The position numbers were made by a program, and so were the translations under genes. From Euzebya tangerina (lineage in GTDB: Bacteria; Actinomycetota; Nitriliruptoria; Euzebyales; Euzebyaceae): 64,000 nucleotides of DNA. Location: positions 3,038,001-3,102,000 of the forward strand of contig NZ_PPDK01000001.1 in the NCBI RefSeq assembly GCF_003074135.1, read 5' to 3'. Each line of letters opens with the position of its first letter. Position 1 is the first letter of the stretch. Of the stretch, positions 1-64,000 are shown piece after piece. Under the pieces are notes generated by a model that worked only from the letters and a program-made list of their open reading frames with translations, was not told the origin of the DNA and did not search any database.

Positions 1-4
1 CACC

Positions 5-1288
5 ATGACGCTCGAAGAGTTGTCCAACTCGACCCTGATCCTATTCATCATGCTGGCCTCGGTGCTGGTCTTCCTGATGCACGGGGGCTTCGCGATGCTC
101 GAGTCGGGACTGTCCCGGCAGAAGAACACCGCGAACATCCTCATGAAGAACATGATGACCCTGTCGCTGGGGTTCCTGACCTACTTCGCCGTCGGCTTCG
201 CACTCATGTACGGCGCGAGCGCCGCCGGCATCGTCGGAACCGACGGCTTCTTCCTGACCGGGTTCAGCGAGTACGAGCCGCTGGCCGACTCGATCGCCAT
301 CGACTTCCTCTTCCAGGGGATGTTCGCCGCCACGGCCGCGACCATCGTGTCCGGTGCCGTGGCTGAGCGGATGAAGCTCGAGTCCTACCTCGTCGTGGTC
401 GTGGTCATGACCGCGCTGATCTACCCCATCGTGGGGGCGTGGAAGTGGGGCGGCGGGTGGCTGGACGGCCTGGGCTTCTACGACTTCGCCGGCTCGACCG
501 TGGTGCACATGACCGGTGGCGTCGCCGCCCTGGTGGGAGCTGCGATCCTCGGCCCACGGACCGGCAAGTACCGCCCCGACGGCAGCCCTCGGGCCATCCC
601 GGGTCACTCGATGCCCCTGGTGGTCCTCGGTGTGCTGCTGCTGTTCTTCGGCTGGTTCGGCTTCAACGGCGGATCCGTCCTGGCGCTGGATGGCCCGGTC
701 ATCGCTGCGGTCCTGGTCACAACCGCCCTGGCAGGCTCCGCCGGTGGGGTCGCCGCGGGCTTCTACACCAAGCTGCGCTACGGCAAGTTCGATGTCGGCA
801 TGACTGGCAACGGGATCCTCGCGGGTCTGGTCGGGATCACCGCCGGTGCCGACGTGGTCAACAACCTCGGTGCGATCCTGGTCGGTCTGATCGCCGGTGT
901 CCTGGTGGCCGTGGCGGTGCCGATCGTCGACAAGAAGGTCGACGACCCCGTCGGTGCGGTCAGCGTCCACGGCGTCTGTGGTGCCCTCGGCACGCTCTGG
1001 GTCGGTCTGTTCGACGTCGAGAGCGGGCTGGTCTACGGCGGCGGTCCCGACCTCTTCCTCTCCCAGCTGATCGGCGTCGTATCGGTGACGGCGTTCGTCG
1101 GGCTGGCCACAGCCGGTCTGTTCCTGGCCCTGAAGGCCACGATGGGTCTCCGGGTCTCCGAGCAGGAGGAGTACGACGGCCTCGACATCCACGAGCACGG
1201 CGTCTACGGCTACCCCGAACTTGCCCTGGGCGCCCAGGCGTTCCCGGCCGGTGTCAGCCATGAGCCGATCGGGGAACAAGCCCACTAG
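5..1288 (+). CDS. amt: Ammonium transporter, Amt/MEP family
   Basis: Inner-membrane channel for ammonium uptake feeding glutamine synthetase. The 427-residue protein is strongly hydrophobic with about eleven membrane segments and Amt landmarks: an N-terminal MHGGFAMLESG segment with the family KNTANILMKN stretch, a first pore histidine in STVVHMTGG and a second in AVSVHGVCGALGT, matching the twin-His pore. The C-terminal tail GLRVSEQEEYDGLDIHEHG is typical of regulated Amt proteins. The ATG at position 5 fits the family N-terminus, but only four bases precede it, so an upstream start cannot be excluded. It is followed 69 bp later by glutamine synthetase and then glnE. The usual partner glnK does not follow directly. 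Confidence 0.95.
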   Translation: MTLEELSNSTLILFIMLASVLVFLMHGGFAMLESGLSRQKNTANILMKNMMTLSLGFLTYFAVGFALMYGASAAGIVGTDGFFLTGFSEYEPLADSIAIDFLFQGMFAATAATIVSGAVAERMKLESYLVVVVVMTALIYPIVGAWKWGGGWLDGLGFYDFAGSTVVHMTGGVAALVGAAILGPRTGKYRPDGSPRAIPGHSMPLVVLGVLLLFFGWFGFNGGSVLALDGPVIAAVLVTTALAGSAGGVAAGFYTKLRYGKFDVGMTGNGILAGLVGITAGADVVNNLGAILVGLIAGVLVAVAVPIVDKKVDDPVGAVSVHGVCGALGTLWVGLFDVESGLVYGGGPDLFLSQLIGVVSVTAFVGLATAGLFLALKATMGLRVSEQEEYDGLDIHEHGVYGYPELALGAQAFPAGVSHEPIGEQAH

Positions 1289-1343
1289 TGCCGGGGACCG
1301 GGGCACTGCTGGTGCGGAGGTACGTGCCACCCGTGGTCCCGGA

Positions 1344-1349
1344 TAGGAT
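1344..1349 (+). promoter_or_regulatory. Putative leaderless -10 hexamer for glnA2
   Basis: TAGGAT ends 8 nt before the ATG of the glutamine synthetase and no Shine-Dalgarno sequence is visible. Actinobacterial leaderless promoters have a TANNNT hexamer at this distance. No clear -35 element was seen. Confidence 0.45.
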
Positions 1350-1357
1350 CTGGGATC

Positions 1358-2683
1358 ATGGACCGCCAGCAGGAGTACGTGCTTCGCACCATCGACGAGC
1401 GCAACATCGGCTTCGTCCGCCTCTGGTTCACCGACGTGCTGGGATCCCTCAAGTCGGTCGCCATCACCGAGTCCGAGGTCGAGGGTGCCTTCACCGAGGG
1501 GATCGGGTTCGATGGCAGCTCGGTCGACGGGTTCGCTCGGGTCCAGGAGAGCGACATGCTCGCGCGGCCGGACGCCTCCACCTTCCAGGTCCTGCCCTGG
1601 AAGGAAGGCGACCCCGGTGTCGCCCGGATGTTTTGCGACATCCACACCCCGCACGGAGAGCCGTTCGCGGCTGACCCGAGGGCCGTCCTCCGCCGCAACC
1701 TCGACCGGGCGAGCGAACTCGGCTTCAGCTTCTACGTCCATCCCGAGATGGAGTTCTTCCTCTTCAAGGGTGCTGATGACCCAACGCCGCTCGACCGAGG
1801 CGGGTACTTCGACCTGACCCCCAACGAGGTGCAGTCGGACTTCCGCCGTCAGGCCATCACCACCCTCGAAGCCATGGGCGTCAGCGTCGAGTACTCCCAC
1901 CACGAGGTGGCACCGTCCCAGCACGAGATCGACCTGCGCTACGCCGATGCGCTCAGCATGGCCGACAACCTCATGACCTACCGGCACGTGATCAAGCAGA
2001 CGGCCATGCGCAACGGCGTCCACGCCAGCTTCATGCCGAAGCCGCTGACGGACGAGTGGGGCAGCTCCATGCACACCCACCTGTCGCTGTTCGACGGCGA
2101 CGCCAACGCCTTCCACGACGGCGACGACCCCTACCACCTCTCACCGACCGCCCGCCGATTCATGGCGGGCATGCTCGTCCACGCCCGGGAGATCACGGCT
2201 GTGACCTGCCAGTGGGTCAACTCCTACAAGCGCCTGGTCCCAGGATTCGAGGCGCCGGTCCACGTGTCCTGGGGTCGCCACAATCGCTCCTCGCTCATTC
2301 GGATTCCGCGCTACAAGCCGAACAAGAGCAGCTCGACGCGGATCGAGTACCGGGCCCCCGACCCTGCCTGCAACCCCTACCTGGCGTTCGCGGTCATGCT
2401 GGCAGCCGGGCTCAAGGGGATCGAGGAGGGGTACGAGCTACCCCCGGAGGCCGAGGACAACATCTACGAGATGACCGACGCCGAGCGGCGGGCCGCTGAC
2501 ATCGAGAGCCTGCCCACCTCGCTCGACGAGGCCCTCCGGGCGATGGAGGGGTCGGAGTTGGTGGCGGAGGCGCTGGGTGAGCACGTCTTCGACTTCTTCC
2601 TGCGCAACAAGTGGCGTGAGTGGAACGAGTACCGCGGACAGGTGACGCCGTTCGAGCTGGAGCGGTACCTCCCCACGCTGTAG
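1358..2683 (+). CDS. glnA2: Type I glutamine synthetase, GlnA2-like (GSI-alpha)
   Basis: ATP-dependent ligation of ammonia to glutamate. At 441 residues it is the shorter GSI-alpha form. Landmarks are the N-terminal beta-grasp region ending in GFDGSSVDGF, the Mg-binding segment HPEMEFFLF, the SFMPKP and GSSMHTHLSL catalytic segments and the NSYKRLVPG loop. The region equivalent to the adenylylation loop reads NIYEMTDAER rather than the YxLxPEE form found in the second glutamine synthetase at 18930-20348, so control by adenylylation is doubtful. It lies directly upstream of glnE (5 bp gap), the order I recall for glnA2-glnE in mycobacteria. The physiological substrate of GlnA2 paralogues is not always glutamate (some are polyamine ligases), so the exact reaction is inferred. 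Confidence 0.9.
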   Translation: MDRQQEYVLRTIDERNIGFVRLWFTDVLGSLKSVAITESEVEGAFTEGIGFDGSSVDGFARVQESDMLARPDASTFQVLPWKEGDPGVARMFCDIHTPHGEPFAADPRAVLRRNLDRASELGFSFYVHPEMEFFLFKGADDPTPLDRGGYFDLTPNEVQSDFRRQAITTLEAMGVSVEYSHHEVAPSQHEIDLRYADALSMADNLMTYRHVIKQTAMRNGVHASFMPKPLTDEWGSSMHTHLSLFDGDANAFHDGDDPYHLSPTARRFMAGMLVHAREITAVTCQWVNSYKRLVPGFEAPVHVSWGRHNRSSLIRIPRYKPNKSSSTRIEYRAPDPACNPYLAFAVMLAAGLKGIEEGYELPPEAEDNIYEMTDAERRAADIESLPTSLDEALRAMEGSELVAEALGEHVFDFFLRNKWREWNEYRGQVTPFELERYLPTL

Positions 2684-2688
2684 GTCCC

Positions 2689-5379
2689 GTGGAACCGCGG
2701 CAGGTGACGCTCGGCGCTGCTGCTGACCGCGACCTGGCCGAGTCCGCGCTGCGACGGTTGGAGCCCGCGGACCTTCCCACCTCGGAGCTCGGCTGCCGGC
2801 GGCTGGGTGTGGTGCTCGGGGCCTCGCCGGCCGCGGCCGACCTGGCTGCACGTGACCGCTGGCTGCTCCACGTCCTGGACACCCCCACGCTGCCCGACCC
2901 GACCGAGGCTGTGGCCGCGAGCGACGCCGCGGGCCTGCGGCAGGCGCACCGCCGCGGGCTGTTCCTGATCGCGGTTCGCGACCTGATGGGGGAGTTCGAC
3001 ACGCCACGGGCCGCGGAGGCACTCTCGGATCTGGCGGACGCCGTCCTCCAACGCTCTCACCTGCTGGCACGGGCCGAGATGGGCGAGCCTGCCGCCGACC
3101 TGGCGGTGATGGCGATGGGCAAGCTCGGCGGACGTGAGCTGAACTACGTCTCTGACGTCGATGTCATCTTCGTCCACCGCGGCGAGCAGCAGGCCGCGGT
3201 GAAGCTCGCCCAGCGGGTCCTGGACCTGGCCGGCAGCTGTGTCGAGATGGACGCCAACCTGCGTCCGGAGGGACGGAGCGGCGCCCTGTCACGGACCGTG
3301 GAGTCCTACCTGGAGTACCACCAGCGCTGGGGTCGCACCTGGGAGGTCCAGGCCCTGGTGAAGATGCGTCACGCGGCTGGCCCCGCGGAACTCGGCACGC
3401 AGCTGCACGCCGCCCTGGAACCCCTGATCTGGCCGGGCAGCCGCGCGCCGGACACCGTCGCCGACGTCCAGCAGATGAAGGGAGAGGTCGAGCGGTCCAG
3501 GCCCGTGCGCCGCGACGGCATCCGACAGCTGAAGCTTGCCCCTGGCGGACTGCGGGACATCGAGTTCGCCGTGCAACTGCTGCAGTTGGTCCATGGACCG
3601 ACCGATGTGAGCCTGCGAGCAGCGGGCACGTTGCCAGCCCTCCAGGCGCTGGCCCGAGGTGGCTACGTCGACGAAGGCGACGCCCAGCTGTTCGGCGACG
3701 CCTACCGCTTCCTGCGGACGGTGGAACACCGCCTGCAACTGTGGGGGCTCCGCCGAACCCACACCATCCCCGCGGCCGACGCCGAGCGGCACCGACTCGC
3801 CATCGTCCTCGGGTTCCGGGATCTTCCCGCCCGGTCCGCTCTGGAGGAGTTCGACCGAGAACTGGAACGAGTGCGCCGTGGAGTCCGTCGCCTCCACGAG
3901 AAGCTCTTCTTCCGCCCGCTGCTCGGCACGGTGGCGGCATGGGCGTCCAGCGATCGCCTCGACGGGGGGCTCGACCGCAGTGCGGCCAAGAAGCGTCTGG
4001 AGGCGCTCGGCTTCGTCGCGCCGTCCCGGGCACTGGGCGACGTCGAGGCGCTGGCCAACGGCACCACGCGGACCGCGCGACAGTTGCGGGTGGCGCTCCC
4101 TGCGATGCTCGAAGCCCTCGCCACCGGACCGGACCCCGATGCGGGCCTCAGGGCCGTGCGGGATGTGGCCGACGCACTCGCCGGACGGCCGGGGTTCCTG
4201 CGCCTGATCAGGGACAACCCGTCACACGCTGCCGTTCTGGCTCGTGTGCTGGCCACCAGCCCGCGACTGGCGCGGTGGTTCGTCCATCAGCCGGAGGCGC
4301 TGCGCCTCCTCACCGATCGAGTGGCCCTGCGCGTCGATCCGTCGACCGAGGAGGAGGTGCGAACCGCCATCGCCGTGGTCGGTCGCGGCGGCGGAACCGG
4401 TGGTCTGGATGCCCTGCGGCGACACGCGCGGCGAACGCTGCTACGGACGGCCCTGCGGGTGGTCCTTGGGGATGCCGACGTCCATCAGGCCGGCCGGGAG
4501 ATGTCCGACCTCGGTGAGGGGCTCCTCGCCGGTGCGCTGCACGCCGCCGACAACCGGTTCGGCGACGGGGCGCGACTCGGCATCCTCGCCATGGGTCGAT
4601 TCGGCGGCCGGGAGCTCGGATTCCCCTCCGATCTGGATGTGGTCTTCGTCCACGAGGGTGACGCAGCCGTGGCCGACCGCAAAGCCGGCGCGGTCATCGA
4701 GATGCTCGGCTCCACCGCGCCCGTGGCAGGGACGTTCGACGTCGATGCGGGCCTTCGTCCCGAAGGCCGGGCCGGGCCGCTCACGCGCAGCGTCGCCTCG
4801 ACGCTGCGCTACTACCAGGAGTGGGCCAAGCCGTGGGAGCTGTTCGCCCTCACCCAGGCACGGCCGGCCGGCGGGGAAACCGAGCTGGTGGCCGAACTCC
4901 TGGAGGGTGTCACCGATCAGGTCTACCGGACCGACGCCACACGAGTGCGGGCGGTCCGGCGGATGAAGGCGCGGCTCGAGTCCGAGCGCGTCCGGTCGAG
5001 GGAGGATCTGAAGCTCGGCCCTGGCGGCCTGGCGGACATCGAGTGGACGGTCCAGCTGCTGCGGATGGTCCACGGTCGCGATGCCGTGGACCTGCGCAGC
5101 CCCGGGACCGCACGCGGCATCTCCCTGCTCCACGAGCACGGCTGGTTGAGTGACACCGAGAGCGAGTGGCTGGCCGATGGTTGGCAGTTGTTCTCCGAGG
5201 TCCGAAACGGGGTGTTCCTGTTGGGTGAGCGACGGACCGACCAGTTGCCGGTCGCCCCGGAACGCCGTGCGCAGCTGGCAGCGCTCCTCGGCGTGGACGG
5301 CCTGCAGGCCCTCGAGGAGTCGGTCGCTCGAGCGCGACGTCGAGTCCGGCGGGTCATGGAGCAGCGCTTCTACGACTGA
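2689..5379 (+). CDS. glnE: Bifunctional glutamine synthetase adenylyltransferase/deadenylylase GlnE
   Basis: Cytoplasmic enzyme that adds and removes AMP on a tyrosine of glutamine synthetase according to nitrogen status. It has two homologous nucleotidyltransferase halves, each with the GxE-L-x5-SDxD signature: GKLGGRELNYVSDVDV near residue 142 and GRFGGRELGFPSDLDV near residue 635. Each half is followed by the typical helical segment (KLAPGGLRDIEF and KLGPGGLADIEW). The open frame extends upstream into glnA2. I place the start at GTG 2689, just after the glnA2 stop, giving 896 residues; GTG 2704 is an alternative. The likely target in this window is GlnA at 18930-20348, which has the adenylylation tyrosine. 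Confidence 0.93.
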   Translation: MEPRQVTLGAAADRDLAESALRRLEPADLPTSELGCRRLGVVLGASPAAADLAARDRWLLHVLDTPTLPDPTEAVAASDAAGLRQAHRRGLFLIAVRDLMGEFDTPRAAEALSDLADAVLQRSHLLARAEMGEPAADLAVMAMGKLGGRELNYVSDVDVIFVHRGEQQAAVKLAQRVLDLAGSCVEMDANLRPEGRSGALSRTVESYLEYHQRWGRTWEVQALVKMRHAAGPAELGTQLHAALEPLIWPGSRAPDTVADVQQMKGEVERSRPVRRDGIRQLKLAPGGLRDIEFAVQLLQLVHGPTDVSLRAAGTLPALQALARGGYVDEGDAQLFGDAYRFLRTVEHRLQLWGLRRTHTIPAADAERHRLAIVLGFRDLPARSALEEFDRELERVRRGVRRLHEKLFFRPLLGTVAAWASSDRLDGGLDRSAAKKRLEALGFVAPSRALGDVEALANGTTRTARQLRVALPAMLEALATGPDPDAGLRAVRDVADALAGRPGFLRLIRDNPSHAAVLARVLATSPRLARWFVHQPEALRLLTDRVALRVDPSTEEEVRTAIAVVGRGGGTGGLDALRRHARRTLLRTALRVVLGDADVHQAGREMSDLGEGLLAGALHAADNRFGDGARLGILAMGRFGGRELGFPSDLDVVFVHEGDAAVADRKAGAVIEMLGSTAPVAGTFDVDAGLRPEGRAGPLTRSVASTLRYYQEWAKPWELFALTQARPAGGETELVAELLEGVTDQVYRTDATRVRAVRRMKARLESERVRSREDLKLGPGGLADIEWTVQLLRMVHGRDAVDLRSPGTARGISLLHEHGWLSDTESEWLADGWQLFSEVRNGVFLLGERRTDQLPVAPERRAQLAALLGVDGLQALEESVARARRRVRRVMEQRFYD

Positions 5380-5390
5380 TCTACGACTGA
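5369..5390. repeat. 11-bp tandem duplication over the glnE stop codon
   Basis: TCTACGACTGA occurs twice head to tail (5369-5379 and 5380-5390). The first copy contains the glnE stop; the second is a non-coding copy of the last codons and stop. It looks like a slippage duplication. Confidence 0.8.
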
Positions 5391-5466
5391 CGCCGCCCGA
5401 GCCAGCCGTCCTCACCCAACCTCTTACGGTGATCCGACCAATCCGTTAGCGGCCCGCGTCGGGAGC

Positions 5467-5472
5467 TACGGT
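5467..5472 (+). promoter_or_regulatory. Putative leaderless -10 hexamer for the secreted protease
   Basis: TACGGT lies 7 nt before ATG 5480. A GGGAG sequence further upstream (about 16-20 nt) is too far to be a good ribosome site, which favours leaderless initiation. Confidence 0.4.
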
Positions 5473-5479
5473 TCCGGCC

Positions 5480-8095
5480 ATGCGGTCGATCGTTCTCACC
5501 CTGCTGCTCGCCATCTCGCTGCTCCCCGCCACCGCGACCAGCGCCGCTCCGATCCAGGATGGCGCCGCTCCCGATGATGACGCCTTCCACATCATCAACG
5601 GGGTCCCGGCCGACCCGGGGGAGTACCCCGGGATGGCGGCGGTGATCGAGGTCACGCAGGGCTTCGGCCAGTTCTGCGGCGGCACGCTCATCGATCCTGA
5701 GTGGGTCATGACAGCGGCCCACTGCTTCTTCGACCCGCGCACGGGGGAACGGGACAGCCAGCCCGAGGACCTTGCCGTGGCACTGGACACCGTGGACTGG
5801 CGGCAGGGCGGTGAGCGTCTGGCGATCAGCGAGATCGTCATCCATCCGGCCTACGACGCGATCACGAGCGCCAACGACATCGCCCTGATGCGGCTGGCCA
5901 CACCGGCTCAGACCCCGCCCAGCGCGATCGTCCAGGCAGGACAGACCGAGCTGTACGAGCCTGGGCGCGCGGCCGTGGTCACCGGGTACGGCGCCACCAC
6001 ACCGTTCGGTGAGAACCCGTCCCCCATCCTGCTGGAGGTCGGCGTCCCGCTGGTGAGCGATGCCGCCTGCCAGCAGGGGTATCCGACCCTGGTGGGTGAT
6101 CGGATGGTCTGCGCGGGCGACCCCGGGACCGAACAGTCGCCTGGCAACGACAGCTGCCAGGGAGACTCCGGCGGGCCGCTGTGGACCGATCGAGGCGACG
6201 GGGTGCTGGCCGTCATCGGTGTGACATCCTTCGGCGGGCTCTGCGGCGTCCAGGACCCCGGCGTGTACACCGAGGTGCTGACCTACGTCGGCTGGTTGGC
6301 CGGCATCATCGACGGAACCATCGGCCCTGGCGACCCCGACCCGACGACACCAGCCCCACCGGCCGCTGCCCCCCAGCGGATCACCGTCGACGGCAGCGGC
6401 ACCAGCGACCCGGTCGGCCAGGCCGTGGCCATCTCCCAGACCAGCTTCCGCGACGGCGAAGGGCAGTACGGCGTCATCGCGACCTCCACCCGCTTCCCCG
6501 ACGCGCTGGCCGGTTCCACCCTGGCCTTCGGCGTGGCACCGCTGCTGTTCACCGGACCCGACGGCCGGCTGGACGAGGACACCCTGAACGAGCTGCGCCG
6601 TGTCGTCCCGGCGGGCGGGACCATCTACGTGCTGGGTGGCGTCGCCGCGATCCCCGCCTCCGCGGACACCCAGTTGACCGACCTCGGCTTCGCGGTCCAG
6701 CGGCTCGCGGGATCCGGCCGGGAGGAGACGGCGTCCCTGGTCGCCGACCAGGTGCTCGACCCGGGTGACGGCATCACCCCCGTCATCGGCGGGACCGTTG
6801 TGCTGGCCACCGGGTCGAACTGGCCGGACGCGGTCACGGTCGGCGAGTTGGGATCTTTCTGGGGACCGCCGATCCTGCTGACACCGACGGAGTTCCTCAG
6901 CCCGTTCACGGCGGAGGCGCTCCGTCGCCTGGCCCCCGAGCGGGTCCTGGTCGCCGGCGGGACCGTGGCGATCGCCGACTCGGTGGTCGCCGAGGTCGAG
7001 GCGATCACGGGGGCCGGGAGCACCACCCGCCTGGCCGGGCCGACCCGATTCGAGACCGCTGCACAGGTGTCGCTGTTCAATCGGGGCCTGTACGGCACCC
7101 AGCCGCCGGCGGTGGTGGTCGGCGTCAACCTGCGCCGCGAGCGCGACGCCTTCGCCCACGTCCTGGCCGCCTCGATGCTGACCGGCCGTTTCGGCGGGGT
7201 GTTCGCCGCGATCGAGGGTGACAGCGGTGAACGGATTCCCCAGGCCGTCCTCGATGCCGTGTGCGGGCTGGACACCCAGGTGCTCATCGCCGGTGACACC
7301 GACCTGATCAGCGACGCCGCGGCGTCGGTGCTGGCCGATGCGACCGCCGGGACAGGATGCACGCCAACCGCCCCGCTGGACCCGGGACCCATCCCCGGTC
7401 CAGGCGACCCCGGTGGTCCGGGCGATCCGGGCGATCCCGGGCCGTCGGAGCCGGGCGACACCGTCGATCTGGCCCTGGGGGACATCGTGACCGACACCCT
7501 GGATGCCACGACCCCGGCCCGGCGGTACCGCTTCCAGGGCACCGCCGGTGAGGCCATCCGGATCCGCCTGTCCGGGCCACAGGGAGACGGGCCACCCCTT
7601 GACACGGTCGTCAACCTCCTCACCTCGGACGGGCGACTGATCGCGACCGACGATGACAGCGGCGGGAACTTCAGCTCCCTGTTGCAGGTCACGCTGCCCG
7701 CCACCGGGACCTACGTGATCGAGGCGACGACGTTCCGGCAGGACGGCCAAGGTCTGTACTTCCTCAGCGTCGACCCGGCACCGGATGCCGAGGCGCAGAG
7801 CGAGATCACGCCAGAGCAGCCGGCGCAGACCGTCGTGATGAGCGGCGCGCCCGGGACTCGGGTCATCGTGGAGATGCGGGCCCTGTCGAACACCACCGAC
7901 CCGCTGCTGATCGAGGTGGAGAACAACACCGCGGTGGGCGGGGACGATGATGGCGGAGGCTTCCCCCACGCCCGGTTGGACACCACGATCGGCGTCAGCG
8001 GTCAGCTCGTCGTCCAGGCGACCGTGGTCGGGGAGGCGTACGGCCCCTTCTCGCTGGCGGTCTTCTCACCCGGCGGCGACATCAGCTTCGGCTGA
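5480..8095 (+). CDS. Secreted trypsin-like serine protease with CWB2 repeats and PPC domain
   Basis: Extracellular S1 protease likely anchored to the wall. Residues 1-23 form a signal peptide. The protease domain begins near IINGV (residue 38) and carries His81 (TAAHC), Asp133 (NDIAL) and Ser230 (GDSGGP). Asp224, six residues before the serine, corresponds to chymotrypsin Asp189, so cleavage after Arg/Lys is expected. Residues about 305-620 contain cell-wall-binding-repeat-2 units (for example RLAGPTRFETAAQVS). A Pro/Gly linker leads to a PPC (pre-peptidase C-terminal) beta-sandwich at about 655-760 (YRFQGTAGEAIRIRL), and the last about 110 residues may be a second similar module. It may be a processing or nutrient protease displayed at the surface. 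Its 3' end overlaps the opposite-strand gene by 30 bp. Total length 871 residues. Confidence 0.88.
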   Translation: MRSIVLTLLLAISLLPATATSAAPIQDGAAPDDDAFHIINGVPADPGEYPGMAAVIEVTQGFGQFCGGTLIDPEWVMTAAHCFFDPRTGERDSQPEDLAVALDTVDWRQGGERLAISEIVIHPAYDAITSANDIALMRLATPAQTPPSAIVQAGQTELYEPGRAAVVTGYGATTPFGENPSPILLEVGVPLVSDAACQQGYPTLVGDRMVCAGDPGTEQSPGNDSCQGDSGGPLWTDRGDGVLAVIGVTSFGGLCGVQDPGVYTEVLTYVGWLAGIIDGTIGPGDPDPTTPAPPAAAPQRITVDGSGTSDPVGQAVAISQTSFRDGEGQYGVIATSTRFPDALAGSTLAFGVAPLLFTGPDGRLDEDTLNELRRVVPAGGTIYVLGGVAAIPASADTQLTDLGFAVQRLAGSGREETASLVADQVLDPGDGITPVIGGTVVLATGSNWPDAVTVGELGSFWGPPILLTPTEFLSPFTAEALRRLAPERVLVAGGTVAIADSVVAEVEAITGAGSTTRLAGPTRFETAAQVSLFNRGLYGTQPPAVVVGVNLRRERDAFAHVLAASMLTGRFGGVFAAIEGDSGERIPQAVLDAVCGLDTQVLIAGDTDLISDAAASVLADATAGTGCTPTAPLDPGPIPGPGDPGGPGDPGDPGPSEPGDTVDLALGDIVTDTLDATTPARRYRFQGTAGEAIRIRLSGPQGDGPPLDTVVNLLTSDGRLIATDDDSGGNFSSLLQVTLPATGTYVIEATTFRQDGQGLYFLSVDPAPDAEAQSEITPEQPAQTVVMSGAPGTRVIVEMRALSNTTDPLLIEVENNTAVGGDDDGGGFPHARLDTTIGVSGQLVVQATVVGEAYGPFSLAVFSPGGDISFG

Positions 8096-8917
8096 GTCTT
8101 CGATCGCCTCCGGCGGCCTCCCCGCCCGCAGCTCATGCATGACCAGTGCTCGTTCGCGCAACGGCTCCAGGCTCTGCAGGGCCTCACCGAGCAGCTGGGA
8201 CGCCTGATGCCGCGTGGGCCGGGCGGCCAGGACCACGAGGTTCTCAGCGGCTGAGCAGCGCCAACGACCCACGCTCATGATGCCCTCGTCCGAGCGGACG
8301 GTGATGACGGGTGTCGCCGTCACCGGCAATGCATCGACGGCCCAGGTGGCCAGCGTCCCCGGCTTGGCCAGGCTCGTGTAGGCGGGACACGTCCACCGCG
8401 GCTGGCTGAACCGGTCGTCATCGAGGCCGGAGATCACGACCGAGTCGGCGCCCAGCAGCCCGCGGAGGCCCTCCGTGGCGCCCTGCATCAGCTCGTCCGG
8501 CTCGAGTGGACCGGACAGTGCGATGAGGAAGTGGCGGAGGGCCCGCTCGCGTTCGCTGCTCTGCTCGACTTCGGCCAGCTCCTCCACCTCCTCGGAGGTG
8601 GTCTCGAACAGCAGGGTCATGGTCCCGACCAGCAGGAACGACATGGCGGCCAACACGCGGTTGAGGATGACCACCGTCTCGAGTCCGCCCTCGGCGATGG
8701 CGTTGTCGTAGCCGGCAGCGAGGTTGGCCAGCAGCGACAGGATGATGGTCGTGATCGTCAGCTGGCGGGAGAGCAGGACGCCTGACACCGCGATCGGGAT
8801 GTTGTAGATGATCGCCACGACCAATTCCTGCTGGGTGTTGAGGTCGAGCACCAGCCCGCCGAACAGCAGAAGAAGACAGAAGTAGGGGGCCAACCCACGC
8901 GGCCATGAGGAGTTCAC
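8066..8917 (-). CDS. Membrane protein with N-terminal helices and C-terminal soluble sensor-like domain
   Basis: No family recognised with certainty. The 283 residues start with about four membrane helices (residues 8-30, 31-52, 53-72 and 83-108) resembling a membrane sensor (MASE-like) module. A coiled-coil-like acidic stretch (ETTSEEVEELAEVEQSSERERAL) follows, then a soluble domain of about 150 residues resembling a GAF-type fold. No output domain (kinase, GGDEF or receiver) is visible, so it may be a degenerate sensor. It lies 9 bp downstream of ktrA and is probably cotranscribed with the potassium system, possibly sensing ionic or membrane state. The last 30 bp overlap the end of the opposite protease gene. 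Confidence 0.6.
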   Translation of the reverse strand: MNSSWPRGLAPYFCLLLLFGGLVLDLNTQQELVVAIIYNIPIAVSGVLLSRQLTITTIILSLLANLAAGYDNAIAEGGLETVVILNRVLAAMSFLLVGTMTLLFETTSEEVEELAEVEQSSERERALRHFLIALSGPLEPDELMQGATEGLRGLLGADSVVISGLDDDRFSQPRWTCPAYTSLAKPGTLATWAVDALPVTATPVITVRSDEGIMSVGRWRCSAAENLVVLAARPTRHQASQLLGEALQSLEPLRERALVMHELRAGRPPEAIEDSAEADVAAG

Positions 8918-8926
8918 GGCCTCCTC

Positions 8927-9583
8927 CTACCCGGCAACGTGGTCCCGTAGCGCGTCGAAGTTCTCGTTGCGGCCGATGACCACGATCCGGTCGCCCTCAC
9001 GAATCTCGAAGTCCGCCCCAGGCCCGACGATGATGTCATCCGAGCGGTGAACGGCGATCACGTTGACGCCGAAGCGGGAGGGCAACTCGAGGTTCTCCAG
9101 CGTGCCGCACAGTCGGTCGCGGGTCTCGACCTCGACGATCGAGTGCTCAGGACCGAGCTCCAGTGCCGCGACCTCGTTCGGGGAGGCCAACTGCCGGGCC
9201 AGACGGAACCCCATGTCGTGTTCGGGGCGCACCACCTCGTCGGCGCCGACGCTGGCCAGGATCCGCGCCGTCATGCGGCGGTCAGCCTTGCTGATGACGT
9301 ATCGCGCGCCGGCCGCCTTGGCCGCGACCGTGGCCAGGATGCTGGCCTCGAGGTTGTCGCCGATGGCCACGATGACGGTGTCGAAGTCACGCAGGCCCAG
9401 CTTGGTGAGGGCCTCGTCATCGGTCGCGTCGACCACGGCGGCGTGGGTCACGGAGTGCATGACGGACTCCAGGGCCTCCTCGTCCTGGTCGATGGCGACG
9501 ACCTCCTGCCCGAAGTCGAACAGGGTGCTCGCGATGGCGCTGCCGAACCGCCCGACGCCGATGACCAGGAACTGCCGACTCAC
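8927..9583 (-). CDS. ktrA: Potassium uptake regulatory subunit KtrA/TrkA (RCK)
   Basis: Cytoplasmic gating ring subunit of a Ktr/Trk potassium transporter. The 218-residue protein has an N-terminal RCK_N Rossmann domain with the dinucleotide motif GVGRFGSAIA and acidic AIDQDEE at the end of beta-2, followed by RCK_C (about 135-218) with the typical end GDRIVVIGR. The open frame extends upstream, but the start is set at GTG 9583 because it overlaps the TGA of the upstream ktrB by 4 bp (GTGA) and puts the Rossmann strand (VSRQFLVIGVG) at the N-terminus. One complete RCK unit indicates the KtrA rather than the duplicated TrkA form. Confidence 0.93.
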   Translation of the reverse strand: MSRQFLVIGVGRFGSAIASTLFDFGQEVVAIDQDEEALESVMHSVTHAAVVDATDDEALTKLGLRDFDTVIVAIGDNLEASILATVAAKAAGARYVISKADRRMTARILASVGADEVVRPEHDMGFRLARQLASPNEVAALELGPEHSIVEVETRDRLCGTLENLELPSRFGVNVIAVHRSDDIIVGPGADFEIREGDRIVVIGRNENFDALRDHVAG

Positions 9584-10926
9584 CCGATCACCACTTCCTC
9601 CGCCAGGTAGGAGTGCCGGGCCGAGCGCTGTCGTTCGACCAGGGCCAGGGCAAACGTCAGGAAGCCGATCCGTCCCAGGTACATGAGCAGGATGATGACA
9701 CACTTGCCGGCGCTGCTCAGCTCACCGGTGGCCCCCATGGACAGGCCCACGGTCCCCAGGGCGGAGACCGTCTCGAACATCAGCGGCAGGAACGGGATGT
9801 CTGGCTCGATGAAGGCCAGCAGGGTGAGGGCGGCGCCGCCGATCATGACCGCACCGAAGCTGATGGCGCCGGCCCGGACGACGGTTGCCGTCGGCAGTCG
9901 CCGGCCGAACACGACCGCATCCCCGCGTCCCCGGATGACGCTCCAGATGCTGACCACGAGCACGTAGAAGGTGATCGTCTTGATCCCACCAGCTGTTGAG
10001 CCCGGGTTTCCGCCGATGAACATCAGCAGCATGGTGAGCAGGAGCGTGGCCGGGTTCATCTCGGCATAGTCGAGCGTGTTGAACCCGGCTGTCCTGGCCG
10101 TCGTCGACTGGAAGACCGAGGCGAGCAGGCGACTGCCCAGGGACATGTCCGCAAGCGTTGCCGGGTTGCTCCACTCGAAGACCATGATCGCGACGGTCCC
10201 GCTGGCCAGCAGGAACACCGTGATGCGCAGCGTCATCTTCGTGTGAAGCGTCAACGTCACCCGCTTGGGACCCCGAATCGAGTGGTCCAGGTTCGCGAAC
10301 ACGATGAAGCCGAGGCCGCCGGCGATGATCAGCCCGATGACGGTGGCGTTGACGATCGGGTCACCGACGTAGCGCACCAGACTGTCCGGGTAGAGGGAGA
10401 AGCCGGCGTTGTTGAACGCCGAGATGCTGTGGAAGAGCGAGAACCACGCACCTCGTCCGACCCCTTCGGTCTCGACGAAGCGGGTGTACAGCAGCAGGGC
10501 CCCGATCAGCTCGGTGATCAGGACGATCGAGCCGATCGAGCGGATCAGACCCACCAGACCGCCGATCTCCGTCGCGCTGACCTGCTGCTGCAGGCGGAGC
10601 CGTTCGCCGTACCCCAGGCGGCGCCCTGTGGCCAGGGCGAGGAAGGTCCCGAAGGTCAGCAGGCCCAGTCCGCCCAACTGGAAGAGGGTGGCGATGACGA
10701 TCTGGCCGAACCCACTGAACGCCGTGCCCGTGTCGACGACGATCAGGCCCGTCACGCAGACGGCACTGGTGGCCGTGAACGCCGCATCGAGGATGCCGAC
10801 CCGTTCGGCGCCGTGGGAGATCGGGAGGGCCAGCAGGAGCGTGCCCACGGCGATCAGCCCGGCGAAGGACAGGGCGATGATCTGGGAGGGCGAGAGGTCC
10901 GGATCGCCGTCGGACCAAGAGCTCAT
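9580..10926 (-). CDS. ktrB: TrkH/KtrB family potassium transporter
   Basis: Membrane-embedded ion-conducting subunit, 448 residues. The four pore-loop selectivity glycines are visible: VCVTGLIV, FNNAGFSL, ARTAGFNT and LGTVGLSM. The family segment GGNPGSTAGGIKT and the C-terminal pore helix GRIGFLTFALAL are also present. It is translationally coupled to ktrA (4-bp overlap) and then to a membrane sensor-like gene, so the three probably form one operon for K+ homeostasis and osmotic response. The upstream gene on the same strand ends 36 bp before its start; no Shine-Dalgarno is obvious in that gap. Confidence 0.93.
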   Translation of the reverse strand: MSSWSDGDPDLSPSQIIALSFAGLIAVGTLLLALPISHGAERVGILDAAFTATSAVCVTGLIVVDTGTAFSGFGQIVIATLFQLGGLGLLTFGTFLALATGRRLGYGERLRLQQQVSATEIGGLVGLIRSIGSIVLITELIGALLLYTRFVETEGVGRGAWFSLFHSISAFNNAGFSLYPDSLVRYVGDPIVNATVIGLIIAGGLGFIVFANLDHSIRGPKRVTLTLHTKMTLRITVFLLASGTVAIMVFEWSNPATLADMSLGSRLLASVFQSTTARTAGFNTLDYAEMNPATLLLTMLLMFIGGNPGSTAGGIKTITFYVLVVSIWSVIRGRGDAVVFGRRLPTATVVRAGAISFGAVMIGGAALTLLAFIEPDIPFLPLMFETVSALGTVGLSMGATGELSSAGKCVIILLMYLGRIGFLTFALALVERQRSARHSYLAEEVVIG

Positions 10927-10962
10927 GGGCGGCGGCTGGTGGTGGGCATCGGCGGAGGAATG

Positions 10963-13900
10963 CTACAGCCCGAGTGCCGCGGCGATCGCCATCTCGACCT
11001 CCGCATCCACGGCTGCCGTCCCGCCGAAGATCAGAGCCCGTTCGATGGTGTCCGCGTTGGTGGTGAGGTAGCCCTCGGCGGCGGATGGCAGCGCGTCGCT
11101 CGCCGTCAGGATGATCGGTCCCGGGCCGACGATCGGGCGGCCGACCAGGGCCCCGCCGGAGAGTCCGTCGGGGAAGGCGTCGGCTCGCGCGATCCCGACC
11201 GCCGTGGGCGTCTCGAAGAACCGCTCGGCGACGGCGACGGCGGTCTCGAACCGGGTCGGCCCGCTGACCGCCTCGGCGTCGGGGAAGGCCGTCGCGGCAG
11301 CTGCACCGATGGCGATCACGGTCGGCGGCGTCACCTGCCGGGCGAGGAAGTCGCGGGTCTCCGGCGGCACCGTGATGTCGCTGGTGAGCAGGATGGCCGC
11401 TCCGGCGGACGCGGCTTCCGTCGGTCCGGTCTCTGTCGGTCCGGTCTCTCTCGGTTCGGTCTCGGTCGGTTCGGTGTCCGAGATCGTGTCGATGCCTGCC
11501 GAGGCGGCGCCGGCCACGATCGAGTCCGCGAAGTCGCCGCCGTCGGCGACGAGCACGGTCGATGGGCTGCCCAGGCCGTCCTCTGCGATGGTCGTGGCCG
11601 TCTCGAATCGGTTCTGGCCGGCGTACCGCACGGTGCCGTACCCGAGGTCGGCCAGGCGCTGCTCGACCTCGGTCGACAGGGCCACCTCGCCGCCCAGCAG
11701 GTACACCGTGCCACCGTCGAGGAGCACGCGGCGGATCTCGTCCTCGGTCTCGACGCTCAACGAGTCCGGCTGAGACAGCAGGAGCGGTGCACCGAGTGAC
11801 ACCGCGAGCGGCGTCCCGGCCTGCGCGTCGGGGAAGAGGTCGGAGCGGGTGAGGACCACGGCCGGTGCGTCCCCCGCTCCGCAGGCCGCCAGAGAGCTGG
11901 CGATCGCCGTCTGGATCCGATTCAGCCCATCGATCCGGGTGATCCCGTCGCTGATGGTCGGTCCAGCCTGGCTGGTCCCACCGCTGCAGCCGACGCCAGT
12001 CTCCTGGACCACCAGCGTGGCGGAGGCGGCGTTGTTCTCCGGGTCGTCGTCACCGGCTCCCGCATCGATGATCGTCGTGGCCGTGTTCGTGTAGGTCGCG
12101 GCGGTCGTTGCCCTGACGGCGACGGTGACCATCACGGTTGCATCGACCTCCACCTCACCCAGCGCACACGTGAGTGTCTGACCGGCGGGTGGCTCGCAGG
12201 ACCCCTGCGTCGCTGTGGCGGCTGTGATGGACAGGCCGTCCGGGACGACGTCGGTCACGACCACAGAGCCCGGGGTGGACGGCGACGGGTTGCTGATCGC
12301 GAGGGTGAACGTCGCCGTCTCGCCGACGTTCATGGCGCGCGGCGAGACCGACTTGGCCAGCGCGAGATCGAACGCGCCGATGAGCTCGTAGGCCCCGATG
12401 TCGCAGTGGTCTTGCTGGGGTCGCGGCACACCCCGCTGGTCCACGGCGATCGGGTCAGGGCACCGATCGGGATCAGCTGCGTCGATGGCCGGGGACCCCG
12501 CTCGTAGGGCGTGTGCTTCCCCACTGCGGTCGCCCGCCGCCCCCTGCGGCACGCCGGAGTCCTCAGCCAACGGCCTGATCATCGGATCGGTGCCGGGGAG
12601 GTCGGTCGTCTGGTCGAGGTTGCACTGGTCCGCTGACTCGAGATTGTGGCCCAGCGACTCGAGCTGGCCGGGCTCCGGGGTGAAGCAGTTGGCCGAGCGG
12701 CCAGCCGCGATGATCGTGCTCGCGACGCTGATCCGGCTGCCTGCCGTCTGGCTGGCGATCGCCGCAGAACCGCCGTTGTCCACCACCGTGGCGTGCGTCA
12801 GCTCCACCAGGGTTGCGGGCTGTCGCACACTCGCCGGCGATCGCGTCAGCTGGTCATCGGCGATATGGATCCCGCCCCCGCCCAGCGACGACTGGTTCCC
12901 GCTGATGGTCGTGTTGGTCAGCTGGAGCACCGCTCCGACCCCGCCGACGCTGATGCCGCCACCTCGACCTCCGTCGTCCGCCGTGGCCAGGTTGCGGGCG
13001 ACCGTGCTCGACCCGACCTGCAACAGGCTGCCGTTGCTCAGGAAGAGCCCGCCGCCGGCAGTGCGTGCCGCATTACCCGCGAGGGTCGTGTTGATGATCT
13101 CGGAGACGGTCGGCCCGGCACTGTCGAGGCTGACGGCGCCACCGACGGCCGTGAGGGGACCACCATTGGTGTCGAAGACGGAGTTGGACACGGTCACGGC
13201 AGTCCTCGCGTCGACCGCCCCGCCCTGGCCTCCGGGGACGCCATCCTCCTCCACGACGTTCCGGGTGAACGTCGACTGGTCCAGCGTCGCCGGCCCGGTC
13301 GCGCCGTCGAGGGAGATCGCCCCGCCGGAGCCGCTCGCCGCCGTCTGCTGACAGCAGGCACGACCGGCGGCGTTGCCCTCGAACACACTGGTCGAGACGT
13401 CGAGGGCCTGTGCCGCCGTGGTGGCGATGGCACCGCCGCGGCTGTTCGCGCCATTGCGATCGAACGTCGAGTCCTCCACCGTCAGCTCGCCCCCGTCGAC
13501 GTGGATCGCCCCGCCGATGCTGGCCCGGTTCGTGCGGAACGTCATCCCACCGAGGGCGAGCGCGGCTCCCTCCCGCACGCGCACGGCACCGCCGCCCGTG
13601 GTGCTCTCGCCGTCTCGGAGCAGGAGATCGGTGATCAGCGCCGTCCCGGCCTGCACGTCGAAGACCCGCGCTTCCACGCCACTCATCGCGGCCGGTGTGA
13701 TCGCGACGGTGTCGCCGTCCGTGGGACCGGCGATCACCACGTCGTCAGTGATGTCCAGGTCGTTCGTGGCCTCGGTCTCCGAGATCGCGTCGACCCGGGC
13801 GAGGGCGATGACGCCGGGGCCGTCGAAGGTGATGCGGTCCTGGCCCGGGCTGGTGTTGGCGGCGATCACGGCCTCACGCAGCGAGCAGTCCCCTGGGTCA

Positions 13901-14067
13901 CAGGACCCCGGCGAGGGATCGTCCTCGGCGGCGACGCCCGTCATGTGGGTGCTGTCGACGGTGAAGGTCACCTGACCGACGGCGGCGGGGAGCGGCGTGA
14001 GCGTCATGATGACGAGCAGCCCGAGCGCGCCGAGCACTCGGGTTTGCTTCCCGGCAGCAGTTGTCAT
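10963..14067 (-). CDS. Giant secreted beta-helix/DUF11/CWB2 surface protein (paralog 1)
   Basis: Secreted wall-associated protein of 1034 residues. An N-terminal signal segment (about residues 10-32) is followed by a CSLREA-type domain (CSLREAVIAANTS), then about 400 residues of parallel beta-helix repeats of the polymorphic-membrane-protein type with recurring S/T-F-xxN and GGAI/GGGI motifs. Next are a DUF11/CARDB-like sandwich with the typical ending YTNTATT and DPENNAASATL, and three CWB2 repeats from about residue 709 to the end (GLNRIQTA, QNRFETATT, PTRFETAVA). The start is ATG 14067, as the upstream extension lacks signal-peptide character. It is collinear with the neighbouring gene at 14169-17255. 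CWB2 binds cell-wall polymers in clostridia; the ligand here is unknown. Possible adhesin or matrix component. Confidence 0.82.
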   Translation of the reverse strand: MTTAAGKQTRVLGALGLLVIMTLTPLPAAVGQVTFTVDSTHMTGVAAEDDPSPGSCDPGDCSLREAVIAANTSPGQDRITFDGPGVIALARVDAISETEATNDLDITDDVVIAGPTDGDTVAITPAAMSGVEARVFDVQAGTALITDLLLRDGESTTGGGAVRVREGAALALGGMTFRTNRASIGGAIHVDGGELTVEDSTFDRNGANSRGGAIATTAAQALDVSTSVFEGNAAGRACCQQTAASGSGGAISLDGATGPATLDQSTFTRNVVEEDGVPGGQGGAVDARTAVTVSNSVFDTNGGPLTAVGGAVSLDSAGPTVSEIINTTLAGNAARTAGGGLFLSNGSLLQVGSSTVARNLATADDGGRGGGISVGGVGAVLQLTNTTISGNQSSLGGGGIHIADDQLTRSPASVRQPATLVELTHATVVDNGGSAAIASQTAGSRISVASTIIAAGRSANCFTPEPGQLESLGHNLESADQCNLDQTTDLPGTDPMIRPLAEDSGVPQGAAGDRSGEAHALRAGSPAIDAADPDRCPDPIAVDQRGVPRPQQDHCDIGAYELIGAFDLALAKSVSPRAMNVGETATFTLAISNPSPSTPGSVVVTDVVPDGLSITAATATQGSCEPPAGQTLTCALGEVEVDATVMVTVAVRATTAATYTNTATTIIDAGAGDDDPENNAASATLVVQETGVGCSGGTSQAGPTISDGITRIDGLNRIQTAIASSLAACGAGDAPAVVLTRSDLFPDAQAGTPLAVSLGAPLLLSQPDSLSVETEDEIRRVLLDGGTVYLLGGEVALSTEVEQRLADLGYGTVRYAGQNRFETATTIAEDGLGSPSTVLVADGGDFADSIVAGAASAGIDTISDTEPTETEPRETGPTETGPTEAASAGAAILLTSDITVPPETRDFLARQVTPPTVIAIGAAAATAFPDAEAVSGPTRFETAVAVAERFFETPTAVGIARADAFPDGLSGGALVGRPIVGPGPIILTASDALPSAAEGYLTTNADTIERALIFGGTAAVDAEVEMAIAAALGL
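11416..11475 (-). repeat. Four 15-bp minisatellite units within a CWB2 gene
   Basis: Four consecutive 15-bp units of the form CTCNGTCGGTTCGGT (plus-strand reading) encode Thr/Glu/Pro/Gly-rich pentapeptides (TEPTE, TEPRE, TGPTE, TGPTE) within the second CWB2 repeat. The collinear paralog lacks this stretch, so it is an insertion of about 20 residues in a surface loop or linker. Confidence 0.75.
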
Positions 14068-14113
14068 GGGTGGTCGCTTCGACGCGTCGCGTGCGTCGGG
14101 CTCCAGACAACCA

Positions 14114-14147
14114 CGATGGGCGGCCCCTGGGTAGGGACCGCCCATCG
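14114..14147 (-). terminator. Strong hairpin between the two paralogous surface genes
   Basis: Arms CGATGGGCGGCCCCT (14114-14128) and AGGGACCGCCCATCG (14133-14147) form a 15-bp stem with a 4-nt loop. The single mismatch becomes a G-U pair in the minus-strand transcript. It begins 22 nt after the stop of the upstream gene (14169-17255). The following sequence is only moderately U-rich (TGGTTGTCTGG), so termination efficiency is uncertain, but it separates the transcripts of the two paralogs. Confidence 0.6.
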
Positions 14148-14168
14148 ATTGCCCTCAAGGGATCTGGG

Positions 14169-17100
14169 CTACAAGCCCAGGGCTGTCTCGATCGCTGCCT
14201 CGACGCTGGCGTCGATCGCGGCGGTTCCGCCGAAGATCAGCGCCCGCTCGATGTCGCTGGCGTTGGCCTGCAAGTAGGTGTCGACGGCACTCGGGAGGCT
14301 GTCGGTCTCCACCAGCAGCATCGGACCTGGGCCAACGATCGTCCGCCCGATCAGTGAGGCACCGGTAAGGCCATCGGCGAAGTCATTGGACCGTGCAACG
14401 GCAAAGGCGCGTGGTCTGTCGAAGAACCGCTCGGCCACCGCGACGGCGGTCTCGAACCGGGTCGGTCCGCTGACCTCCTCCGCTGCGGGGAAGGCCTGAC
14501 CGGCGGCCACACCGATGGCGATGAGCGTCGGAGCGGGGCCAACCCGGCTGTCCAGGTAGGCCTGCGTCTCCGGCGGGATGTTGACGTCACTGGTCAGCAG
14601 CACCGCTGCCTGGACGGTGTCGGAGGTGGTGTCGACGTTGACCGATGCGGCACCAGCCACGATCGAGTCGGCAAAGTCACCACCGTCGGCGATCAGCAGG
14701 TTCGGCGGGTTGTTCAGACCCTGGTCGGCGATGATCGCCGCCGTCTCGAACCGGTTGACGCCGCCGTACCGGACGGTGTTGTAGCCCAGGTCGATCAGAC
14801 GCTGGTTCACCGCGGCGGACAGGGCCACCTCACCACCCGAGAGGTACACGGTGCCACCGGGCAGCAGCACGCGCTGGATCTCGGTCTCGGTCTCGGCGTC
14901 CAGGGTCGCCGGGTTGGACAGCAGCAGCGGCGCGCCGATGTCGATGGCGAAGGGTGCCACCGCCTGGGCGTCGGGGAACAGGTCCGCACGGGTCAGCACC
15001 ACGGCTGGCGCCTCGCCGTCACCACACGCGGCCTGGGAGGCTGCGATGGCGGTCTGGATCCGGTTCAGTCCCTCGATCCGGTTGATGCCGTCGACGATGA
15101 TCGGATCACCGTTCTCGTCCTCACCACCGGAGCAGAGCACCTGGTCCTCGACCACGACCAGCGTGGCGTCGGCGGAGTCGTTCTCCGGGTTGTCATCGCC
15201 CGCGCCCTCGTTCACGTCGATGGTCGCCGTGTTGGTGTAGGACCCGGGGACGGGACCGGACACGTCGATGGTGATGGTCACGGTGGCGTCGACTGCCACG
15301 GTGCCGAGGTCACAGGTGATGGTCTGGCCCGCTGGCGGGTCGCAGGTTCCCTGCGTGGTCATGACGTCGTTGATGATCAGGCCAGCCGGTACCTCGTCGG
15401 TGACGACGACGTCGGCGGGCTGGGACGGTGCCGGGTTGGTCACCGTGATGGTGAACGTGGAGTCGGTCTCGGTGTCGACCTCCATGGGCGACACGCTCTT
15501 GTCAACCGCGACGTCGGTGTCGCCGGCCTCGTAGGCGCCGACATCACAGGCTGGTCCCTGGGGACGGGTGACCAGTCGCTGGTCGGTGCCGATCGGGTCC
15601 GGGCAGAAGTCCGGGTCGGCTGCGTCGATGGCGGGGGAGCCGTCGAGCAGCGCGTGGGTCTGACCGATGCCGGTGGTGTCGACCTGGCCTTGGGTCTGGC
15701 CGTTGTTGTCAGCCAGTGGGCCAAGCGTCGGGTCGGTGTCGGTCTGGTCGTTCGCCTGGTCGAAGTTGCACTCGTCCCGGCTCTCCAGGTTGTAGTCGAG
15801 CGAGACGAACACACCAGGGTTGGGGGCGGAGCAGTTGGCAGCCACGTTGTCGGCCACGATGGTCGAGCGGGACTCGACAGTCGCGTTCGCGGACTGGCTG
15901 ACGATGCCGGCCCGGCCTTCGTTCTCCACGAGGGTTACGTGGCCGAGGCGGACGTCGGCGAAGTTGAACTGCCCTTGTGCGACAGCCTGACGTTGCGGGA
16001 TCTGGTCGGCCTCGATGTGGATGCCGCCACCAAGGACGGCCGTGTTGGCCGAGATGGTGGAGTTGGTGATGTCGAGGTCGCTCTCGGCCCACCCGACGTA
16101 GATGGCGCCGCCGGCGCTACCGTCGTCGCCGGTCAGGAAGTTCCGGTCGAAGGTGGACTCGGAGATGGTCAGGTCCACACCGTTGAAGTCGTCGCTCACC
16201 ATCTGGATGGCACCGCCGTTCTGGATGGCCTGGTTCCGGACGAACGTGGTGTTGTCGATGGTGCTGGCATTCGCCTCCTCGAACTGCGTCATGTAGATGG
16301 CGCCCGCCAAGGTGGTGTTCTCCGAGCCGTTGCTGTCGAACACCGTGTTGGTGATCGCCAACGGGGCGTTGGACGAGTAGATCGCGCCAGCAATACCGCC
16401 CGGAAAGTTGCCCCCGCCTTCGAACGCGGTCTGGGCGAAGTTGCCCACGAACGTGCTGTCGTTGATGAGGGCCGGCGCCGGTGAGGCGTCGTAGTTGTAG
16501 TAGATCGCGCCGCCCTCGCCGGCCGAGCCGGCGGAGGAGCAGCAGTACACACCGGCGGAGTTCGCCTCGAACAGGGTGTTCTCGATCTGGTGCGACTCCG
16601 GCTCGAGGACATAGATGGCACCTCCCTGGAAGTTGGCGTTGTTGCCGGCGAACAAGGAGTCCTCGACCAGCAGGTCACCGCCGTTCTGGGCGATCGCGCC
16701 GCCGAAGTAGGACTGGTTGTTGCGGAACGTCGAATCGCGCACCGTCAGGTCGCTGCCGAAGTCGGCGCGAATGGCGCCCCCGTCGCCGTTGCCCTCACTG
16801 TCGAAGAAGACGATGTTCTCGATCACCACCGTCGAGTCGACGATGTCGAAGACGCGCTCCTCGCTGAAGTTCATGTCCGCGGGGGTGATCGACGTCGAGT
16901 CACCCACGCCCAGGATGGTGACGTCGTCGGTGATGTCGAGGTCGTTGGTGGTGTCCGACTCGGCGCCGGTGCGGTCCAGAGAGATCGTCCCCGGACCCTC
17001 GAAGGTGATGATGTCCGCGCCAGGGTTGGCATTGGCGTCCAGGACGGCCTCGCGCAGCGAACAGTCTGCCGCGGCGCAGCCGTCCGGAGCCGGGTCATCG

Positions 17101-17255
17101 ACCGTCGAGTCGGCGGTCATGCGGTTCAAGGTGACGGTGTAGGTGGTCTGGGCCTCCGCCGGCGGCGCTACGAGTGCCAGTAGCGCGAAGACAAGCGCGG
17201 CGGTCATGACTGCTGCCAATGACCTCCGCGCGCGTTGGACAACGGGTGTGTGCAT
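14169..17255 (-). CDS. Giant secreted beta-helix/DUF11/CWB2 surface protein (paralog 2)
   Basis: 1028-residue paralog of the next gene downstream, with the same architecture. It has a signal peptide (about residues 1-35, ending PAEAQ), a CSLREA domain (CSLREAVLDANANPG), about 420 residues of beta-helix repeats with many N-S/T-x and GGAI motifs, a DUF11 domain near 585-690 (ending GAGDDNPENDSADATL), and three CWB2 repeats from residue 724 to the end. The start ATG 17255 is supported by a GAGGGAG ribosome site about 9 nt upstream. Two CWB2 genes in tandem plus a CWB2 fragment just upstream indicate local gene duplication and loss. Probably an exported surface structural or adhesive protein; no catalytic motif was seen. 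Confidence 0.82.
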   Translation of the reverse strand: MHTPVVQRARRSLAAVMTAALVFALLALVAPPAEAQTTYTVTLNRMTADSTVDDPAPDGCAAADCSLREAVLDANANPGADIITFEGPGTISLDRTGAESDTTNDLDITDDVTILGVGDSTSITPADMNFSEERVFDIVDSTVVIENIVFFDSEGNGDGGAIRADFGSDLTVRDSTFRNNQSYFGGAIAQNGGDLLVEDSLFAGNNANFQGGAIYVLEPESHQIENTLFEANSAGVYCCSSAGSAGEGGAIYYNYDASPAPALINDSTFVGNFAQTAFEGGGNFPGGIAGAIYSSNAPLAITNTVFDSNGSENTTLAGAIYMTQFEEANASTIDNTTFVRNQAIQNGGAIQMVSDDFNGVDLTISESTFDRNFLTGDDGSAGGAIYVGWAESDLDITNSTISANTAVLGGGIHIEADQIPQRQAVAQGQFNFADVRLGHVTLVENEGRAGIVSQSANATVESRSTIVADNVAANCSAPNPGVFVSLDYNLESRDECNFDQANDQTDTDPTLGPLADNNGQTQGQVDTTGIGQTHALLDGSPAIDAADPDFCPDPIGTDQRLVTRPQGPACDVGAYEAGDTDVAVDKSVSPMEVDTETDSTFTITVTNPAPSQPADVVVTDEVPAGLIINDVMTTQGTCDPPAGQTITCDLGTVAVDATVTITIDVSGPVPGSYTNTATIDVNEGAGDDNPENDSADATLVVVEDQVLCSGGEDENGDPIIVDGINRIEGLNRIQTAIAASQAACGDGEAPAVVLTRADLFPDAQAVAPFAIDIGAPLLLSNPATLDAETETEIQRVLLPGGTVYLSGGEVALSAAVNQRLIDLGYNTVRYGGVNRFETAAIIADQGLNNPPNLLIADGGDFADSIVAGAASVNVDTTSDTVQAAVLLTSDVNIPPETQAYLDSRVGPAPTLIAIGVAAGQAFPAAEEVSGPTRFETAVAVAERFFDRPRAFAVARSNDFADGLTGASLIGRTIVGPGPMLLVETDSLPSAVDTYLQANASDIERALIFGGTAAIDASVEAAIETALGL

Positions 17256-17280
17256 TGCTGTGCTCCCTCACTCTTTGGGG

Positions 17281-17323
17281 ACACGCCGATTCGGTTCCTC
17301 CCGCAAGGTGCGGGTTGGCGTGT
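17281..17323 (-). promoter_or_regulatory. Structured 5' leader of the CWB2 gene
   Basis: Nested inverted repeats, ACACGCC (17281-17287) with GGCGTGT (17317-17323) and inside them CCCGCA (17300-17305) with TGCGGG (17309-17314), lie about 26-68 nt before the ATG at 17255. They would fold in the mRNA leader. It does not match a riboswitch class I can recognise; a plain stabilising hairpin or protein-binding site is equally possible. Confidence 0.35.
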
Positions 17324-17464
17324 TCAGGGCAGTGACGGAGATGGGGGATGGCTTGATACGCCGGCCGTAAGATCTGTAAGGGAATGTCGCTGAGGGTGCT
17401 GTTGGTACTGCTGGCAGCGACTCATGCATGCGTAGTCGCAGCGGCCCGTTGATGGCAGCGAGCA

Positions 17465-17533
17465 TCCAACCAGGGCACCACCGGTCAGACTGTCGGCGAA
17501 GGCGTGTCCGTCGGCCACCTGCATCGCGTGCAC
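17465..17533 (-). pseudogene. Fragment of a CWB2 repeat gene
   Basis: Minus-strand translation of this stretch gives VADGHAFADSLTGGALVG, which aligns with the third CWB2 repeat of both neighbours (ARSNDFADGLTGASLIG and ARADAFPDGLSGGALVG). No full-length frame surrounds it: upstream similarity fades near 17545, where a stop occurs, and downstream the sequence becomes unrelated Cys-rich residues. It is best read as the remnant of a third tandem CWB2 gene. The rest of the 298-bp interval 17256-17553 holds the structured leader of the minus-strand gene and the promoter region of the plus-strand lipoprotein. Confidence 0.65.
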
Positions 17534-17541
17534 AGTCGACC

Positions 17542-17547
17542 TACGGT
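17542..17547 (+). promoter_or_regulatory. Putative leaderless -10 hexamer for the small lipoprotein
   Basis: TACGGT lies 6 nt before GTG 17554, with no Shine-Dalgarno. This helps choose that start over longer upstream versions of the frame. Confidence 0.4.
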
Positions 17548-17553
17548 CTCAGC

Positions 17554-18048
17554 GTGGATCGGGGCCTGACACTTCTTCTGGTCGCCGCGATGCTCCTCGC
17601 GGCGTCCTGCACGGCGGAGGGCGAGGTGGCCGACGCGCCCGGGGCCTGTGCTGTGGCCGAGGATGCGCGGTCGATCGAGCGCTCCGAGCCCTCACCTGCG
17701 GACGATCTGCTGCAGTGGGCGGGCTTCGAGGCCGTGGAGTCGCTGGACGTGGTGGGATCTGAGGAGCGGTGCGGCCTCGACGCCTATGCAGCTGTGGCGC
17801 TGGAAGGCGATCCGGCGGACGTCGATGCTGCCATCGAGGCGGCGGGCTTCACCGCGCAGCCGACGCCCGGCCTGTCGGTCACCCAGGACCCGGTGGACGC
17901 CGCGTCCTTGGACGACCTGGCCGGCGTCGTCTCCTCAGATCAGGAGTCCTTCCAGAACAGCGCCGGGGAGACCCTGGTGCGGATGTACGTCCGAGGCGGG
18001 CTGCCCGACGGCCGAGAGTTGCTGCACGTCTGGGCCTTCACCACCTAG
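17554..18048 (+). CDS. Small secreted lipoprotein of unknown function
   Basis: Not recognised. With GTG 17554 as start the 164-residue product has a compact lipoprotein signal (RGLTLLLVAAMLLAASC) with the acylated Cys at about residue 18. The mature part is acidic, with two further Cys (GACAVAED and EERCGLD) that may pair, and ends with a beta-rich segment (VRMYVRGGLPDGRELLHVWAFTT). The longer frame upstream overlaps the CWB2 fragment and has no export signal at its N-terminus, so it was rejected. Convergent with the next gene (63-bp gap). Confidence 0.65.
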   Translation: MDRGLTLLLVAAMLLAASCTAEGEVADAPGACAVAEDARSIERSEPSPADDLLQWAGFEAVESLDVVGSEERCGLDAYAAVALEGDPADVDAAIEAAGFTAQPTPGLSVTQDPVDAASLDDLAGVVSSDQESFQNSAGETLVRMYVRGGLPDGRELLHVWAFTT

Positions 18049-18111
18049 GAGAGCCCCCGGCAGCGACCCGGCTCACTCAGACGTCGGATTTCCAGGCCGG
18101 CAGTCCCGCGA

Positions 18112-18861
18112 TCACGACCGTCGTGCCGGAGTTCCACCACTCACGATTGCGGGTGCCGCGGCACGCGTCCACTCAACGTCAGCATCGCACATCAGGAATG
18201 AGTTCGAGATCACGGCGGTCGAGAAGCTGTCGATGAAGTTCGATTCGAGCACGTCGACGGTCACCAAGCGGGCATCACGATGCGACGGCTCCATCCGTGC
18301 CGCCTCGAGGCGCCCGCGCCGGTCCGGCGACAAGCCGACGGATGCACCCAGGCACGTCGCCCCCACCGGATCGCACGCCGCACCAGCGGCGGCATCTGCC
18401 CGGTCGTGCACCTCGGCTCGCATCCCGAAGTGCGTGGCGTCCAACGGTTCGCTTGCCCACCGAAGCTCGAGCCCCGAGGAGGACACCTCGATACGGGCAC
18501 GCTCATGCACGCCCGGGAACCAACGCCCGCCGAGGACGGCAGCAAGTCGTGAGTCCGTGTGCCGGATCGGCACGTACACACCGATCTCGGTCCCGCCGGA
18601 CCCGTCCTCCCACTCGACCGAGATGCGATGCGCTACGGCTCGAAGGCGCTGGCCGAGAGCCACGGGCACGCCGGCGGGTCGGATGCCCTCGATCTCCAAC
18701 ATGCAGCAGCCCACCACCGTGCCCTCGGGGGTCACGTGCGGTCGTACGCCCGCTGGCAGCCGCTCAGCGGCTTCGTCGGGATCGACCAACGCGTTGACGA
18801 GCAGCCGGCGCCGGATCGTCCCACGCACGGTTCGCTGCGACTGTGCCGCACGTCCGGTCAT
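18112..18861 (-). CDS. DUF2071 / acetoacetate-decarboxylase-like protein
   Basis: Likely 249-residue cytoplasmic protein. The sequence RRLLVNALVDPDEAAERLPAGVRPH followed by GCCMLEIEGIRPAGVP and a later VPIRHTDSRLAAVLGGRWFPG resembles DUF2071-type proteins with an acetoacetate-decarboxylase-like fold. The reaction, if any, is unknown. The open frame continues far upstream into glnA on the same strand in another frame, but codon usage and family similarity begin at ATG 18861, 68 bp after glnA ends. The C-terminus (about 190-249) shows no clear domain. Call made from family resemblance only. Confidence 0.6.
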   Translation of the reverse strand: MTGRAAQSQRTVRGTIRRRLLVNALVDPDEAAERLPAGVRPHVTPEGTVVGCCMLEIEGIRPAGVPVALGQRLRAVAHRISVEWEDGSGGTEIGVYVPIRHTDSRLAAVLGGRWFPGVHERARIEVSSSGLELRWASEPLDATHFGMRAEVHDRADAAAGAACDPVGATCLGASVGLSPDRRGRLEAARMEPSHRDARLVTVDVLESNFIDSFSTAVISNSFLMCDADVEWTRAAAPAIVSGGTPARRS

Positions 18862-18929
18862 GATGACCACGCTATCGTCTACGGTGCCGGCCACCGACGT
18901 ACAAGCGTCCAGGTCAGCGGCCTTGCCAC

Positions 18930-20348
18930 TCAGATGTCGTAGTACAACTCGAACTCGTGCGGGTGCGGGCGCAGGCGGAGGGCCGTGACCTCCGACTCCA
19001 TCTTGTAGGCGATGTGGGTGTCGATGAGGTCCTCGGTGAAGACGCCCCCCTCGAGCAGGAACTCGTGGTCGTCGGCTAGAGCGGCGAGCGACTCCTCCAA
19101 GCTGGCGGGGACCGAGGGAAGGTCGCCGAGCGCCTCGGGCCCCAACTCGTAGATGTCCTTGTCCACGGGGTCGGGCGGCTCGATCCGATTGCGAATGCCA
19201 TCGAGCCCGGCCATCAGCATCGCCGAGAACGCGAGGTAGGGGTTGCACGACGGATCCGGCACGCGGAACTCCACCCGCTTGGCCTTCGGTGACTGCGAGA
19301 TCAACGGGATGCGGCAGGCCGCCGAGCGGTTGCGCTGGCTGTACACCAGGTTGACCGGTGCCTCGTACCCCGGAACCAGTCGCTTGTAGCTGTTCGTCGT
19401 CGGGTTGGAGAACGCCAGGATCGACGGGGCGTGGGTGAGCAGCCCACCGATGTAGTGGCGAGCCAACTCGCTGAGACCCGCATACCCGGTCTCGTCGTAG
19501 AACAGCGGTTCGTCGTCCTTCCACAGCGACATGTGGGTGTGCATGCCCGAGCCGTTCTCGAAGAAGACCGGCTTCGGCATGAAGGTCGCGCTCCGCCCGT
19601 TGCGATGAGCGACGTTCTTCACGATGTACTTGAACAGCATCACCTGATCGGCGCACTGGGCCAGTGGAGCGAAGCGGAAGTCGATCTCGGCCTGCCCGGC
19701 CGTGCCGACCTCGTGGTGCTGCAACTCGACCTCGATGCCGGCCCGCTCCAGTTCGACGACCATCTCAGAGCGCAGGTCGGTGAAGTGGTCAGCCGGGGGA
19801 GTGGGGAAGTAGCCCTGCTTGTAGCGGATCTTGTGACCCAGGTTGGGCCCCTCGTCCTTGGCGGTGTTCCACGCCGCCTCGACGGAGTCGAGCGCGTACA
19901 TCGAGCCCTTCGGCTCGGAGATGAAGCGGACGTCGTCGAAGATGAAGAACTCGGCCTCAGGGCCGACGAAGCACGTGTCGGCGATGCCAGTCGACTGTAG
20001 GTAGGCCTCCGCCTTCTGCGCGATGTACCGCGGGTCACGCGAGTAGGACTGCCCCGTCAGAGGGTCCTTGACGAAGCAGTTCAGGATCAGCGTGGAGTGC
20101 TGCCGGAAGGGGTCCACCACCGCCGTCGAGGCATCCGGGACCAACAGCATGTCCGACTCCTGGATGTCCTGGAAGCCGCGAACGGACGAGCCGTCGAACC
20201 CGAGGCCGTCGGTGAACACCTCCTCGGTCAACTGATGACTGGGCAGGGTGTAGTGCTGCATGAGACCAGGCAGATCGACGAAGCGGAAGTCGATGAAGCG
20301 GATCTCCTCCGCCTCGATCCGATTGATGACGTCTTCGGCGGTGGTCAT
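18930..20348 (-). CDS. glnA: Type I glutamine synthetase GlnA (adenylylatable GSI-beta)
   Basis: Main ammonia-assimilating enzyme, forming a dodecamer in the cytoplasm. The 472 residues match GSI-beta length. Visible are [10 protein letters not shown], the metal-binding [11 protein letters not shown], the [20 protein letters not shown] catalytic stretch and [13 protein letters not shown]. The adenylylation site is present: Tyr at about residue 400 in [16 protein letters not shown]. This makes it the expected GlnE substrate in this window, in contrast to the GSI-alpha enzyme at 1358-2683. Its ATG overlaps the mscS stop by 4 bp (ATGA), so translation is coupled to a mechanosensitive channel gene. 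A GGAG-like sequence precedes the start. Confidence 0.95.
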
Positions 20349-21481
20349 GAGGGCTCCTCCGTTGGCTCAGATTCGTGGACCCTACCGTCTTCCTGACCCT
20401 GGGGGGATGCCGACGCCGGAATACCTGCTGCCGGGTCTGCGTCGTTCTTCACCCAGATCGTGCGCTGCGGGAACGGGATCTCGATCCCCTCGGCATCGAA
20501 TGCCTTCTTGATGCGTGCACGGAACTCCCGATTGACCCGCCACTGCTCGGCGGGCAGGACCTTCATGACCAGTCGAAGGACCACCTCGTTGGGTCCGAAC
20601 TGCTCGATGCCCCAGAGCTCAGGCTCCTCGAGGATGAAGGGATCCCACTCCTCGTCGACGGCCATGCCGTGCGCCACCTCGGCGATCACCTCACCAGCTC
20701 GGTCCAGGTCCGTGTCGTAGGCCACCGCGATGTCCAGCAACGACCGGGACCACAGCTGGGACTTGTTGCCGACGCGCACGATCTCACCGTTCGGCACGTG
20801 CCAGACCGTGCCCTCGACGTCCCGCAGTCGCGTGACGCGCAGCGTGATGCCCTCCACCACACCCGTGGCCTCGCCGACGTCGACGACGTCGCCCACACCG
20901 TACTGATCCTCGAGGATCATGAAGATGCCGGAGAGGAAGTCCTTGACCAGCGACTGCGCGCCGAAGCCGAGGGCAACGCCGACGACACCCGCGCCGGCCA
21001 CCAGCGGACCGATGTCGATGTTGACCTGCGACAGGGCGATGAACACCGCGATCAGGTAGATCACGAACACGGCGATGCTGCCGAGGACGGTCGCGATGGT
21101 CTCGGCGCGCTGCTCCTTCCGTGCGTCCACGGCCACCTGCGCTTCTGAGCTGAGCGCCGAGCCGAAGCCCGGCGCCCGCCGGGTGATCCGCTGCAACGCG
21201 CTACGACTCTCCGAGGCCGTCCGGGTGACCGAGCTGTGGATGATCCGCTTGGCGATGCGCGAGACGATCACGGCTCCGACGAAGATCAGCACGATCGTGA
21301 TCAGGACGGGGAGGATCTGCCCCACGAGGGCCGCCAGCGTCTCGCTTCCGGTGACGTCGAGCACCCAGGAGCAGATCACGTCGTCGGTGCCACAGCCCAA
21401 ATCGACCTCCGGGACGACGTCGCCGAGGTCTGTGTCGTCAGCGGGCGTCTCCGTGGCGTCCTGTGCAAGCAGCAGCGTCAT
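20345..21481 (-). CDS. MscS family mechanosensitive ion channel
   Basis: Membrane channel opened by membrane tension during hypo-osmotic shock. From ATG 21481 (378 residues; GGAG about 4 nt upstream, in preference to GTG 21499) there is a short extracytoplasmic N-terminus, TM1 (about 52-75), TM2 (about 127-150) and the pore helix TM3 with the Gly/Ala-rich pattern [22 protein letters not shown]. The beta domain follows ([30 protein letters not shown]), then the alpha/beta C-terminal domain ending in IPFPQRT. The acidic tail (about 350-378) is variable. The gene is coupled to glnA by a 4-bp overlap, an unexpected operon partner that may link osmotic adjustment and glutamine/glutamate pools. Confidence 0.92.
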
Positions 21482-21544
21482 GGGCTCCGAGGGTGACACG
21501 CAGCCACGCCGCTGCCCACGACGACGACTAGCCGTTCCGGGAAG

Positions 21545-21640
21545 GCCGGCTCAAGATCAGTGGTCGCCGGAGGGCCGGCTCGGGATCACTGGTCGCCGGA
21601 CGGCCGGCTCGGGATCACTGGTCGCCGGAAGGCCGGCTCC
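21545..21640. repeat. 29-bp tandem repeat with hairpins over the lipA 3' end
   Basis: Three contiguous 29-bp units (21545-21573, 21574-21602, 21603-21631) plus the first nine bases of a fourth. Each junction contains the palindrome GCCGG-N4-CCGGC (21566-21579, 21595-21608, 21624-21637). On the minus strand each unit can encode SRPSGDQ or a close variant followed by a stop, and the innermost unit supplies the real lipA terminus. The array may act as serial transcription terminators. There are no spacers, so it is not a CRISPR. Confidence 0.8.
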
Positions 21641-22586
21641 ACGCCCCCGCGTTCACCGCTTGCTCCCCCGCCATGAACGAGGAGCGCACCAGTGGGCCGG
21701 CCTCCACGTGATCGAAGCCGAGCCGCTCCCCGTACTCCCGGTACCGGTCGTACTCGGCCGGCTCGGCGAAGCGCTGCAGGGCCAGGTGCTTGTGGGTCGG
21801 CTGCAGGTACTGCCCGATGGTCAGGATCTGGCACCCCGCCTCAGCCAGGTCGTCCATCGCCTCATAGACCTCGGCCTCGGTCTCACCCATCCCCAAGATC
21901 AGGTTCGACTTCCGGGCGATGTGCGGCGCCCACTCCCGGGTACGCGACAACACCTCGAGCGACCGGTCGTAGCGGAACGCCGGCCGGGTGTGGCGGAAGA
22001 CCCGACGGACGGTCTCGAGGTTGTGGGCCAACACCTCGGGCTCGGCCGACAGGACCTCACGAAGCCCGTCCTCAGACCCGGAGAAGTCCGGGATCAGCAG
22101 CTCGACGCCACAGTTCGGGACCAACTCGTGGATCTGCCTGGCCGTCTCGGCGTACAGCCACGCGCCCCCGTCGTCCAGGTCGTCACGCGCGACACCGGTG
22201 ACGACCGCGAAGTGCAGCCCCATCTGGGCCACCGTCTCCGCCACGCGGCGCGGCTCGTCGGTGTCGTAGGAGGCGGGCTTGCCCGTCGAGATCTGGCAGA
22301 ACCCACAGCGCCGGGTGCAGTCCTCGCCACCGATCAGGAAGGAGGCCTCGCGCTGTTCCCAGCACTGGTGGATGTTCGGACAGGCCGCCTCCTCACAGAC
22401 CGTGTGGAGCGCGGCCCCCCGCATCGTCTTCTTCAGCTCGCGGTAGTTCGGCCCGGCCAGGGGGATGTGCCGTTTCATCCACTCCGGCTTGCGTTCGGCG
22501 ACGGAGGGGACGCCGACGACCGTCAGGCGACGCGCGCCCTCGGGGATCTGGGTGGCGGACGCGGGGCTGGCTTCGATGGTGCTCAT
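21615..22586 (-). CDS. lipA: Lipoyl synthase (radical SAM)
   Basis: Inserts two sulfur atoms into protein-bound octanoyl groups to make lipoyl cofactors. The 323-residue protein carries the auxiliary cluster cysteines Cys64, Cys69 and Cys75 (CEEAACPNIHQC), the radical SAM motif Cys90, Cys94 and Cys97 (CTRRCGFC) and the C-terminal RSSFMA serine that ligates the auxiliary cluster. The start is ATG 22586, 49 bp after lipB; the open frame upstream into lipB is a shadow. The last residues (SRPSGDQ) are encoded by the 29-bp tandem repeat. Clients in the window are the two lipoyl domains of the E2 protein at 27996-29870. Confidence 0.95.
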   Translation of the reverse strand: MSTIEASPASATQIPEGARRLTVVGVPSVAERKPEWMKRHIPLAGPNYRELKKTMRGAALHTVCEEAACPNIHQCWEQREASFLIGGEDCTRRCGFCQISTGKPASYDTDEPRRVAETVAQMGLHFAVVTGVARDDLDDGGAWLYAETARQIHELVPNCGVELLIPDFSGSEDGLREVLSAEPEVLAHNLETVRRVFRHTRPAFRYDRSLEVLSRTREWAPHIARKSNLILGMGETEAEVYEAMDDLAEAGCQILTIGQYLQPTHKHLALQRFAEPAEYDRYREYGERLGFDHVEAGPLVRSSFMAGEQAVNAGAWSRPSGDQ

Positions 22587-22635
22587 GGGGCAGTCCCCAT
22601 GGTAGTCACCCTGTCGACCCGGAACGCCCCCACGG

Positions 22636-23319
22636 TCACACCGCCGACAGCCCCAGGTCCTCGACCGTGACGGGTTGGAGGGTGCGCTCCAGCGTCCGGC
22701 CGAGTGCGGCGCCGAGCCGGGCTGAAGCACCCTCGATGTCGGCGCGGGCACCCAACTCCGTCAGCGACGTGACCCCGCCGTCGGTGATGCCGCACGGCAC
22801 GATGCCGTCGAAGTCTCTCATGTCGGGCGAGACGTTCAGTGCCACGCCGTGTTTGGTCACGCCGCGGGTGATCCGAATGCCGATCGCGGCGATCTTCTCC
22901 GGTGGGGTCCCGTCGACCCAGACCCCGGGGTATCCGGGTCGACGGTCGCACGTCACACCGAAGCTCGCGACCGTCGTGATGAGCGCTTCCTCCAGCGCCG
23001 TGACGTACGCCTTGGCCGCGCCTGTCCGTGGGACGCGCATGATCGGGTAGGCCACGACCTGCCCGGGGCCGTGGTAGGTGAGATCTCCGCCCCGGTCGAT
23101 CCGGATGACTGGGATGTCGGGGCGGGCTCCCGTCACGCTGGCCTCGACATCGGCATTGCGCCCGGCGGTGTACACGGCCGGATGGGTGAGGAGCAGCAGG
23201 ACGTCGTCGATCTCGTCCGCCTGTCTTGCCGCCACCAGTCGGTCCTGCCAGCCCAAGGCGACCGCGTAGGGCACCTCGCCCACCGAGACCTTGTACATGA
23301 GCCCGGTCGGTGACGCCAT
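22636..23319 (-). CDS. lipB: Lipoyl(octanoyl) transferase LipB
   Basis: Transfers octanoate from acyl carrier protein to lipoyl domains, the step before LipA. From ATG 23319 the protein has 227 residues, with RGGDLTYHGPGQVVAYPI, the catalytic Lys156 (TRGVTKHGVALNV) and the catalytic Cys176 (GIVPCGI). Upstream frame sequence lacks family similarity, so this start is preferred; ATG 23334 is a nearby alternative. It probably forms an operon with lipA and is divergent from a nitroreductase gene. Confidence 0.94.
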   Translation of the reverse strand: MASPTGLMYKVSVGEVPYAVALGWQDRLVAARQADEIDDVLLLLTHPAVYTAGRNADVEASVTGARPDIPVIRIDRGGDLTYHGPGQVVAYPIMRVPRTGAAKAYVTALEEALITTVASFGVTCDRRPGYPGVWVDGTPPEKIAAIGIRITRGVTKHGVALNVSPDMRDFDGIVPCGITDGGVTSLTELGARADIEGASARLGAALGRTLERTLQPVTVEDLGLSAV

Positions 23320-23446
23320 GGGACCACTCTGCATCACCCCGCAACACCGGCAACGTGGGTCGAGCTTCACGGCGAGTGAGTTCAGCTGAGCGCCGTCCGC
23401 CGACCCTGCGGGAAGGATGGCGATCGGTGGGACGTTGCTGGGGACC

Positions 23447-24055
23447 ATGACCACCATGGGATCCGCCAGCAAGGCCGCCGACACGCGTGTTCCGATTCAC
23501 CCCCTGCTCGCCGACCGTTGGAGTCCACGGGCCTTCGACGCCGACCACCACCTGGACGATGAGGACCTCGCCGGGCTCTTCGAGGCCGCACGCTGGGCGC
23601 CCTCCGGCAACAACAGCCAGCCCTGGCGGTTCGTCGTCGGCCGACGTGATGATGCGGTCCACCGCCAGCTCTTCGATGCGCTCAAGCCCGGCAACCAGAC
23701 GTGGGCCGGGGCCGCCTCCGTCCTCATCCTGGCCGTGGTCAACACCGAACGTCCGGACGGGTCGACGCTCCGCCACGCCGAGTACGACACCGGCGGGGCC
23801 GTCGCGCTGCTGACGGTGGAGGCGACGCACCGGGGTCTGTGGGTGCACCAGATGGCCGGCTTCTCGGTCGAGCGAGCTGCCGAGTCGATCGGGATCGACC
23901 ACCCCTACCGGCCGCTGACGATGATTGCCGTCGGCCGACGGGTCGCCGCCGATGTGCTGGAGGACGATCTGGCTGCCAAGGAGGTGGCCGAACGCAAACG
24001 CCGCCCCCTCTCGGAGACGGCGTTTGGTGCGTGGCAGGTGTCGTTGGGATTGTGA
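23447..24055 (+). CDS. Nitroreductase family protein
   Basis: FMN-dependent NAD(P)H oxidoreductase of the nitroreductase superfamily, about 202 residues from ATG 23447 (ATG 23417 and 23456 are alternatives). Family features are the N-terminal RWSPRAFD, the phosphate/FMN-binding AARWAPSGNNSQPWRF and the central GGAVALLTVEATHRGLWVHQMAGF. The C-terminal KRRPLSETAF is the usual end of this subfamily. The substrate is unknown. It is divergent from lipB and convergent with the lipoprotein downstream. Confidence 0.88.
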   Translation: MTTMGSASKAADTRVPIHPLLADRWSPRAFDADHHLDDEDLAGLFEAARWAPSGNNSQPWRFVVGRRDDAVHRQLFDALKPGNQTWAGAASVLILAVVNTERPDGSTLRHAEYDTGGAVALLTVEATHRGLWVHQMAGFSVERAAESIGIDHPYRPLTMIAVGRRVAADVLEDDLAAKEVAERKRRPLSETAFGAWQVSLGL

Positions 24056-24067
24056 CCTGTCGAAAGA

Positions 24068-24733
24068 CTACTGACCGATCCCACAGGTCTCGCCGGCCTC
24101 GGTGGCAGCCTCCTGCAACCCGGGTGGCGGGTTCGTGCCGGCGGCCGACAGGTCACCGAGCGTGAAGCCGGCATTGGTCAGCTCGTCGAAGATGCATCCA
24201 GCCTGCTCCTCGGTGGCGCCGGTGGCGACGAAGCCCTGGATGAAGGCGGCACGGACGGCCTCAGGGTCCTGGTCCGCTGCGGCGTTGGCGAAGTCGCCCA
24301 ACTGCTCTGGGGACAGGCACTGGCCGAGGTTGGCCGAGGCGGTCGCAAATGCCTCAGGGTCGGCCGGGGCCTGGCCGCTGCCCACGGCAGCCACATCCTC
24401 CATGGAGACCCCCTCGGCGGCGTAGACGTCGATCACGCAGTTGGCGTCCTCCTCGGACAGACCAGCAGCCAGGAACTCCTGCACGGCCTGCTCGCGGACG
24501 GGGTCGTCGGCACGGTCCTCCTCCTCGGCGACCAACTCGTCCTCCGGCGTGGTCTCCTCGGCGGTCGGCTCTGCGGTGGTGGGCTCGGCTTCAGGCTCCG
24601 GCGTGGTGGCCTCGGCAGCCTCGGTCGGCTCCTCGGTCGCGTCGTCGCTGTCCGCGTCTCCGCCGCACGCAGCCAGGACCAGCGCGAGGACGAGGAGCAG
24701 CATCGTGAGGAGTCGTGAAGTTCGGAGTGGCAT
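24068..24733 (-). CDS. Lipoprotein with acidic stalk and duplicated two-Cys module
   Basis: Function not recognised. The 221 residues begin with a lipoprotein signal (LLLVLALVLAACGG, acylated Cys about 23), then a Glu/Thr/Pro-rich stalk (about 25-75). The rest is an internal duplication: EFLAAGLSEEDANCVIDV...GQC and GFVATGATEEQAGCIFDE...ETC. Each copy has two Cys about 45 residues apart, presumably forming one disulfide per module. Similar helical two-Cys modules occur in actinobacterial secreted proteins of unknown role. It is divergent from hisS (83 bp). Confidence 0.75.
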   Translation of the reverse strand: MPLRTSRLLTMLLLVLALVLAACGGDADSDDATEEPTEAAEATTPEPEAEPTTAEPTAEETTPEDELVAEEEDRADDPVREQAVQEFLAAGLSEEDANCVIDVYAAEGVSMEDVAAVGSGQAPADPEAFATASANLGQCLSPEQLGDFANAAADQDPEAVRAAFIQGFVATGATEEQAGCIFDELTNAGFTLGDLSAAGTNPPPGLQEAATEAGETCGIGQ

Positions 24734-24816
24734 GGATTCTCACCTTCTGTTGAGGTCGGTGGGGAGTGAACGGGCGTCGGCCGGGTGCGGCGGGCGGCTG
24801 GCAGGATGGCTGCCTC

Positions 24817-26160
24817 ATGGACGTCATCCCCCCGCGCACACCACCTGGAACCATGGAATTGCTGCCGTTGCAGCAGGTGGCCTTCCAGCTGATGGTAGCC
24901 CGCATCCAAGCCGCCTTCGAACGCTTCGGGTTCCTGCCCATCGAAACTCCGGCGTTCGAGGTCGCTGACGTCCTGCTCAGCAAGTCCGGCGGAGAGACGG
25001 AGAAGCAGGTCTACTTCGTCCAGTCGACCGGATCGCTCGAGCAGGGCAACGCACCGGATCTCGCGCTGCGCTTCGACCTGACGGTCCCGACCGCCCGCTA
25101 TGTCGCTGAGCACGAGCACGACCTCGCGTTCCCCTTCCGCCGCTACCAGATCCAACGGGTCTATCGGGGCGAACGCGCGCAGAAGGGACGGTACCGGGAG
25201 TTCCTGCAGTGCGACATCGACGTCATCGGCCGGGGCAGCCTGAGCGTCCAACACGACGCGGAGATCCCAGCGCTGATCCACCAGGTCTTCACCGACCTGG
25301 ACATCGGTGGGTTCGAGATCAACCTCAACAACCGCAAGGTCCTCAAGGGTCTGTTCACCTCACTCGGCGTGGCGGATGCCGAGGCCCAGACGGCCGCCTT
25401 GCGAACCATCGACAAGCTGGACAAGTTGCCGCCCGAGACGGTCCGCTCGGCTCTGACCGACACGGACATCGGGCTGTCGGAGGAGGCCGCGACCTCCCTG
25501 CTGACCTTCGCCGACTTCCAGGGGGATGCCGCCGCCACGCTGGCCCACCTCGACGGCCTCGGCATCGAGGACCCGGTGTTCGCCGAGGGCGTCGGTGAGC
25601 TGCGCACGGTTGCGGAGGGGCTGACCGCCTACGGCATCCCCGAGTCGCAGTGGCGCATCAACCTGGCCATCGCTCGTGGCCTGGACTACTACACCGGCAC
25701 GGTCTATGAGACCTTCCTGACCGACCACCGCGGGATCGGGTCGGTGTGCTCGGGCGGACGGTACGACGACCTGGCCTCGCTGTACACGAAGTCGACCTTG
25801 CCGGGGGTCGGCATCTCGATCGGTCTGACCCGGCTGTTCTACGCGCTGGATCAGGCCGGCTTGGTCGCCGACGCCTCGACGGTGGACGTGTTGGTCACCC
25901 AGATGGACCCGGCGCTCTCCGCTGAGTACGCCGGCATCGGTCGCGACCTGCGCGACGCCGGCCTCAACACCGAGGTCCACCTGCAGCCCGCCAAGCTGGG
26001 CAAGCAGTTGGCGTACGCCGACCGGATCGGCGCGCGGTTCGCCGTCATCCTCGGCTCGCGGGAGCTGGAGGAGGGAGTCGTGACCGTCAAGGACCTGACC
26101 ACCGGCGGACAGGAATCGGTGCCACGCGGCGACCTGGCAGCGGCACTGGCCACTCGATGA
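24817..26160 (+). CDS. hisS: Histidyl-tRNA synthetase
   Basis: Class II aminoacyl-tRNA synthetase charging tRNA-His. From ATG 24817 (447 residues) the N-terminal PPGTMELLP segment, motif 2 ([22 protein letters not shown]), the histidine-specific motifs [13 protein letters not shown] and GGRYDDL, motif 3 ([12 protein letters not shown]) and an anticodon-binding C-terminal domain ([11 protein letters not shown] onward) are all visible. The start was chosen from the family N-terminus; the in-frame extension to 24766 has no similarity. There is no obvious Shine-Dalgarno. It stands alone, 71 bp before an arylsulfotransferase-like gene. Confidence 0.95.
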
Positions 26161-26231
26161 GGGGCTGCGGTCCAGGCGACCTCGCCTGATCGGTCACTGG
26201 TCCCGCCTCCGGTCCACCACATCATGGAGGG

Positions 26232-27992
26232 GTGGCTGCCAGGTGGTGCACGTCGCGACGAGTCGCGGCCTTGGCGTGCCAGTTCATCGTCCTGCTCCTG
26301 GCGGCGGCCTGCACCAGCAGCGGTGCCGAGCCGGTGCTCGCCATGTACCCGATCGACGGCTCCGTTGCCGCTGCCCCGACGACGGCGATCAGCTTCCGTG
26401 GTCCACCCGAAGCGGACCTGGGCGACCTGGTCGTCACCGGCTCGGCGTCGGGCACGATCGAGGGACGGGTGGTCACCCACGCCGACGGTGCCGGTCTGTC
26501 CTTCCACCCCGATCACCGGCTCGAGCCCGGCGAGGACATCACGATCGACACCGGTGCCGCCGTCGCCGGTGACGGCGATCTGGGCTTCCGAGTGGCCGTC
26601 CCCGCGCAGCCGCCGGAGGAGTTGCCGTCGCGCGGCGAGGTGGAGCTTCCGGCACCCGTGCTCCGTGATCTGGTCACCATGCCCGACGCCGCGGTGCCCG
26701 CGGTCACGGTGACCGGCGACGTCGGGCAGGGGGTGCATCTCAGCACGCCCGCTGCGCACGCAGGCAGCGACATGGGCGCTCAGATCACCGACGCCACCGG
26801 TGAGCTGGTCTGGTGGCGTCCGTCGCCAGCGGAGGGTGTGACCCTCGGTGCGCTGGAGCAGCACGAGTTGGACGGCCAGCCCGTCCTCGCGTGGTTCGAA
26901 GGCACGGCGCCGTTCGGCGTCGGCAACTACCAGGGCGAGTGGATCGTCGTCGATGCGGCCTACCAGGAGGTCGCCCGGCTCCCCGGGGGCAACGGGATCG
27001 CGACGGACCTGCACGATCTCGTCATCACGCCGACGGGCACGGCACTGATCATGGCCTACCACCCGATCGTCATGGACCTCTCCGAGCACGGCGGCGACGA
27101 CACGGCCATCGTCATGGACAATGTCGTCCAAGAGGTCGACATCGCCTCCGGCGACGTGCTGCTCGAGTGGCACAGCGTCGATCACATCCCGCTCACCGAC
27201 ACCATGGAGTCCGACCTCGCGGAGGACGAGATCGTCGACTACGCCCACATCAACGCCGCGGACGTCGATGCAGATGGTCGCGTGGTCCTCTCACTCCGCC
27301 ACACCTCCCAGATCGTGGAGATCGACCGGGTGACCGGCGAGCGGATCTGGTCTCTCGGGGGTACCTCGCCAACCGCGGACGTCGGGGAGGACCGCGGGGT
27401 CAGCTACCCCCATCACGTTCGCTGGGTTGACGAGGACACCATCTCGGTCTTCGACAACGGGGTCGGCATGGACCCGCTCACGTCCCGGGGTGTGGTGTAC
27501 GAACTGAGCCCGGACCGGCAGGCCGCCGAGGTCGTCGCCGAGTATCACGCCGAGCCGGTCACCTACACCGTCCGGCAAGGGTCCCTCCAACTCGGCCTGT
27601 CCGACGGTGGTGCGCTGGCGATGTGGAGTGTCCCCGGGACGGCGACGCGGTTCGATGCCACGGGAGAGCCCAGCGGGTCGGTCGATCTGGGCACGACCTC
27701 CTACCGGATCTTCGAGTCCGACGACTGGGTCGGTCAGCCGGCCGAACCGCCCGTCGTCGTCGCGACCGGGCCGGGCGAGCTGGTCGTCAGCTGGAACGGT
27801 GCCACCTTGGTGGATCGCTGGGAGGTGCTGGCGGGCAGCACCGCCGTCGCTGTGGCCCCTGCGGAGAGCTTCGAGACCCGGCTGTCACTGCCGGACGACG
27901 TCGGAACGCAGGCGGGGTCCGTGACGGTCCGGGCCCTCGGAGCGGACGGCACGGAACTGGAGGGCTCAGCGGTCACGACCTTGGTCCGGTAG
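26232..27992 (+). CDS. Arylsulfotransferase (ASST)-like secreted lipoprotein
   Basis: 586-residue exported protein. From GTG 26232 the signal CQFIVLLLAAACTSS places a lipidated Cys at about residue 27. An N-terminal beta domain (about 35-130) precedes a beta-propeller of the arylsulfotransferase type, recognised by DLHDLVITPTGTAL, YAHINAADVDADGRVVLSLR, VEIDRVTGERIWSLGG and YPHHVRWVDEDTISVFDNG. A C-terminal Ig-like domain (about 500-586) ends the protein. ASST enzymes move sulfate between phenolic compounds, but several relatives have no proven activity. The G-rich stretch before the start is only 1-2 nt away, so the ribosome site is atypical. It is convergent with the E2 gene, 3 bp apart. Confidence 0.82.
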   Translation: MAARWCTSRRVAALACQFIVLLLAAACTSSGAEPVLAMYPIDGSVAAAPTTAISFRGPPEADLGDLVVTGSASGTIEGRVVTHADGAGLSFHPDHRLEPGEDITIDTGAAVAGDGDLGFRVAVPAQPPEELPSRGEVELPAPVLRDLVTMPDAAVPAVTVTGDVGQGVHLSTPAAHAGSDMGAQITDATGELVWWRPSPAEGVTLGALEQHELDGQPVLAWFEGTAPFGVGNYQGEWIVVDAAYQEVARLPGGNGIATDLHDLVITPTGTALIMAYHPIVMDLSEHGGDDTAIVMDNVVQEVDIASGDVLLEWHSVDHIPLTDTMESDLAEDEIVDYAHINAADVDADGRVVLSLRHTSQIVEIDRVTGERIWSLGGTSPTADVGEDRGVSYPHHVRWVDEDTISVFDNGVGMDPLTSRGVVYELSPDRQAAEVVAEYHAEPVTYTVRQGSLQLGLSDGGALAMWSVPGTATRFDATGEPSGSVDLGTTSYRIFESDDWVGQPAEPPVVVATGPGELVVSWNGATLVDRWEVLAGSTAVAVAPAESFETRLSLPDDVGTQAGSVTVRALGADGTELEGSAVTTLVR

Positions 27993-27995
27993 CGG

Positions 27996-29870
27996 TCACC
28001 CGACCTCCTGCTCCCAGTTGGTCGTCTCGAGGACCTGCTTCACCTCGGTCACGTAGCGGGCAGCATCGGCCCCGTCGAGCAGCCGGTGATCGTAGGTGAG
28101 CGAGAGGTACATCATGTGCCGGACGCCGAAGGACTCCGACCCGTCAGCGGCCTCGACCACGGCGACGCGCTTCTTGATCGCCCCGACGCCGAGGATGGCG
28201 ACCTCGGGGTAGTTCAGAATGGGCGTGTCGATGAGGACGCCGACGCTGCCGGTGTTGGTGAGCGTGAAGGTGCCGCCCTCGATGTCGGAGAAGTCGATCC
28301 GCTTCCCGCCGGTCCCACGCGCCTTCTGGGCCGCTTCGGAGATCGCCCGGGACAGGCCGGCCGTCGTCAGGCCGTCGGCGTTCTTGATGTTGGGGACCAG
28401 CAGACCCTTGGGCGTGTCGACGGCGATGCCCAGGTTGACGTAGTCGCGCTTGTAGAGCTTGCCGTTGTCCCAGTCCGCGTAGGCGTTGACCAGCGGGTGG
28501 TTCTTGAGGGCCATCAGCGCCGCACGGGCGACCATGGCGAAGGGGGAGAGGGAAGCGCCCTCACGGGACTTGAACTCCTCCTTGTGTGCCGTCCGGGCGG
28601 CCATCAAGGCCGTGACGTCCGCCTCCTGGACCGTCGTCAGTTGGGCGGCCTGGCCCTGGGACTCGAGCATCTTCTCGGCGATCCGCTGGCGGATCCGGGA
28701 GAGGTCCTCCACGGTCTCGCGCTCGCCCGGCTCGCGTGCCGGCTCGGACTTCTTGGCCTCCGGGGGTGTTGAGGATCCGGCTGACGGCTCGCCGCCAGGC
28801 TTGTCGGCGTTCGTGGCCGAGGAGGCGGCCGCCTGCTGCGATGATGCCGGCTGGGCCTCGCCACCCGTGCTCTCTGCCGCCTCCACGTCTTCGCGGGTGA
28901 TGCGTCCGCCCTGACCGGAGCCCTGCATCGCATCCAGGTCCAGGCCCTTCTCCTTGGCCAGCTTGCGCACGAGCGGCGACGCCAGGGCGTCGGAGCCCGC
29001 GACAGAGGGCCCGTCGCCGCTGCGGTCTCCCGCGTCCGGCGTCCCCGACATGTAGCCCGCCTCGGTCCCCGTGCCCTCCGCAGAGTCGGTGGCCCCGTCG
29101 GGCTGGTCGGCCGCCGTGGCGTCCGAGGCTTCCTCTGCGGGCTCGGCCCCGTCAGCCGATCCACTGCCCGAGCCACCGATCCGGGCGACGACCGTGCCGA
29201 CCTCGACGGTCTCGTCGACCTCGACCAAGATCTCCGACACGGTTCCAGTAGCGGGGGAGGGGACCTCGGTGTCGATCTTGTCGCTGGAGAGCTCGAAGAG
29301 GGGCTGGTCCTCCTCCACGCTGTCGCCGACCTCCACCAGCCAGGCCGTGATCGTGCCCTCCGTCACCGACTCGCCGAGCTCGGGCAGGACCACATCGACA
29401 CCGTCCCCACCGCCGGAGTCGCCCCCACCGGAGTCTCCACCGCCGGAGTCGCCCCCCGAGCTGGCGTCAGCCCGGCTGTCCTCCGCGGCCGCGGCCTCGG
29501 CTTGGGCCTGCTCGTCGCCGCTGGCCTCCGAGGCTGCGACCGCCTCCTGGCCGCTGTCGGCGCTCTGGTCATCGGCGCTCTGCTCATCGGCGCTCTGGTC
29601 GTCGGACCCGCCGTCAGAACCGCCCGCCTCATCCGCATCGCCGATCCGGACGCAGACCGTGCCGACCTCGACGGTCTCGTCGACCTCGACCAGGATCTCG
29701 GTCACCGTCCCGGCCACCGGGGAGGGGACTTCGGTGTCGATCTTGTCGCTGGAGAGCTCGAACAGGGGCTGATCCACGTCCACCGTGTCTCCGACCTCCA
29801 CCAGCCAGGCCGTGATCGTTCCTTCGGTGACGGACTCGCCGAGTTCAGGAAGTTCGACGTCGGTGGCCAT
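27996..29870 (-). CDS. sucB: Dihydrolipoamide acyltransferase (E2) with two lipoyl domains
   Basis: E2 core of a 2-oxoacid dehydrogenase complex, 624 residues. Lipoyl domain 1 (residues 1-78, Lys43 in SSDKIDTE) and lipoyl domain 2 (about 158-234, Lys198) are nearly identical. They are joined by a flexible acidic linker with DSGGG repeats. A peripheral subunit-binding domain (about 293-333: ASPLVRKLAKEKGLDL, GRITREDV) and a catalytic domain (about 390-624) with His595 and Asp599 in HRLLDG follow. It is usually annotated SucB, but in actinobacteria this protein (DlaT) is the E2 of pyruvate dehydrogenase and may be shared, so the substrate is open. A TATAAC-like -10 lies on the minus strand at 29933-29938. 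It sits downstream of lpd and a flavodoxin gene. Confidence 0.92.
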   Translation of the reverse strand: MATDVELPELGESVTEGTITAWLVEVGDTVDVDQPLFELSSDKIDTEVPSPVAGTVTEILVEVDETVEVGTVCVRIGDADEAGGSDGGSDDQSADEQSADDQSADSGQEAVAASEASGDEQAQAEAAAAEDSRADASSGGDSGGGDSGGGDSGGGDGVDVVLPELGESVTEGTITAWLVEVGDSVEEDQPLFELSSDKIDTEVPSPATGTVSEILVEVDETVEVGTVVARIGGSGSGSADGAEPAEEASDATAADQPDGATDSAEGTGTEAGYMSGTPDAGDRSGDGPSVAGSDALASPLVRKLAKEKGLDLDAMQGSGQGGRITREDVEAAESTGGEAQPASSQQAAASSATNADKPGGEPSAGSSTPPEAKKSEPAREPGERETVEDLSRIRQRIAEKMLESQGQAAQLTTVQEADVTALMAARTAHKEEFKSREGASLSPFAMVARAALMALKNHPLVNAYADWDNGKLYKRDYVNLGIAVDTPKGLLVPNIKNADGLTTAGLSRAISEAAQKARGTGGKRIDFSDIEGGTFTLTNTGSVGVLIDTPILNYPEVAILGVGAIKKRVAVVEAADGSESFGVRHMMYLSLTYDHRLLDGADAARYVTEVKQVLETTNWEQEVG

Positions 29871-29988
29871 GTGCGGTGCCTCTCTTGCGGTGGTGAGTTC
29901 GGGGAAGGTCGAGCAACTGGTCGGGTGTGGCGGTTATATCCGTTTTGGACCGGCGACATGTGCCGCACGGCAGGAGCGTCGGCGACGG

Positions 29989-30771
29989 CTACCGGTACTC
30001 GGGATTCTGCGCAGGAGGTGACTCGGGGAAGCCGAAGCGTTGACCGTCGAACCACTTCTCGCGCTGGTTGCCGTAGGCAGGCATCCCGCCGGCGTCGGCC
30101 AGCAGCCGCGCGGTGTGGATCAGGTTCCAGGTCATGAAGGTGGTGTTCCGATTGGTGAAGTCGTTGTCGAAGCCGACCGGCGGACCGCCCTCCTCGGGCT
30201 CGTCGCCGTAGCTGGCGCCGGGTCCGACCTCACCGATCCAGCCCGCGTCGGCTTGCGGTGGGATCGTGTAGCCGACGTGCTGCATGGCGTAGAGCACGCT
30301 CATCGCCACGTGCTTCACGCCGTCCTCGTTCCCTGTCACCAGACACCCTCCGGCACGGCCGTAGAAGACGTACTGGCCCTGGTCGTTGTGCTCGCCCGAC
30401 CAGGAGTAGAGCCGTTCGATCACCTGGGTGCAGACACTGGAGTGCATGCCGAGCCAGATCGGTGTGCCGATGACGAGGATGTTGGCGGGCAGGATCACGT
30501 CGCGCATGAGACCCGGCCAGGCATCGGATTCCACCTGTCCCGCAGCGCCGGATGCCTCGGTCATGTCGGGGTAGATCCCGGTCGCGATCCCAGCCGTGCG
30601 GGCGTGGATCGTGGTGACGTCGATGCCGACGTTCTCCATGATCGCGATGGAGCGATCCATCAGCTTCTGGGTGTGCGACGCCGCGGGGTCGGTCTTCAGC
30701 GAGCAGTTGATGAAGACGGCCTGCAGGTCGTCGTAGCTGGCTGGTGGGGTCGGCTCTTCAGCAGTGCTCAT
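29989..30771 (-). CDS. Flavodoxin-fold NAD(P)H-dependent oxidoreductase
   Basis: 260-residue protein of the flavodoxin-like/NADPH-dependent FMN reductase group. Near the N-terminus FINCSLKTDPAASHTQKL is the phosphate-binding loop region, VIGTPIWLGMHSS the second FMN loop and YGRAGGCLVTGNEDGVKH the third. The start ATG overlaps the lpd stop by one base (TGATG), so it is cotranslated with lpd, and the E2 gene follows 118 bp downstream. Such a gene between E3 and E2 is not a standard complex component; it may use flavin chemistry in redox balance. Substrate unknown. Confidence 0.82.
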   Translation of the reverse strand: MSTAEEPTPPASYDDLQAVFINCSLKTDPAASHTQKLMDRSIAIMENVGIDVTTIHARTAGIATGIYPDMTEASGAAGQVESDAWPGLMRDVILPANILVIGTPIWLGMHSSVCTQVIERLYSWSGEHNDQGQYVFYGRAGGCLVTGNEDGVKHVAMSVLYAMQHVGYTIPPQADAGWIGEVGPGASYGDEPEEGGPPVGFDNDFTNRNTTFMTWNLIHTARLLADAGGMPAYGNQREKWFDGQRFGFPESPPAQNPEYR

Positions 30772-32171
30772 CAGCCGTGCAGGGCCTTGCCGGCAAGCGC
30801 CATGTGCGCCTCACCCACAGCCTCGGACAGGGTCGGGTGCGGGTGGATGAACTCGGCGACGTCGGTCGGCAGCGCCTCCCAGTTGTAGATCATCTGGCCC
30901 TCGGCGATGAGGTCGGTGGCGTGTGGACCGACGATGTGGACACCGAGGACCTTGCCGCCGTCCTTGGCTGCCAGGACCTTCACATGCCCCTGGCCGCCCT
31001 GCATCATCGCCCTGGCGTTGTGGGAGAAGGGGAACGTCTTCGCGTCGAACTCGATCCCCTCCTCCTTGAGCTCCTGTTCGGTGTAGCCGACCGCCCCGAT
31101 CTCCGGCGTGCAGTAGTACACCTTCGGGACACCGCGGTAGTCGATCGGGACGACGGGGTTCCCCGCGATCTGCTCGGCCACCATCATCCCCTCCATGAAG
31201 CTGGCGTGCGCCAGGCCGAGCGTCGGGATCACATCACCGATCGCGTAGACCACGCCGCCGTCGCCGAACGTCACGCCGGTCTTGCAGTACTCGTCGACCG
31301 TGATGAAGCCGCGGTCGAGCTCGACGCCGGTGGAATCCATGCCCATGTTCTCGGTCACCGGGCCACGGCCGATCGCCACCATGAGCAGGTCCCCCTCGAC
31401 GGTGGTGCCCTTGTCGGTCGTCACGGTGACGGTTCCGTCGCCGGCCTTGACGTCCTCGACCATCTCACCGGTGATGGCCTTGATCCCCGCCTTCTTCAGA
31501 GCGCGCGCCAGAGCCTTCTGGGTGTCGATGTCCTCGCGGGGGACGACGGCGTCGAGCGCCTCGACGATCGTCACCTCCTCGGCGCCGTAGCCGTTCCAGA
31601 CTGTCGCGAACTCCACCCCGACGGCAGAGGCCCCCAGCACGATCGGCTTCTTCGGGACGCTCTCCAGGTACATCGCCTCGTCGGAGGTGATGATCAGCTC
31701 GCCGTCGACCTCCGCGATGGGGATGGTCTTGGGCTTGGAGCCGGTGGCCAACACCATGGCCTTGCTGGCCTCGATCTGGCGCTCGCCGTCATCGGTCTCC
31801 ACCGTGATGGTGTTCGGACCGGTGAGCGTGCCGTGGCCGTGGATCGTCTCGATCCCCTTGGCCTTCATGGTCGCCTGCAGGCCCTTCCAGTTCGCGTCGA
31901 CGATGCCGTTCTTGTAGTCGAGCACTCGGGGCATGTCGACGCCGTCGAAGCTGGACTGGATCCCAAGGTCCGGGCCCTCCTTGGCGTGTTCGGCCACCTC
32001 GGCGGCGTGCAGGAAGGCCTTCGTCGGGATGCAGCCCCAGTGGAGGCAGGTCCCGCCGACCTTGGCCTTCTCGACCAGACCGACCGTCAGGCCCAGCCCG
32101 GCGGCGCGGAGCGCGCAGGAGTAGCCGCCGGTGCCCCCACCCAGAACGACGACGTCAAAGGAATCAGCCAT
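30771..32171 (-). CDS. lpd: Dihydrolipoyl dehydrogenase (E3)
   Basis: FAD enzyme that reoxidises lipoyl groups of 2-oxoacid dehydrogenases and the glycine cleavage system. From ATG 32171 it has 466 residues: FAD motif VLGGGTGGYSCALRA, redox disulfide Cys42-Cys47 (GGTCLHWGCIPTK), NAD-binding VLGASAVGVEFATVW, second FAD motif YAIGDVIPT and C-terminal catalytic dyad HPHPTLSE. It is divergent from gcvT, with a 104-bp shared upstream region, which makes sense because Lpd is also the L-protein of glycine cleavage. The longer upstream frame has no similarity. Confidence 0.95.
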   Translation of the reverse strand: MADSFDVVVLGGGTGGYSCALRAAGLGLTVGLVEKAKVGGTCLHWGCIPTKAFLHAAEVAEHAKEGPDLGIQSSFDGVDMPRVLDYKNGIVDANWKGLQATMKAKGIETIHGHGTLTGPNTITVETDDGERQIEASKAMVLATGSKPKTIPIAEVDGELIITSDEAMYLESVPKKPIVLGASAVGVEFATVWNGYGAEEVTIVEALDAVVPREDIDTQKALARALKKAGIKAITGEMVEDVKAGDGTVTVTTDKGTTVEGDLLMVAIGRGPVTENMGMDSTGVELDRGFITVDEYCKTGVTFGDGGVVYAIGDVIPTLGLAHASFMEGMMVAEQIAGNPVVPIDYRGVPKVYYCTPEIGAVGYTEQELKEEGIEFDAKTFPFSHNARAMMQGGQGHVKVLAAKDGGKVLGVHIVGPHATDLIAEGQMIYNWEALPTDVAEFIHPHPTLSEAVGEAHMALAGKALHG

Positions 32172-32260
32172 GTACGTGCAAACCTCGCTTGGTTGGTTCG
32201 GCTGCGGAGGTCGCGGAGGACCGCCGCTGAGCGTGATCCTACCCAGGTCGTCCCAGGCGC

Positions 32261-32266
32261 TACATT
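32261..32266 (+). promoter_or_regulatory. Putative leaderless -10 hexamer for gcvT
   Basis: TACATT ends 9 nt before ATG 32276 and no Shine-Dalgarno is visible. The position leaves no room for a glycine riboswitch in the transcript. Confidence 0.45.
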
Positions 32267-32275
32267 CACACCTCG

Positions 32276-33385
32276 ATGAGCACCGACGACGCCACACCGA
32301 CGACACCGCTCCGTCACTCGCCGCTCCACGAACGGCACGTCGCGGCCGGCGCGCGGATGGCCGAGTTCGCCGGGTGGGAGATGCCGATCGACTACGGCTC
32401 GGTCGTCGCGGAGCACATGGCGGTGCGGTCCGCCGCGGGCATGTTCGACCTGACCCACCTGGGCACCGTGACCGTGACCGGCGAGGGTGCGGAGGCGACG
32501 ATCCAGCAGTCGTTCACCAATGATGTATCCGGGCTGGCCGAGGGCACCTCGCAGTACTCGCTCTGCCTGGACGAGCAGGCGGGGATCATCGACGACCTCC
32601 TGGTCTACCGAGTTGGTCCGGGATTCCTGGTCGTGCCGAATGCGGCGAACACCGCCGTCGTGGCCGGGCGGCTGCTGGACCAGGCCAAGGCCGTCGGGGA
32701 GTGTTCGGTGCAGGTGGTCGACCTCGCGTGCGTCGCCGTCCAAGGGCCGGACTCCGTTGGCGCGCTGGGCAGTGGGATGGCGGCGGCGGGTCTCGGGGGT
32801 GACCCGGGGGCGCTGGCGTACCTCGCGTGCGTGGATGCCGGGGACGGCGTGATCCTGTCCCGGTCGGGTTACACCGGCGAGGTCGGGTTCGAGGTCTTCC
32901 TGCCTGGCGAGCGGGCGGGAGGGCTCTGGGATGCGCTGGCCGAGGGTGGGGTCCAGCCAGCGGGTCTCGGCTGTCGGGACACCCTCCGGCTGGAGATGGG
33001 GTATCCGCTGCACGGCAATGACATCTCCACCGACACCACACCGGTGGAGGCCCTGCTCAACTGGGCGGTCAAGCCCGGGACCGGCTTCGTGGGCGAGGAG
33101 GCCTACGTCGCGGCCAAGGAGGCGGGGGCCTCGCGGAAGCTGCGGGGCATCAAGGCCGATGGCCGTCGCGCCCCCCGCGCCGGAGACGACGTGCTGGTCG
33201 ACGGAACGGAGGTCGGGATCGTGACCTCCGGCAGCTTCTCGCCGATCAACGAGGTCGGAATTGGCCTGGCCTACCTGGACGCCGCGGTCGACCTGGGAAC
33301 GGTCGTGGAGGTCGATGTCCGGGGACGCGGGGTTGCTGCGACGGTGGTGCGGCCCCCGTTCGTGGAGGCGCACACCAAGGACTGA
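32276..33385 (+). CDS. gcvT: Aminomethyltransferase (glycine cleavage T-protein)
   Basis: Transfers the aminomethyl group from lipoylated GcvH to tetrahydrofolate, releasing ammonia. 369 residues with family motifs: FAGWEMPIDYGS, RSAAGMFDLTHLG, the folate-site segment VVPNAANTA, SRSGYTGEVGFEVF and GCRDTLRLEMGYPLHGND, then the C-terminal barrel GSFSPINEVGIGLAYLD. The family residue Asp in FDLTHLG, normally FDVSHMG, is kept. Other glycine cleavage genes are not in the window apart from the shared lpd opposite. The start is ATG 32276, directly after a TANNNT hexamer. Confidence 0.94.
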   Translation: MSTDDATPTTPLRHSPLHERHVAAGARMAEFAGWEMPIDYGSVVAEHMAVRSAAGMFDLTHLGTVTVTGEGAEATIQQSFTNDVSGLAEGTSQYSLCLDEQAGIIDDLLVYRVGPGFLVVPNAANTAVVAGRLLDQAKAVGECSVQVVDLACVAVQGPDSVGALGSGMAAAGLGGDPGALAYLACVDAGDGVILSRSGYTGEVGFEVFLPGERAGGLWDALAEGGVQPAGLGCRDTLRLEMGYPLHGNDISTDTTPVEALLNWAVKPGTGFVGEEAYVAAKEAGASRKLRGIKADGRRAPRAGDDVLVDGTEVGIVTSGSFSPINEVGIGLAYLDAAVDLGTVVEVDVRGRGVAATVVRPPFVEAHTKD

Positions 33386-33495
33386 GCGGGACGGTGCGGT
33401 GTCGCCGCGCGACCCGGACTGGCGGGTGGCGTACGTGCTAGCGTTGCGCGCCGGCGCGGTCCCACACCGCGCACCACGAGTAGGCCGGAGACCGG

Positions 33496-34593
33496 GTGAG
33501 CCTGGGCAACGTCGTTCTGGTACCACTCGCCAGTCCAACGTCCGCCGACTGGCTTGGGCGGCTGGCGGCCATGATCGCCATGCCCGACCAGGGCGAGGTG
33601 GTGGCGGTCACGGTCGTGAGACCGGATGCCAGCCCGATGGTCGTGGAGGAGGCGCAGACGACGGTCGAGCGTGCGGCCCAGGCGGCGCGGGCGTCCGGTG
33701 CCCCGGCCTCCGGTCAGATTGTCCGGGATCGGAGCGTGGCCGGAGGGGTGCTCGAGGCGGCTGCCATGCACGAGGCCAGCCTGGTCATGATGGGCTGGCA
33801 GGGTCACTCGACGAATCGCAGCGTCTTCGGGGAGCTCATCGACTCCATCATGGGCCGGTCGACGGTACCGCTGGCTGTGGTCCGCTCGGCGACGGAGCCC
33901 TTCGACCGGGTGCTCTTGCCGGTCTCGGACGACCACCTCGCCGATGCCGGTCAGCGGGGCGTCTCACTCGCGGTGTCGCTGGCCGAACGCGTGCGGCAGG
34001 GGAGCAGTTCCAGTCTCCTGGTGGTGCGCAGCGGAACCGGTCATGACCTGCCCGAGGCCGTTCGCGATCTGGACCGGCCGCTGCTGCGGATGGAGGGTGC
34101 GTTCGCCGAGGTGGTCGGCCAGGTGGCTCGTGCGACCGACATCGTCGTGGCCCCCGTCGCGCCGACCGTCGAGGGGCTCCGGAACGCCACGACCCACGTG
34201 GCCTGGGCCACACCCGCCAGCTGGCAGCTGGTCGCGATCGACGTGGGGTCCCCGCCACCGCCGAACGTCGTGTCAGCGGTGGAGGACGCCGGGATGGTGG
34301 TGGAGCCGAGCCCCGCGCCAGAAACGGACAGTCCCCACGAGGTCGAGGTCCGGGTCGTGATCGACCCCAGCGCTCCCGACCCCTGGGACGACCTCGAACG
34401 GGCACTCGCACGTGTTGGCACCGCGACGCGCGGGCATCTCGTCGACGACGAGGACCGTCAGGTGATGGTCGGGACCGTCGAGATCATGGCGGTCACCTCC
34501 GCGGCGGCGTTGGCCGCGGTCATGATCGAACTGGACGAGGTCCGTCTGCGCCTCGGCCTGCGTGAACTCACGTATCGACTGACGTCCCCCTGA
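33496..34593 (+). CDS. Universal stress protein-like multi-domain protein
   Basis: 365-residue cytoplasmic protein with Usp-type alpha/beta folds. The first domain (1-131) shows the Usp nucleotide signature with glycine spacing in MGWQGHSTNRSVFGELIDSIMGRSTVPLAVVR. A second, degenerate domain (about 135-235) starts DRVLLPVSDDH and lacks the glycine signature. The last third (about 235-365) is an unassigned alpha/beta region. No transporter segment is present, although this kind of Usp pair also occurs at antiporter C-termini. Start GTG 33496 has GGAG 6 nt upstream. A TAGCGT hexamer about 50 nt upstream could be a leadered promoter. It is convergent with nadA (8 bp). Confidence 0.7.
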   Translation: MSLGNVVLVPLASPTSADWLGRLAAMIAMPDQGEVVAVTVVRPDASPMVVEEAQTTVERAAQAARASGAPASGQIVRDRSVAGGVLEAAAMHEASLVMMGWQGHSTNRSVFGELIDSIMGRSTVPLAVVRSATEPFDRVLLPVSDDHLADAGQRGVSLAVSLAERVRQGSSSSLLVVRSGTGHDLPEAVRDLDRPLLRMEGAFAEVVGQVARATDIVVAPVAPTVEGLRNATTHVAWATPASWQLVAIDVGSPPPPNVVSAVEDAGMVVEPSPAPETDSPHEVEVRVVIDPSAPDPWDDLERALARVGTATRGHLVDDEDRQVMVGTVEIMAVTSAAALAAVMIELDEVRLRLGLRELTYRLTSP

Positions 34594-34601
34594 GTTCGCC
34601 T

Positions 34602-35801
34602 TCAGTCGTGGCTCGACGGCCCCGGTAACGCAAGCATCCGGTCCAGCGCCACCTTCGCCCAGTGCCGGGTGTCGGGGTCGACCCGGATCTCGTTGACCAC
34701 GCGCCCCTCGACCAGCTCCTCCATCGCCCACACCAGGTGGGGCAGGTCGATGCGGTTCATCGTCGCGCAGAAGCACACGTTGTCGTTGAGGAACATGATG
34801 TCCTGCTCGGGGTGCTCCTGTGCCAGTCGGCCGACCAGGTTGAGCTCGGTGCCGATGGCCCAGGCCGTGCCGGGGGGTGCCTCGCGGACGGTCTTGATGA
34901 TGTAGGAGGTCGACCCGACCTCGTCGGCCTGCTCGACCACCTCGTAGCGGCACTCGGGGTGGACCAGCAGCTTGACGTCGGGGTTCTTCGCGCGTGCCAG
35001 CTCGACGTGGGCCGGCGTGAACGTGCCGTGGACGGAGCAGTGCCCCTTCCACAGGACCACCTTCGCCTCTTCCAGCTCCGTCGACGTCAACCCGCCACCG
35101 GCCTTGTGCGGGTCGTACAGGACACAGTCGTCCAGGGAGAGCCCCATGTCCCGCACCGCGGTGTTGCGGCCGAGGTGCTCATCGGGCAGGAACAGGATCT
35201 GCTCGCCCCGCTCGAAGGCCCACTCCATCGCGGTCGGGGCATTGGAGGAGGTGCACACCACGCCGCCGTTGACGCCGGTGAAGCGCTTGATCGCCGCCGT
35301 GGAGTTCATGTAGGTCATCGGGATGGTCTTCTCCGGACCCATCCCGGCCGCCTTCAGGTCCTCCCAGGCGGCTTCGACCTGGGAGATCTCAGCCATGTCG
35401 GCCATCGAGCAGCCGGCGGCCAGGTCGGGGAGGATCACCTTGGTCGACTCATCGGTGAGGATGTCGGCGGTCTCGGCCATGAAGTGGACACCGCAGAAGA
35501 TGATGTGCTCCGCCCCGTTGGCAGCCGCTTCCTGCGCCAACTTGAAGCTGTCTCCCCGAGCGTCGGCGAACTCGATGACCTCGTCGCGTTGGTAGTGATG
35601 TCCGAGGATGAAGACGGAGTCCCCCAACGCCTCGCGTGCCGTTCGTGCCCGATCGACCAGATCAGGATCGCTGGCCAGAGGTACCTCCCCCGGGCAGATC
35701 GTCCCTCGCTCCGAGGTGGGGTCAGCCCCCCGGCCGAGGATCAGCAACTGCGTGCGATCGGCGGCGTCGGACAGGGTGGAGGTGGACGCGGGGGGCGGCA
35801 T
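34602..35801 (-). CDS. nadA: Quinolinate synthase A
   Basis: 4Fe-4S enzyme condensing iminoaspartate with dihydroxyacetone phosphate to quinolinate in NAD biosynthesis. From ATG 35801 (399 residues, GGAG 5 nt upstream) the sequence has LGHHYQRDEVIEFAD, DSFKLAQEAA, IIFCGVHFMAETADIL, GCSMADM, the Cys-containing NGGVVCTSSNA and VHPECRYEV. The cluster ligands are three of the Cys in these motifs. The in-frame extension to 35909 is not conserved. NadB and NadC are not in the window. It is divergent from glycerate kinase, with 119 bp between the starts. Confidence 0.94.
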   Translation of the reverse strand: MPPPASTSTLSDAADRTQLLILGRGADPTSERGTICPGEVPLASDPDLVDRARTAREALGDSVFILGHHYQRDEVIEFADARGDSFKLAQEAAANGAEHIIFCGVHFMAETADILTDESTKVILPDLAAGCSMADMAEISQVEAAWEDLKAAGMGPEKTIPMTYMNSTAAIKRFTGVNGGVVCTSSNAPTAMEWAFERGEQILFLPDEHLGRNTAVRDMGLSLDDCVLYDPHKAGGGLTSTELEEAKVVLWKGHCSVHGTFTPAHVELARAKNPDVKLLVHPECRYEVVEQADEVGSTSYIIKTVREAPPGTAWAIGTELNLVGRLAQEHPEQDIMFLNDNVCFCATMNRIDLPHLVWAMEELVEGRVVNEIRVDPDTRHWAKVALDRMLALPGPSSHD

Positions 35802-35908
35802 TGCGAGCTCCTGGATTGCTGCCAGTGGGTCGACCCAGCGTACCCAGGCGGTGGTCTGGTCAGCCTGTTTCACCTGCTCCGGCGATCCGACCGTGCCCGC
35901 CCCCGCCA

Positions 35909-35914
35909 TAGCCT
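35909..35914 (+). promoter_or_regulatory. Putative leaderless -10 hexamer for glycerate kinase
   Basis: TAGCCT lies 6 nt before GTG 35921, with no Shine-Dalgarno sequence. Confidence 0.4.
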
Positions 35915-35920
35915 GGCGGC

Positions 35921-37060
35921 GTGCGCGTCATCATCTGCCCGGACAAGTTCGCCGGAACCCTCACGGCAGCTGAAGCGGCAGCGGCGATCGGTACCGGCTG
36001 GCGTGCCGTCCGGCCCGACGACGAGCTGGCAGCCGTGCCGCTGGCAGATGGAGGGGAGGGGACGATCCAGGCCACCCTTGCAGCTCGGCCGGATGCCGAG
36101 CGACATCAGGTCGAGGTGGCGGACGCCCGGGGGATCGCCACGACCGCGGCGTGGCTGAGCCTGGCGGCCGCGCCTCCCTCGGGCGACCGTCCTTCATCCT
36201 CGGGGGCGTTCGCAGATCCGGTTGCGGTTGTGGAAGTGGCCCAGGCCTGCGGCCTGTCTGCGCTGGCCAAGGAGGCCCGGGACCCCCTGCGCACGACCAC
36301 GTACGGGGTGGGACAGCTGCTCCAGGCGGTCTTCGACCACGGGGCCCGCCAGGTGATCGTGGGGCTGGGTGGCTCGGCGACCGTCGACGGGGGGCTCGGG
36401 ATGGTCTCGGCGCTGACGGGGCATGCCGTCCGGCGCGCCGACGGGAACGGCGTGAAGGTCGGTGGTCGGTGGGTCGCCGAGGCCGATCACATCCGGTCCC
36501 ACCCTGATCGGTCCGACCTCAGCCTGATCGTGGCCGGAGATGTCACCAACCCGCTCCTCGGCCCGGACGGGGCCGCCGCGGTCTTCGGGCCGCAGAAGGG
36601 TGCGGACGAGGCCGCCGTCCGGGAGTTGGAGGCGGCTCTGGCGACCTGGGCCGACGTGGCCGAGCGCGACCTCCCGGGTGGACCCTGGCGGGATCGACCG
36701 GGGGCCGGAGCAGCCGGAGGCCTCGGCTTCGCCTTCATGGCCCTCCTCGGTGCCGAGGTGCGAAACGGCGCGGATGTCATCGGTCACCTGATCGGGCTGG
36801 ATGTCACGGACGCCGACATCGTCATCACCGGTGAGGGGTCACTGGACCAGCAGTCGCTGGCCGGCAAGGGGCCGGAGCGTATTCGGTCCCGGGCTGCCGC
36901 TGCGGGGGTCACGACGGTGGCGCTTGCCGGCGTCATCTCCGATGGTGCTGGTGACCGCTTCGACATCGCCGAGGCGCTGGGCCCGGACGGCTTGAGCGAT
37001 CCGATCGGCACGTTGACCGCAGCAGCCTCACGGGCGGCGCGACGCCTCTCCGGCTCCTGA
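35921..37060 (+). CDS. Glycerate 2-kinase family protein
   Basis: Phosphorylates D-glycerate, probably at C2, in glyoxylate/serine-linked carbon recovery. 379 residues, typical of GarK/GlxK. Motifs are CPDKFAGTLTAAEAA at the N-terminus, PLADGGEGT, the central VGLGGSATVDGGLGM and GAGAAGGLGFAF. The C-terminal segment VITGEGSLDQQSLAGKGP is diagnostic. The start is GTG 35921. An equivalent gene sits next to the A-type Fe-S carrier in mycobacteria as I recall, so its position is probably ancestral. Glycine cleavage (gcvT) nearby suggests C2/C3 metabolism, though this is inference. Confidence 0.9.
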   Translation: MRVIICPDKFAGTLTAAEAAAAIGTGWRAVRPDDELAAVPLADGGEGTIQATLAARPDAERHQVEVADARGIATTAAWLSLAAAPPSGDRPSSSGAFADPVAVVEVAQACGLSALAKEARDPLRTTTYGVGQLLQAVFDHGARQVIVGLGGSATVDGGLGMVSALTGHAVRRADGNGVKVGGRWVAEADHIRSHPDRSDLSLIVAGDVTNPLLGPDGAAAVFGPQKGADEAAVRELEAALATWADVAERDLPGGPWRDRPGAGAAGGLGFAFMALLGAEVRNGADVIGHLIGLDVTDADIVITGEGSLDQQSLAGKGPERIRSRAAAAGVTTVALAGVISDGAGDRFDIAEALGPDGLSDPIGTLTAAASRAARRLSGS

Positions 37061-37090
37061 GCCCCCCGGGGTTGGGGAGCCACGCTGACT

Positions 37091-37306
37091 CTCGGTGCAC
37101 GACCTGGGGGTGCAGGACCGGGTTCGGGAGCCGTGCTGACTCTCGGTACACGACCTGGACCGCCGACGGGGGCGATGAGCTGAGAGTCGTCGTTGACCTG
37201 CACCCGCGGAACGCTCGGTACACACACGTGTCGGCGACGGCGCGGGTGGTGTACCGAGGGTGGAAGCGGGTGGTGTACCGAGAGCGGAAACGGGTGGTGT
37301 ACCGAG
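37091..37306. repeat. Cluster of six oriented 10-bp motifs CTCGGTACAC / GTGTACCGAG
   Basis: The 295-bp interval 37061-37355 has no gene but holds six copies of one 10-bp motif: CTCGGTGCAC 37091-37100 (one mismatch), CTCGGTACAC 37142-37151 and 37214-37223, then the reverse complement GTGTACCGAG at 37249-37258, 37273-37282 and 37297-37306. The first two are in a 51-bp direct repeat, the last three spaced exactly 24 bp. Copies 3 and 4 can pair into a 10-bp stem with a 25-nt loop. Possible operator array, hairpin terminator or repeat family member. Confidence 0.8.
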
Positions 37307-37355
37307 CGCGGGCTCGAGCGGTTCGTGCCGGGCCGACCGTGAGAGACTGCTCGTC

Positions 37356-37838
37356 ATGAGCTTCAAGGCCGCCACCCACCGGGTCATCGATGCTGCTGCC
37401 GAACTGGGGCTGGAGCTCTCGGTCCAGCGCTTCCCCGAGGGAACCCGGACGGCGCAGGATGCCGCAGACGCGATCGGCTGCGGCGTCGCCGCAATCGCGA
37501 AGAGCATCGTCGTCGCCAGCGACCAGGGCGCGGTGTTGGTGCTGACCTCTGGGGCCAACCTCGTGGACTTCCCCCGCGTCGAGGCGGCTGCCGGCGTCAC
37601 CGGTGTGCGGCGCGCGTCCGCTGAGGAGGCCAGAGCCGCGACGGGATACGCCATCGGCGGGACTGCCCCGTTCGGATTGGCCACGGCCATGCGCATCCTG
37701 GCCGACCGTGACCTGATGCTGTTCGACGAGGTCTGGGTGGCAGCCGGCACGCCGGACACGGTGTTCCCGCTCGAGCCGCGCGAGCTGATCACCGGAGCCG
37801 GAGCGACCGTTGCCGATGTGGCACAGACGGCTGGTTGA
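37356..37838 (+). CDS. YbaK/EbsC family aminoacyl-tRNA deacylase-like protein
   Basis: Single-domain editing protein of the YbaK/ProX group, which hydrolyses mischarged aminoacyl-tRNA. 160 residues from ATG 37356. It shows CGVAAIAKSIVV (YbaK-type core with the conserved Lys), the substrate loop GGTAPFG and the later FDEVWVAAGTPDTVFPLEP. The upstream frame runs through the repeat cluster and is not conserved. A GAGACT sequence 7 nt before the start may be a weak -10. Which tRNA is edited cannot be told from sequence. Confidence 0.88.
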   Translation: MSFKAATHRVIDAAAELGLELSVQRFPEGTRTAQDAADAIGCGVAAIAKSIVVASDQGAVLVLTSGANLVDFPRVEAAAGVTGVRRASAEEARAATGYAIGGTAPFGLATAMRILADRDLMLFDEVWVAAGTPDTVFPLEPRELITGAGATVADVAQTAG

Positions 37839-37877
37839 GGCGGTCGCAGATCCATGGTCGCGAGTGGCGCGGACACC

Positions 37878-37883
37878 TAGACT
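37878..37883 (+). promoter_or_regulatory. Putative leaderless -10 hexamer for the A-type carrier
   Basis: TAGACT lies 7 nt before ATG 37891. The intervening GGGAGCC could also serve as a ribosome site if transcription begins further upstream. Confidence 0.4.
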
Positions 37884-37890
37884 GGGAGCC

Positions 37891-38262
37891 ATGAGCGACA
37901 CCACCACCGCCCCGCCCGACTCCGACGTCGTCGCCAGCCCGATCGACCTCACCGACTCCGCTGCTGAGAAGGTCCGCGAGCTCATGGCCCGTGAGGACGA
38001 CGCTGACGCGATCGCTCTCCGCATCGCGGTCCAACCGGGTGGCTGCGCGGGGATGCGGTACGCGCTCTACTTCGACGATCGCAACCTCGACAACGATCTG
38101 AACGTCGACGTCAAGGGTGTCGCCGTGCGGGTTGACAAGATGTCGAGCCCCTACCTGCGTGGCACGACCATCGACTGGGTCGACAGCCTGCAGGGCGCCG
38201 GGTTCTCCATCGACAACCCCAACGCCCAGTCCGCCTGCGCCTGCGGCGACAGCTTCAGCTAG
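37891..38262 (+). CDS. erpA: A-type iron-sulfur cluster carrier (ErpA/IscA/HesB family)
   Basis: Carries and inserts Fe-S clusters into apoproteins. 123 residues with the three invariant cysteines Cys52 (PGGCAGMRY), Cys116 and Cys118 (SACACGDSF). The N-terminal 20 residues are a variable Ser/Thr/Pro tail. Start ATG 37891 follows a TANNNT hexamer. Likely clients in the window are LipA, NadA and possibly KorAB. The stop is 2 bp from the end of a convergent tusA-like gene. Confidence 0.93.
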   Translation: MSDTTTAPPDSDVVASPIDLTDSAAEKVRELMAREDDADAIALRIAVQPGGCAGMRYALYFDDRNLDNDLNVDVKGVAVRVDKMSSPYLRGTTIDWVDSLQGAGFSIDNPNAQSACACGDSFS

Positions 38263-38264
38263 GG

Positions 38265-38540
38265 CTAGACGCGCCGCCGGATCCGGTACCGGGTGTGGTC
38301 CTGGGCGGGCTCGACGGCGACCAGTTCCTGACGGCGCATCCGACACCAGGCCGGGACGTCCGTCCGGGATCCCTCGTCGTCGGACAGCAGGAGCACCTCG
38401 TCGCCGACCTCGACCGCAGCCATCGCCTTGGCCAGGTCGATGACGGGCAACGGGCACCGGCGACCGCGGGAGTCGACCAGGGTCTCCCGGCCGCTTGCTG
38501 ATGGTGCAGCGGCACCTGCTGAGGCATCCACAGACCACAC
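38265..38540 (-). CDS. TusA/SirA-like sulfur carrier
   Basis: Small sulfurtransferase of the TusA fold, 91 residues. The signature RRCPLPVIDLAKAM has the sulfur-accepting Cys29 in the CPxP motif, followed by the GDEVLLLSDDEGSRTDVPAWCR hairpin-helix segment. Start GTG 38540 is uncertain; GTG 38531 is an alternative. TusA proteins pass persulfide from cysteine desulfurases to thiolation or cofactor pathways, and a cysteine desulfurase is encoded 1.4 kb away on the same strand. Confidence 0.87.
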   Translation of the reverse strand: MWSVDASAGAAAPSASGRETLVDSRGRRCPLPVIDLAKAMAAVEVGDEVLLLSDDEGSRTDVPAWCRMRRQELVAVEPAQDHTRYRIRRRV

Positions 38541-38563
38541 AGTAGCCAGCGGTCATGGACCTC

Positions 38564-38569
38564 TAGAGT
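38564..38569 (+). promoter_or_regulatory. Putative leaderless -10 hexamer for the DUF3291 gene
   Basis: TAGAGT lies 7 nt before ATG 38577, with no Shine-Dalgarno sequence in between. Confidence 0.45.
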
Positions 38570-38576
38570 GCGATCC

Positions 38577-39080
38577 ATGGACTGGTACCTCGCGCAGCTG
38601 AACATCGGGCGGATCGCGGCCCCCCTCGAGTCGCCAGCGATGGCCGCCTTCGTCGACAACCTGGATCTGGTCAACGGCGCCGGTGAGGCTGCGCCGGGGT
38701 TCGTCTGGCGACTGACCGATGAGGCCGGCGCAGCGACGTCCTACTCCGTCTTCGGCGACGCGACGCTGATCCCGAACCTGACGGTCTGGACTGACCTCGC
38801 TCGTCTTCGGGCCTTCGTGTACGACCAGCTGCACGCGTCCTTCCTGCGGCGACGGCGGGAGTGGTTCGTCCCCGAGGAGGAGGCGGTCACGGTGTGTTGG
38901 CACGTACCAGCGGGTCACCGGCCGGATCTGGCCGAGGCGGAGCAGCGTCTGGTCCACCTCCGGCAGCACGGTCCGACGGGCTACGCCTTCCGCCTCAGCG
39001 ACGCAGAGCTCGCCGCGACCGTCCGCGGCGACCTGCAGTCGGGCGGGCGGCCCCAGCCCTCCAGCGGGTCAGCAGCCTGA
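38577..39080 (+). CDS. DUF3291 domain protein
   Basis: 167-residue protein of the DUF3291 family, which has a dimeric alpha/beta-barrel fold related to small monooxygenases; the activity is not established. Family features are the N-terminal LAQLNIGR, the PGFVWRL segment, the central LTVWTDLARLRAFVY and RREWF followed by VCWHVPAGHRP. The start is ATG 38577; the GTG three codons earlier overlaps the putative -10. The next gene starts 2 bp after the stop, so the two are probably cotranscribed. Confidence 0.85.
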   Translation: MDWYLAQLNIGRIAAPLESPAMAAFVDNLDLVNGAGEAAPGFVWRLTDEAGAATSYSVFGDATLIPNLTVWTDLARLRAFVYDQLHASFLRRRREWFVPEEEAVTVCWHVPAGHRPDLAEAEQRLVHLRQHGPTGYAFRLSDAELAATVRGDLQSGGRPQPSSGSAA

Positions 39081-39082
39081 CG

Positions 39083-39883
39083 ATGCGAGTCGCCACCTGG
39101 AACGTCTGGCACCGCTTCGGGGCCGAGTACGAGCTGCGATACCGGGCCATCAAGGCCAGCCTGGACGAGGTCGACCCGGACATCGTCTGTCTGCAGGAGA
39201 GTTGGACCGAGGTCGAGAGCGGGCGGTCGCAGGCGCGGGAGATCGGGGACGTGCTCGGCCTGCCCTACGCCGTCGACGGGTTCCGGGTCACCCACGAGGG
39301 TGTGACGTTCGGCAACGCCATCGTGTCGGCGTGGCCGATCACGAGGGACCTCGTGCACCCACTCCCGCCCCATCCGGACTACGAGGAGTTCAGGAGTGTC
39401 CTCGGCGTCCAACTGGATCATCCACGCGGGCCGGTCCAGATCTTCACCGCGCACCTCAACTTCCTGCCGCACCAGTCCGCCGTACGGCAGGCCCAGGTCC
39501 GGGAGATCGCGAGCCTCATGGACCAGTGGCAGTACACCGCGGAGCTGGCCTACCCCCAGGTGCTCACCGGTGACCTCAACGCTGATCCGGCGAGCGACGA
39601 GATCCGGATGCTGACCGGTCGGGCTGACCTCGGCGTCCCGCTCACGCTGTTCGACGCGTGGGAGGTCAGGGGAGAGGGGGCGGGCTCGACGTGGTCCAAC
39701 AAGAACCCGCTGACCAGGGCCTCCTACGAGCCGGACCGACGGATCGACTACGTGCTGGCCCGCTTCCCTGAGAAGTTCGCCGGCCGTGGCGCTGTGGAGT
39801 CGGCGTTCGTCTTCGGGGATGAGCCGGTCGAGGGGTCCTGGGGGAGTGACCACCTCGGGGTGGCGGTTGACCTACGGGATTAG
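39083..39883 (+). CDS. Endonuclease/exonuclease/phosphatase (EEP) family hydrolase
   Basis: 266-residue metal-dependent phosphohydrolase of the EEP fold. Catalytic motifs in order: TWNVWHRFG (Asn), DIVCLQESW (Glu), FTAHLNFLP (His), VLTGDLNADPASDE (Asp and Asn), DRRIDYVLAR and WGSDHLGVAVDL (Asp-His). No signal peptide is visible, so it acts in the cytoplasm. The substrate (nucleic acid, phospholipid or sugar phosphate) cannot be assigned. It lies directly after the DUF3291 gene and ends in the arm of an inverted repeat. Confidence 0.88.
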   Translation: MRVATWNVWHRFGAEYELRYRAIKASLDEVDPDIVCLQESWTEVESGRSQAREIGDVLGLPYAVDGFRVTHEGVTFGNAIVSAWPITRDLVHPLPPHPDYEEFRSVLGVQLDHPRGPVQIFTAHLNFLPHQSAVRQAQVREIASLMDQWQYTAELAYPQVLTGDLNADPASDEIRMLTGRADLGVPLTLFDAWEVRGEGAGSTWSNKNPLTRASYEPDRRIDYVLARFPEKFAGRGAVESAFVFGDEPVEGSWGSDHLGVAVDLRD

Positions 39884-39934
39884 GTGACATGTTGCGGGAA
39901 CCCCTCACCTCGCAGGCTAGGTGCAACATGTCAC
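39884..39934. terminator. Perfect 12-bp inverted repeat between convergent genes
   Basis: GTGACATGTTGC (39884-39895) and GCAACATGTCAC (39923-39934) form a perfect stem with a 27-nt loop. The left arm starts directly after the EEP stop and the right arm contains the stop codon of the opposite cysteine desulfurase gene. Likely a bidirectional terminator or 3'-end stabiliser; no U-tract is obvious. The arms could also be ends of a small mobile sequence. Confidence 0.6.
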
Positions 39935-41100
39935 ACCATGCCCGCTCGGGACCGGAGATCGCCGACCGCCCGACCGAAGGCCTCTGCGAACCGGTCCGCC
40001 TCCTCGACCGTGAACCGCTCGTCGAAGCTGACCCTGACGTGCCCGTGGGTCAGCGCACCCATGGCCACCAGCACGTGTGAGGGCTCCCCGGACGTCGTGG
40101 CGCACGACGAACCGGAGTGGACCTCGAACCCCTCGGCGTCCAACGCCTCGACCAGCGCCTGACCCTCCACGTACAGGGCGCTCACCGCCGCGATGTGCGG
40201 TGCGGAGCCCGTGGTGGGACCGTGCACCTCCACGTCGGTCACGGCCTCCGTCAGCCGGTCCCGGAGGTGCCTGCGGACCTGGTCGGCGCGCACCGCCTCT
40301 GCTCCGGCCGCACCGCTGGGGCTGCGCGCGCGCAGGGTGGCCAGCGTCTCGGCCATCGCGGCGATGCCGGGCAGGTTCTGGAGGCCCGCTCGACGCCGCC
40401 GCTCGCGCTCGTCTCCGGTGAGTTGGGCCTGGAAGCGAGCACGAGGGGAGTGGAGGAGGGCCCCCACCCCTCGCCCGCCCCCGAACTTGGCGGCGCTGAG
40501 GGACAGGTAGTCGGCTCCGATGTCCTCGAGCGAGACGGGCACCCGACCGACCGTCTGACAGGCGTCGACGTGGAGGAGGGCGTCGGCCTGCTGGCACAGC
40601 CGTGCCACGGTGTCCAACGGCTGGAGGGTCCCGACCTCGTGGTTGGCGTGCTGGACGTTGACGAGGCAGGCGCCTGCCTCCGCCAGTTCGTCGGCCAGCA
40701 CTCCGGTGTTGACGCGCCCGTCGGCGTCGACGGGAACGATGACGTGTTCGTGGTCGTAGAGAGCGGCTGCGGCCGCCGCCGCTTCCAACACTGCGGAGTG
40801 CTCCGCCGCCGAGGACAGGATCCGACGAGGTCTCGTCCGGTTGGCCTGGGCACTGCCTCGCACGGTCAGGTGAATCGCCTCGGTGGCCGAGCCGGTGAAG
40901 ATGACGCGGTCGGCCGCACCGCCGAGCTCCTCGGCCACGGCGGCTCGTGCCCGCTCCAGCAGATCACTGGCAGACCTGCCGGCGGAGTGGGTGCGGGTCG
41001 GGTCGCCGACGAACCCCTCCGCCACCTGTGCGAAGGCCGCCCGTGCCCGCGGATGCCAGGGTGCTGCGGAGGCCACGTCCAGATACATGTGCCGTCCCAT
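39931..41100 (-). CDS. Cysteine desulfurase (IscS/NifS type)
   Basis: PLP enzyme that takes sulfur from cysteine for Fe-S clusters and thio-cofactors. 389 residues. PLP-binding Lys205 is in LSLSAAKFGGGRG; upstream are SATEAIHLTV, NHEVGTLQP and HVDACQTVG. The active-site Cys333 lies in SGSSCATTSGEPSHVL, the long mobile loop form typical of IscS/NifS rather than SufS. ATG 41100 and ATG 41088 are both possible starts. It is divergent from korA (122 bp) and close to tusA and the A-type carrier, giving a local sulfur-trafficking group. Confidence 0.9.
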   Translation of the reverse strand: MGRHMYLDVASAAPWHPRARAAFAQVAEGFVGDPTRTHSAGRSASDLLERARAAVAEELGGAADRVIFTGSATEAIHLTVRGSAQANRTRPRRILSSAAEHSAVLEAAAAAAALYDHEHVIVPVDADGRVNTGVLADELAEAGACLVNVQHANHEVGTLQPLDTVARLCQQADALLHVDACQTVGRVPVSLEDIGADYLSLSAAKFGGGRGVGALLHSPRARFQAQLTGDERERRRRAGLQNLPGIAAMAETLATLRARSPSGAAGAEAVRADQVRRHLRDRLTEAVTDVEVHGPTTGSAPHIAAVSALYVEGQALVEALDAEGFEVHSGSSCATTSGEPSHVLVAMGALTHGHVRVSFDERFTVEEADRFAEAFGRAVGDLRSRAGMV

Positions 41101-41222
41101 CCTGCGGTGTCGCCCCCCGGCATGCGAGTTCGGGCATTCACGGGCTGTTCATCTAGCATGAGGCAGCGACGTCCGTCACTCCGCCGGGCGCACATCTATG
41201 CCCCGACGTGGAGGGCCCGCAG

Positions 41223-43097
41223 GTGACAGACACGACCGCAGCGCCGGAGAAGCCCGTCCAGACGCTGGACACGGTGACCATTCGCTTTGCCGGGGACTCC
41301 GGCGACGGGATGCAGCTGACCGGGACGAGGTTCACCTCGGCCACGGCCGACGCCAACAACGACCTGGCGACGTTGCCCGACTTCCCGGCTGAGATCCGCG
41401 CCCCCGCCGGCTCGCTGCCCGGTGTCTCGGGCTTCCAGTTGCACTTCGCCGACCACGACATCCTGACACCCGGCGATGCGCCCGATGTGCTGGTCGCCAT
41501 GAACCCGGCGGCGCTGAAGACCAACATCGACGACCTGGTCAGCGGCGGCACCCTGGTGGTCAACACCGACGCCTTCACGCGTGGGAACCTCAAGAAGGCG
41601 GCCTACGAAACCAATCCGCTGGAGGACAACTCGCTCGAGTCCTACCGCGTCTTCAGCGTGCCGATCACGACGCTGACAGTCGGGGCGCTGGAGTCCTTCG
41701 AGCTGTCCAAGAAGGAGAAGCAGCGCTCCAAGAACATGTTCGCCCTCGGGCTGATGTCGTTCATGTTCAGCCGGCCCACCCAGGGGACCGAGGAGTGGCT
41801 GCGCGCCAAGTTCGCCAAGGCGCCGGAGGTGGCCGAGGCCAACATCGCCGCATTCCGGGCCGGCTGGGCGTTCGGCGAGACGACGGAGATCTTCTCCCAC
41901 CGCTACGAGGTCCCACCGGCGAAGCTCGCACCGGGCACCTACCGCCAGATCACCGGAAACACGGCCCTGTCGTACGGACTGATCGCGTCCGGCCAGCTGT
42001 CCGGGCTGCCGTTCTTCCTGGGCGGGTACCCGATCACCCCGGCCTCCGACGTGCTGCACGAGCTGTCCCGGCACAAGAACTTCAACGTCAAGACCGTGCA
42101 GGCGGAGGACGAGATCGCCGGCATCGGTGCCTCGCTCGGCGCGGCCTTCGCCGGGAACCTGGCGGCGACCGTCACCTCCGGGCCTGGGATTGCCCTCAAG
42201 GGCGAGACCATCGGACTGGCCCTGTCGGTCGAGCTGCCGCTGGTGATCATCAACGTGCAGCGCGGCGGCCCCTCGACGGGCCTCCCGACCAAGACCGAGC
42301 AGTCCGACCTGCTGCAGGCGATGTACGGCCGCAACGGTGACTCCTCGATCCCGATCGTGGCGGCAGCGACACCCGGCGACTGCTTCTTCGCGGCGATCGA
42401 AGCCTCACGTCTGGCCCTGAAGTACCGCACCCCGGTGTTCCTGCTGACCGACGGCTACCTGGCCAACGGGGCGGAGCCGTGGAAGGTCCCGGACGTGTCC
42501 TCGCTGCCGGACCTGACCGGCGAGGTCAACTTCGCCACCGGGCCGAACGCCGGCGAGGAGTTCCTGCCGTTCCTCCGTGACAGCGGGACCGGAGCCCGTC
42601 CCTGGGCCAAGCCCGGCACACCCGGGCTCGAGCACCGCATCGGTGGGCTCGAGAAGAAGGACGGGACAGGGAACATCTCCTACGACCCGGACAACCACCA
42701 CCACATGACCATGCTCCGCAAGGCCAAGGTGGACGGGATCGCCGCGGACATCCCCCAGCTGACCATCGACGGTGACCCCGACGCCGATGTGGTGGTGGCG
42801 GGGTGGGGCTCGACGTACGGACCGATCCGTCAGGCCGTCCGAAAGGTCCGCAAGACCGGCCGGAAGGTCGCGCGGGTGCACTTCCGCCACCTCAACCCGT
42901 TCCCGGCCAACACCGAGGAGGTCCTCCAGGGCTTCGAGCGGGTGGTGGTGCCGGAGATGAACACCGGCCAGCTCTCCATGCTGCTCCGGGCCCAGTTCCT
43001 GGTGGACGCCCGCGGCTACAACCAGGTGCGCGGCCTGCCGTTCACCACCCAGGAACTGACCGAAGAGATCACCGCCCACATCGACGAGGTGTCCTAA
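41223..43097 (+). CDS. korA: 2-oxoacid:ferredoxin oxidoreductase alpha subunit (gamma-alpha fusion)
   Basis: Alpha subunit of a CoA-acylating 2-oxoacid:ferredoxin oxidoreductase, most likely 2-oxoglutarate (KorA). 624 residues: an N-terminal gamma-type domain (about 15-195, starting TIRFAGDSGDGMQL) fused to the alpha pyrimidine-binding domains (ITGNTALSYGLIASG, GYPITPASDVLHEL, QAEDEIAGIGASLGAAFAG, RGGPSTGLPTKTEQSDL) and a transketolase C-like domain. The start is GTG 41223, with GGAGGG 8 nt upstream, in preference to GTG 41208, which lies on that ribosome site. A TAGCAT at 41155-41160 may be the -10 of a leadered promoter. korB follows 2 bp later. Confidence 0.92.
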   Translation: MTDTTAAPEKPVQTLDTVTIRFAGDSGDGMQLTGTRFTSATADANNDLATLPDFPAEIRAPAGSLPGVSGFQLHFADHDILTPGDAPDVLVAMNPAALKTNIDDLVSGGTLVVNTDAFTRGNLKKAAYETNPLEDNSLESYRVFSVPITTLTVGALESFELSKKEKQRSKNMFALGLMSFMFSRPTQGTEEWLRAKFAKAPEVAEANIAAFRAGWAFGETTEIFSHRYEVPPAKLAPGTYRQITGNTALSYGLIASGQLSGLPFFLGGYPITPASDVLHELSRHKNFNVKTVQAEDEIAGIGASLGAAFAGNLAATVTSGPGIALKGETIGLALSVELPLVIINVQRGGPSTGLPTKTEQSDLLQAMYGRNGDSSIPIVAAATPGDCFFAAIEASRLALKYRTPVFLLTDGYLANGAEPWKVPDVSSLPDLTGEVNFATGPNAGEEFLPFLRDSGTGARPWAKPGTPGLEHRIGGLEKKDGTGNISYDPDNHHHMTMLRKAKVDGIAADIPQLTIDGDPDADVVVAGWGSTYGPIRQAVRKVRKTGRKVARVHFRHLNPFPANTEEVLQGFERVVVPEMNTGQLSMLLRAQFLVDARGYNQVRGLPFTTQELTEEITAHIDEVS

Positions 43098-43099
43098 GC

Positions 43100-44119
43100 G
43101 TGTCCGTGACCGAACTCCCCCAGTACTCCAAGAAGGACTTCACCTCCGACCAGGAGGTGCGGTGGTGCCCCGGGTGCGGGGACTACGCGATCCTGGCCAA
43201 CGTCCAGTCGACGATGCCCGATCTCGGCGCTCGGAAGGAGGACGTGGTGTTCGTGTCCGGGATCGGCTGCTCGAGCCGCTTCCCGTACTACATGGACACC
43301 TACGGGTTCCACTCGATCCACGGCCGTGCGCCTGCCATCGCGACCGGTGTCGCCACGGCCAATCCCGACCTCAAGGTGTTCGTCATCACCGGTGATGGCG
43401 ATGGGCTCTCGATCGGCGGGAACCACCTCATCCACGCGCTGCGCCGCAATGCCAACCTGACGATCATCATGTTCAACAACCAGATCTACGGGTTGACCAA
43501 GGGGCAGTACTCGCCCACCTCGGAGGTCGGCAAGATCACCAAGTCGACCCCGTTCGGCTCGCTCGACCACCCCTTCAACCCGGTCTCGGTCGCTCTGGGG
43601 GCCGAAGCGACGTTCGTGGCCCGGACCATCGACACCGAGCGGGACCACCTGCGGGAGATGGTCGAGGCCGCGGCCGCGCACGAGGGGGCGGCATTCATCG
43701 AGGTCTACCAGAACTGCAACATCTTCAACGACGGTGCCTTCGAGGTGGTGAAGGACTCGCCGGAGGAGAACCAGATCCGCCTGACGCACGGCGAACAGGT
43801 CCGCTTCGGCGCCGACGACGAACGCGCCCTCCGCATGAATGCCCGCGGAGAGCTGCAGATCGTCGCCGCTGCGGACTGGCCCGATGAGGAGTTGCTGGTG
43901 CACGACGCGACACGCGACGACCCCACGCTGGCCTTCGCCCTCTCACGAGTGGCGGCTGCCCCCACGGCGCCCACCCCGTTCGGGATCTTCCGTCAGGTCT
44001 CCAGGCCGGTGTACGACGCGCAGGTCCAGGCCCAGGTCGACGCCGACGTGGCCAAGCGGGGCGCCGGTGACCTGCAGGCGCTGATCGCCGGTCACGAGAC
44101 CTGGGAGGTCACCGAGTAG
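43100..44119 (+). CDS. korB: 2-oxoacid:ferredoxin oxidoreductase beta subunit
   Basis: TPP- and 4Fe-4S-binding beta subunit, 339 residues. WCPGCGDYAIL carries two cluster ligands; GIGCSSRFPYYM and the TPP signature VITGDGDGLSIGGNHLIHALRRN...NNQIYGLTKGQYSPTS match the 2-oxoglutarate type. The phrase FGSLDHPFNPVSVALG is typical of actinobacterial KorB. Start GTG 43100 lies just after the korA stop. With KorA it gives a ferredoxin-linked bypass of the 2-oxoglutarate dehydrogenase reaction. The partner ferredoxin is not in the window. Confidence 0.93.
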   Translation: MSVTELPQYSKKDFTSDQEVRWCPGCGDYAILANVQSTMPDLGARKEDVVFVSGIGCSSRFPYYMDTYGFHSIHGRAPAIATGVATANPDLKVFVITGDGDGLSIGGNHLIHALRRNANLTIIMFNNQIYGLTKGQYSPTSEVGKITKSTPFGSLDHPFNPVSVALGAEATFVARTIDTERDHLREMVEAAAAHEGAAFIEVYQNCNIFNDGAFEVVKDSPEENQIRLTHGEQVRFGADDERALRMNARGELQIVAAADWPDEELLVHDATRDDPTLAFALSRVAAAPTAPTPFGIFRQVSRPVYDAQVQAQVDADVAKRGAGDLQALIAGHETWEVTE

Positions 44120-44178
44120 GTCTGCGTGTCCGCTGGTCGTGACTGTCCACGGCTGCGCCATGGCATGATCGGTGCCCG

Positions 44179-44727
44179 ATGAACATCCTCCTGGTGGCCG
44201 ACCACTCCTCGGTGTTGAAGCAGGTCCGCGTGGCCGTCGACGGGTGGGCTGGCTCCGAGATCCTTCACGTCGCAACCCCCGAGCGGGCGCTGGCGATCCT
44301 GGACGAGGGGCAGACCTTCGACATCGTCATCGGGGACAACGACACCCACCCGACCGGGGGGCTGGCCCTGTGCCGCGAGGTGAAGGCTCGGGGACAGATG
44401 GGCCGGTCGATTCCGCCGGTCGTCCTGCTCATCGCGAGGGAGCAGGATCGGTGGTTGGCCAACTGGGCGCAGGCCGACGCCCACGTCCAGAAGCCGGCAG
44501 ACCCCTTCGACCTCCGCGAGACGCTGCAGTCCGTCATCGCAGGCGAGGAGGTCAGGGCCCTCCCGGGGATCGGATCGGACCCGAAGCCGAGCCTGCTCGA
44601 CCCGGCCCCCGAGCGTGAGTTGGCAGAGGTCACCGGTGCTGCCGGGCGGACAGCGGAGGGACCCCCGGACGAGGTGTCCGGCGAGCTCGATGACCGCGTC
44701 GCCAGCGGGCCGGGCGTGAATTCGTGA
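44179..44727 (+). CDS. Orphan receiver-domain (CheY-like) protein
   Basis: 182 residues: a receiver-like domain (1-125) and an acidic, Pro-rich tail without an output domain. The likely phospho-acceptor is Asp53 (FDIVIGDND), and Lys105 keeps the KP pair (HVQKPADPF). However, the N-terminal acidic pair is reduced (LLVADHSS) and the conserved Thr/Ser position reads Ile (VVLLIA), so signalling may be altered. No histidine kinase is nearby. Its stop overlaps the trpD start by 4 bp (GTGA), so the two are translationally coupled. Confidence 0.75.
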   Translation: MNILLVADHSSVLKQVRVAVDGWAGSEILHVATPERALAILDEGQTFDIVIGDNDTHPTGGLALCREVKARGQMGRSIPPVVLLIAREQDRWLANWAQADAHVQKPADPFDLRETLQSVIAGEEVRALPGIGSDPKPSLLDPAPERELAEVTGAAGRTAEGPPDEVSGELDDRVASGPGVNS

Positions 44728-45740
44728 CGATCCCAGAGGTGCTCTCCACGCTGCTGGCGGGAGAGGACCTGGACGATTCCAGCACCCACGGCGTGATGGA
44801 GGCCATCATGCGCGGTGACGTGACCCCGGCACAGGTCGCCGGCTTCACCATGGGGCTGCGGATGAAGGGGGAGACCGCCGAGGAGATCGCGGGTCTGGTG
44901 TCGGCGATGCGGTCGTTCGCGCTGCCGGTGTCGGTGGAGGGTCCACTGGTCGACACCTGTGGGACCGGTGGGGATCGGGCCGGGACGTTCAACGTCTCGA
45001 CCCTGGCGGCCCTCGTCACGGCCGGAGCGGGCGCGAAGGTGGCCAAGCACGGCAACCGGGCGGCCAGCGGCAAGTGCGGCTCGGCCGACCTGCTGGAGGC
45101 GTGGGGAGTGGTCATCGACCTGCCGCCCGACGGGGTCGAGCGGTGCATCGAGGAGGTCGGCATCGGCTTCTGCTTCGCGCCGATGTTCCACCCGGCCATG
45201 CGGCACGTCATGCCGGCGCGGCGCGAGCTCGGGGTGCCGACGGTGTTCAACTTCCTCGGTCCGCTGACCAATCCGGCGGGGGCGGGGCACCAGACGATCG
45301 GGGTCTCGGACCCGGCGATGGCGCCGAAGATGGCGGGCGTGTTGGCGCGACTGGGTAGTGTCCATGCCTTGGTGTTCCACGGCTCGGACGGGCTGGACGA
45401 GCTGACCACGACCGGTCCCTCGACCATCTGGGAGGTCCGTGAGGGGTCGGTGGAGTCCTACGACTTCGACCCGGCGGAGCATGGCGTCGCCCGGGCGACC
45501 GTCGAGGATCTCAAGGGTGGGGACCTCGAGGACAACCTGCGGATCGCGGACGCGGTCTTGGAGGGGCAGGCGGGGGCGCCGAGGGACGTCGTGGTCCTGG
45601 GTGCCGCTGCGGCGCTGATGGCTGTTGATCGGGCCGGGTCGTGGGAGGAGGCGCTGGGTCTGGCGGCGGAGTCGCTGGACTCGGGGGCGGCTCGGGGGGT
45701 TCGGGACTCCTGGGTGACCCTCTCGAAGTCTCTGGCCTGA
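44724..45740 (+). CDS. trpD: Anthranilate phosphoribosyltransferase
   Basis: Second enzyme of tryptophan biosynthesis, joining anthranilate to phosphoribosyl pyrophosphate. 338 residues. Key motifs are DTCGTGGDRAGTFNVST (PRPP-binding), KHGNRAASGKCGSADLLEAWG, the anthranilate-site region FAPMFHPAMRHV and FNFLGPLTNPA. The start is GTG 44724. No other trp gene lies in the window, as usual for the dispersed actinobacterial trp genes. The stop is 11 bp before the left end of the repeat-bounded nuclease unit. Confidence 0.94.
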   Translation: MTIPEVLSTLLAGEDLDDSSTHGVMEAIMRGDVTPAQVAGFTMGLRMKGETAEEIAGLVSAMRSFALPVSVEGPLVDTCGTGGDRAGTFNVSTLAALVTAGAGAKVAKHGNRAASGKCGSADLLEAWGVVIDLPPDGVERCIEEVGIGFCFAPMFHPAMRHVMPARRELGVPTVFNFLGPLTNPAGAGHQTIGVSDPAMAPKMAGVLARLGSVHALVFHGSDGLDELTTTGPSTIWEVREGSVESYDFDPAEHGVARATVEDLKGGDLEDNLRIADAVLEGQAGAPRDVVVLGAAAALMAVDRAGSWEEALGLAAESLDSGAARGVRDSWVTLSKSLA

Positions 45741-45750
45741 CCGGTCGCGA

Positions 45751-45878
45751 AGTCGACACGATCGGGGCCTAACCAACACCATTCGGGTTTCTCGCACGAT
45801 CGTGGTGCGGCGACGGGTGGGCAACTGGCCACGATCGGGGGCTAACCCGCGTATACGAAGGTTCTTGCACGATCGCGG
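45751..45878 (+). repeat. Left repeat pair (L1, L2) of the nuclease unit
   Basis: L1 at 45751-45805 and L2 at 45827-45878 both run from CACGATCGGGG(C/G)CTAAC to a CACGATCG(T/C)G end. They are inverted relative to the right-hand copies. Confidence 0.85.
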
Positions 45879-45958
45879 CAAATGCCGAGCCCGGGGCGAT
45901 TCCGGCTAGCTGTGGATATCGAGCCGGGTGTTCGTCGGCAATCAGTCACTCTTGTCCG

Positions 45959-46840
45959 ATGCATCATCTTCACGGCATCGCGACGAAAGCGGACCTTGCA
46001 GAGGCCGGCATCTCGGAGGGGCAGCTCGCGCGCTCTCCGGGCTATGAGCGAGTTGCGGCCGGCCACTACGCGCTGCCCGGCTCTCGCCGGGATTTCTGGT
46101 TCAACGCTGCGCTTGCCCAAACGGTGGCTGGGGAGGACTCGCGTCTGACGTCTCACTCCGCACTCCACCTGCTCGGCGTTCTCGACCAGCCCGGTCGTGT
46201 CGTGCAGGTGGTGGTTCCGGAAGGTAAGGGAAGCCGCAAGCGCCAAACCTTCAACGTCCGCCGAGCGGTGAACCTGCCGGACGTCGTCACGACGCGGTCA
46301 GGGCTTCGTTCTGTTCCGGTGGCCTACGCGATCTGTGACTATGGTCGGGACGCGTCTGACGGCGCGGTGGCCTTTGCAATCAGCAGGGCACTCGGCTTGC
46401 GCTTGACCACCCTGGTCGAACTCGCTCAGGTGGTCGCACAACGCGGGAAGTTCCCCGGTTCGGCCAGACTCCGGCGGGTCCTGCGCGACTTCGATGGAGT
46501 GGAGTCACACAGCAAACGAGAGCGCCTCCTGCACCGACGCCTTCGTCGCAGGGGCCTCACGAGCGTTGTCGCCCAGCGTGCGGTCAGGGACCTCGACGGG
46601 AGGGTTGTCGCCAAGGCTGACCTTGCTGTTCCGGAAATCAAGCTCATCATCGAAGTCGACGGTCCGCACCACTTCTCGCCCGCACAACAGGAGGCCGACC
46701 GCCAGCGGGATCGACGGCTGAGAGCCCTCGGATGGACCACGATCAGGATCACCTGCTACGAGCTGGACGAGAACCCCGAGCGGGTTGTTGCGGAGATCCT
46801 CCGACTGGTCGCGCAGCTACGGGCCGACTTGGCCGCCTAG
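45959..46840 (+). CDS. AbiEi-like antitoxin domain fused to DUF559 (Vsr-like) nuclease domain
   Basis: 293 residues. The N-terminal part (about 1-60) looks like the AbiEi-type winged helix (IATKADLAEAGISEGQLARSPGYERVAAGHYALPG), followed by an AbiEi-like middle region. The C-terminal domain (about 185-290) is DUF559, related to Vsr endonucleases: Asp221 in KADLAV, Glu232-Val-Asp234 in LIIEVDGPHHF, then ADRQRDRRLRALGW and a strand TIRIT. These positions fit a PD-(D/E)XK active site, but cleavage is not shown. Such proteins are frequent and multi-copy in actinobacteria, with unknown role. Codon use is visibly less GC-rich than the neighbours. No AbiEii partner is adjacent. ATG 45959 is 80 bp after the inner left repeat; the stop is 20 bp before the inner right repeat. 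Confidence 0.75.
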   Translation: MHHLHGIATKADLAEAGISEGQLARSPGYERVAAGHYALPGSRRDFWFNAALAQTVAGEDSRLTSHSALHLLGVLDQPGRVVQVVVPEGKGSRKRQTFNVRRAVNLPDVVTTRSGLRSVPVAYAICDYGRDASDGAVAFAISRALGLRLTTLVELAQVVAQRGKFPGSARLRRVLRDFDGVESHSKRERLLHRRLRRRGLTSVVAQRAVRDLDGRVVAKADLAVPEIKLIIEVDGPHHFSPAQQEADRQRDRRLRALGWTTIRITCYELDENPERVVAEILRLVAQLRADLAA

Positions 46841-46860
46841 CGGGCAAGCGGGCGGTTCTT

Positions 46861-46989
46861 GGACACGATCGTGCAAGAAGTTCGAATGGCGTGGGTTAGG
46901 CCCCGATCGTGACCACTGCGCTCGACGATCCCAGCCACGATCGTGCAGAAAGCGGGAATGGCGTGGGTTAGGCCCCGATCGTGTCGACT
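46861..46989 (-). repeat. Right repeat pair (R1, R2) of the nuclease unit
   Basis: R1 46861-46914 and R2 46935-46989 share GAATGGCGTGGGTTAGGCCC in their middle and are reverse complements of the left copies. R2 pairs best with L1, R1 with L2. Confidence 0.85.
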
Positions 46990-46998
46990 CCAAACAGG

Positions 46999-47292
46999 CT
47001 AGAGGCCCTCCGAACCCTCGAAGCCGACACCCCAGAGCCGCTCCAGGTCCTCCGACGCGTAGGTCCGGAAGGCGATCATCGTGTGCGTCCCCGTCACGCC
47101 CTCCAACTTGGCGATGTCCTCGGTGACCACCTCGGCGATCTCCTCATGGGTCTTCACGCGCACCATCGCCACCAACTCCCAGTCCCCGGTCACCGAGTAG
47201 ACCTCCGAGACGCGGTCGACGTTGGCCAGAGCTGTCGCCGTCTCGGGGATCTGCGCCACGTCGACGCTGAGGAGAACGATGGTGGTGATCAC
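46999..47292 (-). CDS. Lrp/AsnC-type RAM (ligand-binding) domain protein without HTH
   Basis: 97 residues from GTG 47292, covering only the amino-acid-binding RAM domain: TTIVLLSVDVAQIPETATALANVD, VSEVYSVTGDWELVAMVRVK and the end TMIAFRTYASEDLE. No DNA-binding domain is encoded upstream, so this is the stand-alone form seen in many actinobacteria, possibly modulating full-length Lrp proteins or acting as an enzyme effector. Upstream TTG 47316 and GTG 47310 are alternative starts. It is divergent from the peptide ABC operon (205 bp between starts) and ends 10 bp from the outer right repeat. Confidence 0.85.
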   Translation of the reverse strand: MITTIVLLSVDVAQIPETATALANVDRVSEVYSVTGDWELVAMVRVKTHEEIAEVVTEDIAKLEGVTGTHTMIAFRTYASEDLERLWGVGFEGSEGL

Positions 47293-47497
47293 GCCTGCAC
47301 CATACGCCACGGTCAACAGCGGCTTGGATATCCGGTACTAGTCTCGGTACTCTCACGGCCGATAGCGTCCGAGGAAACGGCTGCGGCGCCGCCCAGCAAC
47401 ATTGGGAACCGGCCACCACGGTCGTTTTCGGCTATTGTCAATCCTGGGCTCCTACCGTGATCGTAGGACCAACTCGACCAGAGAAGGAACAGACCAT

Positions 47498-49307
47498 ATG
47501 ACGATCAAGCAACTGCAGCGCCTCTTGGCTCTGCTCATGTTCAGTGTGCTGGTGCTTGCCGGCTGTAGTGGCGGGGACGACGAGGGTGACACCGCCGTCG
47601 AGGAAGACGGCCCCACCGAGGAAGACGCGGGCGCCGACGAGGAAGAGCCCGCCGACGAAGAGCCCGCCGACGAGGAGCCGGCCGACGAAGAGCCCGCCGA
47701 CGAAGAGCCCACAGACGACGAGGGTGGCGACTCCGAAGCCTCCGGTGACGTGATCTCCTCCAACATCGCCCAGCCCGAGTCCCTGACGCCGATCAACAAC
47801 ACCGAGTCCGAGGGTCAGCAGGTCATCGACGCACTCTTCACCGGTCTGGTGGACGTCGACTCCGAGACCAACGAGCTCGTCCTGCAGCACGCCGAGTCCA
47901 TCGACACCGAGGACAACGTGACGTTCGTCGTCACGCTGAAGGAGGGCTGGACCTTCCACGACGGCACCCCGGTGACCGCCCAGTCCTACGTCGACACCTG
48001 GAACTACGGCGCGTTCGGCCCGAACGCCCAGTCCACGTCGGCCCAGTACACACAGATCGCCGGCTTCGACGACGTGCAGTGTGGCACCACCGAAGACGAA
48101 GAGGGCAACGACGTCGCCGACTGTGAGGGCTCGCCGCCCGCCGCCGAGACCATGTCCGGTCTGGTCGTCGACTCTGACACCCAGTTCACGATCACCATGT
48201 CCGAGCCCGTGCCGTTCCTGACCACCCAGATGAAGGCCTCCGCCTTCCTGCCGCAGCCCGAGGTCTTCTTCGACGACCCCGCCGCCTACGACCGCGCCCC
48301 GGTCGGCAACGGTCCGTTCATGATGGACGGCGAGTGGGAGGATGACGTCGCGATCTTCACGACCGCGTTCCCCGACTACCAAGGTGACGACGCGGCGCAG
48401 TACGGCGGCCACGAGTTCCGCATCTACGCGGCCATCGAGACCGCCGTGACCGACCTGGTCGCAGGCAACCTCGACATCGTCAACGGTGTTCCGCCGGAGC
48501 AGTGGGAAGACACCATCGCCCAGGTCCCGAACAGCGCGTTGAGCCCGGACTCCGGCATCAACTACATCGGGTTCCCCGACTACGCCCCGCCGTTCGATGA
48601 CCCGAACCTGCGCGCCGCGCTGTCGATGGCCATCGACCGCGAGGCCATCACCCAGGGGATCTTCAACGGTCTTCGTGCTCCGGCCTCGAACTTCTTCAGC
48701 CCGGTGATCCCGGGATACGTCGAGCAGATCGACGGGTGCACCAACTGGAGCTTCAACCCCGAAGAGGCTGCGGCTCGCTTCGAGGAGTTCGGTGGCGTCG
48801 AGGCCCTCGGCGACTCGCTGGACGTGTGGTTCAACGAAGGCGGCGGTCACGACCTGTGGCTGGACGCCGTCATCACCCAGTGGGAGCAGAACCTGGGCAT
48901 CCCCGCCGTCGTCCGTCAACTTCCAGCAGCTTCCGTTCGCGGAGTACCTGGAGTTGGCCGACAACCAGGAGCTGACCGGTCCGTTCCGTCTTGGTTGGGG
49001 TGCCAGCTACCTGCACCCGCAGTACTACATGGTCCTGGCTCTGCAGCAGACCGCTGACGAGGGCGGCAACAACGCCACCTTCTGGCGCAACGACGAGCTG
49101 GACGCCACGATCGACGAGGCGCTGGCGACCACGACGCTGGAAGAGTCCCTGCCGATCTGGCAGGAGGCGATGGCCATCGTCTGCAACAACGCGCCGTTGG
49201 CACCGGTGTTCTTCAGCCAGAACACCTTCGCCTGGAACGACGGCATCGAGGGCGTCAACATCGACGCCTTCGGCGTCATCGACTACGAGGCGATCACGAC
49301 GAGCTGA
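47498..49307 (+). pseudogene. Peptide ABC transporter substrate-binding lipoprotein, frameshifted
   Basis: OppA/DppA family (SBP_bac_5) binding lipoprotein. Start ATG 47498 has GAAGGA upstream; signal LALLMFSVLVLAGC with lipid Cys about 19. An acidic linker with four PADEE repeats (47645-47704) leads to the binding domain (for example LKEGWTFHDGTPVTAQSYVDTW, RAALSMAIDREAITQGIFNG). The frame in use from 47498 loses similarity after GIPAVV near 48913, while the +1 frame continues with NFQQLPFAEYLELADNQ to the stop at 49307. One extra C at 48913/48914 (GTCGTCCGTC instead of GTCGTCGTC) explains it. Corrected length is about 602 residues. It is either a real inactivating frameshift or a sequencing error; the rest is intact, so error is quite possible. 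Confidence 0.85.
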
Positions 49308-49337
49308 GGCTCATCTGACGCTCGATAGCGAGCACAC

Positions 49338-49384
49338 GCGACGCCCCGGCGGTCGGTCTTCGGACCCGGCAGCCGGGGCGTCGC
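49338..49384 (+). terminator. Hairpin terminator after the binding-protein gene
   Basis: GCGACGCCCCGGC (49338-49350) and GCCGGGGCGTCGC (49372-49384) form a perfect 13-bp stem with a 21-nt loop, followed by CGTTTGG. It sits between the binding-protein gene and the permease genes and probably lowers readthrough, giving more binding protein than permease. A small CTCG-ATAG-CGAG hairpin precedes it. Confidence 0.7.
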
Positions 49385-49516
49385 CGTTTGGCCATCCAAT
49401 CGTTTTGTCGTATGTTCAGACAGTTTCAGTCGCGTTAAAGGGCGCCGGAGTTGTCCGTCAGCGCCGCAGGCTATGTAGGCTGCTTCCACCGCACGCTCGC
49501 CGACAGAGGAGGAGAC

Positions 49517-50479
49517 ATGGGCAGATACATGATCCGCCGCGTGCTCCAGTTCGTTCCGGTCCTGTTCGGAACCACGTTCTTGATCTTCGCCGGGGTGTTC
49601 AGCCTGGCGGGAGACCCCATCCGAGCCCTCTCCGGCGATCGGCCCATCGCCGCCAGCGCCGTCGAGCAGCTGCGGGATGAGTACAACCTGGACGACCCGC
49701 TCCTCGTGCAGTACGGGAAGTACATGGGTGTCCTGCCCGATGACGACTCCGGCGAGTTCTCGGGCCTGTTGACCGGCGACTTCGGTGTCACCCTGGCGCG
49801 CAGTCCCCGGCCGGTGGCGGAGGTGATGGCCGACAAGATCCCCATCTCGGCCCGACTGGCGATCTATGCCTTCATCATCGAGGCGATCATCGGCATCTTC
49901 GCCGGCGTGCTGGCGGCGCTACGAAAGGACAGCTTCCTCGACACGTTGGTCCAGGTCAGCACGGTCGTGGTGATCTCGGTCCCGATCTTCGTGCTGGGGT
50001 TGGTCGCGCAGTACGCCTTCGGGGTCGAACTCGGACTCCTACCGGTCGCCGGGATCCAGGAGGGCTTCCGCAGCTACATCATGCCCTCGTTCATCCTGGC
50101 GGCGACCTCGCTGGCCTACATCGCCCGGCTGACGCGGACCGCGGTGGTTGAGAACAACCGGGCTGATTACGTGCGCACGGCGAAGGCGAAGGGCCTTCCC
50201 GCCCGACGGGTCGTCGGCATCCACACGCTGCGGAACTCGCTCATCCCGGTCGTGACCTTCCTCGCAGTGGACCTCGGCGCCCTGATGGGTGGCGCGATCA
50301 TCACCGAGACCATCTTCAACATCCCTGGCGTCGGCCGCGAGGTCTTCGATGCCGTGACGCGACAGGACGGTGCCCTCGTGGTCGGCATCGTGACGTTCCT
50401 CATCGTCGTCTACATGGTCGCCAACCTGTTGGTTGACTTCCTCTACGCCGTTCTCGACCCTCGGATCCGTTATGAGTAG
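49517..50479 (+). CDS. dppB: Peptide ABC transporter permease (DppB/OppB family)
   Basis: First membrane subunit of a dipeptide/oligopeptide importer. 320 residues from ATG 49517, with an excellent ribosome site (GAGGAGGAG). N-terminal YMIRRVLQFVPVLFG helix, the DEYNLDDPLLVQYGKYM segment, six membrane helices and the EAA loop (ADYVRTAKAKGLPARRVVGIHTLRNSLIP) that contacts the ATPases; C-terminal VDFLYAVLDPRIRYE is typical. The stop overlaps the dppC start by 8 bp. It lies 209 bp after the binding-protein gene, separated by a hairpin. Confidence 0.93.
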   Translation: MGRYMIRRVLQFVPVLFGTTFLIFAGVFSLAGDPIRALSGDRPIAASAVEQLRDEYNLDDPLLVQYGKYMGVLPDDDSGEFSGLLTGDFGVTLARSPRPVAEVMADKIPISARLAIYAFIIEAIIGIFAGVLAALRKDSFLDTLVQVSTVVVISVPIFVLGLVAQYAFGVELGLLPVAGIQEGFRSYIMPSFILAATSLAYIARLTRTAVVENNRADYVRTAKAKGLPARRVVGIHTLRNSLIPVVTFLAVDLGALMGGAIITETIFNIPGVGREVFDAVTRQDGALVVGIVTFLIVVYMVANLLVDFLYAVLDPRIRYE

Positions 50480-51536
50480 CGATGTCTCGACAGCCGGCAA
50501 AGGGGTAGCGGACCCGGAGTTCCCCCGCGTCCCCCTGGAGGACGAGCGCTCCACGGGTGGCGCCGACACCGGGCGTGAGGCGTCGCTGTGGCGTGACGCC
50601 GGGCGGCAGTTGCTGCGCAACCCCCGGTTCATCGTGTCGGCTCTTGTGCTGCTGGTCTTCCTGTTCATGGCGCTCTTCCCCACGGTGTTCGCGCCGGAGG
50701 GCGTCAATCGCCTCGGCTGCGACGTCGGTCTCGGGGCACAACCGCCCGGCTGGCTCGACGGCACGACGGAAGCCCCGGCCGGCGCCCTCTTCGGACTCGA
50801 CACGGGCGGTTGCCCGTACTACGAACGCGTGATCTTCGGAGCGATCCCCTCGATGGTGATCGGACCGTCGGTTGCGCTGACCGCGTTCATCATCGCCCTC
50901 ACGTTCGGGACGCTCGCGGGCTACTACGGCGGCAAGGTCGACACCATCATCAGCCGCTTCACCGACATCATCCTGGCGCTGCCCCTCATCTTGGGAGCGT
51001 TGGTGTTCATCACCGCGTTCCGCGGCGTCACCTCCGACGACCCCGAGGCCTCGCCCATCCTGCGCGTCCTGGCACGGGTCTTCGAGTTCATCGATGGCGT
51101 GACGGATCAACGCGGGATCGGGCTCGTCGTTTTCGTCCTGGTGTTCTTCTCCTGGTCGACGATGCTCCGGCTGGCACGATCATCGGTGATCTCGAACCGG
51201 GATGCCGACTACGTGGAGGCGGCCCGGGCCCTGGGGGCGTCAGACCTGCGGATCATGACCAGGCACATCGTGCCGAACTCGTTGGCACCGATCCTCGTCT
51301 TCGCTGCGATCCTCGTCGGTGTGGCCATCGTCGGTGAGGCCGCGCTGTCGTTCCTCGGCGTCGGATTGCAGACCCCGGCCATCTCATGGGGGCTCCAGTT
51401 GTCGGTCGCCCGTGGGCGACTGGCTGGCGACCCGTTCCTCATGTTGTTCCCTGCGGTGTTCCTCTCCGTGCTCGTCTTCAGTGTCATCTTGATGGGCGAC
51501 GCGCTTCGGGACGCGCTCGACCCCAAGCTCCGCTGA
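50472..51536 (+). CDS. dppC: Peptide ABC transporter permease (DppC/OppC family)
   Basis: Second membrane subunit, 354 residues from ATG 50472. A soluble N-terminal extension (about 1-50) precedes the first helix (FIVSALVLLVFLFMALFPTVFAP). A periplasmic insert follows (LGCDVGLGAQPPGWLDG...GGCPYYERVIFG), then the permease domain with LAGYYGGKVDTIISRFTDI and the EAA loop DYVEAARALGASDLRIMTRHIVPNSLAP. It ends GDALRDALDPKLR. The insert before the second helix (two Cys that could pair) is longer than in the E. coli proteins. dppD starts 18 bp downstream. Confidence 0.92.
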   Translation: MSSDVSTAGKGVADPEFPRVPLEDERSTGGADTGREASLWRDAGRQLLRNPRFIVSALVLLVFLFMALFPTVFAPEGVNRLGCDVGLGAQPPGWLDGTTEAPAGALFGLDTGGCPYYERVIFGAIPSMVIGPSVALTAFIIALTFGTLAGYYGGKVDTIISRFTDIILALPLILGALVFITAFRGVTSDDPEASPILRVLARVFEFIDGVTDQRGIGLVVFVLVFFSWSTMLRLARSSVISNRDADYVEAARALGASDLRIMTRHIVPNSLAPILVFAAILVGVAIVGEAALSFLGVGLQTPAISWGLQLSVARGRLAGDPFLMLFPAVFLSVLVFSVILMGDALRDALDPKLR

Positions 51537-51553
51537 TCGAAGGGCTGCTCTCG

Positions 51554-52600
51554 ATGACCGACACTGCAACCTCCGCCGATCCGGCCCGCAACCTGGGGGC
51601 CCACCCGGACACGCTCCTCGAGGTCGATGGCCTCCGCGTGGAGTTCCGCACCGACAGCGGTGTGGTGAATGCCGTCAACGGCGTGACCTACGACGTCCGC
51701 AAGGGCGAGACGGTGGCGATCCTGGGCGAGTCCGGCTCGGGGAAGTCCGTCAGTGCCCAGGCCATCATGGGCATCATCGACTCACCACCGGGGTTCGTCA
51801 CCGCCGGTGAGCTGCGCTACCGAGGTGAGGACCTGCTGCAGATGAGCGACAAGGCTCGTCAGGAGATCCGGGGCGCGAAGATCTCGATGATCTTCCAGGA
51901 CGCACTCAGTTCGCTCAACCCGGTGTTCAGCATCGGGTGGCAGCTCAGCGAGATGTACCGGGTCCACGAGGGCATGGCCAAGGACGAGGCCCGCACCCGG
52001 TCGATCGACCTGCTGCAGCGGGTGGGGATCCCCTCGCCGGAGCAACGCGTGGACAACTACCCCCACGAGTTCTCCGGTGGTATGCGCCAGCGGGCCATGA
52101 TCGCGATGGCGATCGCGCTCAACCCCGAGATCGTGATCGCCGATGAGCCCACCACCGCCCTGGACGTGACTGTCCAGGCACAGATCATGGAGCTCCTGGC
52201 CGATCTGCAGCAGGACTACGGCATGGCCATGGTCCTCATCACCCACGACCTCGGGGTGGTGGCAGAGGTCGCGGATCGCGTGAACGTCATGTACGCCGGT
52301 CGGATCGTCGAGCACGGCTCAGCCCTCGAGGTGTTCGGCCAGCCCGCACACCCCTACACCATCGGTCTGATGGAGTCGATTCCTCGGGCCGACCTGAAGG
52401 GGGTCCAACTGACCCCGATCGTGGGTGCACCACCCGACCTGGCCAACCTGCCGAGCGGCTGCTCGTTCCACCCCCGCTGCCGATTCCGGCACACCAACTG
52501 CTTCGAGGAGAGACCACCGGTGGTCGATGTGCCAGGCGAGGGTCGATACGCCGAGTGCCTGTACGTCGATGAGGCCATGGAGGCTGAGGTCCGTGTCTGA
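51554..52600 (+). CDS. dppD: Peptide ABC transporter ATP-binding protein (DppD/OppD family)
   Basis: 348-residue ATPase from ATG 51554. Walker [11 protein letters not shown]-loop [14 protein letters not shown], signature FSGGMRQR, Walker [13 protein letters not shown] and H-loop [14 protein letters not shown] are all intact. The C-terminal oligopeptide-transporter extension includes the Cys cluster [14 protein letters not shown], which in some OppD/DppD proteins holds an Fe-S cluster. It pairs with DppF. The stop overlaps the dppF GTG start by 8 bp. Confidence 0.94.
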
Positions 52601-53642
52601 GACACCACTGCTGCAGGTCAAGGACCTGGTCAAGCACTTCCCCATCAAGCAGGGCATCGTCTTCAAGAAGACCATCGGCCACGTCCAGGCCGTGGACGGG
52701 GTCAGCTTCGACCTACGCCAGGGCGAGACGTTGGGCCTGGTCGGGGAGTCCGGCTCGGGCAAGTCGACCGTCGCGCGGACACTGCTGCGACTGCACGAGC
52801 CCACCTCCGGGCAGGCCATCTTCAACGGCGAGGACCTCTTCGCGCTGTCCAACTCGGAGATGCGCCGGATGCGCCGGGAGATCCAGATGATCTTCCAGGA
52901 CCCGTACGCCTCCCTGAACCCCCGCATGACGGTTCGTGACATCATCACGGAGGGCTGGAAGGTCCACAGCGACGTGGTTCCGAAGAAGGATCGCGAGCGA
53001 CGGGCCACCGAACTGCTCGAACGTGTCGGGCTGAACCCCAACCACATCAACCGCTACCCCCACCAGTTCTCCGGTGGCCAGCGGCAGCGGATCGGTGTGG
53101 CCCGCGCGCTGGCGCTCGAGCCGAAGATCATCGTGGCCGACGAGCCGGTGTCAGCACTCGACGTCTCCGTCCAGGCCCAGGTGATCAACCTGCTCGAGGA
53201 GATCCAGGACGAGTTCAACCTCTCCTACATCTTCATCGCCCACGACCTCTCCGTCGTGCGGCACATCTCCGACCGCGTGGCGGTGATGTACCTCGGCCGA
53301 GTTGTCGAGATCGGAACCGAGAAGGAGATCTACGAACAGTCCACGCACCCCTACACCCAGGCACTGCTGTCGGCGACGCCGATTGCGGACCCCGAGAAGG
53401 CGCGCCACCGGCCCGACCGCATCCTGCTCGAGGGTGACCTGCCGTCCCCGTCGGACCCGCCGTCGGGCTGTCGGTTCCGGACGCGCTGCTGGAGGGTTCA
53501 GGACGAGTGCTCCGAGACCGACCCGGAGCTGGCCGACCGCGAGAACCATGGCCACCCGTCTGCGTGCCTGTTCCCCGAGGAGCGCGAGGTCCTGGCAACG
53601 GTGTCGGGTGATGAGGCCTTCTCAGGGCCCCCGGACGCCTGA
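52593..53642 (+). CDS. dppF: Peptide ABC transporter ATP-binding protein (DppF/OppF family)
   Basis: 349-residue second ATPase, from GTG 52593. KHFPIKQGIVFKKTIGHVQAVDGVSF is the OppF-type N-terminus; Walker [11 protein letters not shown]-loop IFQDPYASLNPRMTV, signature FSGGQRQR, Walker B IIVADEPVSALD and H-loop IAHDLSVVRHISD are intact. The C-terminal CRFRTRCWRVQDEC repeats the Cys pattern of DppD. It is the last gene of the operon and ends 5 bp from the convergent exonuclease gene. Confidence 0.94.
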   Translation: MSETPLLQVKDLVKHFPIKQGIVFKKTIGHVQAVDGVSFDLRQGETLGLVGESGSGKSTVARTLLRLHEPTSGQAIFNGEDLFALSNSEMRRMRREIQMIFQDPYASLNPRMTVRDIITEGWKVHSDVVPKKDRERRATELLERVGLNPNHINRYPHQFSGGQRQRIGVARALALEPKIIVADEPVSALDVSVQAQVINLLEEIQDEFNLSYIFIAHDLSVVRHISDRVAVMYLGRVVEIGTEKEIYEQSTHPYTQALLSATPIADPEKARHRPDRILLEGDLPSPSDPPSGCRFRTRCWRVQDECSETDPELADRENHGHPSACLFPEEREVLATVSGDEAFSGPPDA

Positions 53643-53647
53643 GCCAG

Positions 53648-55378
53648 CTACTGACGGGATAGCTGCTTCCGCTCCAGTCGCCGCCGGCGCGACCGATCTC
53701 TCTCGGCGACGGTGATGGCGTGCGTGGAGCTCGCCACCACATGGGCGCCGGTGATGGGCCACGCGAACCCGGCCTCCGACCGCTCGAGCAGCACACCGGG
53801 GGCGGCCAGCCAGCGCTGCAGGGCCGCCAGCTCCTCCGGTGGCAACACCCGCGCCTCCGACGGAGCCAGGTCGACTCTGCGGGTCAGTGCGTCGATCTCA
53901 CCGGACACCTGCTGGGCCGCCACCACCGACGTCCCGACGACCCATCCATGCCGCTGGACCAGTACCTCGCGGCGCGTGTCGTCGGCACCGGATCCGGCGG
54001 GTCGGGACGCCGCCAGCACACCGACCCTGATGAGGGCCAGATCGCGTCGGACCCTGGTCGTCCAGTCCAGCAGCACCTTCAGTCGCGTCCGCGTCCGCGC
54101 CGCCTCCTCGAATCGCCCGCGGGCACTCTGCTGTTCCATCCGACGGGTCAGTACCGCAACACACGCCGCCGGGTCGCCGGCCAACACCGCAGCGGCCGCG
54201 TCGGCGGCCGGTCCGTAGCCCGTCGGGTCGACCTGCCCGACGCAGGGCGCCACACAGCGCCCCATCTCCGCCAGGGCACACGCGTCGAACCGGGTGTCGG
54301 CCTTCATCGCGGTGCTGCACCGCCGTATGGGAACCGCGTCGTGGATCGCGTCGGCGATCTCCTCGGCCACCCGACGTGAGGGGAGTGGGCCCATGGCCGG
54401 TCGGCCGTGCCGCGGAGGCGTCCTGGCGATTGACAGTCGGGGATAGGCACCGCCCGTCAGCGTCAGCCACACGGGCTTGCGAACGGTCTTGCCGCGCCGG
54501 TTGAAGCGTGGGAGGTGTTCTCGAATCAGACGGGCCTCGCGGATCTCGGCCTCGATGGCAGTGGGTGTGACGATGTGCTCGATCCGCTTGGACTCCTTGA
54601 CCAACTGCGCCATACGCGGCCGGGTGTCCGTACCGAAGTACTGACGCACGCGGGCGCGGAGGTCGGTCGCCTTCCCGACGTACAGCACCTCTCCCGCCGC
54701 GGAGATGAACTGATAGGTGCCGGGGCGGCGAGGGAGGTCGTCGGCCATCTTCCGTCGTGAGGAGAAGACCGGCATGTTTCGGACCTTGGAGAACTCGACC
54801 AGGTCCTCCAGCGTGACCACGCCGAAGGTTCCCGCGCGCTCGAGCATCGCGTGGAACACATCGACCGTCGCTCGGGCGTCGGCCAGCGCGCGGTGGTTCG
54901 GGACGGTCGAGGACCGGAAGAGGTGCGCGAGCGTTCCAAGACGTCGGTTCCGCGTCTCATCACCCACCACCCTGCGGGCGAGCTGTGCTGTGCAGACCAC
55001 CGGATGATCGAGGCGGGGGTAGTCCAGACGCTGGAGGGCGGCGTTGAGGAAGCCGACGTCGAACCGTGCGTTGTGCGCCACCAGTGCCGCACCTCTGGCG
55101 AACTCGAGGAATGACGGCAGCACCGTCTCGATGCCTGGACGGCCTTCGACCAGTTGGTCGGAGATCCCCGTGAGGACGGTGATCTCGGCCGGCACCGATC
55201 GTCCCGGGTCCACGAGCGTGGCCAGCTCGCCGATCAACTCGCCGCCCCGGATCTTGACGGCGCCGACCTCGGTGATCCTGTCGTGCTCGGGGGACCCACC
55301 GGTGGTCTCGAGATCGACGACCACGAACGTCGTCTCGGACAGCGGCTGCCCGAGTTCGTCAAGGGACGGTTGGAACAC
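53648..55378 (-). CDS. DEDDh exonuclease fused to UvrC-like GIY-YIG nuclease
   Basis: 576-residue DNA repair-type protein. Residues 14-180 are a DnaQ-like 3'-5' exonuclease with Exo I Asp22/Glu24 (VVDLETTGG), Exo II HNARFDVGFL and Exo III NHRALADARAT (DEDDh). Residues about 215-305 form a GIY-YIG domain like the UvrC N-terminus (RPGTYQFISAAGEVLYVGKATDLRARV, later IEAEIREARLIREHLPRFN). The remainder resembles UvrC up to the GRCVAPCVG region and beyond, without the UvrB-binding to HhH end of UvrC. Similar fusions are known in actinobacteria (for example mycobacterial Rv2191). Start GTG 55378. A LexA-type box and -10 sit just upstream, so it is probably SOS-induced. Confidence 0.9.
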   Translation of the reverse strand: MFQPSLDELGQPLSETTFVVVDLETTGGSPEHDRITEVGAVKIRGGELIGELATLVDPGRSVPAEITVLTGISDQLVEGRPGIETVLPSFLEFARGAALVAHNARFDVGFLNAALQRLDYPRLDHPVVCTAQLARRVVGDETRNRRLGTLAHLFRSSTVPNHRALADARATVDVFHAMLERAGTFGVVTLEDLVEFSKVRNMPVFSSRRKMADDLPRRPGTYQFISAAGEVLYVGKATDLRARVRQYFGTDTRPRMAQLVKESKRIEHIVTPTAIEAEIREARLIREHLPRFNRRGKTVRKPVWLTLTGGAYPRLSIARTPPRHGRPAMGPLPSRRVAEEIADAIHDAVPIRRCSTAMKADTRFDACALAEMGRCVAPCVGQVDPTGYGPAADAAAAVLAGDPAACVAVLTRRMEQQSARGRFEEAARTRTRLKVLLDWTTRVRRDLALIRVGVLAASRPAGSGADDTRREVLVQRHGWVVGTSVVAAQQVSGEIDALTRRVDLAPSEARVLPPEELAALQRWLAAPGVLLERSEAGFAWPITGAHVVASSTHAITVAERDRSRRRRLERKQLSRQ

Positions 55379-55385
55379 CCGCTGG

Positions 55386-55391
55386 ACGGTA
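55386..55391 (-). promoter_or_regulatory. Putative leaderless -10 hexamer for the exonuclease gene
   Basis: On the minus strand TACCGT ends 7 nt before GTG 55378, directly downstream of the LexA-type box. Confidence 0.45.
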
Positions 55392-55393
55392 CA

Positions 55394-55407
55394 CGAACAT
55401 ACGTTCG
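55394..55407 (-). promoter_or_regulatory. LexA (SOS) box
   Basis: CGAACATACGTTCG reads on the minus strand as CGAACGTATGTTCG and fits the actinobacterial/Gram-positive SOS consensus CGAAC-N4-GTTCG exactly. It starts 16 nt upstream of the exonuclease start codon and abuts the putative -10, so a bound repressor would block RNA polymerase. The downstream gene encodes a repair nuclease, which fits SOS control. Confidence 0.75.
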
Positions 55408-55455
55408 ATCAGCAAGGGGCCGTTGGTGACCTTGCGCGACGGCATCGAGGCCGTC

Positions 55456-56337
55456 CTAGGGCGCAACGACGTCAGCGACGAAGGTGCGGAGCATGGGCAG
55501 GACCAGGTCGGGTGCCTCGTTGAGGGCGGTGTGGCTGGTGTCGGGGATCACCACCGCTTCAGCGCCTGCGATCCCCGCGGCCAGTTCGTGGGTGCAGGCG
55601 GGGACGATCTCGTCGTGTTGACCACAGAACACCAGCGTCGGCGCGTCGATCCGAGCGAGGTCAGCCGTCCGGTCCCAGGTGCGGAGGGAACCGACGACCG
55701 TGAACTCGTTGGGGCCGTTCATGGCGGGGTAGACCGGGCTGGTCTCGAGGTTGCCCACGCTCTCCAGGAAGTCGTCCGGCCAGGGGTCAGCCCGACACAG
55801 GTGACGTTGATAGAACACCTCCATCGCCGCCAGGTAGTCGGGGTGGTCGTACGAGCCGGTCGCGTCGTGCGTGTGGATGGCCTCCCGATGCTCCGGTGGC
55901 AGCGCCTGGATCAGAGGCTTGGTCCCCTCGATGAAGGAGGCGATGCTGGCGGAGGTGCTGGCGAGGATCATCCCGGCCACCCGGTCGGGGCGGTGCAGTA
56001 CGTACTCCAGAGCCAACCAACCGCCCCAGCTGTGGCCCAGCAGGATCATGTCGTCGTAGGGCAGGGCGTCGGCAACGGCGTCCAACTCCCGGACGAAGCG
56101 GTCGACCTGCCACAGGCTGTCGTCGTCAGGGATGTCGGATCGGCCACATCCCAACTGGTCGTACAGCACGACCGGCACCAGATCGCTGAGCGTGCCGAGT
56201 GGCCGCAGGTAGGCTGCCCCGGCCCCAGGTCCGCCGTGGAGGCCGACCAGCGCCGTCCCACCATCCTGTGCGCCGTAGGTCTCGCAGTACACGCTGCCGC
56301 CAGGGACGTCGATCCGGTGTTCGGTGAAGCCCTGCAT
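55456..56337 (-). CDS. Alpha/beta hydrolase, proline iminopeptidase-like
   Basis: 293-residue serine hydrolase from ATG 56337. HGGPGAG (oxyanion region), YDQLGCGRSD and the nucleophile elbow GHSWGGWLALEY are the classic proline iminopeptidase pattern; the acid is in FCGQHDEIVP and the His in DTSHTALNE. It releases N-terminal proline or acts on a similar amide/ester. It starts 4 bp after the SnoaL-like gene, so the two form an operon, divergent from an AraC regulator that probably controls them. Confidence 0.88.
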   Translation of the reverse strand: MQGFTEHRIDVPGGSVYCETYGAQDGGTALVGLHGGPGAGAAYLRPLGTLSDLVPVVLYDQLGCGRSDIPDDDSLWQVDRFVRELDAVADALPYDDMILLGHSWGGWLALEYVLHRPDRVAGMILASTSASIASFIEGTKPLIQALPPEHREAIHTHDATGSYDHPDYLAAMEVFYQRHLCRADPWPDDFLESVGNLETSPVYPAMNGPNEFTVVGSLRTWDRTADLARIDAPTLVFCGQHDEIVPACTHELAAGIAGAEAVVIPDTSHTALNEAPDLVLPMLRTFVADVVAP

Positions 56338-56341
56338 GGGC

Positions 56342-56722
56342 TCAACCCTCCGCCGGTGCGAAGAAGTCGGTGTGGACACGCCAGGCACCCGATGAGGTGG
56401 ACCACACGACCAGGTAGCGGATCGCGGCGCGTTGTCCGCCCTCACCCGCCAGTGTGGCCAGGCCGGTCTCCACGGCCATGTCCCCCTCGTCCGCAAGCGT
56501 TGCCGTGGCCAGTTCAGCGGTGTGGAACCCCTGATCGCGCATGGCCTGGAAGAACCCGATGATCGTGTCGGCGTCCGTCGTCGACGGGAGCATGGCGCCG
56601 CCGTCGACCCGCGCTCCAGGTGCGTAGAACACCTCCATCAACGCCGGGATGTCGCCACTCCCGTACGCCTCCGCGAACGCGGCGTTGGCCGTGCTCACCC
56701 CCTGTGCTGCGGTGATGTCCAT
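56342..56722 (-). CDS. SnoaL-like / NTF2-fold protein
   Basis: 126 residues of the SnoaL/DUF4440 type: a helix ending FAEAYGSGDIPALMEVFYAPGARVDGG, then strands with TIIGFFQAMRDQGFHTAEL and the C-terminal YLVVWSTSSGAWRVHTDFFAP. Such cone-shaped NTF2-fold proteins act as small enzymes or binding proteins; the ligand is unknown. First gene of the pair with the proline-iminopeptidase-like hydrolase. Confidence 0.82.
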   Translation of the reverse strand: MDITAAQGVSTANAAFAEAYGSGDIPALMEVFYAPGARVDGGAMLPSTTDADTIIGFFQAMRDQGFHTAELATATLADEGDMAVETGLATLAGEGGQRAAIRYLVVWSTSSGAWRVHTDFFAPAEG

Positions 56723-56872
56723 CGCTCGTACTCCACTCTGCTGCGGCGGTAGATCGGCTGTGATCCGTCTTGACCTCAGTCCACTGGCCCGTAGCCTTCA
56801 CCCGACGAACGCCACCGGATTGCACCGGTGTGCGCGCGCGGACGTTCAATGCCATCTCGCGGAAGGACCTGT

Positions 56873-57790
56873 GTGAGGACCGTGCACGACGCCCTCGGCC
56901 GCAGACCGCGGCAACAGGCCTACGTCCGATACCTCCGCAGCAGTCCCTATCGCCATCACATCCGGTCGACGACGTCGTTTCTCGACGGCCGACTCTCGAT
57001 GACGCGCATGGCTCAGCGAGCAGGTGCCTATCCGGATCCGCCGATCGACTGCGTGAACATCCAGCTGCTCGTCAGAGGCTCGGGGCCGGCAACCGTCGAT
57101 CTGGGTCACGGGCCGTGGACGGGCACACCGCGGCCCGGTCAGGTGTTCATCGCGGGTCCGAACGTGCGGACCGACTATCGGGTGGGGTTCGACCACACGC
57201 TGATCGCCATCGGCGTGGACCTGTCGTTGATGGAGGAGGTGTGCGCTGGCGCCGGCACCCCGATGCCGGGTGGCCTGGTCGGGCCGTGCCAGGGTCCGAT
57301 CTCACCCGGAGTCGTTGAGGCGCTGGTGCACCTGTTGGGTCACCCGGCCCCCCTGGGCATGGCCAGGTCCGATCGTGCGGTGAACAGCCTGCTGGCGTCG
57401 CTCTCCTGGGCTGTGGCGACGACGGAGACTGCAACAGCCACCGCCGACGGCCGGGAGGTGCTCGACGAGGAGCGCTTCATGGCAGCTCGGAAGGTACGTC
57501 GACAGTCGCGCGGATCAGCAACCAGCGTTGCCGCCCTCGCCCGAGACCTCGGTGTCGACCGGCATCGACTCGGTCGGGCCACACGGCAGCTGTTCGGGGT
57601 ATCCCCCTCCGCCCTGCTCCGGCAGTGGCAACTCGAGCACGTGCGGCACTTGCTCGGCGAGTCGCAGCAAACCCTGTCGCAGGTTGCCTCGCTCGCAGGG
57701 TTCAGCGACCAAGCACACATGGGCCGTGTTGTCCGGCGTGAACTCGGGATGACCCCCGGTCAGCTCAGGGACGCCCTCGCAGAGGTCTAG
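56873..57790 (+). CDS. AraC family transcriptional regulator
   Basis: 305 residues from GTG 56873, chosen for its GGAAGGA ribosome site about 6 nt upstream; the frame is open back to 56828. The N-terminal 190 residues form an AraC-type sensing domain (GPWTGTPRPGQVFIAGPN). The C-terminal double helix-turn-helix covers about 205-305 (SVAALARDLGVDRHRLGRATRQLFGVSPSALLRQWQLEHVRHLL and QVASLAGFSDQAHMGRVVRRELGMTPGQLR). It is divergent from the SnoaL-hydrolase pair across 150 bp, suggesting local control. Its stop overlaps the stop of the convergent flavoprotein gene. Confidence 0.88.
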   Translation: MRTVHDALGRRPRQQAYVRYLRSSPYRHHIRSTTSFLDGRLSMTRMAQRAGAYPDPPIDCVNIQLLVRGSGPATVDLGHGPWTGTPRPGQVFIAGPNVRTDYRVGFDHTLIAIGVDLSLMEEVCAGAGTPMPGGLVGPCQGPISPGVVEALVHLLGHPAPLGMARSDRAVNSLLASLSWAVATTETATATADGREVLDEERFMAARKVRRQSRGSATSVAALARDLGVDRHRLGRATRQLFGVSPSALLRQWQLEHVRHLLGESQQTLSQVASLAGFSDQAHMGRVVRRELGMTPGQLRDALAEV

Positions 57791-59217
57791 AGCCCCTCCG
57801 GACGCGCCGGCCGGGCCTCGGCGCCCTTGTACTCGAAGAAGAACTGGGCGGCCGTCTCGCGGATGGCGAGTGACCACGAGGGGTAGGCGTGCACCATCTG
57901 CGCCAGACGCCCGGTGATCGTCTTCTGCTTGACCGCCAGGGCCAGCTCGTGGATCAGATCCCCGCCCGTTGGGGACACCACGGTGGCGCCGACCAGGTTC
58001 CCACCGGCGAGGCCCCGGACGAGTGTGTGCGGGCCGGCGATCAGCTTGACGAAGCCGTCCGTCTCATCGCTGGTCTTGGCTCGGTCGGTCTCGGCGATCG
58101 GCATGAACGCCACGCGCGCGGCGTCGCCGTACTCGTCGTAGGCCTGCGCCTCCGAGAGACCGACCCGGCCGATCTCCGGTTCGGTGAAGGTGGCCCACGG
58201 GATCACCCTGGGGTCGAACGACATCTGGATGAGCCCGAGCGCGTTGTTGACGGCCAGGGCACCGTGGTCATAGCCCACGTGGGTGAACTGCAACCCGCCG
58301 GTGATGTCCCCGACGGCGTAGACGTCGTCGGCCGTCGTCCGCAGCTTCTCGTCGACCTTGATGAATCCACGATCGGTGATCTGCACGCCCCCCTTCTCGG
58401 GCTCGAGGCCGCTGGTGACCGGCCGACGGCCGACCGCCGCCAGGACCTCCTCGGTCTGCACCGTCCGGCCGTCCTCGGTGGTGATCGTCACCGTGTCGCC
58501 GGCACGATGGACCCCCGTGACGAAGGAGCCGAGGACGAACTCGACGCCCTCGCGCTCGAGGACCTCCTGGATGACGGCGCTGGCCTCGGGTTCCTCCTTG
58601 CTGGCCACGCGGTCGACACCCTCGAAGATCGTGACCTGGGTGCCCAGCCGTTGGAATGCCTGTCCCAGTTCGAGACCGATGGGGCCACCGCCGAGGATGG
58701 CCAGGCTCCGCGGCTGCGACGTCTGCTCGAAGATGGTGTCATTGGTCAGGGGGTTCGCCTCGGCCAGTCCGTCGATCGGCGGCAGCAACGCCGTGGATCC
58801 GGTCCCGAGAACGATGGCCTTCTTCGCGGACACCGTCGTGCCCTCGACGGAGAGATGGCCGGGCGAGGTGAATGCCGCCTCGCCCAGCAGGACCTCGATC
58901 CCCTGGCTGTTCAGGGTCTCGACGCTCTCGTCCTGGCTGACGAACTCGCGGCGCCGGTGGACGGTCCCGATGATCTGCTCCCAGTTCACCTCGCCGTCGA
59001 AGCCGATGTCCCGGGCGGCCTTGACCTTGCGGGCCTGGTCGATCAGGGCCTTCGAGGGGACGCAGCCCGTCCAGGTGCAGTCTCCGCCGAGGCGGTGCCG
59101 TTCGATCAGGAGGACCGAGTGGCCCTTCCGGGCCGCGGTCCAAGCGGAGGCCAATCCGGCAGCTCCACCCCCGACAACGACGAAGTCGGCGGTTCTGTTG
59201 GTGCGGGAGGCGGGCAT
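57787..59217 (-). CDS. Mercuric-reductase-like FAD/NAD(P) disulfide oxidoreductase
   Basis: 476-residue flavoprotein of the pyridine nucleotide-disulfide oxidoreductase class I. FAD motif VVGGGAAGLASAWTA, redox disulfide Cys47-Cys52 (GGDCTWTGCVPSKAL), NAD(P) motif ILGGGPIGLELGQAF and second FAD motif YAVGDITGG. In lipoamide dehydrogenase the C-terminus has HPTxSE; here the matching segment is AYPSWSLAI, so the His is Tyr and the Glu is Leu, as in MerA-like enzymes that use Tyr. It has neither the N-terminal HMA domain nor the C-terminal Cys pair of real MerA. The substrate is therefore open: metal or another small disulfide or quinone. Divergent from a DUF309 gene. Confidence 0.85.
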   Translation of the reverse strand: MPASRTNRTADFVVVGGGAAGLASAWTAARKGHSVLLIERHRLGGDCTWTGCVPSKALIDQARKVKAARDIGFDGEVNWEQIIGTVHRRREFVSQDESVETLNSQGIEVLLGEAAFTSPGHLSVEGTTVSAKKAIVLGTGSTALLPPIDGLAEANPLTNDTIFEQTSQPRSLAILGGGPIGLELGQAFQRLGTQVTIFEGVDRVASKEEPEASAVIQEVLEREGVEFVLGSFVTGVHRAGDTVTITTEDGRTVQTEEVLAAVGRRPVTSGLEPEKGGVQITDRGFIKVDEKLRTTADDVYAVGDITGGLQFTHVGYDHGALAVNNALGLIQMSFDPRVIPWATFTEPEIGRVGLSEAQAYDEYGDAARVAFMPIAETDRAKTSDETDGFVKLIAGPHTLVRGLAGGNLVGATVVSPTGGDLIHELALAVKQKTITGRLAQMVHAYPSWSLAIRETAAQFFFEYKGAEARPARPEGL

Positions 59218-59340
59218 GCGGTGTCCTGTTGATCGTCGACCTGGTCGGGTACGAATCTAGTGGCGGCACCCAACAGCCGGTCGCCGTCGCTTCATTCCCG
59301 TCCCCGACCTGGCCAGGCATCCACGGCCCGGAGGCAGACC

Positions 59341-59889
59341 ATGACCGACCAGTCCGAATCAGACGTCGTCCGACTTGCGCGTGATCGCAATGACGACGGC
59401 AAGCCCGAGAACGCGCGGCCGCGGGACCGGTTCGGGGCGCCGCTGCCGCGGGACGCCGAGGACCAGTTGCCCGATCGGGTCGAGCCGGAGGACGTCGTGG
59501 ACACGGTGGAGGACACCCTGGCGTGCGCGATCGCCCTGTTCGACGAGGAACGCTTCTTCGAGGCCCACGAGTTCTTCGAGTGGGCGTGGAAGGGGCCGAT
59601 GACGCCGGACGACCAGCGACAGCTGTTCAAGGGGCTGGCCCAGATCTGCGTCGGCTACTGCCACATCCAGCGTGGCAACGCCACAGGTGCGGCCTCGCTT
59701 CTGGAGCGCGGCATCGAGCACATCGAGCCGTACGGCGAGAACGCGCAGGGGATCGACCTGGTGGCAGTGGGCGAGGACGCCCAGCGGATGGTCGGCACCC
59801 TTCAGCAGTTGGCGGCGCAGGAGGGGGAGGCGCGTGATCCGAAGCTCAGGGAGCTCGTCACCTTCCCGCAGTTCCACACCGCCTCCTGA
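59341..59889 (+). CDS. DUF309 family protein
   Basis: 182 residues. The C-terminal half holds the DUF309 signature: ALFDEERFFEAHEFFEWAWKGP, then FKGLAQICVGYCHIQRGNATGAASLLERGIEHI. These all-helical proteins have no established activity. The N-terminal 55 residues are a charged, low-complexity extension (SDVVRLARDRNDDGKPENARPRD). ATG 59341 follows GGAGG at a good distance, so the upstream open frame is ignored. Divergent from the flavoprotein gene and convergent with photolyase. Confidence 0.85.
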   Translation: MTDQSESDVVRLARDRNDDGKPENARPRDRFGAPLPRDAEDQLPDRVEPEDVVDTVEDTLACAIALFDEERFFEAHEFFEWAWKGPMTPDDQRQLFKGLAQICVGYCHIQRGNATGAASLLERGIEHIEPYGENAQGIDLVAVGEDAQRMVGTLQQLAAQEGEARDPKLRELVTFPQFHTAS

Positions 59890-59946
59890 GGCTGTGGCCC
59901 CCGCGCGGGCACCCCGTGCGCCAGGCGTCGCGCATCACAGTCAAGC

Positions 59947-59979
59947 AGCGGCGCGGTCAGGAGCGAGGCAGGCGCCGCT
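59947..59979. terminator. Possible bidirectional terminator hairpin
   Basis: AGCGGCGC (59947-59954) and GCGCCGCT (59972-59979) form an 8-bp stem with a 17-nt loop between convergent genes. No U-tract on either side, so assignment is tentative. Confidence 0.4.
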
Positions 59980-59985
59980 CAAGCC

Positions 59986-61401
59986 CTAGGACTTGTGCTC
60001 GTCGAACCACGCCAGCGCGCGTTCGCGCGCCTCGCTGTGATCCACGATCGGCTCGGGGTAGTCCTCGCCGATGTGGACCCCGTGCTCCTCCTGCTCGTCA
60101 GCTGACAGCGTCCAGGGTTCGTGGATGGCCGGTGCCGGGACGTCCGCCAGCTCGGGGACGTAGCGGCGCACGTACTCGCCGTCCGGGTCGAATCGCTTGC
60201 CCTGCGTGACCGGGTTGAAGATCCGGAAGAACGGCTGGGCGTCGGTGCCCGTCCCGGCCGCCCACTGCCAGCCACCGTTGTTGCTGGACACGTCCCCGTC
60301 CACCAGGTTGGCCAGGAAGTGGGACTCGCCTCGCCTCCAGTCGATCAGCAGGTCCTTGCAGAGGAAGCTGGCCACGATCATCCGCGCCCGGTTGTGCATC
60401 CATCCGGTGGTGGCCAGCTGTCGCATCGCGGCATCCACCACCGGATAACCGGTCTGGCCGGCCGCCCAGACCTCGAACTCGTCCTCGTCGTCCCGCCAGG
60501 GGAGCTCGCGGTACTCCTCCCTGAACGCCGACGTGGCAGCCTCCGGCCACTCGTCCATCACGTGCAGGTAGAAGTCCCGCCAGGCGATCTCGGTCGCGAA
60601 GGCCTTCTGGCCGGGGTTGCGCCGGTCCAGGCGACCCCAGACCTCGCGGGCAGAGAGGACACCGAAGTGCAGGTCGGGGGAGAGGCGGCTGGTCCCGTCG
60701 ACCGCCAGGTGGTCACGCCGGTCGTCGTAGGAGTCCACGGCCCCCTCGAGCCAGGTGTCCAGCCGCGCCCGCGCGGCCTGTTCGCCACCGTCCGGCCACG
60801 CCTCCTCGGGACCGTCGGCCTGCAGCAGGTCGTGGTCGGAGATCGCCTCGCCGTCGATGTCGTCCGGCGCCGGGGGCAGCTCGGCAGGAGCATCGATGAC
60901 GTCGCCGTGGTTCTCCTCCTTCCACGACCGGTGGAACGGCGTGAAGACCTTGTAGACGGACCCCGAGCCGGTCAATACCGATCCCGGCGGCGCGATCGCC
61001 ACGCCGCCATGGCCCACCAACTCCACATCGTCCAGAGCATCGCCAACCGCCTCGTCCCGCCGCGTCGAGAAGGGTGAGTGGTCGACCGAGACGTGGACCC
61101 GCTCGGCCCCGACCTGTGCGGCAACGCGCGGCACGACCTCAGCAGGGTCACCGGTCAGGACCACCAGACGATTGTCCCGGTCCTCCAGACTGGCCGACAG
61201 ATCAGCCAGCGCGTGGCGGAGGTAGATGATCCTGGCCGGGGACATGCGCGATGAGGTCAGTAATCGTTCGTCCAGGACGAACAGACACAGGAGCGTCGCT
61301 GCGTCGGCCGCCTGGGAGAGGGCAGGATGGTCGGTGACCCGCAGGTCCCGGCGAAACCACATGATCTCGGTTGACGTCGAGGATTCCCGGTGGGATGACA
61401 T
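59986..61401 (-). CDS. phr: Deoxyribodipyrimidine photolyase (class I CPD type)
   Basis: Light-driven repair of UV pyrimidine dimers. 471 residues from ATG 61401 (GTG 61410 possible). N-terminal antenna domain (IMWFRRDLRVTDHPAL) and FAD-binding helical domain with TRRDEAVG region, LSPDLHFGVLSAREVW, RDFYLHV, the DAAMRQLATTGWMHNRARM tryptophan segment and the strongly conserved NNGGWQWAAGTGTDAQPFFR. The latter supports a class I CPD photolyase rather than a cryptochrome. It is divergent from the zinc-ribbon gene, 36 bp apart. No LexA-like box was seen upstream. Confidence 0.93.
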   Translation of the reverse strand: MSSHRESSTSTEIMWFRRDLRVTDHPALSQAADAATLLCLFVLDERLLTSSRMSPARIIYLRHALADLSASLEDRDNRLVVLTGDPAEVVPRVAAQVGAERVHVSVDHSPFSTRRDEAVGDALDDVELVGHGGVAIAPPGSVLTGSGSVYKVFTPFHRSWKEENHGDVIDAPAELPPAPDDIDGEAISDHDLLQADGPEEAWPDGGEQAARARLDTWLEGAVDSYDDRRDHLAVDGTSRLSPDLHFGVLSAREVWGRLDRRNPGQKAFATEIAWRDFYLHVMDEWPEAATSAFREEYRELPWRDDEDEFEVWAAGQTGYPVVDAAMRQLATTGWMHNRARMIVASFLCKDLLIDWRRGESHFLANLVDGDVSSNNGGWQWAAGTGTDAQPFFRIFNPVTQGKRFDPDGEYVRRYVPELADVPAPAIHEPWTLSADEQEEHGVHIGEDYPEPIVDHSEARERALAWFDEHKS

Positions 61402-61437
61402 GCCCCACACCTACCCCGGAACGGACGACGAGCACCC

Positions 61438-61740
61438 ATGACCGCGCAGGAGTCACCCGAGCCCGATGGATCATCAGACGCCGCACCCGCTCACGCCGGC
61501 GCTGCCGTTGGCCTCGAGCCGGGCACGCGCTTCAAGTGCGAGGGCTGTGGCAACCTGACCCGCTTCGACGTCGTGGCCACCGAGCGGACGCAGCGGTACT
61601 GGCACGTGTCGGTGTCCGGTGTCGGCGAAGTGGAGGAATCCGTGACACAGGAGCAGACGATCCACTCCGTGACGTGCCGCTGGTGTGGCTCGAGCGACCG
61701 CATCGTCACCGAACCCGCGCCGGTTGATGCAATAGCCTGA
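61438..61740 (+). CDS. Small zinc-ribbon protein
   Basis: 100 residues. Two CxxC pairs, Cys34/Cys37 (FKCEGCGNLTRFDV) and Cys80/Cys83 (VTCRWCGSSD), separated by about 40 residues, suggest one zinc ribbon. The N-terminal 28 residues are low complexity. Homologous small proteins occur in many actinobacteria, and this one precedes sepH by 6 bp, so it may be transcribed with sepH. Function unknown. Confidence 0.75.
   Translation: MTAQESPEPDGSSDAAPAHAGAAVGLEPGTRFKCEGCGNLTRFDVVATERTQRYWHVSVSGVGEVEESVTQEQTIHSVTCRWCGSSDRIVTEPAPVDAIA
61733..61738 (+). promoter_or_regulatory. Putative leaderless -10 hexamer for sepH
   Basis: TAGCCT overlaps the end of the zinc-ribbon gene and lies 8 nt before ATG 61747. 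A GGGG just before the ATG is too close to be a good ribosome site. Confidence 0.35.
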
Positions 61741-61746
61741 CGGGGC

Positions 61747-62565
61747 ATGCACACGCTGGAACTGGTCGGGTACACCGCTGACCTGACGTCGCTGGTCCTG
61801 GCCGTCCCCGGCACCGGTGAGCGCTTCCGGGTGGACCTGTCCACCGAGCTCATGAGCACCCTGGTCGAGGTGCTCGAACTGGCCGAGGATCACGAGCGAC
61901 TGGAGTTGCTGGCAGACCTCGTGCCGCTGGCACAGGTCCCCGCCGCCGGTCAGGCAGCCGTGGTGCCGTTCCGCTCGGAGGGCCGTAACTCCTCCCTCAC
62001 ACCCTCGGAGATCCAACGCATGCTGCGGGCCGGGCGATCGCCCGAGACCGTGGCGGATCAGGCCGGCGTCAGTCGTGAGTGGGTCATGCGCTGGTACCAG
62101 CCGATCGCTGCGGAGCAGCGCAAGGTCATCAGCTCGGTCCGCGGGGGCCGACAGGAGCGGCCCGGGTTCGGTCTGTCCGACACCCTGATCGGCGAGGCGG
62201 TCCGGATGAACCTGATGGAGCGCGGGGTGGAAGATGAGGACGTCGAGTGGCAGGCCACACGCCCGGAGGGCCGCCCCTACTGGACCGTGACCGTGGTCTT
62301 CACAGAGAACAGGCGTCCCCAGAAGGCGACCTGGCGGTACGACATCGGCACCGGACGGGTCACGGCTCGCGACGACCTGGCCATCGACCTGGGCTGGACC
62401 ATGCCGGTCACCCATCCAACGCCAGGGGTGTTGCACGCGGCCATGCCGGAGGAGGACGAGGAGCAGCCCCGTCCGACCCGGCGGGCGGCACCGCCACCGC
62501 CACCGCGGCGTGATCGGACGTCGTGGGCGCCGCCGTCGCCGCCGTCGGGGCCAAGGAGACGATGA
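61747..62565 (+). CDS. sepH: Septation protein SepH (DUF3071)
   Basis: 272-residue cell-division protein of actinobacteria that binds FtsZ and promotes Z-ring assembly. The N-terminal DUF3071 domain (HTLELVGYTADLTSLVLAV...FRVDLSTELMSTL) contains a helix-turn-helix-like segment (SPETVADQAGVSREWVMRWYQPIAAEQ), the conserved FtsZ-interacting core. The C-terminal domain (about 130-235: LIGEAVRMNLMERGVEDEDVEWQATRPEGRPYWTVTVVF) and a Pro-rich basic tail complete the family architecture, though the tail is shorter than in Streptomyces. It overlaps the M48 gene by 4 bp (ATGA). Confidence 0.9.
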   Translation: MHTLELVGYTADLTSLVLAVPGTGERFRVDLSTELMSTLVEVLELAEDHERLELLADLVPLAQVPAAGQAAVVPFRSEGRNSSLTPSEIQRMLRAGRSPETVADQAGVSREWVMRWYQPIAAEQRKVISSVRGGRQERPGFGLSDTLIGEAVRMNLMERGVEDEDVEWQATRPEGRPYWTVTVVFTENRRPQKATWRYDIGTGRVTARDDLAIDLGWTMPVTHPTPGVLHAAMPEEDEEQPRPTRRAAPPPPPRRDRTSWAPPSPPSGPRRR

Positions 62566-63848
62566 ACGACGGTGTTGCCGGAGCGTCGGGGAGCGCCGCC
62601 CGCGTCGCGAGCATCCCCTCCGGGTGGTATCGGGGGTTGTGGGTGGCGGCCGGCCTGGCCGTCGTGGGGGCGGTAGTCGCAGAGCTGACCCGACCCGTCG
62701 CCGACCCGGCCGTGCCCGTCGCACTGGTCGAGTTCCTCGGCGAGGAGCAGGTCGCAGCCGCGGAGACGTATCGGGCTCCGCTGCGGGTCGCATCGCTGGT
62801 GTCGAGGGGACTGCGGATCGCCGCGGCCGGTCTGCTGCTGTGGTGGGCTGCTCGGTCGGACGCGGGGAGCCGATGGCTGCAGGTGCGCTCGCGCCGTCGG
62901 TCCTGGCAGCGCCTGGTCGGTCTCGGTGCCGTCGCCGCTGCGGCGTGGGCCATCACCGACCTGGTGCGACTGCCCCTGCAGCTCTGGGCCCGGACCCGGT
63001 CTGTGGACGTCGGCCTGTCAACCCAGGACCTGACTGGCTGGTTCCGTGATTATGTCGTCACCGTGGGGCCGCAGTGGATCGGGGTGGCGCTCGCCGCCAT
63101 CGCCGGCGTGGTGCTGCGTGAACGGCTTGGTCGGCAGTGGGTTCCGGTCGCCGCCCTGCTGGCCGGTCTGGTCGGGGCGATCCTCGTGGTCGTGAGCCCG
63201 CGGGTGTTCGAGCCGCTGCTCTTCGACTTCACCCCCCTCCCGGCGGGCGAGTTGCGGGACGGCATCACCGAGTTGGCCGACACCGCACCGTTCGACGCCG
63301 AGATCTTGGTCGCGGACGCCAGCCGCCGGACGACGGCGGCCAACGCCTACGTCTCGGGGATCGCCGGAACCCGTCGGATCGTGCTGTACGACACCCTCAT
63401 CGAGGACACGCCGACACCGGTCATCCTGGCGACGGTGGCCCATGAGATCGCCCACACCGAACACCGGGACCTCGAGCGGACGGCGCTCAGCCTGTTCGGC
63501 ATCGCGGTCGTGATCGTGTGGGTGCTGGACCGGGTGATGGGTGAGACGGCCGTGGGCGCATCCGGACGGGTTCGGGCCAGCGGCGTCGTCCGCGCGGTTG
63601 CCGTCCTCGTGGTGGGGGCGGTGCTCATCGCACCGATCGGCCAGTGGTCGTCTCGGCGGACCGAACGAGCAGCCGACCAGCGGGCCTTGGAGATCTTGCA
63701 GGACGGTGCGGTGTACCGCGAGATGCTGCTGACGCTGGCCGAACGCAACCTCTCGGATCCCGATCCGCCGGCCTGGATCGTCGGCCTGGCCTTCTCCCAC
63801 CCGCCCATGCCCGAGCGGGTCGGCCGAGCGGAAGCGGCCACAAGGTGA
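62562..63848 (+). CDS. M48 family membrane metalloprotease
   Basis: 428 residues from ATG 62562 (AAGGAG six nt upstream), overlapping sepH by 4 bp. Membrane helices occupy the first 220 residues. The catalytic domain has the zinc motif HEIAHTEH (His294, Glu295, His298), and the third ligand is probably Glu in RRTERAADQRAL after a further helix pair (near residues 317-355). This is the Ste24/CAAX-protease-like arrangement, with the active site facing the cytoplasm or membrane. The segment FDAEILVADASRRTTAANAYVSGIAGTRRIVLYDTL is typical. Substrate unknown. It overlaps the next gene by 4 bp. Confidence 0.9.
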   Translation: MNDGVAGASGSAARVASIPSGWYRGLWVAAGLAVVGAVVAELTRPVADPAVPVALVEFLGEEQVAAAETYRAPLRVASLVSRGLRIAAAGLLLWWAARSDAGSRWLQVRSRRRSWQRLVGLGAVAAAAWAITDLVRLPLQLWARTRSVDVGLSTQDLTGWFRDYVVTVGPQWIGVALAAIAGVVLRERLGRQWVPVAALLAGLVGAILVVVSPRVFEPLLFDFTPLPAGELRDGITELADTAPFDAEILVADASRRTTAANAYVSGIAGTRRIVLYDTLIEDTPTPVILATVAHEIAHTEHRDLERTALSLFGIAVVIVWVLDRVMGETAVGASGRVRASGVVRAVAVLVVGAVLIAPIGQWSSRRTERAADQRALEILQDGAVYREMLLTLAERNLSDPDPPAWIVGLAFSHPPMPERVGRAEAATR

Positions 63849-64000
63849 ACGACGGGCGTGGTCGGCCGGGCAGGGAGTCGGAGGAGGCGTGCCCACGGAC
63901 CCTCTGGGTGACCAACGACTTCCCCCCTCGCTCGGGCGGCATCGAGCAGATGGTGTCCCACCTCGTGGGCACGCTGCCCCCGGATTCGGTCATGGTCCTC
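63845..64000 (+). CDS. Glycosyltransferase family 4 (PimB-like), N-terminal part
   Basis: Only the first 52 codons are in the window. GTG 63845 overlaps the M48 stop by 4 bp. After a 20-residue variable start the sequence TLWVTNDFPPRSGGIEQMVSHL matches the N-terminal strand and acceptor loop of GT4 enzymes such as the mannosyltransferase PimB. A similar gene lies near the UvrC-like exonuclease in mycobacteria, as I recall. The substrate cannot be fixed from this fragment. Confidence 0.8.
   Translation, partial: MNDGRGRPGRESEEACPRTLWVTNDFPPRSGGIEQMVSHLVGTLPPDSVMVL

Follow-up and report, generated by a model that had tools for sequence, protein, structure and literature searches.

Why should a single nuclease gene, lying between trpD and an Lrp-type gene in Euzebya tangerina, be enclosed on each side by two tandem palindromic repeats that mirror those on the other side? 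The locus is part of a stretch of 64,000 nucleotides (contig NZ_PPDK01000001.1, positions 3,038,001 to 3,102,000), called here the window, and its features are collected in Table 1. The initial annotation described four repeat copies in the order L1-L2-gene-R1-R2, with both pairs inverted, and considered that they might be the ends of a self-spreading or mobilised one-gene unit. The coordinates confirm the order and the inversions, and alignment of one flank with the other gives a score of 60, against a median of 13, a 99th percentile of 20 and a maximum of 40 for a null of the same geometry in the window. The outer pair is identical at 47 of 55 positions, and its perfect terminal run is 24 bases long rather than the 23 first counted. 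The spacers do differ in sequence, as claimed. The unit is indeed fitted tightly between its neighbors, with 10 bp to the trpD stop and 9 bp to the end of the Lrp-type gene, where 11 and 10 bp had been given. The lower GC content of the gene holds as well, the difference being modest (65.5%, compared with 68.6% for the window and 70.9% for trpD), and we likewise find no transposase within 45751-46989. Since RNA folding of the window repeats is weak (z from +0.07 to -2.3), we claim no RNA function for them.

Table 1. Features of the nuclease unit and of its borders; positions are those of the window.
Feature	Position	Strand	Remarks
trpD	44724..45740	+	Left border of the insertion site, outside the unit; trpD and lrp are directly adjacent in relatives lacking the unit
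Palindromic repeat L1, 48-bp core	45757..45804	+	Similarity spans 45751-45805; dispersed family in the genome
Spacer L1-L2	45805..45829	.	Start-to-start distance 73 bp; sequence unlike the other spacer
Palindromic repeat L2	45830..45877	+	Direct relative to L1, 73 bp apart
AbiEi-DUF559 (Vsr-like, PD-(D/E)XK) nuclease gene	45959..46840	+	293 aa
AbiEi-type winged-helix/antitoxin-like part, residues ~1-165	45959..46453	+	PADLOC AbiEi E 3.5e-11; Foldseek; proposed DNA-binding part
DUF559 nuclease domain, residues 184-283	46508..46807	+	Pfam match; 3hrl and I-Bth0305I fold
Palindromic repeat R1	46864..46911	-	Inverted relative to L1/L2
Spacer R1-R2	46912..46935	.	Start-to-start distance 72 bp
Palindromic repeat R2	46936..46983	-	Similarity spans 46935-46989; direct relative to R1, 72 bp apart
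Lrp/AsnC-type gene	46999..47316	-	Right border of the insertion site, outside the unit

The substrate-binding protein gene beside the Lrp-type gene (window 47402-49307) reads in two frames, 47402-49057 and then 48792-49307. The tblastn matches of relatives to this protein also split near residue 500, and this suggests a frameshift in the genome or in the assembly. The N-terminal region of the protein contains an acidic tandem repeat (DEEPADEEPADE..., window about 47630-47760), of which varied versions are present in G002 and G003.

The enclosed gene encodes a two-part protein. DUF559 is the sole Pfam family matched (E 1.4e-12, 47.9 bits against a curated cut-off of 20.6), and residues D221, E232, and D234 of this domain are invariant in two alignments. 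An AlphaFold model of the protein has a pLDDT of 84.9. The best Foldseek match of the N-terminal part is AbiEi 6y8q (E 1.9e-6), and the C-terminal part matches the endonuclease-like protein 3hrl and the homing endonuclease I-Bth0305I. With DUF559 alone in Pfam, and AbiEi plus a DUF559/EDxHD nuclease in Foldseek, what the gene encodes is not an HuH/Y1 (IS200/IS605-type) transposase. The N-terminal half resembles the AbiEi antitoxin of AbiE type IV toxin–antitoxin systems (e.g., Rv2827c), which also have inverted repeats upstream. The unit differs from these systems in that the AbiEi-like part is fused to a nuclease, the repeats lie on both sides and genome-wide, and an AbiEii (DUF1814) toxin gene is absent beside it, the neighbors being trpD and the Lrp-type gene. 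The C-terminal fold and the conserved acidic residues are those of Vsr, I-Bth0305I and Caulobacter VsrA. Unlike these, the window gene is not in an intron, has no mismatch-repair context, and is linked to dispersed palindromes of its own. VsrA, a DUF559 protein, triggers a DNA-damage response in Caulobacter when ScmA methylation is missing (PMC12907096); we found no other experimental work on DUF559 in the open-access literature. Titles, abstracts, and term searches of that literature do not tie DUF559 to dispersed repeats.

The enclosure is not peculiar to this locus. We compared the 450-bp flanks of 55 distinct actinobacterial DUF559/AbiEi loci, four named loci that duplicated loci of the genome set having been removed before counting, and scored as positive those above 99% of a cross-locus null. 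A repeat shared by both sides is present at 32 of the 55 loci but at only 3 of 147 control ORFs, which were of comparable length and drawn from nine of these genomes (Fisher P 5e-19), and the best-scoring of the three control ORFs is itself a DUF559 gene. The association of DUF559 genes with palindromes is strong; at the other 23 loci no flanking repeat pair is detectable. Each positive locus has repeats of its own, for the most part unrelated to those of the others. Most of the repeat families tested recur elsewhere in their own genome, all copy numbers here and below being lower bounds (at least about 22 in G025, at least 31 in G052, at least 12 in G017, and fewer in others). For the families of G050 and G024, searches of their own genomes gave none beyond the surroundings of the gene. 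On a short contig of G052 (C151, L169), eight palindromes in the same orientation follow one another at spacings of 73, 92 (four times), 103, and 73 bp.

Within the genus, the unit occupies the trpD-lrp junction in all four species, and the other three also have two or more repeats per side. Despite the shared site, the repeat sequence differs by species. When dispersed copies are compared with the repeats that flank DUF559 genes, 58 of 62 best match those of their own species, a count biased in part because some copies were found with that species' repeat as query; a joint search gave the same picture. Gene and repeats therefore diverge together, and the suggestion in the initial annotation that the repeats belong with the nuclease gene is upheld by this co-divergence and by the survey of flanks. 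In G001, copies identical to the gene-flanking repeat over 55-56 bp lie on unlinked contigs, which suggests recent amplification in that genome. The G001 gene at trpD-lrp (L053) is inverted between its repeats, as recombination between inverted repeats would give. In G003 (L054, 5190-7370), an IS21-type istA/istB insert interrupts the DUF559 orthologue, and dispersed repeats are still present in the same genome. G000, G001, and G002 each have a second DUF559 gene, accompanied by a further private repeat family.

The junction has also been compared in more distant relatives. In four of the same order (G017, G022, G020, and G021) the trpD-lrp gap is 34-82 bp and holds no gene or repeat unit, so that empty sites, of the kind that the initial annotation proposed to look for, do exist. 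In G023 (L305), a lone palindrome is found at trpD-lrp, and it is similar to the repeats that flank a different DUF559 gene in G023 (L112). The unit is intergenic, outside any intron, and its borders are insertion-like. Conservation falls to background about 3-8 bp outside the element, and the border consensus reads ATTCG in G000 and CGGCGA in G001, with no GTAG tag at either.

Where else does the repeat of the window occur? It is found at no fewer than about 40-50 places in the 4.78-Mb genome, either in an asymmetric form (CACGATCGGGGCCTAACCC...TTTCTGCACGATCGTG) or in a fully palindromic one, and several of these copies are tandem pairs, again 72-73 bp apart. The initial annotation had proposed a search of the genome for copies flanking DUF559 genes; none of the dispersed copies lies beside one. 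The copies fall in 16 co-directional and 5 convergent gene contexts and in 0 divergent ones, typically ~17 bp from the 3' end of a gene, by a rough analysis in which 8 further copies fell inside crude ORF calls that are probably overlong. We rejected an autoregulatory operator alone in view of the copies downstream of the gene and throughout the genome. The idea that the repeats are the ends of a mobile one-gene unit survives in part. The unit is insertion-like, as the four empty junctions indicate; the repeats themselves belong to a dispersed family of ~50-bp palindromes, a kindred type of which numbers several hundred in some alphaproteobacteria, and the gene stays put at one conserved site in the genus. 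Taken literally, copies at unrelated sites are what the initial annotation named as evidence against a link between repeats and gene, yet they do not overturn that link, because the REP elements of RAYT systems are scattered in the same way.

The tandem arrangement has a regularity of its own. Start-to-start distances cluster at 61/62, 71-74, 82/83, 91-93, 102/103, and 112 bp. A Rayleigh test on distances unique per family gives a period of 10.1 (R 0.66, P 7e-7, an optimistic value, as it is taken at the best period), and the spacings outside the 72 class alone give P 0.002. Tandem duplication fails to explain the window pairs, since their spacers differ in sequence; some longer arrays, such as those of G052, may contain duplications. 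Such helical phasing points to recognition of the repeats, as pairs, by a protein complex on double-stranded DNA. Hairpin covariation in four families yields one convincing pair, at columns 24-39 in G001, and little else.

Palindromes also accompany DUF559 genes outside the actinobacteria. Short alphaproteobacterial DUF559 genes adjoin repeats of the form CC[CT]TC[CT]CCC-loop-GGG[AG]GA[AG]GG, with a GGTGAGGG or GGATGAGGG tail. At 16 of 30 loci an exact match to the repeat is found no more than 150 bp from the gene, compared with 0.15 expected from its density; with two mismatches allowed, the figures are 20/30 for these loci and 2/61 for control segments. Among 48 alphaproteobacterial genomes, 12 of the 13 with DUF559 have at least 2 repeats, as do 2 of the 35 others (P 1.6e-8, a value that ignores shared ancestry), and counts reach at least 283 per genome. 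A REP superfamily concentrated in the alphaproteobacteria, the CGTC REPs, has been reported without a dedicated transposase (Di Nocera 2013, PMC3733652). The DUF559-linked repeats recall it in these respects, and we considered a direct match. We dropped it because the repeats do not fit the CGTC description, by which the two are set apart.

In E. coli K-12, CCCCTCACCCTAACCCTCTCCCCAGAGGGGCGAGGGG lies downstream of the DUF559 gene ycjD, with part of the repeat, inverted, at the 3' end of the gene; E. coli genomes contain this repeat at a median of 19 places each. Between pstA and pstB, a repeat of the ycjD type is present in some strains and absent from others, as an exact 92-bp indel. With an 8-bp direct repeat, ACACGGTT, at its boundaries, the indel could equally well be a deletion between the direct repeats or an insertion. 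A second palindrome, resembling classical REPs, adjoins the polymorphic element. At fabI-sapF (L322, MG1655 6030-6860; L323, L324), strains have either ycjD with its repeats or an efflux operon (eef). The junction was thus rejected as a clean empty site, the ycjD-less strains examined carrying the efflux operon there. K-12 (L322, MG1655) has, between the repeats, a duplicate of 39 bp from the 3' part of ycjD.

The closest known parallel is the REP/RAYT system, with its REPtrons and REPINs. Of the two REP superfamilies described in 2013, the GTAG class alone is known to have an enzyme partner, RAYT; the REP elements of RAYT REPtrons are extragenic and lie close to 3' ends, in gaps between co-directional or convergent genes (PMC3733652). 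The likenesses are several. Inverted copies of a short palindrome stand on either side of the gene; further copies are dispersed extragenically with a 3'-end bias and avoid divergent gaps; the repeats are specific to the gene, and the gene is largely immobile. The differences lie in the parts. The window unit lacks both the HuH/Y1 transposase and the GTAG tag and has an AbiEi-DUF559 PD-(D/E)XK nuclease instead, and its elements are ~50 bp long and form helically phased direct tandem pairs. We looked for the transposase and the tag that define a RAYT REPtron and found neither, so the unit is not one. It shares only its layout with RAYT systems, to whose protein and repeats its own are unrelated.

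We are highly confident that the pairing of DUF559 with its palindromes is real and functional. What the pairing does is a separate matter. On balance, we favor a REPtron-like module, mobilisation included, in which a PD-(D/E)XK nuclease takes the place of the RAYT transposase and has a private palindrome. The proposal runs as follows. An AbiEi-type DNA-binding, Vsr-like nuclease would recognize its own private ~50-bp palindrome, present as mirror-image flanking pairs around the gene and as non-autonomous copies scattered between genes. The protein would bind phased pairs from a single face of the DNA duplex, and the DUF559 domain would nick or cut at the palindrome or at a target. Host repair or replication would then copy the palindrome into the break. 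The gene would be inherited mostly vertically, the palindromes being the spreading part, and the nuclease would thus be what spreads them. PD-(D/E)XK enzymes hydrolyse DNA and are unable to rejoin strands. Unlike a RAYT/HuH transposase, then, the protein could not carry out classical transposition alone, and host functions must do the joining.

Four other explanations deserve consideration. The AbiEi-type protein might simply bind the palindromes, those beside the gene being its own operators and the scattered ones being regulon or nucleoid sites kept by selection, without mobility. AbiEi-type antitoxins do autoregulate via 23-bp inverted repeats (PMC7319586), the helical phasing of the pairs suits a complex on double-stranded DNA, and site and protein co-diverge. 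A network of binding sites fits poorly with scattered copies that lie at 3' ends and keep clear of divergent promoters, with repeats downstream of the gene, with the unlinked identical copies of G001, and with the presence or absence of a whole element in E. coli. We judge it unlikely. Less likely still, another enzyme, such as a RAYT or an IS transposase encoded elsewhere, moves the palindromes, and DUF559 is a passenger or cuts them to limit their spread. Against a foreign mover stand the private repeat sequence of each DUF559 gene, the way in which repeats go with their gene, and the rarity of repeats in alphaproteobacterial genomes without DUF559; for it speak the inability of a PD-(D/E)XK nuclease to rejoin DNA and the REP-like palindrome beside the pstA-pstB element.

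The palindromes could also restrain the nuclease, by sequestration or self-marking, such that their loss would free it to cut the genome. The DNA damage caused by Caulobacter VsrA when DNA modification is missing (PMC12907096) is in keeping with such a decoy or addiction module, which we nonetheless regard as quite improbable given that repeat numbers range from few to hundreds; the persistence of repeats in G003, where the gene is broken, fits either view. An ordinary MITE/REP family might lie around the gene by chance; this reading could appeal to the dispersal of the window repeat and is disfavored to the point of being scarcely credible by the recurrence of unrelated repeats at 32/55 homologous genes against 3/147 controls, the conservation of the arrangement in four species, and the alphaproteobacterial and E. 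coli cases.

With the REPtron-like module as the preferred reading, a broader proposal can be made, tentatively and at somewhat less than even confidence. DUF559 nucleases, from actinobacteria to alphaproteobacteria and in E. coli, may constitute a second REPtron class with no relation to RAYTs, in which each nuclease diversifies with its private ~50-bp palindromes and spreads them by cutting DNA that host repair then copies. A hydrolase, not a transposase, would then drive a large share of orphan repeats. Bacterial genomes commonly contain short palindromic repeats, and DUF559-type enzymes are candidates for the missing partner, the engine, of a large class of those that are orphans. The statistical and phylogenetic link gives DUF559 genes, including ycjD of E. 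coli, a concrete functional hypothesis, and the E. coli case makes the link directly testable in laboratory strains. If repeats are indeed spread by a hydrolytic nuclease with no transposase involved, DNA would have a means of multiplying inside genomes that is new.
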